NCBI GenBank assembly: GCA_026225415.1
Contig: JAMFSS010000006.1
Coordinates: 64,001-128,000 of the forward strand
Direction of reading: 5' to 3'
Length of the DNA: 64,000 bases
Source: Alphaproteobacteria bacterium
Lineage (GTDB): Bacteria; Pseudomonadota; Alphaproteobacteria; UBA9219
Shown: positions 1 to 64,000 of the stretch, piece after piece
Layout: the number at the start of each line of letters is the position of its first letter
Position numbering within the stretch: the stretch's first letter is position 1
Position numbers and translations under genes: made by a program
Notes under the pieces: generated by a model
The model's database searches: none
What the model was told of the DNA's origin: nothing
Seen by the model: only the letters and a program-made list of their open reading frames with translations

Positions 1-110
1 CGTAAGAACGCCCGTGACACAAAAGCCGAATCGGTTGGAAAGAACGCGAAAACCCATGAGTGTAGAATTGCCAGAGGGGTGGCGGGTCGGCAAGGGAAAT
101 TAGGGGGTTT

Positions 111-1532
111 TTACTTTATCGAAGCCGGCGGACGGCGCAAGAAAGCGGGCAAATCATCGTCAAAAGCCGCGGCCTGTTTTTCATTCTGCGGTTGTGCGGC
201 AACAGGACGCAGTGCTTGTGCTGTTTCAGGAAGCGGCGTTTCTGAACGCGGTGCTTCCTGACGGGGTTCTTGGTGGCGTGGCTGGCGATTACTATCACGG
301 TTCCTGTCGCGGCCACGTTTGTCTCCACCCCTCTTGTCACTATTAGGCCGACGGTCACGGTGATCGGGTTTGCGGCGGCCTTGGTCGGGCATGGGTTCGC
401 CCAAGCCTTCGACCTTTTCACGGTCAATAGTTTTTTTGATCAAATGTTCGATCGCCGAAATCTGCTTGGCGTCGTCCGGCGTTGTCAATGTATAGGCGGT
501 GCCTGATAATCCCGCACGACCGGTGCGGCCTATACGATGCACATAATCTTCCGCGTTAAACGGCACATCGAAATTGAACACATGGCTGACCGCATCGATA
601 TCCAGACCGCGCGCGGCAACGTCGCTGCACACAAGCAGGGAAATTTCACCTTTGCGGAATTTATCCAACGTCGCGGTACGTTCCGATTGTTCCATATCGC
701 CATGCAAAGCGCCGGCGTTGAAACCATGTTTAACCAGCGATTTATGCAAATCCGCCACATCGCGTTTGCGGTTACAAAAGATAAACGCGTTTTTAACGGC
801 ATCACTTTTCAACAGATGGCGCAGCGTTTCACGTTTCAGCCAATCGTTATTTTGCGGCACTTCGATGAATTTTTGTATCACATTCACATTCGTGCTGGAA
901 GGCGGCGACACTGTGACCGTTTTCGGGTTGCTGAGAAACTTATCCGCAAGCTTGCGGATTTCCGGCGGCATGGTGGCCGAGAAAAACAAAGTTTGCTTCA
1001 TCGGCGGCAAAGCCTTGGCGATACGTTCGATATCGGGGATAAAGCCCATATCCAGCATGCGGTCGGCTTCGTCGATCACGAAAATCTTGATATCCGACAA
1101 TAAAATCTTGCCGCGTTCGAACAGATCCAGCATGCGTCCGGGCGTTGCGATCAAAACATCCACACCGCGATCCAGAAGGCGAATTTGTTCATCCATCATC
1201 TCGCCGCCGGTCAGGCGCGCCATGGAAAGCTTGTGGTATTTTCCGTAAATTTCAAAATTCTCGGCGACCTGTGCGGCCAATTCGCGCGTGGGTTCCAAAA
1301 TCAACGAACGCGGCATACGCGCCCGCGCGCGGCCTGCGCCCAGAATTTCCAACATCGGCAAAACAAAGCCCGCCGTTTTGCCGGTACCCGTTTGGGCAAC
1401 GGCCAGCAAATCGCGCATCATCAGCACGATGGGGATGGCTTGTTCCTGTACGGGTGTTGGCGTTGTGTATCCGACATCTTGAATGGCGCGCAGGATGTCT
1501 TCGCTAAGCCCTAAATCGGCAAAAGTTGTCAC
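111..1532 (-). CDS. DEAD-box ATP-dependent RNA helicase (RhlE-like)
   Basis: Motifs AQTGTGKT, DEAD, SAT and HRIGRTGRAG; basic Arg/Asn-rich C-terminal tail. Confidence 0.95.
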   Translation of the reverse strand: MTTFADLGLSEDILRAIQDVGYTTPTPVQEQAIPIVLMMRDLLAVAQTGTGKTAGFVLPMLEILGAGRARARMPRSLILEPTRELAAQVAENFEIYGKYHKLSMARLTGGEMMDEQIRLLDRGVDVLIATPGRMLDLFERGKILLSDIKIFVIDEADRMLDMGFIPDIERIAKALPPMKQTLFFSATMPPEIRKLADKFLSNPKTVTVSPPSSTNVNVIQKFIEVPQNNDWLKRETLRHLLKSDAVKNAFIFCNRKRDVADLHKSLVKHGFNAGALHGDMEQSERTATLDKFRKGEISLLVCSDVAARGLDIDAVSHVFNFDVPFNAEDYVHRIGRTGRAGLSGTAYTLTTPDDAKQISAIEHLIKKTIDREKVEGLGEPMPDQGRRKPDHRDRRPNSDKRGGDKRGRDRNRDSNRQPRHQEPRQEAPRSETPLPETAQALRPVAAQPQNEKQAAAFDDDLPAFLRRPPASIK

Positions 1533-1597
1533 TTGGTCTGTATTCTCACTTGTTTAATTTCTGGGCAACTTGTAGCAGAGTTATTCTGAATAAAGCA

Positions 1598-2317
1598 ATG
1601 AAAGCCTCCGTCGCCATGTCTTCGCCCGCCCCCCTGCTTCTTCTACCCGGCCTACTGTGTGATGCGCGTCTGTGGCAAAATCAGATCAACCATTTGAATA
1701 ATATAGCAAATTGCACAGTCCCCGACACGACGCAGCATGACAATATCCCGGCGATTGCCGAAGCCGTTTTGCGCGATGCTCCGCCGACATTTGCCCTTGC
1801 CGGTCTGTCGATGGGCGGTTATGTGGCGTTTGAGATCATGCGTCAGGCACCGGAACGAGTCACCAAGCTGGGTATTTTCGACAGCTCCGCACGCCCCGAC
1901 ACCCCGGAACAGCAACAAAAACGCCGATTATTGCTGGCCATGTCGCAAACTGGGCAATTTAAAGGGGTGACGCCGCGCCTGTTGCCAATGCTGATCCACC
2001 CCGATCATGTGCGCGATGCGACATTAACCAACACAATCACGGCCATGGCCGAAGAAATGGGGCGCGACGCCTTTGCGCGTCAGCAAACCGCCATTTTAAA
2101 CCGCCCCGACAGCCGCCCGACATTGCGCACCATCACCTGTCCCACTTTGGTGGTGGGCGGACAACAAGACGCCATCACCCCGCCGGAACTTCTGGCGGAA
2201 ATTGCCGACGGCATTGCGGGCGCCGAATTCCATATTATCGAAAATTGCGGCCATTTATCACCTCTGGAGCAATCGGATACGGTTAACGAACTGATGCGCC
2301 AATGGATTGGCGGTTAA
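1598..2317 (+). CDS. alpha/beta hydrolase
   Basis: GLSMGG nucleophile elbow, LLPGLLCDARLW N-terminus, C-terminal GH motif; start chosen inside ORF 1526..2317. Confidence 0.85.
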   Translation: MKASVAMSSPAPLLLLPGLLCDARLWQNQINHLNNIANCTVPDTTQHDNIPAIAEAVLRDAPPTFALAGLSMGGYVAFEIMRQAPERVTKLGIFDSSARPDTPEQQQKRRLLLAMSQTGQFKGVTPRLLPMLIHPDHVRDATLTNTITAMAEEMGRDAFARQQTAILNRPDSRPTLRTITCPTLVVGGQQDAITPPELLAEIADGIAGAEFHIIENCGHLSPLEQSDTVNELMRQWIGG

Positions 2318-2379
2318 GCACTCGATTTTTCTATGAAATCAGGTAATCTTCTCGCTCTGTGCCCCTACAAGGAATTCCC

Positions 2380-3438
2380 ATGACAACACTTCCCAAATCC
2401 ACCTTGCGTTTCTGGCTGATTGTGATGGCCTGCTTTATCGGTGTGTTGTGGATTTTCAAACCCATTCTGTTCCCTTTTCTGGCCGGTTTGGCGGTGGCCT
2501 ATTTTCTGGAACCCGTCGTGGATTCTTTGGCCAAGCGTAAAGTCCCACGGTGGGGCGGTGCCATCATCGTTCTGTCGGGTTTTATTTTTGTCGTTGTTTC
2601 CATCTTCCTTCTGTTGTGGCCGTTGCTGCACAGCCAGATCGGCGCTTTGATCAATTCGCTGCCTGAATATATCGCCAATTTGCGCGAACATTATCTGCCT
2701 GATGCCCAAAACTGGCTGGCGAAATTTTCACCCAACGATGTCGAAAAAATCCGCGATGCCGCCACGCAATCGAGCGGCGAGGCGGTCGATTGGATCAGCC
2801 ATACGGCGCAACGGATTGTCAGCGGCGGCTTTGCCTTTATCGATGCGGTGGCATTATCCATTCTAACGCCCGTCACCGCGTTCCATGTTTTGCGCGACTG
2901 GAACAAATTGACCAAAACCATCGATGGGCTTATCCCCCGTAAACATTATACTGTTATCCGCCAGCAAATGACCGAAGTCGATCTTACCCTGTCCGGCTTT
3001 ATGCGCGGACAGGCGATTGTGTGCGTTATCCTTGGTTGTATTTACAGCATCGGCCTGACCGCCAACGGATTGAAATATGGCGCGACAGTCGGGATTATCG
3101 CCGGCATCCTGACCATCATCCCCTATGTCGGCACCGTGTTCGGCTGGGCGACCAGCCTTATCCTTGCCATGGTGCAATTTGACGGCGACTGGTTGCGCGT
3201 CGGCTTGGTGATGGCAGTGTTCGCCGTCGGCCATTTCTTTGAAGCCTATATTTTAACGCCGCGTTTTGTCGGCCATCGCGTTGGACTGCATCCGATATGG
3301 ATTTTGTTTGCCTTGATCGCGGGCGTGAAATTAATGGGTTTCACCGGCGTGTTGATTGCAGTGCCTACCGCCGCCGTGATTGGCGTTTTGGTGCGCTTTG
3401 CCGTTTCGCAATATAAAGCCAGCACCATCTACAAGTGA
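2380..3438 (+). CDS. AI-2E family transporter / PerM-like permease
   Basis: Multi-TM protein with the typical C-terminal PxxVGxxVGLHP-like region; lies upstream of hdaA. Confidence 0.88.
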   Translation: MTTLPKSTLRFWLIVMACFIGVLWIFKPILFPFLAGLAVAYFLEPVVDSLAKRKVPRWGGAIIVLSGFIFVVVSIFLLLWPLLHSQIGALINSLPEYIANLREHYLPDAQNWLAKFSPNDVEKIRDAATQSSGEAVDWISHTAQRIVSGGFAFIDAVALSILTPVTAFHVLRDWNKLTKTIDGLIPRKHYTVIRQQMTEVDLTLSGFMRGQAIVCVILGCIYSIGLTANGLKYGATVGIIAGILTIIPYVGTVFGWATSLILAMVQFDGDWLRVGLVMAVFAVGHFFEAYILTPRFVGHRVGLHPIWILFALIAGVKLMGFTGVLIAVPTAAVIGVLVRFAVSQYKASTIYK

Positions 3439-4112
3439 TGCGTCAGATACCGCTCATATTGCCCCACAATGCGGCGATGGGCGCGGATGATTTTCTGGTG
3501 ACACCCAGCAATCAAGACGCTGTCGCATGGGTCGAAAAATATCCCGATTGGCCGGCGCATGGATTAATTATTGCAGGGGGTGCCGGTAGCGGTAAAAGCC
3601 ATATTTTAAATCTATGGCGGCATCAAAGTGGCGCAGACATTCTGACCACCACAGATTTAAGTGCGCCAGATTTTACCGCATCAACCGCGCCGCACAAAAT
3701 TGCCATCGATAATGTGGATGGACTGGCAGGACATGCCGTTGGCGAAGAAAATCTGTTTCATCTTTACAATCATCTGAAATCATCGGGCGGTTCGTTGCTG
3801 CTGACAATGGCGCGGGGTGCGGGGCAAGCAGGATTTGTTTTGCCCGATTTGCGTTCGCGCCTGTTGACCTTGCCAACCGCCACGCTCGCCGCACCGGATG
3901 ATGATTTGCTGGCCGCGCTTATCATCAAACAATTCCGCGACCGTCAGGTGGCATTGGATGCCGGTGTTGTGTCCTATATTGTGCCACGTGCCGCGCGTGA
4001 TGCCGATGCCATTCGCGCCCTTGTCGAAAAGCTTGACCATGCCGCGATGGCGGAAGGGCGGAAAATTTCCATTTCGCTTGTGCGCCGTATCCTCGAGGCT
4101 GGCGATGAGTAA
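3438..4112 (+). CDS. hdaA: DnaA-like regulatory inactivator of DnaA (HdaA)
   Basis: GGAGSGKSH P-loop and short DnaA-like AAA+ architecture; follows the AI-2E gene. Confidence 0.8.
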   Translation: MRQIPLILPHNAAMGADDFLVTPSNQDAVAWVEKYPDWPAHGLIIAGGAGSGKSHILNLWRHQSGADILTTTDLSAPDFTASTAPHKIAIDNVDGLAGHAVGEENLFHLYNHLKSSGGSLLLTMARGAGQAGFVLPDLRSRLLTLPTATLAAPDDDLLAALIIKQFRDRQVALDAGVVSYIVPRAARDADAIRALVEKLDHAAMAEGRKISISLVRRILEAGDE

Positions 4113-4602
4113 CACAACGCATCAGGTCGCCATCGCGCTGGGCGCCAATCTCGGCGACCGTTTAGCGTCTTTGCGCATGGCGGTTGAAAAATTATCACTG
4201 CATGTCGATATAACAACACGTTCCTGTTTGTATGAAACAGCGGCGGCTTATGTGGCCGATCAACCGATTTTTCTGAACGCCGTGATTATCGGTACCACAA
4301 AATTGGAGCCCCTACCTCTGCTGTGGATGATGAAAGATTTGGAAAGCGAAATTGGCCGCGCGCCAACTTTCCGTTATGGCCCGCGCGTTATCGATCTGGA
4401 TATTTTGTTTTATGGCGATCTTGTCATGGAAACGCCGGAATTGATCATACCGCATCCGCGTATTCAGGAACGCGATTTTGTCCTGCGTCCGCTTTGCGAT
4501 ATCGCGCCAGAGTGGCGACACCCGTTGTTCGGCACAAGCGCCGCCGAAATGTTGACCGCTCTGCCGGAAGGCGATATCAAAAATCTGGGGGCTGCATGGT
4601 AA
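4105..4602 (+). CDS. folK: 2-amino-4-hydroxy-6-hydroxymethyldihydropteridine diphosphokinase
   Basis: IALGANLGDR and GPRVIDLDILFYG...IPHPRIQERDFVLRPL motifs; start overlaps the hdaA stop. Confidence 0.95.
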   Translation: MSNTTHQVAIALGANLGDRLASLRMAVEKLSLHVDITTRSCLYETAAAYVADQPIFLNAVIIGTTKLEPLPLLWMMKDLESEIGRAPTFRYGPRVIDLDILFYGDLVMETPELIIPHPRIQERDFVLRPLCDIAPEWRHPLFGTSAAEMLTALPEGDIKNLGAAW

Positions 4603-5423
4603 TCCCCACCATCATGGGAATTATCAATGTCACGCCGGATTCTTTTTCCGGCGATGGGTTGCTGTATGGCAATTATGTTGCACAGGCGGCGGCACAAGCC
4701 AGACAGATGATTGCCGATGGTGCGGGCATTCTGGATATCGGCGGCGAGTCATCGCGGCCCGGTGCCACAGGCGTTTCAGCGGAAGAAGAAATTCGTCGCA
4801 CCGCGCCGGTAATCGCCGCAATTAAAAAAGAAATGCCCGATGTAGTCATAGCTATCGATACGATTAAAAGCGAAGTGGCCGAAGCAGCCATCGGAGCAGG
4901 CGCCACGATGATCAACGATATCACCGCCCTGACAGGTGACCCGCGCATGGCTGCCCTCGCGGCAAGCCACAAAGCGACGGTTATCCTTATGCATAACCGC
5001 GCCCACGATGCTCAACACAGCGATAAAATCGGCGGCCATTACACCGCGCCCGATTATACGAATGTTGTCAGCGATGTGTGTAACGCGTTACGCGATTACG
5101 CCAACACAGCAACAACCGCCGGAATTACCCGCGACAAAATCATCCTTGATCCCGGCATTGGTTTCGGTAAAACGCCGCAACAGAATATGGCGTTGATTAA
5201 ATACCTGCCGCGCCTCAAAGCTTTGGGTTCTCCGGTTCTAATGGGCGTTTCGCGCAAATCTTTCATCGGCCATATTCTGGATGTAACCGTTGAGGAACGG
5301 CTGGAAGGCACCGCCGCCTGTATCGCCGCTTGCGTTGCGGGCGGCGCCGATATTCTGCGCGTGCATGATGTAAAAATGATGGCGCGGGTCGCAAAAATGG
5401 CCGCAGCCTTGCGTGATGCATGA
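4596..5423 (+). CDS. folP: dihydropteroate synthase
   Basis: MGIINVTPDSFSGDG, DIGGESSRPGA and DPGIGFGKT motifs; internal start in ORF 4323..5423. Confidence 0.95.
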   Translation: MVIPTIMGIINVTPDSFSGDGLLYGNYVAQAAAQARQMIADGAGILDIGGESSRPGATGVSAEEEIRRTAPVIAAIKKEMPDVVIAIDTIKSEVAEAAIGAGATMINDITALTGDPRMAALAASHKATVILMHNRAHDAQHSDKIGGHYTAPDYTNVVSDVCNALRDYANTATTAGITRDKIILDPGIGFGKTPQQNMALIKYLPRLKALGSPVLMGVSRKSFIGHILDVTVEERLEGTAACIAACVAGGADILRVHDVKMMARVAKMAAALRDA

Positions 5424-6466
5424 ACACCAAAGATTTCACTTTCGATCTACCGCCCGAACGCATTGCGCAGCAAGCGATTGAACCCCGCGATCACGCACGG
5501 TTGCTGCATACCAAACCCAACGCGACCGCAGATCATCACATTTATGATTTACCGGATTTGTTGCAGAGCGGCGATTTACTGGTGATGAATGACACGCGGG
5601 TCATTCCGGCGCGCCTCTATGGCACACGCACCAATTCCCGCGGTGCCGAGGCCAAAATCGAAATTATGCTGCATAAAAAACATGGTGTATCGCAATGGCT
5701 GTGTTTCGCCAAGCCGGGCAAGAAATTGCAAATCGGCGACACTGTTTTTTTTGCGGATCATTTCTCCGCCCATATTTTGGAAAAACACGAAGGCGGCGAG
5801 ATCCTGATTCAGTTCAACGCTGCTGATGACGAATTACTGCCCTTGCTGCAACAATATGGCGAACCGCCCTTGCCGCCTTACATCAAACGCGCCACAGGCG
5901 AAGCCAAAGCGGACAGCGCACGCTACCAAACCGTCTATGCCGCCAAAGACGGCGCCGTCGCGGCACCCACAGCGGGCTTGCATTTCACACCGGAACTTTT
6001 GGCGAAATTAAAAGCCAAAAATATTGCCCATGCCACCGTCACCCTGCATGTCGGCGCGGGAACCTTTTTGCCGGTGAAGGTCGATGCGGTCAAAGACCAC
6101 AAAATGCATGCCGAATATGGCGAGATCAACGCCGCAACCGCCGCCACGATTAACAAAGCCAAAGCCGAAGGCCGCCGTATCGTAAGCATCGGTACAACCA
6201 GCCTGCGTGTTTTGGAAAGCGCGACGGATGAATCGGGTATCGTGCACCCCTTTGCCCGTGACACGGCCATTTTCATCACACCCGGTTACACATTCCGCGC
6301 GGTCGATGTGTTGCTGACCAATTTCCATCTGCCGGAATCGACCTTGTTTATGCTGGTTTCGGCCTTTATGGGGTTGGACAGGATGCGCGCCGCCTATAAA
6401 TATGCTATCGAAAATCATTATCGCTTCTATTCTTTTGGCGATGCTACCCTGCTGGAAAAACAATGA
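5420..6466 (+). CDS. queA: S-adenosylmethionine:tRNA ribosyltransferase-isomerase
   Basis: [22 protein letters not shown] and [10 protein letters not shown] motifs; adjacent to tgt. Confidence 0.96.
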
Positions 6467-7596
6467 ATAAGAAATTCTCTTTCGATATTTTCAACACCGA
6501 CAAAGCCGCCCGCCGTGGCCGCGTGACCACCGCGCATGGCACATTTGAAACGCCGACTTTTATGGCGACGGCCACAGGCGCAACAGTCAAAGCGATGAAG
6601 CCCGATGATGTGCGCGCAACCGGCGCGGAATTGGCCATCTGCAACACCTATCATTTAATGTTGCGCCCCACCGCCGAACGCGTCGCCGCACTGGGCGGTT
6701 TACATAAATTTATGGATTGGGCGGGGCCGATTGTGACCGATTCCGGCGGGTTTCAGGTCATGTCTTTATCGAAATTGCGCACGCTGAATGAAAACGGCGT
6801 GACATTTCGCTCGCATCTGGATGGCAGCGCGTATGAATTGACGCCCGAACGGTCAATGCAGATTCAACATTTGCTAGACAGCAATATCACGATGTGTTTC
6901 GACGAATGCACCCCCCACCCCGCCACGCCAGAACAGGCGGCGCAATCCATGCGCATGTCGATGCGTTGGGCCGAACGTTGCAAAAAGGCATTCCAGCCGC
7001 GCGAAGGTTATGCCCTGTTTGGCATTAATCAGGGCAGCATCTATCCGGCCTTGCGGTTGGAATCGGCGGCGGCGTTGACCGCGTTAGATCTTGACGGTTA
7101 TGGTATTGGCGGTTTGGCGGTTGGCGAAGGCCAGGAAGCGATGTTCACGGCATTGGGTGCCGTCGTGCCTGCCTTGAAACCCGAAAAGCCGCGTTACCTT
7201 ATGGGTGTTGGCCGTCCTGATGATATCGTTGGCGCGGTTTTGCGCGGCGTCGATATGTTTGATTGCGTGATGCCAACACGTTCCGGCCGCACGGGGCAGG
7301 CGTTTACACGACGCGGCACCGTCAATATCCGCAATGCGCGGCATTGCGACGATGCGCGGCCTTTGGACGACCAATGTTCTTGCGTTGCCTGCACGCGTTA
7401 TGGCCGCGCTTACTTACATCATCTGTTCCGCGGCGAAGAAATGCTGGGCCCCATTTTGCTGACCACTCATAATATGCAATATTACCAAGACCTGATGCGC
7501 GATCTGCGTCAGGCCATCGAACAAGGTGCGCTGGATAGTTACGCCGCCTCTTTCCACGACACTATCGCGCGCGGCGATATCGAGGCCAGACTATGA
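6463..7596 (+). CDS. tgt: queuine tRNA-ribosyltransferase
   Basis: [18 protein letters not shown] and CSCxxC...H zinc site. Confidence 0.97.
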
Positions 7597-8087
7597 CCGG
7601 AAAAGCCATCCTGTTAATTTGCATGCTGGCGCTGACAGCGCCAGCCTTTGCCGCGGAAGAACAGGATAATACATCACATCTGCCCATCCCACGTTTTGCA
7701 TCGTTGCGCAGCGGTGAAGTGAATATGCGCACAGGCCCCGGCACGCGTTACCCCATCGAATGGGTCTATGCCAAACGCGGATTGCCGGTCGAAGTGATAG
7801 CGGAATATGATATCTGGCGGCGCGTGCGCGACCCCGAAGGCATTGAAGGCTGGGTCAACAAAACCGAATTGACCGGCAAACGCGGCCTGGTCATCACCGG
7901 CGGCAATCACGAATTGCGCGAAGACCCCGATGACACGGCAGCCATAGCAGCCCATCTGGAAAAAGGCGCGCTCGGCACCATCGCGTCGTGCAAACAGGAT
8001 TGGTGCAAAGTCAAATTCGACGGCGCCAAAGGTTACCTTCGCAAAATGGATTTCTGGGGCGCCTATCCCAATGAATTATTCGATTAA
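7593..8087 (+). CDS. secreted SH3-domain protein
   Basis: Signal peptide ([14 protein letters not shown]) and two SH3-like segments ([19 protein letters not shown]). Confidence 0.8.
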
Positions 8088-8332
8088 GTCTGTCACTTAG
8101 CAAATTAGTCTTTTCAAGTATTTCCTTTTTGCATTGCAGTATTTGCCTGCAACAGCATCACATTTCTATCATTTCATTTCTTGCTTCTTTTCCAAAAGAA
8201 TACAAACTGCGTACCGCTTCATTTTTTTGCACGCCTTTGTATGGCGCTCTCTTGCATATACCCTCTTCGCAAGACACAGTGTAAAAAGAACCTTGTCTAT
8301 ATGTCCTTTTCCCCTCTTTGGAGACTGCCCCC

Positions 8333-9829
8333 ATGTCCTTTTTTTCCAATTCGTCCGACGCCATCATGGCCGCCCTGAATAAATCACAGGCGATTATCGA
8401 ATTTAAAATGGACGGCACCATCATCACCGCCAATGAAAATTTCCTGAATGCCGTGGGATACAGGTTGGATGAAATTCAGGGCAAGCATCACAGCATGTTC
8501 GTCGACCCTGCCTATGGGCGCAGCGCGGATTATCGCCAATTCTGGGAAGCCCTGAACCGCGGCGAATTTCAAATGGCGCAATTCATGCGCATCGCCAAAA
8601 GCGGCAACGAAATATGGATTGAAGCTTCGTACAACCCCGTTCTGGGCAGCAATGGCAAACCGGTCAAAGTCATTAAATTCGCAACCGACATCACCAAGCA
8701 AAAAGCCGAATATGCCGATCTTCTGGGCAAAGTGACCGCCATCGGCAAATCGCAAGCCGTGATCGAGTTTAATATGGACGGCACCATCATTACCGCCAAT
8801 GAAAATTTCCTCAGCGTATTGGGCTACAGCCTACCGGAAATTCAGGGCAAGCATCACAGCATGTTTGTGGAAACCGGCTATAAGAACAGCCCTGAATACA
8901 AGGATTTCTGGACAAAACTGAATCGCGGCGAATACCAAGCGGCGCAATATAAACGCATCGGCAAAGGCGGTAAGGAATGTTGGATCGAAGCGTCCTACAA
9001 CCCCATCCTTGATGCCAATGGCCGCATTTACAAAGTAGTGAAATTCGCAACCGACGTTTCTTCACGCAAGGCTGAAAACGCCAAGCTCGCCACCGATTTT
9101 GAAAACGGCGTCAAGGCTCTGGTCAACACCGTGGCGGCAGCATCGAACGAAATGCAGGTCACGGCGCAATCCTTGGCGGCGGCAGCAACGGAAGCCAACC
9201 AACAATCATCGACCGTCGCGGCGGCTTCCGAAGAATTGTCGGCATCTGTTTCGGAAATCGCCCGTCAGTTGGTCGAGGCCACTAATGTCGTGAACATCGC
9301 CGTCACCGAAGCACATAAATCGGATAAGATGGTCAGTGATCTGGTCATTTCCGCCGACAAGGTTGGTCAGGTCACGCAAATGATCGCCGAAATTGCCGGG
9401 CAAACCAATTTGCTGGCGCTCAACGCCACAATCGAAGCCGCGCGCGCAGGCGAAGCCGGCAAAGGATTTGCGGTTGTCGCATCCGAAGTGAAATCATTGG
9501 CCAACCAAACCGCCAAAGCGACTGGCGAAATCGAACAGCAAATCAAGGATATCCAGGCCGCGAGTAAAGCAACTGCTGCCGCTATTCAGGAAATCGCCCG
9601 TGTCATCAGCAAGGTCAGCGAAGTGAACACGTCAATCTCCAGCGCAGTCGAAGAACAATCGGCAGCGACGCGCGAAGTTTCCAGCAACATCGTCAATGTC
9701 AAAGTGGCGGCGGAAGAAACCGGCGCATCAGCCACGAATGTTTTGAACGGTTCGCAAATATTGCTGGAACGGTCAACCGAGCTGGAACAAAAAGTCGATG
9801 AATTCCTGATCAAAGTCCGGGCGATGTAA
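8333..9829 (+). CDS. methyl-accepting chemotaxis protein with two tandem PAS domains
   Basis: Two near-identical PAS units ([16 protein letters not shown]) and the MCP hairpin [38 protein letters not shown]. Confidence 0.93.
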
Positions 9830-9847
9830 TCGCGCGGCGTTGGCAAT

Positions 9848-9879
9848 AAAAAAGGGCGGCTGTACATGCCGCCCTTTTT
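9848..9879. terminator. bidirectional intrinsic terminator
   Basis: AAAAAGGGCGGC-TGTACAT-GCCGCCCTTTTT between convergent genes. Confidence 0.85.
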
Positions 9880-9901
9880 CTATAACCGCGATCAACCCTT
9901 A

Positions 9902-10312
9902 TTAATCGCTTGGCAAAACATAGGATGAGCATAATGATCCGCCATTGGCTGTCGGCACGCGGCCCGAACAATTGGTGGGCTCCCAACCGCGTTGGCGCAT
10001 ACATTCACTGACCACCAAGGATGGTTTTTGCAAACATTGGCCATTTTCATCCGGCGTAATCGTCACACCGGTTTCGGCCAGACGTTGATGATCGGGTTGA
10101 AATTGCACCAAATCATTATGCGTGGCGTTGGCCGGATAAATACCGCAATGGCATTGCGACAAATCGAAATCGAGCTTTTTTTGCGCGGTGTCCGATGCCA
10201 TCACAACATTGGGCTCGCTGATCGGGCGCCAGAATTGCGCCACCGATGACGGCGTTTCGCAAGCGGCAAGACCGAGGGCGATAAGGGCAAAAGCAAAAAT
10301 CTGGCGACGCAT
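9902..10312 (-). CDS. putative lipoprotein, hypothetical
   Basis: MRRQIFAFALIALGLAAC lipobox; Cys-containing body. Confidence 0.65.
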   Translation of the reverse strand: MRRQIFAFALIALGLAACETPSSVAQFWRPISEPNVVMASDTAQKKLDFDLSQCHCGIYPANATHNDLVQFQPDHQRLAETGVTITPDENGQCLQKPSLVVSECMRQRGWEPTNCSGRVPTANGGSLCSSYVLPSD

Positions 10313-10375
10313 GAAAAACTCCGTGAAAACGATGACGCCTCCATCATTGGCGATTTCCGCGTTGAAATCAATAGA

Positions 10376-11065
10376 TTATAGAAGCCCTTTATTCTTGAAA
10401 CTGACCGTTTCGCCCTTACTGATAATAATGTGGTCATGAACAAGGATACCCAAAGGACGACAGGCCTCGATAATGGCGCGGGTCATGGCGATATCGTCCT
10501 TGCTGGGCGTGGGGTCGCCGCTGGGGTGGTTATGCGCCAGCACAATGGCGCCCGCGCCAATTTCCAAAGCCCGCCGCACGACTTCACGCGGATAAACGGG
10601 GGTGTGATCGATGGTGCCGCGCTGATGCACCTCTTCGCCGATCAGATGGTTTTTGCGGTCGAGGAACAGCAGACGAAACTGTTCAACCGTTTCATGCGCC
10701 ATCGCCATGCGGCAATAATCGACCATTCTTTGCCAGTTATTCAACAACGCGCCGCCGATAATTTCTTTTTTCTGGGCACGAAGCGCAATCGCGCCGGTAA
10801 CGCGTATGGTCGTAACCGCCGCCTCGCTGAGTCCGAACCCCATCAACCGTTCGGGCGCCGCATTAATAAGCGCCCAGAGATTTTTAAATTCGCCCAGAAG
10901 CTGCTTGGCCAAAGGCTTCACATCGCGGCGGGGAATGGCGGCGAACAACAGAACTTCCAATAACTCATAATCTTGCAAAGCGTCGGCACCGGAATCCAGC
11001 AAACGCTCACGCAGCCTTTGCCGATGACCATGATAATGAGGCTTGGGTTCCACTTTGACCGTCAT
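10376..11065 (-). CDS. radC: JAB/MPN-domain RadC family protein
   Basis: HNHPSGDPTPS and VHDHIIIS motifs. Confidence 0.93.
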   Translation of the reverse strand: MTVKVEPKPHYHGHRQRLRERLLDSGADALQDYELLEVLLFAAIPRRDVKPLAKQLLGEFKNLWALINAAPERLMGFGLSEAAVTTIRVTGAIALRAQKKEIIGGALLNNWQRMVDYCRMAMAHETVEQFRLLFLDRKNHLIGEEVHQRGTIDHTPVYPREVVRRALEIGAGAIVLAHNHPSGDPTPSKDDIAMTRAIIEACRPLGILVHDHIIISKGETVSFKNKGLL

Positions 11066-11067
11066 TC

Positions 11068-14000
11068 CTAACCCGATAAAGTGTTCAGCCTCTCATTAGC
11101 TAATAACAGCATAGCCAGATCGACGGCACCCGCCGCCTTGCCTTCTGCCACCAGCCCGTCATAGGCACGAAGCTTGGCGGCATTGCTTTCCGCCCATTGC
11201 TCGACGCTCTTGCCTTTTTTGCCTGCCAATTGCGCCGTCAAACGTTGATGATGCGCGGCGAGCGTATCAAGAGCCGTACGCGCGGCATCGCGTTGCCACA
11301 CGGTCAGGCTGGACGGCAGCGCCAGATGGCTGAGCCAACCGATTTCCAAACGTTTTTCCAAACCGAAATACAACGCGGCCAGGTCGGCCACCTTCATTTT
11401 ATTTCTGGAGGCAAGGTTGATAAGTTCAAACGCCGAAACCAGCACGGGCAAACGCGTCATACGTTGCACCAAGGCCGCGGACACGCCTTCTATCTTGGTA
11501 TCTTTGGCGATATCCGCATGTTGCGCCAACCAGGCCTCCAATTGCGCCAGACCTTTGTGGTTGGCATCGATCAGGGGCAACAACGCACCCTTGACGCCAT
11601 CGGCCACAATCTTGCGCATCACTTTCGCCAAGGCGGCTTTGATAACCAGCAACAGGCGAGTTTGGGTTGCCGCGGGCACTTTGTTATCCAACCCGTCAAT
11701 GGCATTCCACACATCATTAAGCGCAAAAGATTCCCGCGCCAGAAGATACGCGCGCGCCACGGCTTCGCAATCGCCGCTGTCGGTAATGGTTTGCACAATG
11801 CGCACGCCGTTGCGGTTGACGATATCATTGGTCAAAACGGTCGCGGCAATTTCACGCCGTAACTGATGCCGCGCAATGTCTTTGGCATAGGATTTCTGCA
11901 ATGCCTTGGGAAAATACGCATCGACATCCGCCTGCAAGGCCGCATCATCGGGCAAAGACGAATCCAGGATTTGCTGATAGAGCCAAATTTTCGAATAAGC
12001 CAGCAACACGGACAATTCAGGCCGCGTCAATCCGCGCCCCTGTCTTTGGCGTTCCGCAAGCTCGGCGTCATTTGGCATAAATTCAATCGCGCGGTTTAAC
12101 AAACCGGCTTTTTCCAGAATTTGCATACAACGAATATGGCGCGGCAAGCTGTCCGTCGCTTCCGCTTCGGCCATGCTTAAAGCCTGTGTCTGCAAATAAT
12201 TATCGCGCAACACCAAATGGCCGACTTCGTCCGTCATGCTGGCCAGCAATTTATCACGCGCCGGCATGGTCAGACGTTTTTCATCAACGGCCTTGCGTAA
12301 CAAAATTTTGATATTCACTTCATGATCGGATGTATCGACACCGGCGGAATTATCAATCGCGTCGGTGTTTAAATGCCCGCCATGTTTGGCGAATTCAACG
12401 CGCCCGCGTTGCGTCAAACCCAGATTGGCGCCTTCGCCAATCACCTTGGCGCGCAATTCCGCGCCATTAACGCGCAACGCTTCGCATGAACGATCGCCAA
12501 CTTCTTCATTGGTTTCATCGGTAGCTTTGACATAGGTGCCGATGCCGCCGAAATACAGCAATTCAATATCCGCTTTTAACATCGCCTGAATCAAATCGGC
12601 GGGCGAAAGGCTGTCGGACACAATCCCATAAGCGCGTTTCATTTCCGGCGAGGCTTTGATCGATTTTTCGGTGCGGGCGAAGATGCCGCCGCCTTTGGAA
12701 ATCAGTTTCTTGTCATAATCCATCCAGCTGCTACGTGGCAGGGCGAAAATGCGTTTGCGCTCGGTATAGCTTTTCGCCGCATCGGGTGCAGGGTCACAGA
12801 AAATATGCCGGTGATCGAACGCGCCCAGCAACAAAGTCTGTTTCGACAATAACATGCCATTGCCGAACACATCGCCCGACATATCGCCAACGCCGATACA
12901 GCTAAACAATGTCGTTTGGATATCTTTGCCCAATTCGCGGAAATGGCGTTTGATGGCTTCCCATGCGCCACGCGCAGTGATGCCCATTGCCTTGTGGTCA
13001 TAACCTGCCGACCCACCCGACGCAAACGCATCATCAAGCCAGAAACCATAAGAACGCGAAATACCATTGGCGATGTCGGAGAACCGTGCGGTGCCTTTAT
13101 CGGCGGCCACCACCAGATAGGGATCATCATTATCATGCCGCACCACATTCACCGGCGGCACAATGCGCCCCGCCTTGGTGTTATCGGTGATATCCAACAA
13201 GCCATTCATCATCAAAGTGTAACAGGCGATACCTTCAGCCATAAATTTATCGGCATCCGCTGGTGGGCGTTTAACGATAAAGCCGCCCTTTGACCCTACC
13301 GGCACGATAACACTGTTCTTGACCATTTGCGCTTTGACCAGGCCCAGAATTTCGGCGCGGAAATCGTCACGGCGGTCAGACCAACGAATACCGCCACGCG
13401 CCACTTTACCGCCGCGCAAATGCACGGCTTCGGTTTGCGGGCTATAGACGAAAATTTCGTACAAGGGTTTCGGCAACGGCATAAACTCGACCGCACGGCT
13501 GTCGAATTTGATCGACAGGTATGATTTCGGTTGCCCGTCTTTATCGGTCTGAAAATAATTGGTACGCAACGACGCCTGCACCAGATTCAAATAACGGCGA
13601 ATAATGCGGTCTTCCTCCAACACATCGATATGCGACAAATCTTCGGCGATGATTTCTTCCAATTTCCGCATTTCCGCATCGCGGTTGCCTTTTAACGCCG
13701 GGTTGTGCCGCGCATAAAACAACGCATAGATTTTCTGTGCCACGCGCGGATGCGTCATCATGGCCGCCGCGATCATTTCGTGGCTGTAGGGGATACGCAA
13801 TTGGCGCAAATAACGCGCAAAGCTGCGCAAAACGGTAATGGCGCGCCAATCCAGTCCGGCGCGCAAGGTCAACGCGTTGAACGCATCATTTTCAACATCG
13901 CCGCTCCACACTTTTTCCAACGCTTCTTCAAACAAAGATTTGGTCTGCTCGAAAGAAACGCGGCGTTCCTGCGCCGGCTTGCCGACAAATTCATGGATAT

Positions 14001-15831
14001 AAATCGGCGTACTGCCATCCTTGAATTTAATTTCATAGGGGCCGCCCATATAATCAATCTTCAGGCCCATATTTTCAATCAGCGGCAAAGATTCCGACAG
14101 CAACAAAGGCCGTTCGGGCTGCAGCAATTTAAGCCCCAACCGCCCATTCCCCAAATCATCCAGATCGGCGATAAAGCGCGGCGAGGTGCGCACACGTTCC
14201 AGATTGCGGATATCCAATACGGCATGCGCGGGCGAAACCGCTTCGCAATAAGTATCGGGGAACGCATCACCGTAACGGCGCAACAATAACAAAGCCGCCG
14301 CTTCACCGTAAGACGCCGAAAGGCTGTCGCGCAAACGATCAGACCAGGTGCGGCACATTTCGCGCAATTCGGCTTCCAGCTTGGCGGGGTCGGGATGCGG
14401 CGAGTCCGGTGACAAACGAATGGTCACAAAGCCACGCGCCAAACGGCTGTCATCCAACCGCACATGCCACGCCAGCGCTTTGCCGCCATGGGCTTGTTCA
14501 AGAAAGGATTGAATACGAATACGCAACGGCGAATCGTAGCGGTCACGCGGCACATAAACCAGATAGGTCACATAACGGCCAAACGCATCATAACGCGGAA
14601 ATAACGCGGCACGCGCGCGATCCTGAAGTTGCAGAATGCCCAACGCGTTTTCATACAAATCTTCTTCTGTTATCTGAAACAATTCATCATGCGGATAAGT
14701 GTTCAGAATATGCATCAAACTGCGCCCGTCATGACTGGTGGGCGAGAATTGCATACGCGCGATTACATCATTAATCTTGCGGCGCATCACGGGGATATCG
14801 CGCGGCGTTTGCGCATAAGTTTTTGATGTGAACAAACCGACGAACAATTGTTCACTGGCTACCGCACCTTCTTCGTTGAAACGGCGGATAAAAACAGCAT
14901 CCATCGGTAACACGCGATGCACGCGGGTGATGGCGTTGGTTTTGGTGATGAACAACACATGGTTCTGACGCACATATTTGCGCAAGGCCGGATTGGCGCG
15001 TTTATCGAAATCGCGCAAGCCGCCGAACATCCGCGTATCATCATCGCGCAAAATGCCCAGCCCCTTACCGCGCTTGACGCTGATCGAGGTCACATTGCCG
15101 TCTTTTTCACCCAGATCGATTTCGCGGTACCCAAGGAAGGTAAAATTATCCTTGCTGAGCCATGTCAGAAAGGCGCGGATTTCTTCGATATCTTCGGCAT
15201 CTTTGCTTTGGCGTTTGGAAAGGGCGGCTGACTCAATCGCGCCCTGCATCTTGGCGCGCATTTCCTGCCAATCATCAACGGCCGCTTCGACATCGGTGAT
15301 GGTCAAACGGATTTCCTGTTCGACTTCCTTTAATTGCGCCGCATCGAAACAATGATCGATCTGAATATGCATAAAGGATTCGGTGCAAACGCCTTTTTCA
15401 TCGACCTTCTTGCCGCCAACAATTTCTTGCGCTTTGCCGTCTGCCGCGCGGCGCACCTGCATGATCGGATGAATGACGATATGCGCGTTCAGGCCGCGGC
15501 TTTGCAAAACGCCGGTGATGGAATCGACCAGAAAAGGTTTATCGATGCCGATAATTTCAATAACCGTGTGATCGACTGTCCAGCCATCCGCCGCGGGCGA
15601 TGGGTTAAAGACGCGGATTTTGCTTTCGCCCTTGCGGCGCATAGCGGCCAATGACCAGATTGAAGCCGCAATGCGCGCTTGTTCATCGGCCGTAAAAACT
15701 TTCAAATCCGCAGGCAACACATGTTCGTAAAACGCCTTTACAAAAGCCGCGGGCGCGGGCTTGAAAACAACCGCATCGGCTTTCTTTTTGGAAGGTGATG
15801 CAAGAAGGGGGCGTGTTGTTGAACGAGACAT
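11068..15831 (-). CDS. NAD-specific glutamate dehydrogenase, large type (1587 aa)
   Basis: GGIRWSDRRDDFRAEILGLVKAQMVKNSVIVPVGSKGGF; characteristic length. Confidence 0.95.
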   Translation of the reverse strand: MSRSTTRPLLASPSKKKADAVVFKPAPAAFVKAFYEHVLPADLKVFTADEQARIAASIWSLAAMRRKGESKIRVFNPSPAADGWTVDHTVIEIIGIDKPFLVDSITGVLQSRGLNAHIVIHPIMQVRRAADGKAQEIVGGKKVDEKGVCTESFMHIQIDHCFDAAQLKEVEQEIRLTITDVEAAVDDWQEMRAKMQGAIESAALSKRQSKDAEDIEEIRAFLTWLSKDNFTFLGYREIDLGEKDGNVTSISVKRGKGLGILRDDDTRMFGGLRDFDKRANPALRKYVRQNHVLFITKTNAITRVHRVLPMDAVFIRRFNEEGAVASEQLFVGLFTSKTYAQTPRDIPVMRRKINDVIARMQFSPTSHDGRSLMHILNTYPHDELFQITEEDLYENALGILQLQDRARAALFPRYDAFGRYVTYLVYVPRDRYDSPLRIRIQSFLEQAHGGKALAWHVRLDDSRLARGFVTIRLSPDSPHPDPAKLEAELREMCRTWSDRLRDSLSASYGEAAALLLLRRYGDAFPDTYCEAVSPAHAVLDIRNLERVRTSPRFIADLDDLGNGRLGLKLLQPERPLLLSESLPLIENMGLKIDYMGGPYEIKFKDGSTPIYIHEFVGKPAQERRVSFEQTKSLFEEALEKVWSGDVENDAFNALTLRAGLDWRAITVLRSFARYLRQLRIPYSHEMIAAAMMTHPRVAQKIYALFYARHNPALKGNRDAEMRKLEEIIAEDLSHIDVLEEDRIIRRYLNLVQASLRTNYFQTDKDGQPKSYLSIKFDSRAVEFMPLPKPLYEIFVYSPQTEAVHLRGGKVARGGIRWSDRRDDFRAEILGLVKAQMVKNSVIVPVGSKGGFIVKRPPADADKFMAEGIACYTLMMNGLLDITDNTKAGRIVPPVNVVRHDNDDPYLVVAADKGTARFSDIANGISRSYGFWLDDAFASGGSAGYDHKAMGITARGAWEAIKRHFRELGKDIQTTLFSCIGVGDMSGDVFGNGMLLSKQTLLLGAFDHRHIFCDPAPDAAKSYTERKRIFALPRSSWMDYDKKLISKGGGIFARTEKSIKASPEMKRAYGIVSDSLSPADLIQAMLKADIELLYFGGIGTYVKATDETNEEVGDRSCEALRVNGAELRAKVIGEGANLGLTQRGRVEFAKHGGHLNTDAIDNSAGVDTSDHEVNIKILLRKAVDEKRLTMPARDKLLASMTDEVGHLVLRDNYLQTQALSMAEAEATDSLPRHIRCMQILEKAGLLNRAIEFMPNDAELAERQRQGRGLTRPELSVLLAYSKIWLYQQILDSSLPDDAALQADVDAYFPKALQKSYAKDIARHQLRREIAATVLTNDIVNRNGVRIVQTITDSGDCEAVARAYLLARESFALNDVWNAIDGLDNKVPAATQTRLLLVIKAALAKVMRKIVADGVKGALLPLIDANHKGLAQLEAWLAQHADIAKDTKIEGVSAALVQRMTRLPVLVSAFELINLASRNKMKVADLAALYFGLEKRLEIGWLSHLALPSSLTVWQRDAARTALDTLAAHHQRLTAQLAGKKGKSVEQWAESNAAKLRAYDGLVAEGKAAGAVDLAMLLLANERLNTLSG

Positions 15832-15950
15832 TAAAAACCCTGAGGATAAAACAAATCAGAACAGATACGCGCAAACTAAACCCGCACCAGACTCCGGTCA
15901 ACAGACAGGCAATAAAAAATTACGTCGTGTTTCGCAGATGCGAGCATTCT

Positions 15951-16928
15951 TTATAAAAGCGTTTGCAGGCTTTTTTGTGGCCGCGGGCCATAATGGCTAA
16001 TCACTTCGGCGGCGGCAATCGCGCCAATGCGCCCGGCTTCGGCCATTGTTCTACCCTGCGTATACCCATACAAAAAGCCAGCCGCGAATAAATCGCCCGC
16101 GCCGGTTGTGTCCACCACGGCGGATACGGGCTGTGCCGCAATTGGCGTCACCTGCCCAGCCGCCAGAATAACCGCGCCTTTTTCGGCCAAAGTCACAACG
16201 GCAATTTCGGTATGCGCCGCGACTTTATCCAACGCCTGTTGTAAATCGTCCGTTTCATAAAGCGCTTTGATTTCATTTTCATTGGCGAACAAAATATCCA
16301 CCGCGCCGCGCACCAAATCCAGAAACGCGGCGCGATGACGCGACACGCAAAACACATCCGATAATGTCAGCGCCATTTTTTTATCCGCCGCATGCGCAAT
16401 CTTCGCGGCCTTATAAAAAGCAGCCTGCGCCGCAGGTTTATCGAACAAATAACCTTCGAGATAAGTCACGGCCGCATTCTGGATAATCGCTTCATCAATA
16501 TCCGCTTCGCCAAATTCGGTCGCCGCGCCCAAGAATGTGTTCATGCTGCGTTGCGCATCGGGAGTGACAAAAATTAAACATTTGCCGGTCGCGAGATCAG
16601 GCGAAGAAGGCGCCGCAAAATGAATATTCTGCGCATGCAAATCATGGGTGAAAACCTCGCCAAAACTATCGCGCCCAACTTTGCCCAAATAGGCCGCCTT
16701 ACCGCCCAGCGACGCAAAACCGGCCAAGGTATTGGCGGCAGACCCGCCCGATGACAGCGTAACTTTGCCCGGCACGGCAGCTTCGGCGCGGCCATACAGC
16801 GCGGCGGAAGTCGCATCATCCACCAGCATCATGCCGCCTTTGGCAATATCGTTCTCTTTCAAAAAATCCTCGGAAGCAGGCAGGATAATGTCGACAAGGG
16901 CATTGCCGATCGCACACAAGTGATACAT
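15951..16928 (-). CDS. PfkB-family sugar/nucleoside kinase (adenosine kinase-like)
   Basis: GGSAANT and DTTGAGDLFAAGFLYG motifs; start chosen at MYHLCAIGNALVD. Confidence 0.9.
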   Translation of the reverse strand: MYHLCAIGNALVDIILPASEDFLKENDIAKGGMMLVDDATSAALYGRAEAAVPGKVTLSSGGSAANTLAGFASLGGKAAYLGKVGRDSFGEVFTHDLHAQNIHFAAPSSPDLATGKCLIFVTPDAQRSMNTFLGAATEFGEADIDEAIIQNAAVTYLEGYLFDKPAAQAAFYKAAKIAHAADKKMALTLSDVFCVSRHRAAFLDLVRGAVDILFANENEIKALYETDDLQQALDKVAAHTEIAVVTLAEKGAVILAAGQVTPIAAQPVSAVVDTTGAGDLFAAGFLYGYTQGRTMAEAGRIGAIAAAEVISHYGPRPQKSLQTLL

Positions 16929-17156
16929 GGGGATTCTGAGGCTGGGGGTTGGAGGCCAGAAGTCTGGGGGAAAAAGAATCGTAGACATTTTTTACACTAT
17001 TTCTATCCCAATGAAATCCTTTAATGAATTTCCTTTTGCCCCCCTTTTTTCGGCCTCTGGTCCCCAGCCTCTGACCTCAATTCCCCTTGCTTTAAACGTT
17101 AACTATGTGTTAACGAGACTTCACCCGCTGACAATTTCATTTCGAAGGAGCAACAA

Positions 17157-17732
17157 ATGTTTGGCCCAAAACCATCTAAACCCGGCGAACCCGAAGCAAC
17201 GACCGAAGATAATTCGGCACAACAATTATCGAACCTGCCACGCGCATCCGCTCCTTCGGGCCGCCACATGCCAACCGTAGGCCGCCGTTCTTCGGCTGGT
17301 TCGGTTGACGCCTCCAGCAAGCGTCTGGTCGTGGGCGAAGGCCTGTCGGTTTCGGGCGAAATCACCAGCTGCGACGTTCTGGTTGTTGCCGGCAAGGTCG
17401 AAGCCAAGGTCAGCGAAGGCAAGCTGCTTGAAATCAATGAATCCGGCCAATTCCGCGGCAGCGTGGAAATCGAAAACGCCGACATCGCCGGCCGTTATGA
17501 CGGCCAGCTGGTCGTCCATGGTCGTTTGACCGTCCGTTCGACCGGCCGCATCAGCGGTATGGTCAAATACGGCGAACTGGAAATCAGCGCCGGCGGCCAG
17601 ATCATCGGCGAAATGCAGGTAACCGGCGGCGGCGCGCAACAAGCGACCGGCAATGGCGGCTTCAAGAGCGCATCGAAATTCACATCGCTGATCGAAGACG
17701 AACCCAACAGCGACGAACGCAAGAGCGCCTGA
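17157..17732 (+). CDS. bactofilin / polymer-forming cytoskeletal protein
   Basis: LVVGEGLSVSGEITSCDVLVVAGKVEAKV beta-helical repeats. Confidence 0.9.
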   Translation: MFGPKPSKPGEPEATTEDNSAQQLSNLPRASAPSGRHMPTVGRRSSAGSVDASSKRLVVGEGLSVSGEITSCDVLVVAGKVEAKVSEGKLLEINESGQFRGSVEIENADIAGRYDGQLVVHGRLTVRSTGRISGMVKYGELEISAGGQIIGEMQVTGGGAQQATGNGGFKSASKFTSLIEDEPNSDERKSA

Positions 17733-17760
17733 TCCGCTCTCGCTTTGTCGATAAAATTAA

Positions 17761-17790
17761 TGCCGCAATCGCAAGATTGCGGCATTTTTT
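17761..17790 (+). terminator. intrinsic terminator after bactofilin gene
   Basis: TGCCGCAATC-GCAA-GATTGCGGCA followed by TTTTT. Confidence 0.88.
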
Positions 17791-17847
17791 ATTGCCCTCA
17801 CTATCCCGCCATTTGAGCAACCCGATGCAGCAATAACTGCTAGTGCT

Positions 17848-17921
17848 CCCCTCCCCTTGAGGGAAGCGTGGAACTCAAACTGCCAAATAACCAGCAGGCT
17901 GTTGCTCCACGAGGGGAGGGG
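17848..17921. repeat. intergenic palindromic element with CCCCTCCCCT/AGGGGAGGGG ends
   Basis: Outer inverted repeat 17848-17857/17912-17921 and inner CGTGGA/TCCACG 17867-17872/17906-17911. Confidence 0.7.
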
Positions 17922-18081
17922 TATATAAAGATTCTGAGCAAAATCTGAAATGTTATTCCGCTTCAATGCCATACCGGTTTATGCCGCAATGCAAAAAAAG
18001 CGTGACAGTTTTGGTTTTTTGCGATATTAATTAACCTTAACAGGAAAGTTTTTCTGTCTGATGCACTCGTAGGAGGCCACT

Positions 18082-18537
18082 ATGTCCAAGCCATTCACAA
18101 ATCCATTCTTTGAAGCCGACATGTCAAAACTGTTCGATTTTTCGAAGATTTCCGGCGATATGAAAATGCCCCAATTCGACATGGAAGCCTTCACGGCTTT
18201 GCAGCGCAAAAATATGGAAACCTATACCGCCCTTAATCAAAGCATTATGGAAACGGTTCAGGGTATCTGGCAACGTCAGGGCGAAATGGCGCGCCAAATG
18301 ATGGAAGAAACCACCCAAAGTTTTCAGGCGGTGATGTCGTGCCCGACACCACAGGAAAAGCTGGCCAAGCAAGCCGAAGCCAGCAAGGCGACCATGGAAA
18401 AATGCCTTGCCAATATGCGCGATATCGCCGAAACAGTGTCCAAATGCAACACGCAGGCGATTGAAACCGTCAGCACCCGTATGAATGAAGGCATGAATGA
18501 ATTGCGCGGCATCATCTCGACCAACAAAGCCGCTTAA
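18082..18537 (+). CDS. phasin family protein
   Basis: Phasin-like amphipathic helical protein (QNMETYTALNQSIMETVQGIWQRQGEMARQMMEE). Confidence 0.8.
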   Translation: MSKPFTNPFFEADMSKLFDFSKISGDMKMPQFDMEAFTALQRKNMETYTALNQSIMETVQGIWQRQGEMARQMMEETTQSFQAVMSCPTPQEKLAKQAEASKATMEKCLANMRDIAETVSKCNTQAIETVSTRMNEGMNELRGIISTNKAA

Positions 18538-18568
18538 TCTCTTAAGCAAAATACTTATAACGGGCGTA

Positions 18569-18694
18569 ATGCTTTGCTGCATTATGCCCGTTTCTGCGTG
18601 CGGCAAGAAACCGCCCCATGTCGACCCGCCATCGGACGATGCGCCCAAAGATATTCAAACCATCATCTACCCCAACCCCGACCTGAATAAATGA
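18569..18694 (+). CDS. small lipoprotein upstream of lysA (LptM-like)
   Basis: MLCCIMPVSACGKKPP lipobox followed by a short Pro-rich tail; position just upstream of lysA. Confidence 0.6.
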   Translation: MLCCIMPVSACGKKPPHVDPPSDDAPKDIQTIIYPNPDLNK

Positions 18695-18704
18695 GCCTTA
18701 TCCC

Positions 18705-19946
18705 ATGACCGCTTTCACTTATCGCGGCGGCACTTTGTGCGCCGACAACGTTGCCCTCTCAGCCATCGCCGAACAGGTCGGCACGCCTTGCTATGTTTAT
18801 TCGGCCAAACGTCTGCGCGAAAATTATCAAAATTTCTGCGCACCCTTAGCCAGCCTGTCGCCCCTTATCTGCTATGCCGTCAAGGCCTGCCCCAATATAG
18901 CCGTCATCCGCACCCTGGCAGAATGCGGCGCGGGTGCCGATGTAACATCGGCAGGCGAATTGGAACGCGCCCTTGCGGCAGGCATCAAACCTGAAAAAAT
19001 CATCTTCTCCGGCGTTGGCAAAACGCGCGACGAAATCGCGGCGGCCCTTAAAGCCAACATCCACCAGATCAACGTCGAATCCATTTCAGAATTGCGCGTC
19101 ATCAGTGAGGTAGCGCACAGCCTGAACATAACCGCGCCGATCGCCTTGCGCGTCAATCCGGATGTCGTCGCCAACACTCACCACAAAATCGCCACCGGCG
19201 AAATGGGCACCAAATTCGGCATCGATTCAACCCAACTTCCCGAAGCGATGAGCCTGACACGCAGCCTGCCCGCGCTCGACCTCAAAGGCTTCCATGTCCA
19301 TATCGGGTCACATTTATTTGATTATGAAAATTTCCGCGATGCCTATACCAAACTGGCCGATATGGTGCGGTACTGGCGCGAACAGGGTTTTGATCTGACC
19401 CGCCTTGATCTGGGCGGCGGTGTCGGCATCACCTATGACGGCCAAACACAGGCGCCCTTTGCCGATTACGCTAGTGTCGTTTTGGGAACGGTTGGCAATC
19501 TGGGCTGCGCGATTGCGTTCGAACCCGGTCGCTTTTTGGTGGGTGATGCGGGCGTGCTGATCGCCCGCGTGGTGCATGACAAGCAAGGCGAGCAAAAACG
19601 TTTCCTGATCATCGATGCAGGCATGAATGATCTGGTGCGCCCCGCCATGTATGACGCCCGCCATTCGATTATGCCGGTCAAAGAAAACACGACAGAAGCC
19701 AAAGCAGCAGATGTCGTAGGCCCTGTTTGCGAAACATCGGATATGTTTGGCGAAGATTATCTGTTGTCCGGTGTCGGATCAGGCGATCTGGTCGCCATCA
19801 TGCAAGCTGGCGCCTATGCCGCCGCGATGGCATCAACCTACAACGGGCGCGCCTTGGTGCCCGAAGTCTTAGTTGATGGCGGCAGCTTCCGCATCATCCG
19901 CCGCCGCATTTCGGTCAAAGAACAGATGGAATGGGAAACGCTTTAA
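18705..19946 (+). CDS. lysA: diaminopimelate decarboxylase
   Basis: PCYVYSAKRL, CYAVKACPN, HVHIGSH and EPGRFLVGDAG motifs. Confidence 0.96.
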   Translation: MTAFTYRGGTLCADNVALSAIAEQVGTPCYVYSAKRLRENYQNFCAPLASLSPLICYAVKACPNIAVIRTLAECGAGADVTSAGELERALAAGIKPEKIIFSGVGKTRDEIAAALKANIHQINVESISELRVISEVAHSLNITAPIALRVNPDVVANTHHKIATGEMGTKFGIDSTQLPEAMSLTRSLPALDLKGFHVHIGSHLFDYENFRDAYTKLADMVRYWREQGFDLTRLDLGGGVGITYDGQTQAPFADYASVVLGTVGNLGCAIAFEPGRFLVGDAGVLIARVVHDKQGEQKRFLIIDAGMNDLVRPAMYDARHSIMPVKENTTEAKAADVVGPVCETSDMFGEDYLLSGVGSGDLVAIMQAGAYAAAMASTYNGRALVPEVLVDGGSFRIIRRRISVKEQMEWETL

Positions 19947-20351
19947 CACTGGTATCTCAGAGCCCCAAAACTCTTTGCAACACCGGCGACACTGTCGGCC
20001 GCAGAACCGGCCTTTTTTCCAGCTCTTCAGTATAAAAATGACCGCTTCGTTCAGCAAGCCCGACAACACATCTTCGCCGCCGTCGCGTTTGAAAAGGCGC
20101 ATCAGATAGGCAGCATCGCCTTCCGCCGTAATCGTAATTTCTCTTCCCAATCTATTATTGATTTTCACAAATTTTTCCTGCACCTGACATTCCGCGACAT
20201 CAAGCGTCGGCCTGCCCAAATGAGCCAGAAAAACATTCAAAGCCTGAAGGATAAACTCGCCATTATATTCGAGACCAACGGCATCCAAATAGGGAACCAG
20301 CCCATCCCTATGCTCTTTAACCAAATATATTCTCGTAATATCCCGCATCAT
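19869..20351 (-). CDS. hypothetical protein (C-terminus overlaps lysA 3' end antisense)
   Basis: 160-aa ORF, most of it outside lysA; no recognised domain. Confidence 0.5.
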   Translation of the reverse strand: MMRDITRIYLVKEHRDGLVPYLDAVGLEYNGEFILQALNVFLAHLGRPTLDVAECQVQEKFVKINNRLGREITITAEGDAAYLMRLFKRDGGEDVLSGLLNEAVIFILKSWKKGRFCGRQCRRCCKEFWGSEIPVLKRFPFHLFFDRNAAADDAEAAAIN

Positions 20352-20382
20352 CGATTTCCTTAAATAAAAAAATTCGAAAAAA

Positions 20383-20916
20383 TTATCCGAAATTCTTTAT
20401 CCCCGTAAGAATAGACCCCACAAAATAACCCGTTTTCTTGACATCTTTTTGCGCGCCCACCTTGCGTTCGGATGACATTCCCGGCTTAAGATCGCGGGCA
20501 TAATTTTTTGCCAAATGAAATAACCAAGTTTCGTAATGTTTGGGGTCTGGAACCGCACGCAACATATCTTGGATTGTTTGCGCGGCATGATCATAAAAAT
20601 CAAAATAGACCGTGAGGATATCCTGCTTTTTCCCGTCAATTTCGGCATAAAGAGTTCTGGTACCGCCCACCCATTGATCGGCGGCAATTTTTTGGTCCCC
20701 TTTTAATGCCTGATTATGGTTAATAGCCTCAAACAGAAAGGATTCAATCGGCTTAACACAGATCTTGCTGAACCGCTGCGATCGAAAAATTTCGGGGCGG
20801 TTGGGCGGCGTGCAACCACCGATGAGGTCAAACAATTTATCCGAAACTGTGATTTCCAGGCAAAAAATATCGCATTCCTTCATAATCTTATCATACCCCT
20901 CACTTAAAATGCTCAC
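20383..20916 (-). CDS. hypothetical protein
   Basis: 177-aa ORF in an intergenic region with plausible amino-acid composition. Confidence 0.6.
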   Translation of the reverse strand: MSILSEGYDKIMKECDIFCLEITVSDKLFDLIGGCTPPNRPEIFRSQRFSKICVKPIESFLFEAINHNQALKGDQKIAADQWVGGTRTLYAEIDGKKQDILTVYFDFYDHAAQTIQDMLRAVPDPKHYETWLFHLAKNYARDLKPGMSSERKVGAQKDVKKTGYFVGSILTGIKNFG

Positions 20917-20988
20917 TGCTTGCGCTGATAATTTCTTCCCCTATGATAGCTGCAACTAAACCCACTTCCATTCTTTTTTATAGTTAAC

Positions 20989-21756
20989 ATGCCAAAAATT
21001 ACGCTCGCCCCATCCAACCCTGAATCCGAATGGTTCGGCTTCCGCCGCGTCAATCCGCAAGACAAAGCCAGTATGGTCGGGCGTGTCTTTTCATCGGTCG
21101 CGGGCAATTACGATATCATGAATGACCTGATGTCAGGCGGGCTGCACCGTTTGTGGAAAGACACTTTGGTACGCCGCATGAACCCGCGCGCGGGACAAAA
21201 TTTATTGGATGTGGCGGGCGGCACCGGCGATGTCGCCCTGCGTTGCCATAAACGCACAAATGGCGAAGCCAAAATCACAGTCTGCGATATCAATCCCGCC
21301 ATGTTGAAACATGGTAAAGCCAAAGCGCTCGACCAGGGCGTAACCGATATCACATGGGTGACGGGCGACGCGGAAAACCTGCCCTTTGCCGATAGCAGCA
21401 TCGATACTTATTCCATCGCGTTCGGCCTTCGCAATGTCACCCGCATCGACCAAGCCCTGCGCGAAGCGGCACGTGTTCTGAAACCCGGCGGACGGTTCTT
21501 CTGTATGGAATTCAGCCCCGGCGTCACCCCGCGCCTGAAACCGCTTTATGAAGCCTATTGTGTTAATATCCTGCCGCTTATCGGCCAATTTATCGCCAAA
21601 GACCGCGATGCCTATCAATATCTGGCCGAAAGCATCCTGAAATTCCCGCCCCAAGCCGCCTTGGCCAAACGGATGGAACAAGCTGGCCTGGAGCGCGCCA
21701 AATGGACGGATTTAACGGGCGGAATCGCCGTTATTCATGAAGGCTGGCGTTTATAA
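20989..21756 (+). CDS. ubiE: demethylmenaquinone/ubiquinone methyltransferase
   Basis: LDVAGGTGDVALR, FGLRNVTRIDQALREAARVLKPGG motifs. Confidence 0.96.
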   Translation: MPKITLAPSNPESEWFGFRRVNPQDKASMVGRVFSSVAGNYDIMNDLMSGGLHRLWKDTLVRRMNPRAGQNLLDVAGGTGDVALRCHKRTNGEAKITVCDINPAMLKHGKAKALDQGVTDITWVTGDAENLPFADSSIDTYSIAFGLRNVTRIDQALREAARVLKPGGRFFCMEFSPGVTPRLKPLYEAYCVNILPLIGQFIAKDRDAYQYLAESILKFPPQAALAKRMEQAGLERAKWTDLTGGIAVIHEGWRL

Positions 21757-21833
21757 AGTCTTTTACATTTATTTTTACAGCTCTTTTCATCTTTCAAAGC
21801 TATAATGCCGGCATATTGATGAGACATTAAACA

Positions 21834-22289
21834 ATGAAATTGCCCAAAAGAACCTGCAGCCGGTTGCCCCCGCCCCGTTCACCGGCCATGGATATGCTTT
21901 TTGGCGTTATAAATCAGTATTTTGAGCCCGACACCCTGTATCAACCCCGTGTTTCGCCCGAACGCGAAGAGTGGGTGGTGAGCCAGTTTATGAGGCATGT
22001 TTTATTAGCCAAAAAATTTCAGAAAGACGGTTTTTCCTATCTGGATCTCAGCACGTTGGGCTTTGGCGCCTATGAAGCGACAAGACGCGCTGAAGGCGCG
22101 GATATTTACACCGTATCATTGGAATCATTAAATAAAATGATGGGTTTTCTTTTGGAAAAGGGTGGCAAGGAACCCTGTTTTTCTGTTCCCGAAGTGATGG
22201 GGCACAGCATGCGTGAATTTTTTGAAGAAACGGCAAAAACCCCACAAAAACCGCGCCCACACCCAAAAAACCGTGCTAAAAGCTTGTAA
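21834..22289 (+). CDS. hypothetical protein
   Basis: 151-aa ORF with no competing frame upstream of rpmI. Confidence 0.6.
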   Translation: MKLPKRTCSRLPPPRSPAMDMLFGVINQYFEPDTLYQPRVSPEREEWVVSQFMRHVLLAKKFQKDGFSYLDLSTLGFGAYEATRRAEGADIYTVSLESLNKMMGFLLEKGGKEPCFSVPEVMGHSMREFFEETAKTPQKPRPHPKNRAKSL

Positions 22290-22380
22290 TCTCCCCCTGA
22301 ACCCGCTATCAAACCCGCCTCGCGCGCCGAGGTCATTTGGACATACCCGGCCGCACTAACGACAACTAAAGGAAAATAAA

Positions 22381-22581
22381 ATGCCCAAAATGAAGACCCA
22401 CAGCGGAGCCAAGAAGCGTTTCCGCATCACCGGCAAAGGCAATGTCAAAGCCGGTGCATCCCATCGTCGCCACTTCATGCGCCGCCGTTCACAAAATATG
22501 AAGCGTACTTCGCGTTTAGGCTTGATCCTGTTCAAGACAGACGGCGAAAACATCATCAAGTATTTTCTTCCGAACGGCTAA
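22381..22581 (+). CDS. rpmI: 50S ribosomal protein L35
   Basis: MPKMKTHSGAKKRFRITGKG. Confidence 0.98.
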   Translation: MPKMKTHSGAKKRFRITGKGNVKAGASHRRHFMRRRSQNMKRTSRLGLILFKTDGENIIKYFLPNG

Positions 22582-22651
22582 CGCAACGCTGCAGTCACGG
22601 CTTGCGCCCTTTGGCGCAGAGTAGTCGCAGCATAAAAAAATGGAGTAAAAA

Positions 22652-23017
22652 ATGGCAAGAGTAAAACGGGGCGTAACCTCACACGCCCGTCACAAGGAAA
22701 TGGTCAAGCTGGGCAAAACCTATCGTGGTCGCGCCAGCACCAATTACCGCGTCGCAATTGAACTCGTCGAAAAGGCGTTGCGTTATGCCTATCGCGATCG
22801 CCGCGCTAAAAAGGGCGAATTCCGCGCTTTGTGGATTCAACGTATCAATGCGGGCGTGCGCGAACACGGCCTGACCTATGCGCGTTTCATCAATGGTTTA
22901 AAACTGGCGGGTATCGAACTGGACAGAAAGACATTGTCGAACCTGGCCGCCGAAGAACCTGCGGCGTTCAAATCTTTGGTCGATCAAGCCCAATCGGCTT
23001 TAAAAGCTAAAGCTTAA
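22652..23017 (+). CDS. rplT: 50S ribosomal protein L20
   Basis: [27 protein letters not shown]. Confidence 0.98.
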
Positions 23018-23030
23018 AAATTTTCGGATA

Positions 23031-23915
23031 CTATATTGTTGCGGCGGCGTGCATCTGCACCCGCCGCAATTTTATTTTCATGATTAGAGTCGCCACAGCC
23101 GTGATGGCTTTGCGCCAGAAGGTGGACAAAGTAATGCCACAGGCACGAAAAACCATTGCCACCACGCGTTCAATGTTACCGGCGCGATAAAGCGGATAAG
23201 CCCGCGCCATATAAGCCGATGTATAGGAAGCGCGGTCATAAACGGCATCCAATGGCGCATTGGCGGCATAATAGGCGAAAGCCAATTCATCATCTTCGGA
23301 TTCCTGAACGCGCCCCAACCCAATGGCCAGCCGTTTCAAACGCCCGATTTTTTCACGCGCGATATAAGTCTGTAAATGGCCAAAGAAGAGTTTGTAATGC
23401 CGTAATTCATCGGCGGTGATGCGTTGGCATAACGCCTTTAATACCGGCTCTTCGGTGGCATTGCCCATAACAGTGTAATAGGAACTGGTGCCCGTTTCGA
23501 CAATACAACGCGCGATCAATTCGCCCGCTTCCGACCCGCGGATGGAAGTTTTGGCATCGATATTAATGCGGTATCCGGCCTTGTAACGCGCCGATGCTGT
23601 CGCAAAATCAAACGCAGTGTCTGCACGCATGGCCCAGGCACCCAATGCTTCGCCATGTTGTTTTTCTTCCACGGCCCATTGGCGGATATCCTCACAAAAA
23701 CCTTCATCTTGCGAAAAAATATTGGCAAGATATGTGGCGTAATCCTCGGCATTATATTCGACCAAAGCCGCCGCCTTGACGATGGCCAACAGGTCAGGCG
23801 AAATTTTGTCGGCATCGAACGCTTGCCAGGGCAGATCACCGATCTGCCAGCTTTGATGCAATCCAGATTGAGAATATTTATCCATATTTTTAGCCTTAAT
23901 GGTTATAGCCGACAT
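23031..23915 (-). CDS. ferritin-like / diiron-carboxylate superfamily protein
   Basis: EEKQHGEAL and ADELRHYKLFF, i.e. ExxH-type motifs in a helical protein. Confidence 0.65.
   Translation of the reverse strand: MSAITIKAKNMDKYSQSGLHQSWQIGDLPWQAFDADKISPDLLAIVKAAALVEYNAEDYATYLANIFSQDEGFCEDIRQWAVEEKQHGEALGAWAMRADTAFDFATASARYKAGYRINIDAKTSIRGSEAGELIARCIVETGTSSYYTVMGNATEEPVLKALCQRITADELRHYKLFFGHLQTYIAREKIGRLKRLAIGLGRVQESEDDELAFAYYAANAPLDAVYDRASYTSAYMARAYPLYRAGNIERVVAMVFRACGITLSTFWRKAITAVATLIMKIKLRRVQMHAAATI
23039..23075. terminator. intrinsic terminator between convergent genes
   Basis: TTGCGGCGG ... CCGCCGCAA followed by TTTTATTTT. Confidence 0.75.
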
Positions 23916-24033
23916 TTAACATGGGAATTAGGGCAAAAAAAGGACTAAAAACGCTATCGCCGCTTGGCGGGGCTATATTGCCGATGTTATAAAGAGGCCG
24001 TAAATACTGGCCGTAAAATTGTGGGAAATAAAG

Positions 24034-25137
24034 ATGCGCGACGCCGCAAATCCTGTTGAAAATAATGATGAGCTTTCCGCTCTGAAATCCGAACTTGGCA
24101 CTGCCGTAGCATCGGCTGCGACCATCGCCGCGTTGGATGATATCCGCGTATCGGCTTTGGGCAAAAAAGGCCGCATAACGGATATGATGAAAACATTGGG
24201 CACCCTGTCGCCGGATGAACGCAAGGCACGTGGTGCTGCGTTGAATATCCTGAAAGACGACATCGCCTCCGTGATCGATGCGCGCCAGAAAATTTTATCC
24301 ACCGCCGCCTTGTCCGAAAAACTGGCGCGTGAAAATATCGACATCACCCTTTCGCCGCGCCCGCAAGCCGAAGGCCGCATCCACCCCATTTCGCAAACCA
24401 TCGATGAAATCATCACGATATTCGCGAGCATGGGTTTCGTGACCGCCAAAGGCCCCGATATCGAAAATGAATATTATAATTTCGAAGCGTTGAATTTGCC
24501 GTCGTCGCACCCTGCCCGCGACATGCAGGCGACCTTTTTCCTGCCCGAAGAAGCAGGCACGAAATACAAAACAGTGCTGCGTACACAAACATCGCCGGTG
24601 CAAATCCGCACGATGATGGAACAAAAACCACCCATCCGCATTATCGCACCCGGCCGCACCTATCGTTGCGATTACGACCAGACCCACACGCCCATGTTTC
24701 ATCAGGTCGAAGGCCTGGTGATCGACGAGCATTCCCATATGGGCCATTTAAAAGGTTGCTTGCTGGATTTCCTGCGCGAATTTTTTGGCATTGACGATCT
24801 GCCCATTCGTTTCCGCCCCTCCTATTTTCCTTTCACCGAACCCAGCGCCGAAATCGATATCGGCTGTAAACGCAGCGGCGGCGAACTCAAACTCGGCAAT
24901 TACGGTGACTGGCTGGAAATCGGCGGCAGCGGCATGGTGCATCCGAATGTGCTGCGCAATTGCGGCATCGACCCCGACAAATATCAGGGCTTCGCTTTCG
25001 GCATGGGCATCGAACGCATCGCCATGTTGAAATATGGCATCCCCGATCTGCGCACTTTCTTTGATGCCGATCTGCGCTGGCTGAAACATTATGGCTTTAT
25101 GCCGCTCGATATCCCCAATCCTGCGATGAAAGAATAA
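24034..25137 (+). CDS. pheS: phenylalanyl-tRNA synthetase alpha subunit
   Basis: SSHPARDMQATFF, RCDYDQTHTPMFHQVEGL and GFAFGMGIERIAMLKYGI motifs. Confidence 0.97.
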   Translation: MRDAANPVENNDELSALKSELGTAVASAATIAALDDIRVSALGKKGRITDMMKTLGTLSPDERKARGAALNILKDDIASVIDARQKILSTAALSEKLARENIDITLSPRPQAEGRIHPISQTIDEIITIFASMGFVTAKGPDIENEYYNFEALNLPSSHPARDMQATFFLPEEAGTKYKTVLRTQTSPVQIRTMMEQKPPIRIIAPGRTYRCDYDQTHTPMFHQVEGLVIDEHSHMGHLKGCLLDFLREFFGIDDLPIRFRPSYFPFTEPSAEIDIGCKRSGGELKLGNYGDWLEIGGSGMVHPNVLRNCGIDPDKYQGFAFGMGIERIAMLKYGIPDLRTFFDADLRWLKHYGFMPLDIPNPAMKE

Positions 25138-25141
25138 GACC

Positions 25142-27544
25142 ATGAAATTCTCTCTCTCCTGGCTTAAAACCCATCTTGACACCAACGCCTCTCTGGATGA
25201 AATCTGCGAACGTCTTACCGCGCTCGGCCTCGAAGTCGAAGGCGTGGAAGACCACGGCAAAAAACTCGCGCCCTTTATCATCGCGGAAATCACCGAAGCG
25301 ATCCAACATCCCAATGCCGACCGTTTGCGCGTGTGCAAGGTCAATACCGGCACAGAAACTCTCCAAGTCGTGTGCGGCGCACCGAATGCCCGTGCGGGCA
25401 TTAAGGTCGTGCTGGCGCGTCCCGGAGACACCATGCCCGACAGCGGCGAAGTGTTGAAAAAAGGCAAAATCCGTGATGTGGAATCGCAAGGCATGCTCTG
25501 TGCCGCCGATGAACTGTGTATCGGCAGCGATCATGAAGGCATTATTGAAATTGCCAGCGATGCGCCACTGGGCGGCAGTTTCGCAGCCTTTGCCGGTCAC
25601 AACGATGCGGTAATCGAAATCAACCTTACGCCCAACCGTCCCGATTGCGCGGGCATCCTGGGCATCGCCCGCGATTTGGCGGCATCCGGTATGGGCACAT
25701 TAAAATTGCCCAACACGACGCCGGTTACAGGTGTGGAAAACAGCCCGATTAAAATCGCGTTGGATTTTCCCGCAGGCGATAAATCATGCCCGCTCTTTGT
25801 CGGTCGCCTGATACGCAACATCAAAAACCAACCCAGCCCCGAATGGTTGCAACGCCGTTTGCTAAGCATCGGCCAGAAACCCATTTCCGCACTGGTCGAT
25901 ATCACCAATTTCCTGACCATTGATTGCAACCGCCCTTTGCACGTGTTTGACGCGAAAAAAATCAAAGGCAATTTGCGCGTTCGCCCTGCCAAGGGCGGCG
26001 AAACGCTCGCCGCGCTTAACGACAAAACCTACACGCTTGAACAAGGCATGACTGTCATCAGCGACGACACAGGCGTCCTGAGCCTTGGCGGCATTATGGG
26101 CGGCACATCATCGGCCTGCGGCGAAAACACCACGGATGTTTTTATCGAAGCCGCCTTTTTCGATCCCGTTCGCACCGCCCTGACGGGACGCGCGTTGCAA
26201 ATTAATTCCGATGCGCGTTACCGGTTTGAACGCGGCATTGACCCGGCCTTCACCGCGCCCGGCATCGAACTCGCCACCAAAATGATTTGGGAAATCTGCG
26301 GCGGCAAAGACAGCATTGTCGGCAAAATAGAAACCGCAGGCACCATTCCCGCGCCTGCTGCGCCCATAACGCTCAACATCAAAAAATGCCTGAAACATAC
26401 CGGTATTAATGTTTCGGTTGCCGAACAGGAAAAAATTCTGACCACGCTTGGTTTCTCCGTACAAAAATCCGGTGATGCCTTACAGGTTACCCAACCAACA
26501 TGGCGTCCCGATATCGCAGGTGCCGAAGATCTGGTCGAAGAAATCGTCCGCGTCAAAGGCTATGACCATCTGCCTGTCACTTCCCTCAACCGCCCTTCCG
26601 CCATTACGCAGTCGGCGATAACATTGGCCGATCTTCGTATCAGCAATGCCCGCCGCGCCTTGGCCAGCGCTGGCTTGATGGAGGCCGTCACCTGGTCATT
26701 CATGCCGTCCACAATCGCCGACCAATTCGGCGGCGTGAGCGCGGATATGCGTTTACTGAACCCGATCAGCAGCGATCTGGATGTCATGCGCCCGACCATT
26801 TTGGGCAATTTGATTCAGGCCGCCAAACGCAATGCCGATCGTGGTTTTGCCGATGCTTCACTTTTTGAAATTGGCCCCATCTTTAAAAACCAAACACCGC
26901 AAGGCCAATCGATTATCGCAACCGCCTTGCGCACCGGCCACACCCCGCGCCATTGGAACACCTCCACCCGCGCGGTCGATGCCTATGACGCCAAAGCCGA
27001 TGCCATCACCGCCTTGGCGGCTGCGGGCGCGCCAACAGCATCATTGCAAATAACAACCGATGCACCGGCGCATTATCACCCCGGCCGTTCCGGCGTGTTG
27101 CGCTTGGGCGCAGCCATTCTGGCAGTGTTTGGTGAAATCCACCCTTCCGCGCTAAACGCTTGCGATATAGCGGGTCCGGTTGTGGCGTGCGAAATTTATT
27201 TCGACGCCATCCCCGCACCACGCGCATCCAGTACCGCCAAAACTTTATTGAAACTGGAAACGCTGCAACCCGTGTCGCGCGATTTCGCCTTTGTCGTCGA
27301 TCGCGGCGTGACGGCGGCGAAACTGGTACAGGCGATTAAAGCCGCCGACAAAAACTTTATCCGCGACATCAATCTGTTCGATGTCTATGAAGGCGATAAA
27401 ATCGCGGCAGATAAAAAATCATTGGCGGTCAGCGTCACGCTGCAACCTTCCGATAAAAGCCTGACCGACGCCGACATCGAAGCCATCGCCACTAAAATCA
27501 CCGCCTCGGTCACAAAGGCAACAGGCGCAGTCTTACGCGGTTAA
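25142..27544 (+). CDS. pheT: phenylalanyl-tRNA synthetase beta subunit
   Basis: MKFSLSWLKTHLDT, EMAP-like tRNA-binding domain, FDX-ACB C-terminus. Confidence 0.97.
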   Translation: MKFSLSWLKTHLDTNASLDEICERLTALGLEVEGVEDHGKKLAPFIIAEITEAIQHPNADRLRVCKVNTGTETLQVVCGAPNARAGIKVVLARPGDTMPDSGEVLKKGKIRDVESQGMLCAADELCIGSDHEGIIEIASDAPLGGSFAAFAGHNDAVIEINLTPNRPDCAGILGIARDLAASGMGTLKLPNTTPVTGVENSPIKIALDFPAGDKSCPLFVGRLIRNIKNQPSPEWLQRRLLSIGQKPISALVDITNFLTIDCNRPLHVFDAKKIKGNLRVRPAKGGETLAALNDKTYTLEQGMTVISDDTGVLSLGGIMGGTSSACGENTTDVFIEAAFFDPVRTALTGRALQINSDARYRFERGIDPAFTAPGIELATKMIWEICGGKDSIVGKIETAGTIPAPAAPITLNIKKCLKHTGINVSVAEQEKILTTLGFSVQKSGDALQVTQPTWRPDIAGAEDLVEEIVRVKGYDHLPVTSLNRPSAITQSAITLADLRISNARRALASAGLMEAVTWSFMPSTIADQFGGVSADMRLLNPISSDLDVMRPTILGNLIQAAKRNADRGFADASLFEIGPIFKNQTPQGQSIIATALRTGHTPRHWNTSTRAVDAYDAKADAITALAAAGAPTASLQITTDAPAHYHPGRSGVLRLGAAILAVFGEIHPSALNACDIAGPVVACEIYFDAIPAPRASSTAKTLLKLETLQPVSRDFAFVVDRGVTAAKLVQAIKAADKNFIRDINLFDVYEGDKIAADKKSLAVSVTLQPSDKSLTDADIEAIATKITASVTKATGAVLRG

Positions 27545-27562
27545 AAACCAAACATCGCCCAT

Positions 27563-27589
27563 AAAAAACCCGCCTTCCGGCGGGTTTTT
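27563..27589. terminator. bidirectional intrinsic terminator
   Basis: AAAAACCCGCC-TTCC-GGCGGGTTTTT between convergent pheT and typA. Confidence 0.9.
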
Positions 27590-27590
27590 C

Positions 27591-29420
27591 TTACGCTTCT
27601 ACTTGTTTAGACATTCTTTTACGCATATTCGGATCCAGATAACGCTTACGCAAACGGATATTCTTCGGCGTCACTTCCACCAATTCGTCATCCGCAATAT
27701 ACGCAATGGCCTTTTCCAAAGTCATCGATATAGGCGGCGTCAGGCGCACGGCTTCATCCTTGGATGTCGTACGCATATTGGTCAATTGCTTGCCCTGCAT
27801 CACATTGATTTCCAAATCGTTGGATTTCGAATGTTCGCCGACAATCATGCCTTCATAGACTTTGATGCCGGGTGAAATCAGCATAGGGCCACGTTCTTCC
27901 AGCTTCCACATGGCATAGGCAACCGCTTCGCCCGCGCCATTCGAAATCAACACACCCGTACGGCGTCCCTGAACCGCGCCTTTATAAGGCGCATAGCCGT
28001 GGAACAAACGGTTCATCATGCCCGTACCACGCGTATCGGACAGAAATTCACCGTGATAGCCAATCAACCCGCGCGAAGGCGCGAGGAAGGTCAGTCGAAC
28101 CTTGCCACCGCCCGAAGGGCGCAAATCGGTCATTTCCGCTTTACGTTCCGACATTTTGTTTACAACCGTACCGGAATGGGCTTCATCGACGTCGATAACA
28201 ACTTCTTCGATAGGTTCCTGGCGTTGGCCATCGATCGTTTGGTACAAAACGCGCGGACGGCTGATCGACAATTCAAATCCTTCACGGCGCATGGTTTCAA
28301 TCAGGATGCCCAATTGCAATTCGCCGCGGCCCGCGACTTCAAACGCATCGGCGCCTGCGGTTTCGGTCACGCGGATGGCGACATTGGTTTCAACTTCGCG
28401 CATCAAGCGGTCACGAATAACGCGGCTGGTTACCTTATCGCCTTCGGTACCCGCCAGCGGCGAGTCATTGACCGAGAAAGTCATGCTGATGGTTGGCGGA
28501 TCGATAGGACGCGCGATAATCGGCGTGGTCACGGCAACATCGCACAACGTATCGGCAACGGTTGATTTGCTGAAACCCGCAATGGCAACAATATCGCCCG
28601 CTTCGGCTTCTTCCACCGGCACGCGTTCCAACCCACGGAAAGCCAGAATTTTGGTAATGCGGCCTTGTTCAATCATGACACCTTCGCGGGTCATGCCTTT
28701 AACGGGCATATTGATCTTGACCGTACCGGTTTGGATACGTCCCGTCAGCATGCGCCCCAGGAAAGCGTTGGCTTCCAGAAGCGTTGCCAACATGGTGAAG
28801 GGCGCCGTTACATCAACCTTTGGCGCAGCCACATGCTTGATAATCAAATCAAACAAAGGCGACAGGTCTTTGGGTTCGTCACCCATCTTTTCCACCGCCC
28901 AGCCATTACGGCCAGAGGCAAAAAGCGTTGGGAAGTCGAGCTGTTCTTCGGACGCATCAAGCGCCGCGAACAAATCGAATACTTCGTCATGCACCTGATG
29001 CGGACGCGCATCGGAACGGTCAATTTTATTGATAATAACCATCGGTTTCAAACCAAGCGCGAGCGCTTTGGAAACAACGAATTTGGTTTGCGGCAAAGGG
29101 CCTTCGGCGGCATCGCAAAGCAACACAACGCCATCGACCATCGACAAAATACGTTCGACTTCGCCGCCGAAATCGGCATGTCCTGGCGTATCGACGATAT
29201 TGATCCGGATATCGCCCATGTCTTTGCTGTGATACATGATCGATGTCATTTTGGCGAGAATGGTGATGCCGCGTTCGCGTTCCAGATCGTTGCTGTCCAT
29301 GGCGCGTTCCGCCACTTGTTGGTTTTCGCGGAAGGTGCCGGATTGTTTCAGCATTTGGTCGACAAGCGTGGTCTTACCGTGATCGACGTGGGCGATGATG
29401 GCGATATTACGAAGCTGCAT
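27591..29420 (-). CDS. typA: GTP-binding protein TypA/BipA
   Basis: [38 protein letters not shown]. Confidence 0.97.
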
Positions 29421-29520
29421 AGGTAATTCTTTCAAATGGGGAGGCACCCCAAATGGGCGCACAGTTTCCGCGCGCAGAAGTACGGGTTGCAGACGCTTTC
29501 GTCAATCTTTATCGGCAGAT

Positions 29521-30183
29521 TCAGCGCATATAAATATGCACGCCGCTTATCAACGCCCAACAACCCAAAGCCGCCAAAATCACGGCCGTAACACGGTTCA
29601 CGATTAAAATACGGCTTTCTGTGCAATGATGGCGCATGAGGCTGATACCGCCGGCCAGAAAAGCCCACCAGGCGGCAGAACCAATGAAAATGCCCGCCAC
29701 CAGAACATCGGCCTGAATCCGCGCGGTAATCGCCCCAAAAGTGGCCACAACGGCAAAAGTTCCAAACAATGTCAATGGGTTAGTTATCGTGATTAGAAAC
29801 CCGCTGAGGAAGGCGCGCAGACTGCCCATAAAAATCTTTTCCTGCGTCAAATTCAAAACTTTGTTAACAATTTCAAGGGGGTGTGGGGGCTTTGGGTGGT
29901 CATGCCAAGTGTGCCACGCGCTGGCCAACACAATCACCCCGCCCACCAACCGGATGGTACCCGCATAATGATGGATAAAATCCATAACCGCGCTGACACC
30001 CAACACGGTGATCGCGGCAAAAATCGCATCGGCCAGAGCCGCGCCCATACCTGTCGCCAGACCGTTAAGCATGCCTTTTTGTAAGGTGCGGCGGATACAC
30101 AGCAACCCCACAGGCCCCACGGGCGCGGCAATCACCACACCCAAAATCAAGCCACGATACAGAACACCGATTTCGCCTAACAA
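29521..30183 (-). CDS. LysE family translocator
   Basis: AAPVGPVGLLCIRRTLQKGMLNGLATGMGAALADAIF. Confidence 0.9.
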   Translation of the reverse strand: MLGEIGVLYRGLILGVVIAAPVGPVGLLCIRRTLQKGMLNGLATGMGAALADAIFAAITVLGVSAVMDFIHHYAGTIRLVGGVIVLASAWHTWHDHPKPPHPLEIVNKVLNLTQEKIFMGSLRAFLSGFLITITNPLTLFGTFAVVATFGAITARIQADVLVAGIFIGSAAWWAFLAGGISLMRHHCTESRILIVNRVTAVILAALGCWALISGVHIYMR

Positions 30184-30204
30184 ATTTTATACTCCACATG
30201 AACC

Positions 30205-30255
30205 GCGATCCCCTTGGATAAAAGCGCGAGCGCTTTTATCCAAGGGGTGAATCGC
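30205..30255. repeat. long perfect palindrome (18-bp arms, 2-nt spacer)
   Basis: CCCCTTGGATAAAAGCGC-GA-GCGCTTTTATCCAAGGGG at 30210-30247; extended by GCGAT/ATCGC after a 3-nt bulge. Confidence 0.9.
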
Positions 30256-30272
30256 CGGTCTAATCAAAAGTT

Positions 30273-30321
30273 AGAGCATTTACCCCAACCCATTTTATTT
30301 TAAGCAATCGGTAAATGCTCT
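30273..30321. repeat. inverted repeat, 12-bp perfect arms
   Basis: AGAGCATTTACC (30273-30284) / GGTAAATGCTCT (30310-30321). Confidence 0.88.
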
Positions 30322-30375
30322 CATTGCGGATAGCGTTTATGGCAAAGCCAACGCCATTAGGCAAGTTCGGGAAAT

Positions 30376-31767
30376 TTACGCCGCCGGAAGCACAACATTA
30401 CTGGCTTTTAATTCGTCGGCAAGTTGCGCCTTTAACCGCGCCAGACCTTCTTCGGTTTGCGATTCGGCGCGGGCAACCAACACGGCCTGCGTGTTCGATG
30501 CGCGCAACAACCACCACCCATCTTCGGTCAAAACGCGCACGCCGTCAGTATCGTTCACTTTGGCCTGTGCTTTTTGCAAACGCGCCTTCACCTCATCGAC
30601 CACCGCGAATTTACGCGCTTCGTCAATCGGGAAGCGCAATTCTGGCGTGTTAATGGTTTGCGGCAAATCATCGCGCCACGCGGCCAGCGATCTTCCGGAC
30701 GCGCTCAACAAAGACACCAAGCGCACGCCCGAATAAATCGCATCATCAAAACCATAATATTTATCGGCAAAGAAAATATGCCCCGACATTTCACCGGCCA
30801 AAGGCGAATTGGTTTCGGCCATTTTGACCTTGATCAAAGAATGTCCCGTCTTGCCCATCACTGGCTTGCCACCCAACGCCGCCACGCGGTCGAACAATAC
30901 TTGCGATGCCTTTACATCGGCAATAATCGCCGCACCCGGATGCGTTTTCAGCACTTCGCTGGCATAGATCGCCAGCAATTGGTCACCCGCCACAATGCGC
31001 CCCAACCCATCCACAGCGCCAATACGGTCAGCATCGCCGTCGAACGCAATACCCAGATCGGCTTTATGTTCCGCAACCGCTTTTTGCAAATCAATCAGAT
31101 TATGCGCCTCGGTCGGGTCGGGATGATGATTGGGGAAACGGCCATCAATATCGGCGAACAGCAAAATATGTTTGCCCGGTAATTTGGCGGTGAGTTTTTC
31201 AACCACTTCACCACCCGCGCCATTGCCGCAATCCCATACCACGGTCAAATCCTGCGTCCCCTGATAATCTTTCAACATCCGTTCAACATAGGTATCGCGA
31301 ATGTCGGAAGTCGAAACGGAACCGGTGCCGGAAACAAAATCATCCGCCGCAGCAATAGCGGCCAGTTTCTTAATCGCGTCGCCATAAATCGGCCCGCCAC
31401 CGGGCAGGTTTTTCGCCAGCAACATTTTAAAACCATTCTGGTCGGATGGATTATGCGAACCCGTCACCATAATGCCCGCATCGGCATGTGTGTGCGCGGC
31501 GGCGAAATACAACATGGGGCTGGGGCCCAAACCAATCCGTTCTACCTGCGCGCCGGTCGACAGCAATCCTTTGACCAGCTGTTCTTCAAAAGCGGGCGAA
31601 TGGGTACGCCCGTCATAACCAACCGCAATACGTTTACCGCCCGCACGCGCCACCATCGACCCGAACGCCTTGCCCAGCGCCAGCGCATCTTCGATATGCA
31701 GGCTTTTGCCGACAATGCCGCGAATGTCATATTCACGGATAATGGTGGGGTCGAAAATATGGGGCAT
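30376..31767 (-). CDS. phosphomannomutase/phosphoglucomutase
   Basis: [32 protein letters not shown] and GEMSGHIFF motifs. Confidence 0.95.
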
Positions 31768-31951
31768 GGGGAAAGAGGGGGTTGGAGAAAAGGACGAGGG
31801 AAGAGCAAGGTAGGGGAAGAAGGGGGGAGAAGAAAGAGAGAAAATTATACAAAAAAGCCTCTTAATCTGCCCCCCTTAGCTCCCCTGTCCCCCTTTCCTC
31901 TCCCCCTTCTTTCGCCTTTTTCATGCCCCAAATCCATGTCATAAAAGCCGC

Positions 31952-32851
31952 ATGAGCGTATCCATAGCCAATCTTCCAGCCCTGCGCGGCGAGGGCAACC
32001 TCACCGTCTATTTGCGCGAGATCCGCAAATTCCCCCTGCTCGACCCGAACGAAGAATTCATGCTCGCCAAATCATGGAAAGAGCATGGCGATCTGCAGGC
32101 CGCCCACAAACTCGTCACCAGTCATTTGCGCCTTGTCGCCAAAATAGCTATGGGCTATCGCGGTTATGGCTTGCCGCTGGCCGACCTTATCGCCGAAGGT
32201 AATATCGGCATGATGCAGGCGGTTAAACGTTTCGACCCCGACCGCGGGTTTCGCCTGTCGACCTATGCCATGTGGTGGATACGCGCCGCTATTCAGGAAT
32301 ATATTTTGCATTCCTGGTCATTGGTCAAAATCGGCACCACCGCGGCACAGAAAAAACTGTTTTTCAATTTGCGTCGCCTGAAGGGCGAAATGAAAGCCAT
32401 CGATGCTGGCGACCTGTCGCACGAACAGGTGCAGGAAATCGCCAACCGTCTGGAAGTACCCGAAGAAGATGTCGTGAATATGAACCGCCGCATGTTGGGG
32501 GGCGATAAATCATTAAACGCGCAAGTCAGCAAGGACGGCGAAGGTGCCGACGAATGGCAGGATTGGCTGGTCGACACAGCAGAACCCGCCGATATCCGTT
32601 TGGGCAATGAACAGGAATTAAACCAGCGTCAAAAATTACTGGCCGACGCGATGGAAGGGCTTAACCCGCGCGAACGCGATATTATCATTGCGCGCCGCCT
32701 CAGCGAAACACCGGCGACACTCGAAGATCTGTCACAAAAACTGCATGTCAGCCGCGAACGCATCCGCCAGATCGAAGTCCGCGCCTTTGAAAAACTGCAA
32801 CAGAACATGAAAATAGCGGCAGAGCGTAAGGGCTTGCTCCCGCCGGCATAA
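31952..32851 (+). CDS. rpoH: RNA polymerase sigma-32 factor
   Basis: LIAEGNIGMMQAVKRFDPDRGFRLSTYAMWWIRAAIQEYILHSWSLVKIGTT; C-terminal sigma region 4. Confidence 0.97.
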   Translation: MSVSIANLPALRGEGNLTVYLREIRKFPLLDPNEEFMLAKSWKEHGDLQAAHKLVTSHLRLVAKIAMGYRGYGLPLADLIAEGNIGMMQAVKRFDPDRGFRLSTYAMWWIRAAIQEYILHSWSLVKIGTTAAQKKLFFNLRRLKGEMKAIDAGDLSHEQVQEIANRLEVPEEDVVNMNRRMLGGDKSLNAQVSKDGEGADEWQDWLVDTAEPADIRLGNEQELNQRQKLLADAMEGLNPRERDIIIARRLSETPATLEDLSQKLHVSRERIRQIEVRAFEKLQQNMKIAAERKGLLPPA

Positions 32852-32940
32852 ATTCTTCGTCAATTTCACAAAAAGCGTATTTTTGCCCTATTCTAGCCAA
32901 ATTCTATTGTTACATAAATTGCATCGTTTAACTCTTCTGG

Positions 32941-33276
32941 ATGCAAATTATGGCGACAGAATACGAACACACAATCCGACACCTTCCAATGGGTGAGAAC
33001 ATCAAGCGGGAAGATTTTGCCGACAGCAAAATCTGGCTTGCCAAAAACCCGTCCCTGCTGGGATGGGCAAACCTTGAAATTGAAGTTGTCCCTTACGCCA
33101 AAGATAAGGAATGGCGTCTGGTCTGTAAAACAGGACAGACGGGCGAAAGACTCTTTGCCTTTCTGATGCACAAAAATTATTTAAAACGCCGCTATCATCG
33201 CACTGATAAAGATATGGCGCCTGTCATGCCGCAAAGAACGCCACCGCGTTCAGCCAAAACTCTCGAGTTCACTTAA
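32941..33276 (+). CDS. hypothetical protein
   Basis: 111-aa ORF in intergenic space; tail overlaps rluD 3' end by 27 nt. Confidence 0.55.
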   Translation: MQIMATEYEHTIRHLPMGENIKREDFADSKIWLAKNPSLLGWANLEIEVVPYAKDKEWRLVCKTGQTGERLFAFLMHKNYLKRRYHRTDKDMAPVMPQRTPPRSAKTLEFT

Positions 33277-34209
33277 CAGCTGCTTCATATCTATGGGCAA
33301 TTGAGAAGTAAATTTCCGCACCTTATTCGTGCGCGGATGAATAAACTGCAACCCCACCGCGTGCAAAGCCTGACGCGGAAATTTCTGTAAAAATTCATAA
33401 CGCGTTTTGGCGCGACCAGACCCATAGGTTTTATCGCCCACCAACGGATGTTTCAAATGCGCCATATGCACGCGGATCTGATGCGTGCGGCCCGTCGCCA
33501 ATTTACATTCCACCAATGTCACGCCGCCATAATTTTCAATCACCTTGTAATGCGTCAGGGCGGCCTTGCCCTTGGCCGTCACCGCCATTTTTTTGCGGTC
33601 TTTCGTGCTGCGTCCAATCGGCGCGTCGATACTGCCCGATGGCAACACCACATCGCCCCACACTAACGCCTGATATGTCCGCGATAAACTTCTGTCGGCG
33701 AATTGCGCCGCCAGCGCGTGATGCGCGGTATCGTTTTTAGCGACCACCATTAAACCACTGGTATCCTTGTCCAGTCGGTGCACAATGCCTGGCCGCGCCA
33801 CACCGCCAATGCCCGAAAGCGTCGCACCGCAATGCGCCAGCAAGGCATTGACCAAAGTCATATCGCGATTGCCCGGCGCGGGATGCACGACCAAACCGAC
33901 AGGTTTATCGATCACAATCACATCATCATCTTCATAGACAATGTCCAAATCCATCGCCTGCGCTTCGGGTTCGGCTTTTTCCGGCGCGGGTAATTGCAGA
34001 TGATAGGTTTCACCCGCCCGCACTTTCGCGCTGGCATTCGTGATGGTTTTTTTATCACGCGACAAATGCCCCGCTTCCATCAAGACCTGAATACGGGCAC
34101 GTGAAATGCCGGTCTGTTGTTGCGTCGCCAACAAGGCGATAGCCTTGTCGATGCGCTGTCCGACGAAATCATCGGTGACAATCAAAACAAGATTTCCCAA
34201 AACGCTCAC
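33250..34209 (-). CDS. rluD: RluA/RluD family pseudouridine synthase
   Basis: S4 domain and GIVHRLDKDTSGLMVVAKN, GRTHQIRVHMAHLKHPLVGD motifs. Confidence 0.95.
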   Translation of the reverse strand: MSVLGNLVLIVTDDFVGQRIDKAIALLATQQQTGISRARIQVLMEAGHLSRDKKTITNASAKVRAGETYHLQLPAPEKAEPEAQAMDLDIVYEDDDVIVIDKPVGLVVHPAPGNRDMTLVNALLAHCGATLSGIGGVARPGIVHRLDKDTSGLMVVAKNDTAHHALAAQFADRSLSRTYQALVWGDVVLPSGSIDAPIGRSTKDRKKMAVTAKGKAALTHYKVIENYGGVTLVECKLATGRTHQIRVHMAHLKHPLVGDKTYGSGRAKTRYEFLQKFPRQALHAVGLQFIHPRTNKVRKFTSQLPIDMKQLLSELESFG

Positions 34210-34234
34210 AATTGACGACCAACAGACGCAATCA

Positions 34235-34759
34235 TCACTTTATCTCAGGCGGTTGATCAATCTGATATTGCTGCGCGAATTGTGTCGCCATTTTCTGTAT
34301 GGTGTCCGTCACGCGCTGGTCATGCACCGATACGCCGCTGATCACGCGGGAATCCTGCCGCCAATAAACAACAGTTACACTGCGCAAGGTCGAAACCGGC
34401 GGCACAACGGCATTGACCTTGTTACGCGCCGAAAGGCTGATCCACGAAACGCAATCCAGATTTTCATCGGCATAGGTGGAAATTTCGGGCGCCAGATTAA
34501 TACGCGCCACACCCAATGAAAGCGGCTTGGCATCCGCCGCCAATGTCACCGGCAAATTCACGGCCTTAAAGGCAAACACCAACGCATTGGCGATTTTTTC
34601 ACGCGACAAATTGCAGCTGTCGGCTGATTTTGTATCGGAAAAACTGGCGGGATCGATCACAATCTCACGCACGCCGGACAGGGCAGGCGCGGCACCTTGC
34701 GCCTGCGCCGCATGCGGCGCCAACAATAAACCGAGAAACAACAAGCCTGATTTACGCAT
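34235..34759 (-). CDS. secreted hypothetical protein
   Basis: Signal peptide MRKSGLLFLGLLLAPHAAQA. Confidence 0.65.
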   Translation of the reverse strand: MRKSGLLFLGLLLAPHAAQAQGAAPALSGVREIVIDPASFSDTKSADSCNLSREKIANALVFAFKAVNLPVTLAADAKPLSLGVARINLAPEISTYADENLDCVSWISLSARNKVNAVVPPVSTLRSVTVVYWRQDSRVISGVSVHDQRVTDTIQKMATQFAQQYQIDQPPEIK

Positions 34760-34929
34760 GAGCCCCTCCTCTAGTGGGTTATTAAAAGCCTGTTCATAAT
34801 TTTTTCAGGCTGAGTCGAAAATCGTGATTTTCTGGATTTCTTTCGCGCAGCATATAATTATATACGTGAGCAGAAAAAATACAAAAAAGCGCGATTTGCG
34901 GCCAGCATGGAAAGATCATGGCAGGCTTT

Positions 34930-35358
34930 TTATTCGCGTTCATCCCGTTGAGTACGTTCTTTACGTTCATGGCGTTCCTGCGCTTCCACGGTCAGGGTCG
35001 CGATGGGGCGCGCTTCCAGACGTTTAACGCCGATCGGTTCGCCCGTTTCTTCGCAATAACCATATTCGTTGCGTTCGATACGTTCCAACGCTTCGTCAAT
35101 CTTGCTGATAAGCTTGCGTTGGCGATCGCGGGTGCGCAATTCCAAAGCCACTTCGGTTTCGGCCGAGGCGCGGTCGGTGATATCGGGTTCCTGCATGCCA
35201 CCTTCATCTTGCAATTCATGCAAAGTGATGTCGGATTCGCGCACGATTTCCAATTTCCACTCATGCAATTTATGCCGGAAAAAAGCCAGCATGACGGGGT
35301 TCATATATTTTTCTTTTTCCGTCGGCTTGTAGTTTGGTGGCACTGTAACGCTGGACAT
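34930..35358 (-). CDS. dksA: RNA polymerase-binding transcription factor DksA
   Basis: ALERIERNEYGYCEETGEPIGVKRLEARPIA; coiled-coil; zinc-finger region carries only one Cys. Confidence 0.92.
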   Translation of the reverse strand: MSSVTVPPNYKPTEKEKYMNPVMLAFFRHKLHEWKLEIVRESDITLHELQDEGGMQEPDITDRASAETEVALELRTRDRQRKLISKIDEALERIERNEYGYCEETGEPIGVKRLEARPIATLTVEAQERHERKERTQRDERE

Positions 35359-35386
35359 CGGCAACTCCTGAAGAGGGTCTATATCC

Positions 35387-36574
35387 CTAAAGCGGGGCAG
35401 AGGAACATAGAAGGACTGTACGCATCAAGTCAACGCAGGCGATAAGCTGGGATTTGTCAATGAATTCATCGGGTTGATGCGCCTGGTCGATTGAGCCGGG
35501 GCCGCACACAACCGCGCCGACCCCCAATTTCTGGAAAATGCCCGCTTCGGTGCCGAACGAAACCGCATGGGTTTCATCGCATTTCAACGCCCGCCCCAAT
35601 ATCTGCACACCGCGATTATTGGCCGTCGCCTGAAAAGCGGGAATGTCGAAACAGGTGCAAATTTTCATACCTGCTTTCGGTGCAAAGGGCGCAAAACGGT
35701 GTCCGAATTTTTCGGTCGCACGTGTTTCGATATTTTGTAAATCATCTTGCGCCGAATCACCGGGATGGGCGCGGCTTTGCCACACCAGCGTGCAATGTTC
35801 GGGGATGATATTTTCCGCCGTTCCGCCCGCAATGGTCGCCAGATTAAATGTGGTGTAAGGCGGATCAAGGCGCGAATCCACATAGGCATTTTGTTTCTTA
35901 TGTTGCGCCACTTCCGTGATAACGCCCATCAGATCATGTGCAATTTCAATCGCACTTAATCCCTTATCAGGTTTGCCCGAATGACCCGACACGCCGGTGA
36001 TTTCGGCGCGATAGGCGGAAACACCTTTATGTTGATCGATAATTCTTAGATCTGTCGGCTCGCCAATCCATATCCATTCGGGCGCAATCTTTTTCGCAAC
36101 TAGATAATCGGCCAACCGTTTCGCGCCTGACATATCGCTTTCTTCATCATGGGTCAGCGCAAGATGAAAGCAGGTGTCTATAGTGGCCGCCAAAAATTCG
36201 GGAACAAATGCCAAGGCGCAGGCAATAAACCCCTTCATATCAACCGCGCCGCGCCCGTAAAATTTTCCGTCGCGTTCCGTTAAGGTAAAAGGGCTTGATG
36301 TCCATTGCTGCCCCTCAACCGGCACAACATCGGTATGGCCCGCAATCACAACGCCGTTTTTGCCGTTACCAATCGTCGCCCATAACGAAGCTTTTGCGCC
36401 ATCTTCGCTTTCGACAATCTCGCTTGCGACACCAAAACCCGCCAGATAATCGCGCACCCAATCAATCAAAGCGCGGTTGGAATTTCGCGACACGGTATCG
36501 AACCCGACCAGCGCGGTGAGTATTTTTTCAACCTGTTCGATATTACTTGGCGTGGACAAGTGCTTTCCTGACAC
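35387..36574 (-). CDS. argE: acetylornithine deacetylase
   Basis: GHTDVVPVEGQQW, GRGAVDMKGF and THDEE motifs; exact non-ATG start uncertain. Confidence 0.92.
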   Translation of the reverse strand: MSGKHLSTPSNIEQVEKILTALVGFDTVSRNSNRALIDWVRDYLAGFGVASEIVESEDGAKASLWATIGNGKNGVVIAGHTDVVPVEGQQWTSSPFTLTERDGKFYGRGAVDMKGFIACALAFVPEFLAATIDTCFHLALTHDEESDMSGAKRLADYLVAKKIAPEWIWIGEPTDLRIIDQHKGVSAYRAEITGVSGHSGKPDKGLSAIEIAHDLMGVITEVAQHKKQNAYVDSRLDPPYTTFNLATIAGGTAENIIPEHCTLVWQSRAHPGDSAQDDLQNIETRATEKFGHRFAPFAPKAGMKICTCFDIPAFQATANNRGVQILGRALKCDETHAVSFGTEAGIFQKLGVGAVVCGPGSIDQAHQPDEFIDKSQLIACVDLMRTVLLCSSAPL

Positions 36575-37598
36575 TATCAATCGTGAACAACAAAACATTG
36601 CCAGTTTCCGTTGCCGCGAACAAGCAATCACCACCGGCATTCCACACAAGCCCTGTTATCGTATTTTTATCCCCCGAAGCGGGCGGATGTATCATAATTT
36701 CCATACGCCCGTCCAAAGGCGCCAAAACAATCATCCCGTCATCATATCCGGCGGCAATCATGTCATCTTTCGGATGCGGCGCGACTTGCGTTACCAATCG
36801 CCCGTCCTGCCCGCCCAAAGTCACGGGTGGTTTACCCCACGGCCCGCCACCCGAAAACGGCCAACAAATAATTTGGTCAGCCCCGGCAGTCGCCAAAAAT
36901 TTCCCGCGCCCCGTCCATGCCATCGATTTTATTTTCGCGGCATAACCCTGCATCCGCATTTCTTTGCTGTCGGATATCTGCCAGCCATGCAGCGCGTTTT
37001 CCTGCATGCTGGTCATCAGAATTTTGCCGTCCGCGCTCCACAACATATCCAGATGCGAACCCTTCCATGCCAACACGCTTGGCGTCGCATCCTTCGCATT
37101 CAACCAAAACAACGATACGCCGTTATAATGCGATACAGCCAAACGTTTGCCATTGGGGCTAAAGGCGATGTCGCCCGCATTGCTGGGCACGGCCAAAGGC
37201 GCATCGAATTTTGCTTTGCCTTCTTCATCAAGAACATAAATTTTCTTGCCGACATTGTACGCGCGATGTTTGCCATCAACGGCACCCGCAACATGATCGA
37301 CCCATTGATTTTTATGTTCGGCGATAAGTGTCGTTTCATGGGTCAACGGATTTAGGATAAAAACCTTACCATCGTCGCCACCCGATAAAAACGCGTGATC
37401 ATCGGCATCGGGACGCAACGACAAAGAAATCCCGTCATGCAATGCCAGCGTATGCGGATTATCTTTTTCATCATTGGCGATAAACAACCGCACCGACCCA
37501 TCGGCAAAAGACGCGGCCACAAAATCGCCGCGCCGATTGACGCACAGCGACAAAACCGGCGCATCGAAAACCCATTGATGAAAAAGCGCAGAGTTCAT
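36543..37598 (-). CDS. WD40-repeat protein
   Basis: Repeated beta-propeller segments (GDIAFSPNGKRLAVSHYNGVSLFWLN); start chosen at MNSALFHQWVFDAP. Confidence 0.85.
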   Translation of the reverse strand: MNSALFHQWVFDAPVLSLCVNRRGDFVAASFADGSVRLFIANDEKDNPHTLALHDGISLSLRPDADDHAFLSGGDDGKVFILNPLTHETTLIAEHKNQWVDHVAGAVDGKHRAYNVGKKIYVLDEEGKAKFDAPLAVPSNAGDIAFSPNGKRLAVSHYNGVSLFWLNAKDATPSVLAWKGSHLDMLWSADGKILMTSMQENALHGWQISDSKEMRMQGYAAKIKSMAWTGRGKFLATAGADQIICWPFSGGGPWGKPPVTLGGQDGRLVTQVAPHPKDDMIAAGYDDGMIVLAPLDGRMEIMIHPPASGDKNTITGLVWNAGGDCLFAATETGNVLLFTIDSVRKALVHAK

Positions 37599-37605
37599 AC
37601 TCGAC

Positions 37606-38634
37606 CTATGCCGCACACAACGCAAACCCGTCGCGCAATCCCTGTTCATCCAGCTGCCGCCCAATAAACACCAAACGGCTGACGCGTTTTTCACCCGCCT
37701 TCCATGGCGCCAATTCGGTCGCATCCATCATCATATGCACACCCTGAATAACCAGACGTTTTTCACTACCCGCAATATCCATAATACCTTTATAGCGCAG
37801 CAAATCCTGCCCTTTGTTGGCGCGCAAATCGCCCATCCATGTTTCAAACTTCACGCCGTCCAACGCTTTGTCGGTCGTTAAAGACAGGCTCGAAATATCG
37901 CTGTCGCTGATGTGATTATGGTCGTGATGATCATGGTGATGATCATGACCGCAATGTTCATCATGCACGTGGTCGTGATCATGATGCTCCTCACCCTTCA
38001 AAAAATCCGGCTCGCGTTTCAAAATTTCGGCCAGATCGAAACTGCCCAATCCCATCACCTGTTCCAAAGGCACATCGCATTTCGTGGTGCGAACAATTTT
38101 GGCAAAACGGTTGATGCCGCGAATGGCGCGTTCAACCCCCGCCAATTCGTCTGCCGAAACAAGATCCGCCTTGTTCAACAAGATAACATCGGCAAAAGCG
38201 ATTTGTTCCTGCGCCTCGCGGGAATCCTTCAACCGCAAAGGCAAATGCTTGGCATCAACAACCGTCACGATGCTGTCAATTTTCGCCTTGGCCGCAATTT
38301 CTTCATCGGCAAAAAAAGTTTGCGCAACTGGCGCAGGGTCGGCAAGCCCGGTTGTTTCCACCAATATCCCGTCAAAATTCGTGGATCGTTTCAACAAGCC
38401 GGAAATCACGCGGATCAAATCGCCGCGCACCGTGCAACAGATGCACCCGTTATTCATTTCAAAAATTTCTTCGTCGGAATTGACCACCAACGCGCCGTCG
38501 ATACCTTCTTCACCATACTCGTTAACGATAACCGCATATTTTTTTCCATGCGGTTCCGACAGGATGCGATTAAGCAACGTGGTTTTACCCGCGCCCAAAT
38601 AGCCGGTCAGAACAGTTACGGGGATTTGTGACAT
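37606..38634 (-). CDS. COG0523 (CobW/ZigA-like) GTPase with His-rich loop
   Basis: TGYLGAGKTTLLN, GCICCTVRGDL and the His-rich tract EEHHDHDHVHDEHCGHDHHHDHHDHNH. Confidence 0.93.
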   Translation of the reverse strand: MSQIPVTVLTGYLGAGKTTLLNRILSEPHGKKYAVIVNEYGEEGIDGALVVNSDEEIFEMNNGCICCTVRGDLIRVISGLLKRSTNFDGILVETTGLADPAPVAQTFFADEEIAAKAKIDSIVTVVDAKHLPLRLKDSREAQEQIAFADVILLNKADLVSADELAGVERAIRGINRFAKIVRTTKCDVPLEQVMGLGSFDLAEILKREPDFLKGEEHHDHDHVHDEHCGHDHHHDHHDHNHISDSDISSLSLTTDKALDGVKFETWMGDLRANKGQDLLRYKGIMDIAGSEKRLVIQGVHMMMDATELAPWKAGEKRVSRLVFIGRQLDEQGLRDGFALCAA

Positions 38635-38807
38635 CGCAAACACCTTTTGGTTAATTCGTTACCCACAGAGGATATCGCCCTTTTAACAATTTAATTCAAG
38701 AGGCGCGAAACTATTAGTTTTAATTGCTTGCTTACACGAACAGGTATAAGAAAAGGGCGTTATTTAAAGTTTTCCGCGCTGCAGTAGGCAGCCAAACAGG
38801 GGGCAAT

Positions 38808-39167
38808 ATGCAACCATCCATGATCAGCGATATTTCCGCATGGCAAGTGACCGAGCCGGAAATTATGGACACCGATAAATATCTGAGCAGCGCAAACGCG
38901 CCCGACTTTGAAGAAGACGCCCGCCTGTGCATCACCAGCGGCGCACGCGCCATGGTGCTTAACTGCGCCGCGCTGACCTACGCGACCGGCGCAGGCATGC
39001 GCGCCTTTTTAAATATCGCCCGTATGATGCAAGACGCAGGCGGCATGTTGTCGGTGCAAAACCTGTCCGGCCAGCCACGCGATATCTTCATGGCCTGCGG
39101 CATGAATGGCATGATTACAATGAACGACGGGGCTTCCCTGTCATCCGGCATGCAGCAAATCGCTTAA
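38808..39167 (+). CDS. STAS-domain protein (anti-sigma factor antagonist-like)
   Basis: AMVLNCAALTYATGAGMRAFLNIARMMQDAGGMLSVQNL. Confidence 0.75.
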   Translation: MQPSMISDISAWQVTEPEIMDTDKYLSSANAPDFEEDARLCITSGARAMVLNCAALTYATGAGMRAFLNIARMMQDAGGMLSVQNLSGQPRDIFMACGMNGMITMNDGASLSSGMQQIA

Positions 39168-39248
39168 AATCCCCGCTTTGCCTTCGCAACCGTTTGCCGC
39201 TATTCTGTGCGCGCAAGACCCCTTTTCTTATCTTAAGAGCATCAATCA

Positions 39249-40703
39249 ATGGCATATATTCAAGGCAATACCGGCGAATGGGAAATGGTTATCGGGCTGG
39301 AAGTCCATGCCCAGATAATATCCAACTCCAAACTTTTTTCCGGCGCGGCGACAGAATTCGGCGCCGCCCCCAATGCACAGGTCAGCCTGGTCGATGCCGG
39401 CTTTCCCGGCATGTTGCCCGTTATCAATGAAATCTGTATCGAACAGGCGGTGCGCACCGGCCTGGGGCTTAAAGCCGAAATCAATATGACCTCGGTCTTC
39501 GACCGCAAAAATTATTTCTATGCCGATTTGCCCAACGGCTATCAGATCAGCCAGTTCACACAACCCATCGTCGGCAAAGGCGAAATCCTGCTCGATCTGG
39601 CGGATGGCAGCACGCAAACGGTCGGCATCACGCGCCTGCATCTGGAACAAGACGCTGGCAAAAGCATGCATGACCAAAGCCCCAACGAAACCTATGTCGA
39701 TTTAAACCGCGCCGGTGTTGCGCTGATGGAAATCGTTTCCGAACCCGATATGCGTTCGGGCGAGGAAGCGGGCGCGTATTTGAAAAAACTCCGCGCCATT
39801 TTGCGTTATCTGGAAACCTGCGACGGCAATATGGAAGAAGGGTCGATGCGTTGCGACGTCAATTTGTCGATGCGCCGCAAAGGCGTCACCACCTTGGGCA
39901 CGCGTTGCGAAATTAAAAACGTCAACTCCATCCGCTTTGTGCAGCAGGCGATTGAATTCGAAGCGGTGCGTCAGGTCGAAATTCTGGAAGCGGGCGGCGA
40001 AATCAAACAGGAAACCCGTCTGTGGGACACAACCAAAGGCGAAACGCGCAGCATGCGGTCGAAAGAAGATGCGCATGATTACCGTTATTTCCCCGACCCT
40101 GATTTACTGCCGCTTGTCCTCGACCCGAAAATGGTCGCAGACATCAAAGCCCATCTGCCCGAATTGCCCGATGATAAAAGGGCACGATTTATCAGTGAAT
40201 ATGGCCTGAAACCCTATGATGCTTCGGTGCTGGTCGCCGAAAAACCATCGGCAGAGTTTTTTGAAAAAGTCGCCAAAGGCCGCGACGGCAAACTGGCCGC
40301 TAACTGGGTCACGGGTGATTTCTTCGGCGCGCTTAACAAACTCGGCAAAACCATCGAAACCAGCCCCCTCAGCGCAGACGCACTCGGCGGCCTGATCGAC
40401 CTTATCAGCGACAACACAATCTCCGGCCGTATCGCCAAGGATGTGTTTGAAGAAATGCTGTCATCCGGCAAAGCGGCCGCGCAAATCGTTGAAGAAAAAG
40501 GCCTGCGTCAGGTCACAGACACCGGCGCGATTGAAAAATCCATCGACGAAATTCTGGCGGCCAACCCCGACAAAGTCGCCGAATATAAATCCGGTAAGGA
40601 CAAGCTGTTCGGCTTCTTCGTCGGCCAAATCATGAAATCCACCGGCGGCAAAGCCAACCCCGCCATGTTGAATGATTTACTTAAGAAGAAACTATTGGCT
40701 TAA
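39249..40703 (+). CDS. gatB: Asp/Glu-tRNA amidotransferase subunit B
   Basis: [12 protein letters not shown] and [12 protein letters not shown] motifs; YqeY-like C-terminus. Confidence 0.97.
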
Positions 40704-40721
40704 CCCTTTAAAGGAATCGAT

Positions 40722-41300
40722 ATGAGTCTTGAAAAGATGAAAATCGATTTTATAAGGCGGGAATTTCTGACGCTCTCAATTAATGGAGCGTTTCAACATA
40801 ATCATGTTTATGAGGCTCAAGTCTCACAAGATCAGAAAACTGTCTTAAAAGAAGAAATATACGAAGAACTAAACAAGATAGTCACCGAATACAATCAATC
40901 CGATATAAATATAGATTGCGAAACACATATCACAAAAATTGAGGGATTTAGAACATGGCTTGAGGGCAAAACAGAAATCATAAGACCGGAAAAGCATGGC
41001 GAAGATGGTGCGACTTTCGGGACGGCCCAGAAGCTGCTTAATCTCTACCTGAAATATATGTGGTGCCTGGGAATATTAAATAAAATACCGCCACATTGTC
41101 CGCTGGATTCCATCATCCTTCAGAAAACGCTTGGGCTAAAAGAAAGATGGAAAAAGATGAGCAAAGGGCAATATGACGTTATTACAAAAAAGATGCCAAA
41201 CATCGAAAAGATAGCAGAATGGGAATTAATGGAATGGGAAGAATACAGAAACAAACAGTATAACAAATCGAAGAAAAACCTGTCCAATAAACAACAATGA
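40722..41300 (+). CDS. hypothetical protein, AT-rich
   Basis: 192-aa ORF; segment [36 protein letters not shown]. Confidence 0.75.
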
Positions 41301-41379
41301 CTCTTACCTCTGTTATGATAAAATAAAAAACAAAGAAGCCCATCCTTATCGCAACGCCTTTGCCGCAAAGATTACAATA

Positions 41380-42333
41380 ATGACATCCACCAAAGACCAG
41401 ACAACCCCAGACACCACAATCTCCGCCCGCAAAATATTCGACATCGATACCGAATGGCAAATCCCCGCCTTTGCGGAACGCACCGAACATGTGCCGGAAG
41501 TGGACAAAGCTTACCGTTTTGACCCCGATACCACGCTCGCCATTCTGGCCGGTTTCGCGCATAACCGCCGCGTATTGGTGCAGGGTTTCCACGGCACCGG
41601 CAAATCGACCCATATCGAACAAGTCGCGGCGCGCCTTAACTGGCCGTGCCTGCGCGTCAATCTCGACAGCCATATCAGTCGTATCGATCTGATCGGCAAG
41701 GACGCCATTGTTTTAAAAGACGGCAAACAAATCACCGAATACCGCGAAGGTATTTTGCCGTGGGCGTTGCAACGCAATTGCGCGTTGGTGTTCGATGAAT
41801 ATGACGCGGGCCGTCCCGATGTGATGTTTGTTATCCAACGCGTGCTGGAAGTCGAAGGCAAGCTTACCCTCCTCGACCAGAACCGCGTTATCCACCCGCA
41901 CCCAAGCTTCCGTTTGTTCGCCACATCCAACACGGTTGGTCTTGGCGATACCACCGGCCTCTATCACGGTACGCATGCGCTCAACCAAGGCCAACTTGAC
42001 CGTTGGAACATCGTTGCCAATCTGAATTACCTGCCCGCCGAGGAAGAAGAAGCCATCATCGCCGCCAAAGTCCCCGCCTTTACCAAAACCCATAAAGACG
42101 CGCTGCGCGGTATGGTCGCACTCGCCAACCTGACCCGCCAAAGCTTCATGAACGGCGACATCTCCACCGTCATGTCGCCGCGCACCGTTATTTCATGGGC
42201 GGAAAACGCGGTGATTTTCGGCAATACCGAATCCGCCTTTCGTCTGACCTTCCTGAACAAATGCGACGAAGCCGAACGCGCCGCGATTGGCGAGCTGTAT
42301 CAACGCTGCATGGGCGCGGAACTGGCGGCATAA
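41380..42333 (+). CDS. cobS: cobaltochelatase CobS subunit / MoxR-like AAA+ ATPase
   Basis: [42 protein letters not shown]. Confidence 0.93.
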
Positions 42334-42334
42334 C

Positions 42335-42943
42335 ATGCTTGTTCTTATCGATGAGAGCGGTGATGCAGGTTTCAAATTAGACAAAGGATCTTCTTCTTAT
42401 TTTGTCGTCACAATGACAGTTTTTTCAGACTTTGCTGAAGCCGAGAAATGTTCTGCCGCTATTAAACAATTACAAACTGCTCAACGCATATTCCCCGAAT
42501 TTAAATTTAGCGGCTGCCGCGATGTTATCCGCGATCAGTTCTTTGAAACCTTAAAAGCTTTTGATTTCCGCATTTATGCTATGGTTGTTCCCAAAAATTC
42601 TATTTATAGCCGCACCTTGAAGTCAGATTCTGAAAAATTCTATAATTTCTTTGTCCGTCAATTATTATCTTATCATGCCAATCTTTTACAAAATGCTCAT
42701 GTCAAAATTGACGAAAGCGGCGACAAAAAATTTAAAAGAGAATTAGCCAATTATATTCGACGCATGATTCCCAGAGATCAAATCAAGAAAATTACCTTCA
42801 AGAAATCCAAAAACGATCACTTGATTCAGCTGGCGGATATGGTCACGGGCGCGATTGCCCGTGCCTATACATCCAAGAAAGATCATGCGCGTTGGCACAA
42901 TATGATCTTTTCCAAGATAGACAATTTATGGAAATTCAAATAG
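42335..42943 (+). CDS. DUF3800-type protein
   Basis: N-terminal MLVLIDESGDAGF and C-terminal HLIQLADMVTGAIARAY typical of DUF3800; start 2 nt after the cobS stop. Confidence 0.85.
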   Translation: MLVLIDESGDAGFKLDKGSSSYFVVTMTVFSDFAEAEKCSAAIKQLQTAQRIFPEFKFSGCRDVIRDQFFETLKAFDFRIYAMVVPKNSIYSRTLKSDSEKFYNFFVRQLLSYHANLLQNAHVKIDESGDKKFKRELANYIRRMIPRDQIKKITFKKSKNDHLIQLADMVTGAIARAYTSKKDHARWHNMIFSKIDNLWKFK

Positions 42944-42950
42944 AGGGAAA

Positions 42951-43034
42951 GGGACGTTTCCGCAGCCTATCTTGGCGATTGCCAAGAAAGAACTCCATCC
43001 GGAGCCGATTCGGCTAACGGAAACTAGGTAGCCC
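42951..43034 (+). ncRNA. candidate structured RNA downstream of the DUF3800 gene
   Basis: Nested GGG/CCC and GTTTCCG/CGGAAAC helices enclosing CTTGGC-GATT-GCCAAG, CTCC-ATCC-GGAG and CCG-ATT-CGG hairpins; possible pseudoknot GCCTA/TAGGT. Confidence 0.65.
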
Positions 43035-43106
43035 ATTATAACAACGAATCGCTTGACAATGCAAGGGAATCATACATATGCCCATCAAAGAGTTAGCAAG
43101 AAAATC

Positions 43107-43745
43107 ATGAAACCCGCCGCCGCCGCCGAATTTTTTCGCCGCCTATGCGAAATCGATCCCGAACCGAAAACGGAATTGAACTATACCAATGCCTATACGC
43201 TTTTGGTCGCGGTCGTCCTTTCTGCGCAATCCACAGACGCGGGCGTGAACAAAGCCACCGCATCCCTGTTCAAAAAAATCACCACGCCCCAACAAATGGT
43301 CAAGCTGGGCGAGGACGGATTGCGCCCCTATATCAAAACCATCGGCCTCTATAACGCCAAGGGCAAAAACATTATCGCGCTGTCGCAAATCCTGATCGAC
43401 AAATTTAACGCACAGGTTCCGGGCACACACGAAACCCTCCAATCCCTGCCCGGCGTTGGCCGCAAAACCGCCAATGTTATTCTCAATGTCTATTTCGGCC
43501 AGCCGACAATGGCGGTCGACACCCATGTGTTCCGCGTGGCCAACCGCACCGGCATGGCCAAAGGCACAACGCCCGAACAAGTCGAAGAAAAGCTGGTCAA
43601 AACCATCCCCTCCAACTATATGCGCCACGCCCATCATTGGCTTATTCTGCATGGGCGTTACCGGTGCAAAGCCCGCAAACCGCTCTGCCCCGCCTGTGTG
43701 GTGCGGGATTTATGCGCCTTTAAAGACAAAACTATTGAGATATAA
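43107..43745 (+). CDS. nth: endonuclease III
   Basis: LPGVGRKTANVILN, VDTHVFRVANR and Fe-S Cys ligands near the C-terminus. Confidence 0.96.
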   Translation: MKPAAAAEFFRRLCEIDPEPKTELNYTNAYTLLVAVVLSAQSTDAGVNKATASLFKKITTPQQMVKLGEDGLRPYIKTIGLYNAKGKNIIALSQILIDKFNAQVPGTHETLQSLPGVGRKTANVILNVYFGQPTMAVDTHVFRVANRTGMAKGTTPEQVEEKLVKTIPSNYMRHAHHWLILHGRYRCKARKPLCPACVVRDLCAFKDKTIEI

Positions 43746-43786
43746 CTGCCTATATTTTTCCATATTTTGCTGGCATAAAGCTCCCC

Positions 43787-45001
43787 ATGAAGAAAATCCT
43801 CATCACCGGCCTCGGCATCATCTCGCCCATTGGCAATTCCGTCGAAACCTTCCGCGACAATCTGTTTGCGGGGCATTGCGGCATTGAACCCATCTCATTC
43901 CCCTTCAAGGGCGGCACCGCAACCTTCCCCGCCGCGCCCGTCAAAAATTTCAACGTCGCAGATTATTGCGACCCCAAACGTGCGCCCATGCTCGACCGCT
44001 TTGCCGAATTTGCCGTCGCGGCAGCCACACAGGCGATGCGCGATTCCGGCCTTATCCTCACGCCCGAAAACGCCGAACGCATGGCGGTCATCACCGGCAC
44101 CGGTGCGGGCGGACAAAACACCATCGAAGATTCCTATTACAAATTGCTCGATGCTTCCGGTTCGGGCCGCGTGCATCCTTTCACCATTCCGCGCCTGATG
44201 GTCAATGCCGCGTCCAGCCAGATCAGCATGGCCCTCGGCATCACCGGCCCCGGCTTTACGGTCGCATCCGCCTGCGCCTCGGCCATCCATGCGATGGGCG
44301 TCACGCTTTCCATGATGCGTTCCGGCCTTATCGATATGGCGATAACGGGCGGCGCCGAAGCCTGTCTTACGCTTGGCACGCTCAAAGGCTGGGAAGCATT
44401 ACGCGTGATGGCGCCCGATGTGCCGCGTCCTTTTTCGCAAGGCCGCGCCGGTATGGTATTGGGCGAAGGCGCCGCCATGTTTGTTTTGGAAACCGAAGAG
44501 CACGCCAAAAAACGCGGCGCGAAAATCTATGGCGAATTCGCCGGTTTCGGCATGTCGTCGGACGCCAAAGATATCACCACGCCCGATATCCACGGCGCGG
44601 CGCGTGCCGTTATCAATTGCTTGCGCGATGCCAAGATTACACCAGAACAAGTCGATTACATCAATGCGCATGGCACCGGCACCAAGGTCAACGACGCGAC
44701 CGAAACAGGCGCCGTTAAAATCGCGCTGGGCGAACACGCGCATAAAATTGCGCTGTCATCCAGCAAATCCATGTTCGGCCATGCGTTGGGCGCGGCGGGT
44801 GCGCTCGAAATGCTGGCGACCATTTTGGCGGTGCATCACGACACGGCACCACCGACGATCAATTACACCGAACCCGACCCCGAATGCGATCTGGATTATG
44901 TGCCGAACAAGGCGCGCCACATGCCGATCAATATCGCGCTCAATAACTCTTTCGCTTTCGGTGGTTTGAACGCCGCCGTCGCGGTCAGGAAATATACATG
45001 A
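43787..45001 (+). CDS. beta-ketoacyl-ACP synthase (FabF-like)
   Basis: Active-site SACAS and NAHGTGTKVND motifs. Confidence 0.93.
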   Translation: MKKILITGLGIISPIGNSVETFRDNLFAGHCGIEPISFPFKGGTATFPAAPVKNFNVADYCDPKRAPMLDRFAEFAVAAATQAMRDSGLILTPENAERMAVITGTGAGGQNTIEDSYYKLLDASGSGRVHPFTIPRLMVNAASSQISMALGITGPGFTVASACASAIHAMGVTLSMMRSGLIDMAITGGAEACLTLGTLKGWEALRVMAPDVPRPFSQGRAGMVLGEGAAMFVLETEEHAKKRGAKIYGEFAGFGMSSDAKDITTPDIHGAARAVINCLRDAKITPEQVDYINAHGTGTKVNDATETGAVKIALGEHAHKIALSSSKSMFGHALGAAGALEMLATILAVHHDTAPPTINYTEPDPECDLDYVPNKARHMPINIALNNSFAFGGLNAAVAVRKYT

Positions 45002-45372
45002 ATCTGCTTTTGGTTTTTGTCGGCGGCGGTTTCGGTTCGGTCGCCCGTTACGCGATAATGAAAGCCATAGGCCGCATCATGGGCACCGCCTTTCCGTGGC
45101 ACACGCTGGGTGTCAATTTATTGGGCGCAATCATCATCGGCGCGCTCACAGAATTTCTGGCGCTGCGTATCTCTGGTGTTGATCAGGCGCGTTTGTTGCT
45201 GGTGACAGGATTCCTCGGCGGCTTTACAACCTTTTCGGCTTTTTCGTTGGAAAGCGCCTTGATGTATCAACGCGGCGATTATCTCGCGCTGGGTTGCTAT
45301 GTCGCGGCTTCGGTGATTGGAACGCTTGTGCTGGTTCTGGCGGGCGGTGCCGCTATGCGCAGTATTCTCTAA
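44998..45372 (+). CDS. crcB: fluoride ion transporter CrcB
   Basis: GGGFGSVARYAI and GFLGGFTTFSAFS motifs. Confidence 0.95.
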   Translation: MNLLLVFVGGGFGSVARYAIMKAIGRIMGTAFPWHTLGVNLLGAIIIGALTEFLALRISGVDQARLLLVTGFLGGFTTFSAFSLESALMYQRGDYLALGCYVAASVIGTLVLVLAGGAAMRSIL

Positions 45373-45852
45373 TTATTCAAACGCAGGTGTTGTGCGTGGC
45401 GATGAAGCCGTGCTGCGCGATGTCGCCACCGACATCGTTGAAGCAGACCCCGACGATGCCGCCAGCGCCGCCGTTCTCAATCCGGCACGCGTTAAACCCG
45501 CACGCGAGTCCAATTCTTTGCGCGGTGCGCTTCTCACATAATTGTCACGATATGTTTTTTTGATCGCGTCGCTGATATTGCCGGAACCCGGCACAGCGGC
45601 CAAATCTGGAATGGAAGCATGAATCTGTTCATGCAAAGTGGCATAAGCGCCATCACGTTGCCCCTGAACATCGGTATATTCAAAAAGCGCGACCAAAGTC
45701 TTGCCGCCATTTTTTAAATTATAAGGAACCACGCCGACATAATGGCTTTGGCTAATCAGAGCGAGTTTTTCTGGGGAATTGAGTCGCGGCGCCTCTGCGG
45801 GAGGCAGCAAATCCGGCTGTCTGAAATGTTTTAATGGATTGAAAAAAGCCAT
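45373..45852 (-). CDS. hypothetical protein
   Basis: 159-aa ORF; stop abuts the crcB stop. Confidence 0.5.
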   Translation of the reverse strand: MAFFNPLKHFRQPDLLPPAEAPRLNSPEKLALISQSHYVGVVPYNLKNGGKTLVALFEYTDVQGQRDGAYATLHEQIHASIPDLAAVPGSGNISDAIKKTYRDNYVRSAPRKELDSRAGLTRAGLRTAALAASSGSASTMSVATSRSTASSPRTTPAFE

Positions 45853-46007
45853 AACAACATAGACCCAATAATAATGTTAAATCCCTATTGCCCTAATCTA
45901 GACAAAATAGTTAAAAATTGAGTTAATTTTTACGCGCAATTTTTATATCTATAAATCAACAGGTTAACAAAGATAGACCCCGAGCCTTAATATGGTATCA
46001 TCAAAAG

Positions 46008-46523
46008 ATGAACAAACCGCGCATTATTGTTGGTATCGACCCCGGCCTGCGCCACACCGGCTGGGGTATCATCGGACAAAGCGGGAACCGGCTGTCTTTT
46101 ATCGCGGCGGGACGTATCAGCCCGGACACAGATTTACCCATGGCCACAAGGCTTTTGACGCTTGCCGAAGGCATCACCGACATCATCCGCGCCCACCAAC
46201 CTGACGAAGCCGCAATCGAAGAAACCTTCGTCCATAAAAACGCGAAATCGGCTTTGCTCTTAGGCCAGGCGCGGGGCAGCGCAATTTTATCGCTGGCGCA
46301 AAACGGTTTAACCGTCGCGGAATATGCGGCCAACCGCATCAAACAATCGGTCACCGGCCATGGCCATGCCGAAAAAACTCAAATTCAGGCGATGATTGCG
46401 ATTTTGCTGCCCAACTCCGGCAAGCTGGCCGCCGATGCCGCCGACGCGCTGGCAGTTGCCATCACCCACGCGCATCACACGCCGCAAAGCCTCACCGCAG
46501 CCCTTGCTAAACGCCCCGCATAA
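46008..46523 (+). CDS. ruvC: Holliday junction resolvase RuvC
   Basis: IIVGIDPGLRHTGWG and AIEETFVHKN motifs. Confidence 0.97.
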   Translation: MNKPRIIVGIDPGLRHTGWGIIGQSGNRLSFIAAGRISPDTDLPMATRLLTLAEGITDIIRAHQPDEAAIEETFVHKNAKSALLLGQARGSAILSLAQNGLTVAEYAANRIKQSVTGHGHAEKTQIQAMIAILLPNSGKLAADAADALAVAITHAHHTPQSLTAALAKRPA

Positions 46524-46600
46524 AGAGTACAAATAGGGAACTCTTTTATTTTATTCTATTCTCTCTTAGGAAATAGAAAAGCGCTGGCAGTTGGAGATAT

Positions 46601-46684
46601 CCCTCCCCTCTTGTGGGGGAGGAAGCAAAAACTTAGGCTTACGCACTTCCGCGTAAGTCTTAGTTTTTGCAGGTGAGGGGTGGG
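46601..46684. repeat. long nested inverted repeat between ruvC and ruvA
   Basis: CCCTCCCCTC/GAGGGGTGGG ends; inner GCAAAAACTTAGGCTTACGC (46625-46644)/GCGTAAGTCTTAGTTTTTGC (46651-46670). Confidence 0.88.
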
Positions 46685-46732
46685 CTATTCTCACTTGATC
46701 GAAAAATGTTCTCAAAAATTTAAGGCAATCAA

Positions 46733-47356
46733 GTGATCGGCAAACTCAAAGGCCTCATCGACAGCATCACAAACAATCACGTCATCCTCGACGTGAACGG
46801 CGTCGGCTACATCATCATCTGCTCCGCCCGTACCCTCCGCAACATCGGCGCAGTCGGCGAAGCCGCAACCCTACGCATCGAAACCCATGTGCGCGAAGAC
46901 GCCATCAATCTCTTCGGTTTCGGCGATGCGATGGAACAGGATTGGTTCAAACTTTTGACAACAGTCCAAGGCGTCGGCGCGAAAGTCGCGCTCGCGATTT
47001 TGGGTAGCCTGTCGCCCGAACAATTGGCGCAAGCGATAGCATCACAGGACAAAAGCGCCATGGCACAAGCCGATGGCGTAGGCCCCAAACTCGCGCTGCG
47101 TCTGGTCACGGAACTGAAAGACAAAATCCCCGCCTTCATGAGCACGCCCATCCGTTTGGCCGCGAGCGGTTCCGCTTCACCATTACCGCCCTCGCTTTCC
47201 GGCGACGCGCTCTCCGCCCTCATCAATCTTGGCTATCGCCGCGCCGAAGCTTTCGCCGCCGTGGCAAGCGTCAGCCAACAAAATCCCGATGCCAAACTTA
47301 ACGATATCATCCGCCTCAGCCTCGCGGAACTCAGCCGCAAGGACAGCGCCGCATGA
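46733..47356 (+). CDS. ruvA: Holliday junction helicase subunit RuvA
   Basis: [12 protein letters not shown] and [15 protein letters not shown] motifs. Confidence 0.97.
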
Positions 47357-48411
47357 AAGCCGCAACTGATCGCATCGTCGAACCAACCGCCCTGCCCACC
47401 GAAACACCCGATGTCGCGCTACGCCCGCAAACATTGGATGATTTCATCGGCCAGCCCGCGCTACGCGCCAATCTGAAAATTTTTATCGAAGCCGCGAAGC
47501 AACGCCAGCAATGCCTCGACCACACTTTATTATTCGGCCCGCCCGGCCTCGGTAAAACAACCCTCGCGCAAATTATCGCCCGTGAATTGGGCGTGAATTT
47601 CCGCAGCACGTCCGGCCCCGTTATCGCCCGCGCCGGCGACCTTGCCGCGCTTCTCACCAACCTGCAACCGCATGATGTTTTGTTCATTGATGAAATTCAC
47701 CGCCTGAACCCACAGGTCGAAGAAATCCTGTATCCCGCGATGGAAGATTTCCAGCTCGATCTGATGATCGGCGAAGGCCCCGCTGCGCGTTCGGTGCGCA
47801 TCGACCTGCCGCCCTTCACCCTTATCGGCGCAACCACGCGCAGCGGCCTCATCACCCGCCCCCTTCGCGAACGTTTCGGCATTCCGCTCCGTCTGCAATT
47901 TTATTCGACGCCCGAACTGCAACAAATTATTTCCCGCGCTGCCTCGAAACTGGATATGCCGCTTACCACCGATGGTGCCGCCGAAGTCGCCAGCCGCGCG
48001 CGCGGCACACCGCGTATCGCAGGCCGCCTGCTCCGCCGCGTGCGCGATTTCGCGCTTGTCGCGGGACACAAAGCCATCGACGCCAAAGCGGCTGACGAAG
48101 CCCTGTCGCGCCTCGAAGTCGACCGGTTGGGCTTCGACGCGATGGACAGAAAATATTTGTCGCTCATCGCCGAAAATTACGGCGGCGGCCCTGTCGGCGT
48201 CGAAACTTTGGGTGCGGCGCTGGCCGAACAACGCGATGTGTTGGAAGAAGTCATCGAACCTTACCTCATCCAGCAAGGGCTTCTGCAACGCACGCCGCGC
48301 GGACGCATGTTGACCGAAGGGGGATATAAGCATATCGGTTTAGGCATCCCCGCCGGACGCCAAGGCGAATTTCAAGCATTACAGGACAAACCCAGTGACG
48401 ACGACAACTGA
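47353..48411 (+). CDS. ruvB: Holliday junction helicase subunit RuvB
   Basis: [29 protein letters not shown] and [12 protein letters not shown] motifs. Confidence 0.98.
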
Positions 48412-48823
48412 GCCCACCCCTAAACCCCTTCAAAATTTCACATGGCCGGTACGCGTTTATTGGCAAGACACCGATGCCGGCGGCATCGTCTATCACCCCA
48501 ATTATCTCAGCTTTGCGCTCAAGGCACGCAGCGAATTTCTGCGCGCCCATTTTGGCAGCGAAACCGAATTATACAAACAGACGGGTATGTTACTGGTGGT
48601 TCGCCATGCCGAAATCGACTACCGCGCTTCGGCCAAACTGGATGATTTGTTGCAAGTCGGCGTGGAGCTTGAAAAGGTCGGCAACAGCTCTTTCACCCTT
48701 ATCCAACCCATCAAACGCGCCGGTCAATTGTTGGCGACGGTCAAGGTCGTTTTGGTCGCCATTAACGATGCCGGTGCCGCCACCCGCATCCCGCCCCAAT
48801 TACGCCAGATTTTCGAGTCATAA
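48395..48823 (+). CDS. ybgC: tol-pal-associated acyl-CoA thioesterase
   Basis: [21 protein letters not shown] 4HBT motif; upstream of tolQ. Confidence 0.94.
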
Positions 48824-48894
48824 GTAATTGTTGCCCCATACCCGCTCTTAACCTAATTTCCTATCAATACTCACGATCAGAAAGACCACAGCCC

Positions 48895-49683
48895 ATGGAC
48901 GCCCAACCCACCATCGCCGTAGCAGCCAACCAACTAGCGGGCTCCGTCGCCGCCAATGACATGTCCCTGATGGGTTTGTTCGGCCATGCCGACATCGTCG
49001 GCAAAATCGTCATTTCCGGCCTGTTGATGATTTCCATCCTGACCTGGGCGATTATTTTCGACAAAATCACCAAAGTGAAAAAGCTGAAAGCCAAGGCCGA
49101 ATATTTTGAAGAACGTTTCTGGTCGGCTGGCTCGCTCGATATGCTCTATGACAAAATCAAACGCCCCGCAGACCCCATGCAGGCCATTTTCGTGGCGGGC
49201 ATGAAGGAATGGCGTACAGCGCATGACAAAGGTTTGTTTCTTAACCCCGCCAGCCGTACCAATGTCATGCAGCGTATCGACCGCGTGTTGCAAGTGACAA
49301 TTGGCCGCGAAATGGCGATGGTCGAAACATGGATGACCTTTTTGGCATCCGTCGGTTCGGTTGCGCCTTTCATCGGTTTGTTCGGCACCGTCTGGGGCAT
49401 CATGCACAGCTTTATCGGCATCGCGCAGGCGCAAAACACCAGCCTCGCCGTCGTGGCGCCGGGCATTGCGGAATCGCTGCTCGCGACCGCCGTCGGCCTT
49501 ATCGCCGCCATTCCCGCCACCACCGCTTACAATAAATTCTCGACCGAAATCGGTCGTTATGGTGCGCGGTTGGATAATTTCTCCAATGATTTCACCGCGA
49601 CTTTGTCGCGTAATCTGGAAGATTCACGTGGTGCCACAACAACGCCCACCGCAACCGGCGAGGCGACATGGCAGCGCAAATGA
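48895..49683 (+). CDS. tolQ: Tol-Pal system protein TolQ
   Basis: VGSVAPFIGLFGTVWGIMHSFIGI. Confidence 0.96.
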   Translation: MDAQPTIAVAANQLAGSVAANDMSLMGLFGHADIVGKIVISGLLMISILTWAIIFDKITKVKKLKAKAEYFEERFWSAGSLDMLYDKIKRPADPMQAIFVAGMKEWRTAHDKGLFLNPASRTNVMQRIDRVLQVTIGREMAMVETWMTFLASVGSVAPFIGLFGTVWGIMHSFIGIAQAQNTSLAVVAPGIAESLLATAVGLIAAIPATTAYNKFSTEIGRYGARLDNFSNDFTATLSRNLEDSRGATTTPTATGEATWQRK

Positions 49684-50123
49684 TGGGTGGCGGGGGTGGC
49701 CGTGGAGGCCGCCGCCGTTACAACCGCCCTGTTTCCGAAATCAATGTCACGCCGTTTGTCGACGTTATGTTGGTGTTGCTGGTGGTTTTTATGGTCACCG
49801 CGCCGATGATGACGGTCGCAGTGCCGGTCGATTTACCGAAAACCCAGGCGCATACCGTCAGCCAGGACAAAGAACCGTTGGTCGTCAGCATCGACGCCGA
49901 AGGCAAAATTTATCTGCAAGACAAAGCGATGCGTCTGGATGAATTAGTGCCAAAATTAAAGGCGGTGAGCGGCGCCAATGCCGACGCCCGCATTTTCGTG
50001 CGCGGCGACAAGGCGCTGGCCTATGGCCGCATCATGGAAGTGATGGGAACGATCAGCAGCGCAGGCTTCACCAAAGTCGCCCTTGTCGCCGAATTGCCGA
50101 ATGGCACACCCCACAGCGATTAA
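49668..50123 (+). CDS. tolR: Tol-Pal system protein TolR
   Basis: SEINVTPFVDVMLVLLVVFMVTAPMM. Confidence 0.96.
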   Translation: MAAQMMGGGGGRGGRRRYNRPVSEINVTPFVDVMLVLLVVFMVTAPMMTVAVPVDLPKTQAHTVSQDKEPLVVSIDAEGKIYLQDKAMRLDELVPKLKAVSGANADARIFVRGDKALAYGRIMEVMGTISSAGFTKVALVAELPNGTPHSD

Positions 50124-50126
50124 GCC

Positions 50127-50675
50127 TTAGCGCATCACATAATCTGACGCATAGACTTTGCGCCAAGAATCTTTCTGGGGTTCGACAGGCGATGCATGAC
50201 GCTTTGTCACCCTTAAAAGGGCCGATTTTACTTCCTCATTAGACATATCCATATCGGTGGCGGCTAAATAATATTCTCCCGCCAACATATCAAAACTATG
50301 ACTATCATTTTTCATGTCTCTTTCTTCGTGATACTGCGCCATATATTCGCAAACAGTCCCGACATTATAGGCAATATCGGCGCGGCCAAATCGACGTAAA
50401 GTTGCGGTATCGCATGTGCCGATGACATAGCTGGCATATTGCATTTTATCTTTGTAATCTTCGGTGGCAATACACGCCGACCCCACAATGCGGGTAATTT
50501 CCAGATAACCATCGGATGAATCCTGAAAAGCGGCTTTTTCTGCCCAATCCAATGCCTCTAACAAATTCGCCTGATCGCCGTAAATGACCGACAAAGCCAC
50601 CATCGCGGCAATGGCTTCTTCACGATTTGTTTCGATTTGCGCCGCGCGCGCTTCCAACTCTTCAATTTGCGTCAC
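50127..50675 (-). CDS. hypothetical protein, possible helical repeat (TPR/Sel1-like)
   Basis: 182-aa ORF on the opposite strand within the tol cluster. Confidence 0.6.
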   Translation of the reverse strand: MTQIEELEARAAQIETNREEAIAAMVALSVIYGDQANLLEALDWAEKAAFQDSSDGYLEITRIVGSACIATEDYKDKMQYASYVIGTCDTATLRRFGRADIAYNVGTVCEYMAQYHEERDMKNDSHSFDMLAGEYYLAATDMDMSNEEVKSALLRVTKRHASPVEPQKDSWRKVYASDYVMR

Positions 50676-50702
50676 TATATTTCTCCAAAAATGCCGAACG
50701 AC

Positions 50703-51272
50703 TCAACCCGGCGCGAATGAATCCTTCACCGTCTTTGCCACCGGCTTCGCCTTTTTTCTGTTCCCAGGCTTGCTAAGCTCAATTCCTGTTTTTTTGGCAA
50801 TTTTCCATACACCGACTGTGGAAATCCCACCCACCTGCTTGGCCACTTGCGCGGCATTCGGGTTTTCTCGCAAGGCCGCAATGATGGCGTCACGCTTGGC
50901 TTCAGGTATTTTGAGGCGAGCATCAGGTGCCGTAAGCATAATCCCTGCTTTTTTGGCAATTTTCCATACACCGACTGTGGAAATCCCATCCACTTGCCTG
51001 GCAATTTGGTTGGCATTCGGATTTTCCTGCAAAGCCGCAATGATTTCTGATCGTTTTTCAGATGTAATAGTTATTCTTTTTGCTATCTCAATGCCCGCTG
51101 CTTTGGCAATTTTCCATACAGTTGTTGGCGAAACATCTCCAAGCTGTTTGGCAACTTGGGTAGCGTTGGGGTTTTCCCGCAAGGCATCAATAATTCCTTG
51201 CCGCTTATCTGCAGCCATTGGAATCCGACCGGGGCTCTTTTTCTTAATATCTTCCACCCTATCTCTCCTCAA
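50703..51272 (-). CDS. protein with three tandem HTH-like repeats
   Basis: Three copies of KRxxIIxALxENPNAxQxAxQxxxxSxxxVWKIAKxxGI. Confidence 0.8.
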   Translation of the reverse strand: MRRDRVEDIKKKSPGRIPMAADKRQGIIDALRENPNATQVAKQLGDVSPTTVWKIAKAAGIEIAKRITITSEKRSEIIAALQENPNANQIARQVDGISTVGVWKIAKKAGIMLTAPDARLKIPEAKRDAIIAALRENPNAAQVAKQVGGISTVGVWKIAKKTGIELSKPGNRKKAKPVAKTVKDSFAPG

Positions 51273-51356
51273 AAATGCCCTAATTGATTTCTATATAAAT
51301 ACCGTGTTTTATGCTTCCGCACCCTATCAAACACCAATAGTTTCGCCAACGCCTGA

Positions 51357-52178
51357 ATGTACAAAACCACGACCAATGATGACAGCCTTAAAAACGGCCT
51401 GACGGTATCCGGCGGGCTGCATTTGGCGTTGTTTTTGTTCCTTTATTTCGGCTTGCCACATCTGATCCCCCCCCTTCCTGCGCATCATGATCCGGTGCCG
51501 TTTGAAATCGTGACCCTTGCCGATATCACCAATACCCGTGTCACGCCCGACCAACAGCCCGATAAGCCAGCCCCGCCGCCCCAACCGCAACCCAAAGCCG
51601 CGCCGCAACCACCGCAACCCCAAGATAAACCGACGCCGCCAACGCCCGCGCCACCGAACCAGCCCCAGGCCGAGGCGTTGAAGCCCAAAATTGTCGAAAA
51701 ACCGAAACCGGTTGAAAAGCCTGCGCCGCCGCAACAAGACCTGCTGGCCAGTGTTTTGAAAGACGTCGCCAAAATGAAACCGACGCCGCCACCAACACCC
51801 ACCGAAACCAAAACCGACGCCAAAACGCCGCCCGCACAGGCCGCGAGCAACGCGCCATCGCTTTCCACGCGCCTGACCATTTCCGACGAAGACGCCTTGC
51901 GCCGCCAGATCGAACAATGCTGGAGCCCGCCGATCGGCGCGCGCGATGCCGACAAGCTGGTGGTTGAAGTCACCATCGACGTGAACGCCGACCGCACCGT
52001 GGCCAATGCCGACATCGTTGACAAATCCCGCTACAACACGGATTCTTTCTTCCGCGCCGCGGCCGATGCCGCCGTACGCGCGGTACGCAACCCGAAATGC
52101 AGCCCGTTGATTTTGCCCGCCGATAAATTCGACCAATGGAAACGCATCGATTTCACCTTTGATCCAAGGGATATGTAA
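51357..52178 (+). CDS. tolA: TolA-like energy transducer
   Basis: N-terminal TM, Pro/Lys-rich linker, conserved C-terminal domain (QIEQCWSPPIGARDADKLVVEV); followed by tolB. Confidence 0.92.
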   Translation: MYKTTTNDDSLKNGLTVSGGLHLALFLFLYFGLPHLIPPLPAHHDPVPFEIVTLADITNTRVTPDQQPDKPAPPPQPQPKAAPQPPQPQDKPTPPTPAPPNQPQAEALKPKIVEKPKPVEKPAPPQQDLLASVLKDVAKMKPTPPPTPTETKTDAKTPPAQAASNAPSLSTRLTISDEDALRRQIEQCWSPPIGARDADKLVVEVTIDVNADRTVANADIVDKSRYNTDSFFRAAADAAVRAVRNPKCSPLILPADKFDQWKRIDFTFDPRDM

Positions 52179-53569
52179 TGAAACAGAATGAGATAGTACG
52201 AGCAAAAACGGGTTTCGAGAATCCAACACAGACTGCCACCCTGCGGCGAGCTCTGTTTTGGCTCTCTTTCTGCCTCATCTTTCTTCTCGTTCTTTTCCCC
52301 TCTCCTTCTTTCGCCGATGTCAAAGTCGATATCACGCGCGGCGTGGTCGAACCTATCCCCATCGCCATCCCCGCCTTCTTCGGCGGCAGCCAAAATGAAT
52401 CGCAATATGGCCGCGATATCGCGCAAGTGGTCAGCAATGATCTGGTGCGCTCCGGTTTATTCGCCGCCGTCGATCCGCGTTCTTTCATGCAAGATGCCAA
52501 TTCCTTATTGGTGCAACCGCATTTCGCCGATTGGCGCGTCTTGAACGCGCAAGCCTTGGTGGTCGGCAAAATCGAAGCCCAGGCCGATGGCCGTTTAAAA
52601 GTCGAATTCCGTTTGTGGGATGTCTTCTCGGAACAGCAAATGACAGGATTGGCCTATTTCACAGTGCCGGATAATTGGCGCCGCGTGGCGCATATCGTCG
52701 CCGATGCAATCTATAAACGTATCACCGGCGAAGAAGGTTATTTCGACACGCGCATTGTCTATATTTCCGAATCCGGCATCGCCACCAACCGCATCAAGCG
52801 TCTGGCGATTATGGACCAAGACGGTGAGAATAACCGCATATTGTCCGATGGCCGCGCGATGGTTTTAACGCCGCGTTTCAGCCCGACCATGCAGCAAATC
52901 ACCTACATGGCTTATTACAACAATAAACCACGCGTCTATCTGTTTAACATCGACACCGGCGCGCAAACCGTGTTGGGCGATTTCGATCACATGACTTTCG
53001 CGCCGCGCTTCTCGCCGGACGGACAACATGTGATATTCTCGCTGTCCGAAGGCGGTGGCTCCAACATCTTTACGATGGATCTGCGCTCGCACCATATCCA
53101 GCAACTGACAACGGGCGGCGCCACCACGATCAATTCCGCGCCTTGCTATTCGCCCGATGGCCAATACATCACTTTTGAATCTGATCGCGGCGGTTCGCAA
53201 CAGGTTTATGTGATGCGCGCCAATGGCAGCGATGCGCAACGCATCAGCTTTGGCGAAGGCACCTATGGCACCCCCGTCTGGTCGCCACGCGGCGATTTGA
53301 TCGCCTTCACCAAAATGCATGGCGGCCAATTCTATATCGGCGTGATGCGTCCGGATGGAACCGGCGAACGCCAGCTGGTCGAAGCGTGGCATGCCGAAGG
53401 CCCGACATGGGCGCCGAATGGCCGCGTCTTGATGTATTTCAAGGAATCGCCATCGCCAACAGGCTCGCGTCCACACCTCTATTCGGTGGATCTGACCGGC
53501 TATAACGAACGCGCGATTACGACACCGACCGACGCGTCCGACCCCGCCTGGTCGCCGCTCCTGCCATAA
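52178..53569 (+). CDS. tolB: Tol-Pal system beta-propeller protein TolB
   Basis: DITRGVVEPIPIAIPAF and repeated SPDGQ propeller motifs. Confidence 0.96.
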   Translation: MKQNEIVRAKTGFENPTQTATLRRALFWLSFCLIFLLVLFPSPSFADVKVDITRGVVEPIPIAIPAFFGGSQNESQYGRDIAQVVSNDLVRSGLFAAVDPRSFMQDANSLLVQPHFADWRVLNAQALVVGKIEAQADGRLKVEFRLWDVFSEQQMTGLAYFTVPDNWRRVAHIVADAIYKRITGEEGYFDTRIVYISESGIATNRIKRLAIMDQDGENNRILSDGRAMVLTPRFSPTMQQITYMAYYNNKPRVYLFNIDTGAQTVLGDFDHMTFAPRFSPDGQHVIFSLSEGGGSNIFTMDLRSHHIQQLTTGGATTINSAPCYSPDGQYITFESDRGGSQQVYVMRANGSDAQRISFGEGTYGTPVWSPRGDLIAFTKMHGGQFYIGVMRPDGTGERQLVEAWHAEGPTWAPNGRVLMYFKESPSPTGSRPHLYSVDLTGYNERAITTPTDASDPAWSPLLP

Positions 53570-53579
53570 GGAAAACCAT

Positions 53580-53675
53580 AAAGAACAGATTAGGTCGTTC
53601 CGCAAAAATTGCTTTTTCAGAACCGCCCTGGCGGGGCTGAAAATGCAATTTTATGCGAAATCCCGTTTGTTCTTT
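53580..53675. repeat. long imperfect palindrome downstream of tolB
   Basis: AAAGAACA...TGTTCTTT outer arms; CGCA-AAAATTGC-TTTTTCAG-aa-CCGCC-ct-GGCGG-gg-CTGAAAA-t-GCAATTTT-a-TGCG core (53601-53657). Confidence 0.85.
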
Positions 53676-53717
53676 GGATTGCCAAGGCCAAAAACCTTTG
53701 CCTTAGCCTGATAACCA

Positions 53718-54017
53718 TCACTGCCGCAAGGCCGCAGCACGTGTCTTCACCGACTTAACGCAAAAATCAAAAGAACGTTGCAGGCGACCCGCGAGCGTCT
53801 GGTAAGTCTGTCCTTCGGGATTGGGCGCCAATATTTTGGCGCAATAATCATTGGCCTGTTTCGCCGTTAAAGGCGCCGGTTTGGCTGCATGCGCGCTCGA
53901 CACAACTTCATATTGGGTCGAAGCAAAATGTTCGTAAAGCGCATCGGCGCCAATCAAGGCAACGCCGGTAAGGCTGAGGGTACAAGCAAGCTTAAATTCA
54001 TCCATCATCTGTTTCAT
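53718..54017 (-). CDS. small hypothetical protein with N-terminal hydrophobic segment
   Basis: MKQMMDEFKLACTLSLTGVALIGADALYEHF start inside ORF 53718..54065. Confidence 0.6.
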   Translation of the reverse strand: MKQMMDEFKLACTLSLTGVALIGADALYEHFASTQYEVVSSAHAAKPAPLTAKQANDYCAKILAPNPEGQTYQTLAGRLQRSFDFCVKSVKTRAAALRQ

Positions 54018-54133
54018 AATTCTCTCCTCAAAAAAGAACGCATCTAACAATCTGGACAATAGCAAATAATCCTGAAACTATTGAGCACTTTTGCTATCAA
54101 GACGCTCCAAATCCTCAATGAAAACGAAAAAAC

Positions 54134-54781
54134 ATGGTTAACTCCCCTATCATCGCCATCGACGGCCCCAGCGCCAGCGGCAAAGGCACAATAGCCCGCA
54201 AACTGGCGGCGCATTATAATTTCGCGCATCTGGATACGGGCTTGCTCTATCGCGCGGTCGGCATGGCGGTCGTCAATGCAGGCAAAGACCCATCCGACCC
54301 CGTTGCCGCCGAACATGCCGCCCGCACCCTTAACCCCGCGCAATTAACCGATATCGAAAATCTGCGTTCCGACGAAGCCGGTGTCGCCGCATCCAAAGTG
54401 GGCGCTATCCCCGCCGTTCGCACAGCCTTACTGAAATTCCAAAAAGATTTTTGCACCGCCCCACCGGACGGCAAAAAAGGCGCGGTGTTGGACGGGCGCG
54501 ATATCGGCACAATCATCGCCCCCGATGCGCCCGTGAAAATTTTCGTGACGGCCAGCCCCCAAGCACGCGCCACGCGCCGTTTCAAAGAACTGCAAGACCG
54601 TGGTTTATCAACAACTTATAATGAGGTAGTGGCCGACATGCAGGCCCGCGACACCCGCGACAGCGAACGCGCAACCGCCCCCAGCAAACCAGCCAGCGAC
54701 GCCATCCTGCTCGACACCACCGACCTGACGGCAGAACAAGCCCTTGCCGAGGCCATCCGTATCGCCGAAACGCGCTTATAA
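54134..54781 (+). CDS. cmk: cytidylate kinase
   Basis: IIAIDGPSASGKGTIARKLAAHY and LDGRDIGTIIAPDA motifs. Confidence 0.97.
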   Translation: MVNSPIIAIDGPSASGKGTIARKLAAHYNFAHLDTGLLYRAVGMAVVNAGKDPSDPVAAEHAARTLNPAQLTDIENLRSDEAGVAASKVGAIPAVRTALLKFQKDFCTAPPDGKKGAVLDGRDIGTIIAPDAPVKIFVTASPQARATRRFKELQDRGLSTTYNEVVADMQARDTRDSERATAPSKPASDAILLDTTDLTAEQALAEAIRIAETRL

Positions 54782-54989
54782 TCCTTGCATTACAAGCCCT
54801 TCTATCCTATCAAACCCGCGCCCGGTATGTTGCGGGGCGATGGATGAAAACCGGAAAAACGAGCCTAGCTTTCAGCTCTATCCGACAATTTTCAGATCAT
54901 TTTATTTAACACTAAAAAGAAAGCACGGCGGAACCCTATCGCTTCAGGCGATAAAACCAAAAGTTCCCGCTCCAAGAAAGAGAAAAAAC

Positions 54990-56756
54990 ATGGCACGTAG
55001 TGCAACCAAGAGAAACGTGGAAAGCTTGAATGCTGCCGCGAAGAAAGCCGCTAACCAATCCGCCCACGCCGTCGACAGCTTTGCAGCAATGTTGGATGAC
55101 GCATTTGGCAAAACCGGCAGCCTCGAAGGCAATGTCGTCAAAGGCAAAATCACCGCGATGGATGACGAATATGCCGTCATCGATGTGGGTCTGAAATCCG
55201 AAGGCCGCGTCGCCCTGCGCGAATTCGCAACCGGCGGCGTCGCAGCCGACCTTAAAGTCGGCGACACAGTCGAAGTTTTCCTTGAACGTATGGAAGGCCG
55301 CGACGGCGAAGCATCATTGAGCCGCGAAAAAGCCAAGCGCGAAGAAAGCTGGGTTGTCCTTCAACAATCCTTCGACAAGCAAGCGCATGTGACCGGGATT
55401 ATCTTTGGCCGCGTCAAGGGCGGCTTCACAGTCGACCTTAACGGCGCAACGGCATTCTTGCCGGGCTCGCAAGTCGATATCCGCCCTGTGCGCGATGTCA
55501 CGCCATTGATGGGCACACCGCAACCTTTCCAGATTTTGAAAATGGATCGTCAACGCGGCAACATCGTTGTATCGCGCCGCGCCGTATTGGAAGAAAGCCG
55601 CGCCGAAGCGCGTGGCGATTTGATCGCCAACCTGAAAGAAGGCCAGGTGCTGAACGGCGTTGTGAAGAACATCACCGATTACGGCGCCTTTGTCGATCTG
55701 GGCGGCGTCGATGGTCTGTTGCATGTCACCGACATCGCATGGAAACGCATCAACCACCCATCGGAAATGCTGCAAATCGGCCAACAGGTCAATGTGCAGG
55801 TTATCCGTTTCAACGCCGAAACCCAGCGTATCTCGCTGGGCATGAAGCAGCTGGAATCCGATCCATGGGAAGGCGTAGTCGCCAAATACCCTGCGGGTCT
55901 GAAGATGAAGGGCCGCGTCACAAACATCACCGATTACGGCGCGTTTGTTGAATTGGAACCCGGCATCGAAGGTCTGGTTCACGTATCCGAAATGTCATGG
56001 ACGAAGAAGAACGTTCATCCGGGCAAAATCGTTTCGCAAAGCCAGGAAGTCGAAGTCATCGTCCTGGACATCGATATGCAAAAACGCCGCATCTCGCTGG
56101 GCATCAAGCAATGCATGGAAAACCCATGGGCGACATTCCGCGCATCGCATACAATCGGCAGCACATTGTCGGGCGAAGTCCGCAACATCACCGAATTCGG
56201 TTTGTTCGTGGGTCTGCCTGGCGATATCGACGGTATGGTTCACATGTCCGATCTGTCATGGAACGAAGCTGGCGAAGAAGCCATCAAGGTTTACCAAAAA
56301 GGCCAGAATGTCGACGTTAAGATCCTCGACATCGACAGTGAAAAAGAGCGTATCAGCCTGGGCATCAAGCAGCTCACCAGCGATCCGTTCGAAGGCATGG
56401 CCGTCGCGTTCAAGAAGGGCGATATCGTCACCTGTACTGTTTCCGCAGTTCAGGAAAACGGCATCGAAGTCACGCTCGGCGACGCAGCCGAAGGCTTCAC
56501 CGGCTTTATCAAGCGTGGCGATCTGGCACGCGACCGTTCCGAACAACGCGCAGACCGTTTTGCGGTCGGCGAAAAGGTCGACGCCAAGATCACCAGCATC
56601 GAAAAGGGCAGCCGCAAGGTAGGCCTGTCGATCAAGGCACGCGAAGCCGAAGAAGAAAAGAAGGCGATGGACGAATTCGGTTCATCGGATTCAGGCGCAT
56701 CACTGGGCGATATCCTCGGCGCCGCCATCAAGAAAGCGCAGAAGAAGGAAGACTAA
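54990..56756 (+). CDS. rpsA: 30S ribosomal protein S1
   Basis: Multiple S1 domains (NITDYGAFVDLGGVDGLLHVTDIAW); start at MARSATKRN. Confidence 0.97.
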   Translation: MARSATKRNVESLNAAAKKAANQSAHAVDSFAAMLDDAFGKTGSLEGNVVKGKITAMDDEYAVIDVGLKSEGRVALREFATGGVAADLKVGDTVEVFLERMEGRDGEASLSREKAKREESWVVLQQSFDKQAHVTGIIFGRVKGGFTVDLNGATAFLPGSQVDIRPVRDVTPLMGTPQPFQILKMDRQRGNIVVSRRAVLEESRAEARGDLIANLKEGQVLNGVVKNITDYGAFVDLGGVDGLLHVTDIAWKRINHPSEMLQIGQQVNVQVIRFNAETQRISLGMKQLESDPWEGVVAKYPAGLKMKGRVTNITDYGAFVELEPGIEGLVHVSEMSWTKKNVHPGKIVSQSQEVEVIVLDIDMQKRRISLGIKQCMENPWATFRASHTIGSTLSGEVRNITEFGLFVGLPGDIDGMVHMSDLSWNEAGEEAIKVYQKGQNVDVKILDIDSEKERISLGIKQLTSDPFEGMAVAFKKGDIVTCTVSAVQENGIEVTLGDAAEGFTGFIKRGDLARDRSEQRADRFAVGEKVDAKITSIEKGSRKVGLSIKAREAEEEKKAMDEFGSSDSGASLGDILGAAIKKAQKKED

Positions 56757-56781
56757 TCTCCCTCTTCTCGTCGATAAAAAG

Positions 56782-56813
56782 AAACCGCCGGAACGCAAGT
56801 TCCGGCGGTTTTT
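56782..56813 (+). terminator. intrinsic terminator after rpsA
   Basis: AAACCGCCGGAA-CGCAAG-TTCCGGCGGTTTTTCTTT. Confidence 0.9.
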
Positions 56814-56840
56814 CTTTGAGCATCACAAACGACCCAAACT

Positions 56841-56866
56841 CGTCATCCCCGCGCAGGCGGGGATCC
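56841..56866. repeat. short palindromic repeat of the CGTCATCCCCGCnnnnGCGGGGATCCA type
   Basis: ATCCCCGC-GCAG-GCGGGGAT; a motif recalled as recurring in many bacterial genomes. Confidence 0.65.
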
Positions 56867-56889
56867 ATCTTTTTTAAGGCACAGGAAAA

Positions 56890-57417
56890 TTAAACTGGCA
56901 GTCTGGAGAAATAAATGTAACCCCATGCTAAGCATCCTTCGATCAGGATGATTAGTGGCGCAAGCAACAACCATTTATATACAGACAACCCAACAAAAAC
57001 ATAATCCGGGTTGCGTCTTTTGTTTATCTTTATTGCCAAATTATTGACAACAAGAAGCGGCAAGAAAGAAAAAAAGGAAGTTATTTGATAAAGCTGCGGC
57101 ATGGATGGCAACAAACTTCCCATAATCAGCAGCAAGTAAAATCCAGCCGGAATGACAATTGGAACAGGCAAAACAAGTCCTGCCTTATTTTCCACATGAT
57201 CAACCTTCTTAAAAAGTTGATATGCCAGAAATGGGGATAAAATTGTCTTCAACCAAAAAAACCGCTCGCCTGTATATTTCCAATTTTTATAAAACCAATA
57301 AAATTCATACGCATGGAATGTACATAGAGACAAAACAACTAACCGCAGGGGCGGCGGAGAGAAGTAACCCTCGGGTTTTCTTATTTCAGAAGAATCCATT
57401 CGACCTACCAACATCAT
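56890..57417 (-). CDS. membrane protein, hypothetical
   Basis: Several hydrophobic segments; start overlaps the stop of the upstream gene by 4 nt. Confidence 0.65.
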   Translation of the reverse strand: MMLVGRMDSSEIRKPEGYFSPPPLRLVVLSLCTFHAYEFYWFYKNWKYTGERFFWLKTILSPFLAYQLFKKVDHVENKAGLVLPVPIVIPAGFYLLLIMGSLLPSMPQLYQITSFFSFLPLLVVNNLAIKINKRRNPDYVFVGLSVYKWLLLAPLIILIEGCLAWGYIYFSRLPV

Positions 57418-58172
57418 TTACAGTCATAAGATGCCAGAAGTTTTGGCAATTGATTCCAATTTGCAGCATCGTATTTGTTTCGAACATTCTGAGCTATAGG
57501 CTCAAATAAGTCCATCTTTGATACTGCGGCATCTTGCGCCTTATCTTTTGCAACATCTGTCATTACTTCTTTCATAAAATCAGATATTTCAATATCCGTC
57601 ATGAACCTGCCAAGAATTTTGACCAGCTTGGCAGGATATTTAATCATCGCCGGCGCAGCATTAAGAGAGGCGTTTTCTGCATATTCTTTTGCCTTCTGAG
57701 CAGCTTCTTCTCTTTCTTTTAAATAATCTTCGACAGACTTCGCTTCCAAGAATGCTTTCAGTGACTGCTCAACTTTTTCCATCGCATTCGTGTAATCTCC
57801 CCTCATCACCAACTCGTCTCGAGCTATCACACATGCGTTATATAACTTCATTCTTTGAACTATAAGCGCCGAAATGCCGGGCGAAGTATTGTTCTCGTAA
57901 CCGCAAACCTCAGTGCCCAATTGATCAATAGTTTTATATGTAGAACTTGTCTGTTGTTGAAGCGCGATGCTTTCATTTGTAGGTGTCAGGAAGTCCGTGT
58001 GAGATGTAACAAGACTACCATAAGACCCGCATTGATATGTTCCTTGATGTATTTGCGGAGTGGCAGGATTGACGTTATCTGTCTGTCCATACACGGGACT
58101 AATTGTTGAACATACTAACGAACCAGCAACAGAAAACAAAAATAATGGGTGAATGCCTTTATCGAAAATCAT
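57414..58172 (-). CDS. secreted hypothetical protein
   Basis: Signal peptide (LFLFSVAGSLVCSTISPVYGQ) and a long helical C-terminal half. Confidence 0.7.
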   Translation of the reverse strand: MIFDKGIHPLFLFSVAGSLVCSTISPVYGQTDNVNPATPQIHQGTYQCGSYGSLVTSHTDFLTPTNESIALQQQTSSTYKTIDQLGTEVCGYENNTSPGISALIVQRMKLYNACVIARDELVMRGDYTNAMEKVEQSLKAFLEAKSVEDYLKEREEAAQKAKEYAENASLNAAPAMIKYPAKLVKILGRFMTDIEISDFMKEVMTDVAKDKAQDAAVSKMDLFEPIAQNVRNKYDAANWNQLPKLLASYDCK

Positions 58173-58250
58173 TTTTTCTCCTACAAAATTTGAAAATGTA
58201 TTTCGACTTTATACCTTGTTACAGGAACCGCTTAAAACAACTAATTATGG

Positions 58251-59312
58251 TTAATTTTGCGGCGGCACATCCGGCCAAACAATCTGCGGAAAGGCAAACA
58301 CCCTAATCGGCCCCACAAACAACCCACCAAGTTGAACCGCAATCGGCAAGCCCATACCCATCTGCCCCTTCGGCACCGGCTGCGAAAACATATCCATGGC
58401 GGCGGCCAGCATATCCTGGTCATGCATCGCGATAAATCCTTTGTCGATCAACACATGCATGGCCTTGTCGGCATGCGCGACCTGTGCCGCGAACGCGCCT
58501 TCGGGTTGCAGATCATCATCGAAACCCATCGTGCCTTTGGCGTGCAAATCCAGTTCGCCCCAATGCAAATCAAACTGGTCAAATTCGACAATGCCGCTTT
58601 CCTTGTTCCACGCATCGACCGAAGATTTCGCCCGCACATCCGGCACCACGCCCATTACCCGCATGCGCACCGCGAATTTATCCGCTTTGTTTCCGAACGG
58701 CGATGGCATTGCATCGGGCAACACGACATCATCCGCCTCGCCTTCCAATGTCAGCCCGACTTGTTTGTGGTCAACCGGCGCTTCGCCAGGTCGCACCACC
58801 GACAGTAAAATTTTACCCGCATCAAATAAATAATTCGGCGCAAGCCCGCCTTTGGTGCCTTGCAATTCCAACCGCGCCGCCAGCCACACGCCATCATCAT
58901 CCAATGTCACATGCCCCTGCCCCGTATCGCTGGCCAACATCAACGCATGCCCATCGGTATCGGTCGGCGCATTGACCACCACATGGTTTTTCAATTTCAC
59001 TTCGTAATGTTGCCAATCCCATGGGGTGGCCGCGATATCCATCGTGTCGGTGTGGAAATCGATGCCGTCGGCATTCTTCCAATGCAGATTAACAAAACGC
59101 ATCGTGATGTGATGCGGAAAACCGAACACCTGCCTGTCATCAAAACTGATCTGGTATCCTGCCGCCCTGCCCTCTTCAATCCAGCTGTCGATCACGCGGC
59201 GATATTGCGTGGCCGCCAATGACCAGATCAGCCAGCCAAGAATGCCCAGCGCGACAATGGCGGTGACAGAGCGGATGAAAACTTTGCGGGGCGAAAACAG
59301 AAACGGCTTCAT
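58251..59312 (-). CDS. DUF2125-type protein
   Basis: RRVIDSWIEEGRAAGYQISFDDRQVFGFPHHITMRF; internal start MKPFLFSPRKVF. Confidence 0.8.
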   Translation of the reverse strand: MKPFLFSPRKVFIRSVTAIVALGILGWLIWSLAATQYRRVIDSWIEEGRAAGYQISFDDRQVFGFPHHITMRFVNLHWKNADGIDFHTDTMDIAATPWDWQHYEVKLKNHVVVNAPTDTDGHALMLASDTGQGHVTLDDDGVWLAARLELQGTKGGLAPNYLFDAGKILLSVVRPGEAPVDHKQVGLTLEGEADDVVLPDAMPSPFGNKADKFAVRMRVMGVVPDVRAKSSVDAWNKESGIVEFDQFDLHWGELDLHAKGTMGFDDDLQPEGAFAAQVAHADKAMHVLIDKGFIAMHDQDMLAAAMDMFSQPVPKGQMGMGLPIAVQLGGLFVGPIRVFAFPQIVWPDVPPQN

Positions 59313-59337
59313 GAAAACAGAGTAACGCAAAAACATT

Positions 59338-59449
59338 GAGGATGCGTCAAGACGCAGGTGCAAAAAATGCCCGAGAGGAGTTTGCCTTATCCTCCGACGT
59401 GTCCACCGAAGCTTTAGCGCAGGTGGAAGCCTTGGCGTAGAGGATGCGT
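59338..59449. repeat. palindromic insert-like element flanked by a 10-nt direct repeat
   Basis: GAGGATGCGT at 59338-59347 and 59440-59449; ATCCTC/GAGGAT (59389-59394/59440-59445) and CCACC/GGTGG (59403-59407/59422-59426). Confidence 0.65.
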
Positions 59450-59711
59450 TGCATGGTGAGAGGGAAATCGGGGCCGAAGCAACCTTCGATCTTGCGACCC
59501 AAAGGAATGCTCCGGCTACCAATGCCTAAGGCGGCTGCGGGAGGTCCGCGCGCCACCCCTCTCTACTCTAGGCAGGGTCAAACTAGTCAAAACCCCCTTA
59601 CCAAGTCAACCTTATGTTCACTTTATGTTCCAAAATATATTTTTTATTCCGTTTACAAAACGATACCGTTATTAAGTTTATCTCCATGAAATATATGATA
59701 TAATTATTTTC

Positions 59712-60611
59712 ATGTTCGACCAAAATGACAATCTTGTTCAACCTTTTCAATTGGAATCCTCGCATCTGCGCGGTCGGCTGGTGCAAATGGGGTCGGTTCT
59801 CGACATCATCCTGCATCAACATGCCTATCCCGCCGTGGTCGGCCATTTACTGGCCGAAGCCATTGTCATCGCTGTCTCTTTGGCAACATCCCTGAAATAC
59901 CAAGGCGTTTTCACCCTGCAAGCCAAAGGCGACGGCGTTATCCGCATGCTGGTGGTCGATGTTACAAACGATGGCGGTATCCGCGCCTATGCCCAGTATG
60001 ATGCCGACCGTTTGGGCGATGCCGCAGCCGACACCAAACTTCTGGGCAAAGGTTATCTGGCCTTCACCTGTGACCGGACAGGTGCCGATGACAAATACCA
60101 GGGCATAGTAGAGCTGACCGGTGGAACCCTGTCCGAAGCCGTCCAACATTATTTCCGTCAGTCCGAACAATTGCCAACCGGCCTCATCGCGGCGGCACAC
60201 TCTGACGGGCAGGGGCGTTGGCGCGGCGGTTGTTTACTGGTGCAACGCATGCCCCGCGAGGGTGGCATCAATGTAGAAAGCGCCACGCCCGAAGCCGAAG
60301 ATTGGACGCGTGCGATGATGCTGTTAGGCACTTGCACACCCGCCGAAATAACCGATGCCGCCATCACCCCCGAAACGCTTTTGTTCCGCCTGTTCCACGA
60401 AGAAGGCGTGCGGGTTTACGAACCCACGGCCTTGCGCCACCAATGCCGTTGCACGCAAACGCGGGTCGAAAATATGCTGAAGTCTTTGCCACGCGCCGAA
60501 ATCGAAGAACTGGCGGTCAATGATCTGGTCACCGTCACCTGCGAATTTTGTAACAAGCATTACCCGTTCGATAAAAAAACCCGCGACACCCTGTATGCAG
60601 TTAATAAATAA
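59712..60611 (+). CDS. hslO: redox-regulated chaperone Hsp33
   Basis: C-terminal CRCTQTR...CEFCNKHY zinc motif. Confidence 0.95.
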   Translation: MFDQNDNLVQPFQLESSHLRGRLVQMGSVLDIILHQHAYPAVVGHLLAEAIVIAVSLATSLKYQGVFTLQAKGDGVIRMLVVDVTNDGGIRAYAQYDADRLGDAAADTKLLGKGYLAFTCDRTGADDKYQGIVELTGGTLSEAVQHYFRQSEQLPTGLIAAAHSDGQGRWRGGCLLVQRMPREGGINVESATPEAEDWTRAMMLLGTCTPAEITDAAITPETLLFRLFHEEGVRVYEPTALRHQCRCTQTRVENMLKSLPRAEIEELAVNDLVTVTCEFCNKHYPFDKKTRDTLYAVNK

Positions 60612-60777
60612 CCGTTGTTTATCAACAATAAAATCATAAAGGGCAGGGGACTTATGAGGGCTTTTCTTGACAGCGATAAGAAGTTGTCCTTATGTGGTGT
60701 GAGCATCTACCAGATGCCTGATGAAAGCGCGACCCGATAAAGTTTTGCGCTCTTGAAACCCAGATGAAGAGAAAACC

Positions 60778-61365
60778 ATGAAACTGTCCGTTAAAGGCAA
60801 GCAAATTGATATTGGCGACGCGTTCCGCAGCCATATCGAAACCCAGTTGAAAGAAGCCGTTGGCAAATATTTCGGCGATATTTCCTCGGAAGCCAGCGTG
60901 GCTTTGTCACGCGAAGCGCATCTGTTCTGCGCCGATATCACCGTTCATCCGGCGCGTGGGTTAACCTTGCAGTCCAGCGCGACCGCAGCCGAGCCATACC
61001 CCGCGTTTGATGCCGCGCTTGCGCGCCTTGCGGGTCGTTTGCGCCGCCACAAAACCAAATTAAAAGAACATCATAATGAAGGTGCCCGCGAAAAGGCCGA
61101 AGCCCTGATCGCCAACAGCTTTGTGCTTCACGGCGACCATGAAGAAGAAGTCAATGACAACCCCGCGGTCGTTGCCGAAATGACCACGCCGGTGGAAACA
61201 TTGACGGTCGGCCAAGCGGTGATGCGTCTGGATTTGGGCGATCTGCCCGCCCTTATGTTTCGCAACAGCGGCCATGGCGGTTTGAACATGATCTATCGCC
61301 GGGCAGACGGCCATATCGGCTGGGTCGATCCGGCAGCGAACGCCGCGCTTCGTAAAGCCAATTAA
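60778..61365 (+). CDS. hpf: ribosome hibernation-promoting factor, long form
   Basis: MKLSVKGKQIDIGDAFRSHIETQL and C-terminal VMRLDLGDLPALMFRNSGHGGLNMIYRRADGHIGWVDP. Confidence 0.93.
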   Translation: MKLSVKGKQIDIGDAFRSHIETQLKEAVGKYFGDISSEASVALSREAHLFCADITVHPARGLTLQSSATAAEPYPAFDAALARLAGRLRRHKTKLKEHHNEGAREKAEALIANSFVLHGDHEEEVNDNPAVVAEMTTPVETLTVGQAVMRLDLGDLPALMFRNSGHGGLNMIYRRADGHIGWVDPAANAALRKAN

Positions 61366-61377
61366 TCAGGAAAACAA

Positions 61378-61854
61378 ATGACACAAACTGTAACGATGCG
61401 TGATTTGCTCGCGCCGCAAGCCGTGGTCGCCACACTCGAAGCAACAGGCAAAAAAGACGCGCTGCAAAACATCACCAATGCCGCAGGCGCCTTGTGGGGC
61501 ACAGACCCGCTCAAGATTTTCGACATTTTGTGGGAGCGCGAAAGACTGGGCACAACAGGCGTGGGGCATGGCATCGCCATTCCGCATGGCCGTTTGGCAG
61601 GTCTTGATAAAGTGGTGGGATTTTTTGCGCGCCTGTCGCAACCCATCGCGTTTGATGCGATTGACGATAAACCCGTTGATCTGATTTTCCTGCTCCTCGC
61701 CCCCGAAGCGGCGGGCGCGGATCATCTGCAAGCCCTTGCCGCCATTTCACGCCAATTGCGCGACCCTAAATTGTGCGACCAGCTCCGTAAATCTAAGGAT
61801 GAAAAAACCATCTATCAATTATTGGTTGAATCACCCGCAGTTCAGGCGGCCTAA
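61378..61854 (+). CDS. ptsN: PTS IIA-Ntr nitrogen regulatory protein
   Basis: GTTGVGHGIAIPHGRLAGLDKVVGFFARL; downstream of hpf. Confidence 0.95.
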   Translation: MTQTVTMRDLLAPQAVVATLEATGKKDALQNITNAAGALWGTDPLKIFDILWERERLGTTGVGHGIAIPHGRLAGLDKVVGFFARLSQPIAFDAIDDKPVDLIFLLLAPEAAGADHLQALAAISRQLRDPKLCDQLRKSKDEKTIYQLLVESPAVQAA

Positions 61855-62876
61855 ACCCGCCTGATTTCTTCCAAAGGCCAGCGCGGGCGCGAAGCGGCAT
61901 CCAGCCCATCCGTTAAACCCAACCGCATGCGTTCTAACCCCGCCCAGGCGACCATAACGCCATTGTCGGTGCATAATTTCGGCGGCGGTGCCGCAAACGC
62001 CACGCCGTTATTGGCGGCAACATTTTTCACCTTTGCGCACAAAACCTGATTGGCGGCCACACCACCGGCCACCACAAACGCCGTTACAGCAACCCCTTCA
62101 TTCCGCAACAAATCAAACGCATGTTGCGCGCGGTCGGCGACCACATCGGCGATTGCCGCCTGTAAACTGGCCGCCATATCGCCAACAAGGGCAGGGGTCA
62201 GAACATGCTTTTCCAACGCCAACCGTACCGCGGTCTTCATCCCTGAAAAAGAAAAATCGCACCCCGCGCGGCCCAGCATCGGGCGCGGCAAATCAAACGC
62301 CCGCGCATTGCCATCCCGCGCCGCCATCTCAATCAACGGCCCGCCGGGGTAACCCAGCCCCAGCATTTTGGCGCATTTATCGAAACATTCGCCAATCGCA
62401 TCATCAATCGTGCGCCCCAATAAACGATAATCGCCCACACCGCGCACCAGCAACAGCTGGCAATGCCCGCCAGACGCCAATAACAACAGGTACGGAAACG
62501 CCACATCATCCGTCAAACGCGGCGTCAAGGCATGCGCTTCCAAATGATTGACCGCGATAAACGGCAAGCCGCGCACCGCGGCAATCGCCTTGCCCATCAT
62601 GGATCCTACCATCACGCCGCCAATCAACCCCGGCCCGGTGGTTGCCGCAATGCCCGCCAGATCGCCAAAACCAATATTGGCCTCGCGCAAGGCCGCGTTA
62701 ATCACATCATCAATCACATCCAGATGCGCGCGCGCCGCAATTTCCGGCACCACCCCGCCATAGGGGCGATGCGCTTCCAATTGCGAGGCCACGATATTGG
62801 CGCGAATTTCCCGCGCATCCCCGACAATGCCCGCACCGGTATCATCGCATGAAGTTTCAAGTCCCAGAATTAACAC
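61851..62876 (-). CDS. tsaD: tRNA N6-threonylcarbamoyladenosine transferase TsaD
   Basis: [27 protein letters not shown] and [13 protein letters not shown] motifs. Confidence 0.97.
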
Positions 62877-62957
62877 GATAAAATCCTACCTTCTTCACCC
62901 CTTGTTTATCTCTTTTCGCTTACCATTTCTATGATAGTCTTGGAACGGGGGTCTTTC

Positions 62958-64000
62958 ATGCTTTCACGCAATTTAGAGAGAACTTTACATCGCGCTTTGG
63001 CGTTCGCCAATCAACGTCGGCACGAATATGCGACTTTGGAGCATCTGCTGCTCGCTTTAACCGACGACACCGACGCGGTTGCCGTCCTTCGCGCCTGCAA
63101 TGTCGATCTGACACAACTTCGCGCCGATCTTATCAAACATCTGGATAACGACCTGACGGGTCTTGTTATCGACAGCTATGACGAAGATTCCAAACCGACA
63201 GCCGGTTTCCAACGCGTGTTGCAACGCGCGGTTATCCATGTGCAATCGGCAGGGCGCGAAGAAGTAACGGGTGCCAATGTTCTGGTATCCCTGTTTTCCG
63301 AACGCGAAAGCCACGCGGTGTTTTTCCTGCAAGGGCAGAACATGACCCGTTTCGACGCGGTCAATTACATATCCCACGGCATCACCAAAAACGAAGATGG
63401 TGAACAGGCGGAAACGGATAAGGAACCCGAAGATGATATCGGCGGCGAAGATGTTGTTAAAAAACCCAGCGCGCTGGAAGCCTACTGCACCAATTTAAAC
63501 CTCAAAGCGCAAGAAGGCGGCATTGATCCCCTCATTGGTCGTGCCGAGGAAGTCGACCGCACAATTCAAATCTTATGCCGCCGCCAAAAAAACAATCCGC
63601 TTTATGTCGGCGATCCGGGCGTAGGCAAAACCGCGATTGCCGAAGGTCTGGCGCGCCGCATTGTTAAAAAAGAAGTGCCGGAAGCATTGGCACCCGCCAC
63701 CATCTATTCGCTCGATATGGGTTTATTGCTGGCCGGCACGCGTTACCGCGGAGATTTCGAAGAACGGCTGAAACAGGTTCTGAAGGAACTGAAAGCCATC
63801 CCGCACGCCATTTTGTTTATCGATGAAATCCATACCATTATCGGTGCCGGTGCAACATCATCCGGCTCGATGGACGCCTCCAACCTGCTTAAACCTGCAT
63901 TGGCCAATGGCTCACTGCGTTGCATCGGGTCGACCACTTACAAAGAATATCGCAATTATTTTGAAAAAGACCGCGCCCTTGTGCGGCGTTTCCAAAAAAT
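62958..64000 (+). CDS. clpA: ATP-dependent Clp protease ATP-binding subunit ClpA (3' truncated by window end)
   Basis: [52 protein letters not shown]; read directly, absent from the ORF list because it is open-ended. Confidence 0.95.

Follow-up and report, generated by a model that had tools for sequence, protein, structure and literature searches.

A DUF3800-IX RNA convergent with a DUF3800 gene in a small acquired cassette, and its copies without the protein on viral contigs

Between a cobS-like gene and nth, the window (the whole 64,000-nucleotide stretch analysed here) carries a DUF3800 gene and, convergent with it, a structured RNA with a candidate promoter. The features are as follows, P1 strands being given in the RNA sense.

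41380–42333, plus strand: cobS-like gene, left flank (PF12556, AAA_5)
42334–43106, no strand: acquired cassette (DUF3800 gene, RNA and RNA promoter), its site empty in seven congeners
42335–42943, plus strand: DUF3800 gene, 202 aa (PF12686, E 5.8e-14), convergent with the RNA
42953–43023, minus strand: core of the DUF3800-IX RNA, a three-way junction (cmscan, covariation, strand test)
42957–42967, minus strand: 3' strand of P1, the first two G being part of UAGG
42970–42987, minus strand: hairpin 3 (P3), UCUUGGC-AAUC-GCCAAGA, variable in sequence with the pairing kept
42989–43007, minus strand: hairpin 2 (P2), tip CC-GGAU-GG, the sequence-conserved core of the family
43012–43023, minus strand: 5' strand of P1, pairing with 42957–42967
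43035–43064, minus strand: candidate sigma-70 promoter, TATAAT at 43035–43040 and a weak -35 box, TTGCAT, at 43059–43064, spacer 18
43107–43745, plus strand: nth (endonuclease III), right flank (HhH-GPD, HHH, EndIII_4Fe-2S)

The DUF3800 gene and the RNA form a small acquired cassette of about 770 bp that exactly fills the interval from the cobS stop to the nth start; in seven congeners cobS adjoins nth (from an overlap to a gap of 125 nt), with neither DUF3800 nor the RNA. A disrupted DUF3800 gene lies about 0.9 kb from nth in genome G384 (contig C9; L127 and L098, same order), so the neighbourhood of nth may be a repeated landing place. Upstream of cobS is a 192-aa ORF (40722–41300) that matches nothing in Pfam or PADLOC.

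On the minus strand, 42953–43023 matches the Rfam family RF02968 (DUF3800-IX RNA) over the full length of the model (cmscan, positions 1–67 of 67). The score of 46.5 bits exceeds the curated cut-off (gathering threshold 36.8), with E-values of 7.9e-7 in the search of the 64-kb window and 2.5e-9 in a local search. No other Rfam family reaches its gathering score within the window, and the source genome has a single copy of the RNA. The family was reportedly described by Weinberg et al. in 2017 as a candidate structured RNA. The junction is closed by P1, with AGCC/GGCU as an inward extension of the closing helix, and three stretches are nearly invariant: CCGAA in the first junction strand, CC-GKAU-GG at the tip of hairpin 2, and UAGG in the last junction strand. 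A preliminary description, made from the plus strand, had rightly proposed a functional-looking structured RNA here in preference to a simple terminator or a UTR.

Folding is better than that of dinucleotide-shuffled controls on both strands, and more strongly so on the minus strand. For 42945–43040 the z-scores are -2.66 on the plus strand (2/200) and -3.43 on the minus strand (1/200); trimmed to 42950–43031 they are -2.35 (4/200) and -4.55 (0/200), respectively. A covariance model built from 8 members found 55 among the fetched loci. Standard pairs make up 90.8% of the pair cells of 47 distinct homologues, double changes occur in 18 of the 24 pairs, and the covariation score is reached by none of 500 shuffles, although all of these figures lean towards the structure because the homologue alignment was fitted to it by the model. 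When the partners are slid by 1–3 columns, pairing falls to 32–50%. Among homologues, changes on both sides are seen in 10 of the 11 P1 pairs and in all six modelled pairs of P3. The compensatory substitutions that the preliminary description had named as a check do exist.

The strand follows from the wobble pairs. In the Rfam orientation the 47 homologues have 136 G-U cells and 24 A-C cells; two positions of hairpin 2 supply 74 of the former and 3 of the latter, and without them the excess stays (62:21). G-U pairs become mismatches on the complementary strand, and selection therefore acts on the minus-strand RNA. A function of the plus strand was rejected on the same comparison, and what had first been read was the complement of the RNA, since the RF02968 match is on the minus strand. 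The family identity, strand and conserved fold are established by these analyses, and for the element in the window we regard them as practically certain.

The complementary segments quoted in the preliminary description are all present in the sequence at the coordinates given there, but they fared differently among homologues. The long closing helix, TCTTGGC/GCCAAGA and CTCC/GGAG recur there. The outer GGG/CCC pair falls outside the conserved motif, and the CCG-ATT-CGG hairpin is absent from the consensus; it was dismissed because its bases are the nearly invariant junction CCGAA and one side of hairpin 2. The proposed GCCTA/TAGGT pseudoknot is not conserved and shows no covariation: UAGG hardly varies, in contrast to the 5' leader (ACCUA, ACACA, AAAAG, CAAAG), and the complementarity of leaders to UAGG equals that of shuffled leaders. 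As to the suggested resemblance to ribozymes or to guides and scaffolds of RNPs, a self-cleaving ribozyme or other known RNA was rejected, RF02968 being the only match in Rfam. A guide RNA is not supported either: the bases that vary fall in compensated helix positions and in a loop, and nothing resembles the hypervariable stretch of a guide. Since the RNA goes together with one subgroup of DUF3800 proteins, a role in an RNP is plausible. A simple terminator was discarded too, as no long T run directly follows the window copy on either strand.

The RNA is probably transcribed from the minus strand by a promoter of its own, judging by its upstream boxes. On the minus strand, 11 nt separate the TATAAT box from the modelled RNA, transcription being expected to start near 43027–43029. 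As a consensus match only, the candidate promoter scores z 3.5 when compared with mononucleotide-shuffled versions of the 70 nt scanned. In many homologues a -10-like box ends 11–16 nt upstream of the RNA; several phage copies have none. Over 47 sequences the excess of the promoter-box score over mononucleotide shuffles is moderate (mean z 1.6), and the promoter claim therefore leans on the fixed distance in single loci (L030, L073, L077, L006).

Between the end of the DUF3800 gene, at 42943, and the RF02968 match there are 9 nt. Relatives of its protein were sought in 84,980 species genomes with peptide patterns, and in the best of them (L004, L005, L006) the RNA is on the opposite strand, no more than 26 nt from the last codon. 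The layout of linked loci is strictly convergent, with the RNA ending between a few nt and 40 nt past the DUF3800 stop. A broken DUF3800 gene in Sphingomonas pokkalii (L007:3001-3357) retains the N-terminal part, and the RNA is absent there. With a profile of the subgroup, complete proteins score at least 246 bits, contig-cut ones at least 224 and a remnant (L062) 84, compared with at most 81 for other DUF3800 proteins of the same bacterial class; by these profile scores the subgroup of the window protein is well separated. Twenty other DUF3800 loci included five with DUF3800-VI RNA, upstream and on the strand of the gene, and one with DUF3800-V, convergent. The pairing of RNA and protein is specific to the subgroup, other DUF3800 proteins having other RNAs or none that was found.

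DUF3800 has been described as an RNase H fold associated with putative ncRNAs, and its members as accessory nucleases at some type V and VI CRISPR loci (PMC10910872; PMC12669027). An AlphaFold model of the window protein (11-member alignment) has a pLDDT of 89.9. Foldseek ranks RNase HII structures highest in the PDB (1eke, 2dff, 1x1p; E 9.3e-5 to 1.5e-3), the best at E 9.3e-5, probability 1.00 and TM 0.53/0.49, all for a predicted model. Among solved structures the fold is accordingly predicted to be closest to RNase HII. In an alignment of relatives, D6, D126 and D168 are invariant and E7 nearly so, as far as sequence goes. Profiles of candidate defence genes in PADLOC-DB also match the protein (PDC-M04A, E 1.1e-11). 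Close relatives were found neither in a peptide-pattern scan of IMG/VR nor in INPHARED, and plasmids gave only distant relatives, on two plasmids.

Copies of the RNA extend well beyond this arrangement. A scan of IMG/VR with a pattern of the conserved core gave 78 stretches, 47 of them with a full or cut match to the model; because the contigs were found by the core pattern, these numbers are no estimates of abundance. Matches to the 20-base core alone are to be expected by chance, whereas compensated helices P1 and P3 are not. A DUF3800 gene of the subgroup, or a remnant of one, stands directly 3' of 14 among 46 distinct full sequences; the other 32 are orphan copies, and 30 of these are on viral contigs. 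Taken alone, the orphan set is 90.6% paired, and its 184 double-change cells compare with no more than 72 in any shuffle, so the fold is kept. In 15 whole viral records with an orphan RNA there are no PF12686 matches, although the records may be fragments. The neighbours identified with PHROGs include terminase subunits, a major head protein, an endolysin, a Mom-like protein and an integrase, each encoded on the strand of the RNA; in L032 a phosphoesterase (Pfam) is on the opposite strand. Having been picked by eye from ORF lists, these neighbours are no unbiased count. DUF3800-linked copies also occur on viral contigs, two of them adjoining integrases, and on one viral contig (L062:2439-2794) an intact RNA stands beside a C-terminal remnant of DUF3800. 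Two viral records (L042, L087) are cut inside the RNA.

Outside viruses, two chromosomal loci (L002, L009) and a plasmid (L091) have the RNA with no adjoining DUF3800, and the genome of L002 has no DUF3800 anywhere. On the plasmid, pAC1084_1 of Acetobacter persici (L091:2992-3558), the RNA scores 60 bits and has, in the position of DUF3800, a convergent gene for a protein of 159 aa without a Pfam match. Isolated phages in INPHARED, searched by blastn with four RNA queries (two being consensus-made composites), gave only short, chance-like stretches; a match in a Mycobacterium phage has only 10 bits with the DUF3800-IX model.

The source genome has a second DUF3800 gene, outside the window, between parA and parB, and it is accompanied by an RNA candidate of another type.

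L088:1300-1410 (G000:C9, about 143299–143409), plus strand: convergent candidate sRNA with a promoter-like pair, a hairpin and an intrinsic terminator

The promoter-like pair is TTGACT-16-TATTCT, the hairpin GGAUUGGG-N-UUYCCGGUCG and the core GGATTGGGCTTTTCCCGGTCG; no Rfam family matches well. In the sequence alignment of this type one side of the terminator stem is shifted. The element adjoins DUF3800 genes in L115, L135 and L140, and a pattern scan located it on 82 IMG/VR contigs, DUF3800 adjoining it in 7 of 80 hits examined by script. Many other viral hits lie 0–7 nt behind the stop of a gene and are followed by the terminator, with no DUF3800 nearby (L144, L146, L150, L161, L171, L176, L180, L182 and similar); in four tested examples the gene ahead is a phage major head gene. 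In an isolated phage, the temperate Paracoccus phage vB_PkoS_Pkon1 (MK291442.1; L226:2501-3285), the RNA is convergent with an unannotated DUF3800 gene, both close to a CI-like repressor. The second type shows the same split as DUF3800-IX, occurring with DUF3800 and, on viral contigs, without it.

Phage copies without the protein suggest that the RNA controls an anti-phage or toxin-like enzyme, which a copied RNA might disarm. Our preferred reading, held tentatively and by analogy, is that the RNA checks the DUF3800 nuclease as an RNA antitoxin would, and that the phage copies are decoys. The scheme that we infer, comprising transcription, binding, inhibition, defence and decoy action, would run as follows. 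The RNA would bind its own DUF3800 protein and restrain the nuclease, as the RNA antitoxin does in type III toxin-antitoxin systems; infection by a phage would free or activate the enzyme; and phages with the RNA and no protein would supply it in trans as a decoy. In favour of this reading are the minus-strand RF02968 match, the covariation and the G-U excess, the subgroup-specific pairing, the predicted RNase HII fold with its conserved acidic residues, the PADLOC profiles, the empty cobS–nth site, the copies beside integrases, the orphan viral copies that keep the fold, the viral records free of DUF3800, the remnant locus L062 and the precedents of phage RNA mimics. A pure antitoxin would not explain the three chromosomal and plasmid loci with no adjoining DUF3800, and the phage copies could serve another purpose. 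A wider version, doubtful as it stands, is that the DUF3800 family consists of anti-phage or toxin enzymes with an RNase-HII-like fold, each controlled by a structured RNA of its own, and that diverse phages disarm the system with RNA decoys, often encoded in late operons and belonging to two or more unrelated types.

The RNA could instead be an activating cofactor or scaffold of the nuclease, together a working RNP, with phage copies borrowing or titrating the host enzyme. Any tight complex of RNA and protein would account for the sequence-conserved core and for the pairing with one subgroup, and the accessory role of DUF3800 nucleases at some type V and VI CRISPR loci points the same way (PMC10910872; PMC12669027). 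We consider this unlikely, however, as the RNA has no guide-like variable segment, and protein-free phage and plasmid copies make more sense as inhibitors than as activators. Rather improbable, too, is that the RNA belongs primarily to phages, with a regulatory or structural part in late operons, and that hosts have a copy since DUF3800 senses or cleaves it when a phage infects. Distinct viral copies without DUF3800 do outnumber those with it, some lie near terminase, head and lysis genes, and the second RNA type directly follows phage major head genes; yet the viral ratio is biased, the sample having been drawn by a viral-only scan, the varied positions within phages speak against one fixed function there, and chromosomal copies have promoter-like boxes of their own.

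Regulation by antisense or convergent transcription, in which the RNA would pair with the 3' end of the DUF3800 mRNA, is very improbable: the strictly convergent layout, with the RNA end so close past the stop, would suit it, but the gene includes neither the conserved core nor the compensated helices, and orphan copies keep the core with no DUF3800 gene to pair with. An attachment site or mobile-element end acting as DNA is barely credible, despite the clean insertion between two genes, the viral records cut inside the RNA and the copies adjoining integrases, because the G-U bias marks selection on one RNA strand, the source genome has one copy, on one side of the gene only, phage copies lie at unrelated positions, packaging, head or lysis genes make up most of the phage neighbours identified, and many copies are preceded by promoter-like boxes.

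Set against known systems, the RNA in the window has the junction, conserved core and DUF3800 neighbour of RF02968, and its fold is no different. What is added to the family is the convergent arrangement in a cassette whose site is empty in congeners, the promoter box and the phage copies without the protein; relative to the searched literature, leaving out the original family description, the approximately 30 distinct viral copies with no nearby DUF3800 are new. In that literature the DUF3800 RNAs are computationally defined families only, with no function reported. The empty-site cassette, predicted nuclease fold, probably promoter-driven opposite-strand RNA and protein-free phage copies make the function of a DUF3800 RNA directly testable. 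DUF3800-V (RF02964) and DUF3800-VI (RF02915) are likewise structured RNAs beside DUF3800 genes, and DUF3800-V is convergent at the 3' end of the gene (L126), like the window RNA; both differ in Rfam model and DUF3800 subgroup, and DUF3800-VI lies upstream on the strand of the gene. RNase HII (1eke, 2dff, 1x1p) resembles the DUF3800 protein in predicted fold and in a DE motif near the N terminus, but the PDB sequence search detected no sequence relationship.

Type III toxin-antitoxin systems (ToxIN, AbiQ) also couple a structured RNA to a protein with a nuclease fold, and mimics of that RNA can be carried by phages. ToxI, a repeat array, precedes the toxin on the same strand and shares its transcript, while the window RNA is single, on the opposite strand and 3' of the gene; the toxin has the ToxN/AbiQ endoribonuclease fold, and the window protein is predicted to be RNase-HII-like instead. 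For the ToxI repeat layout see PMC8860590; a phage RNA mimic, pseudo-ToxI, is a precedent for escape (PMC5086642). Racr RNAs, which mimic CRISPR repeats, are virus-encoded RNA anti-CRISPRs proven by experiment (PMC10651486). They resemble the orphan DUF3800-IX RNAs as solitary virus-encoded copies of the RNA component of a defence system, but for DUF3800-IX the defence and decoy roles are what we infer. If phage copies do act as decoys, RNA-based counter-defence would extend beyond ToxI mimics and RNA anti-CRISPRs.
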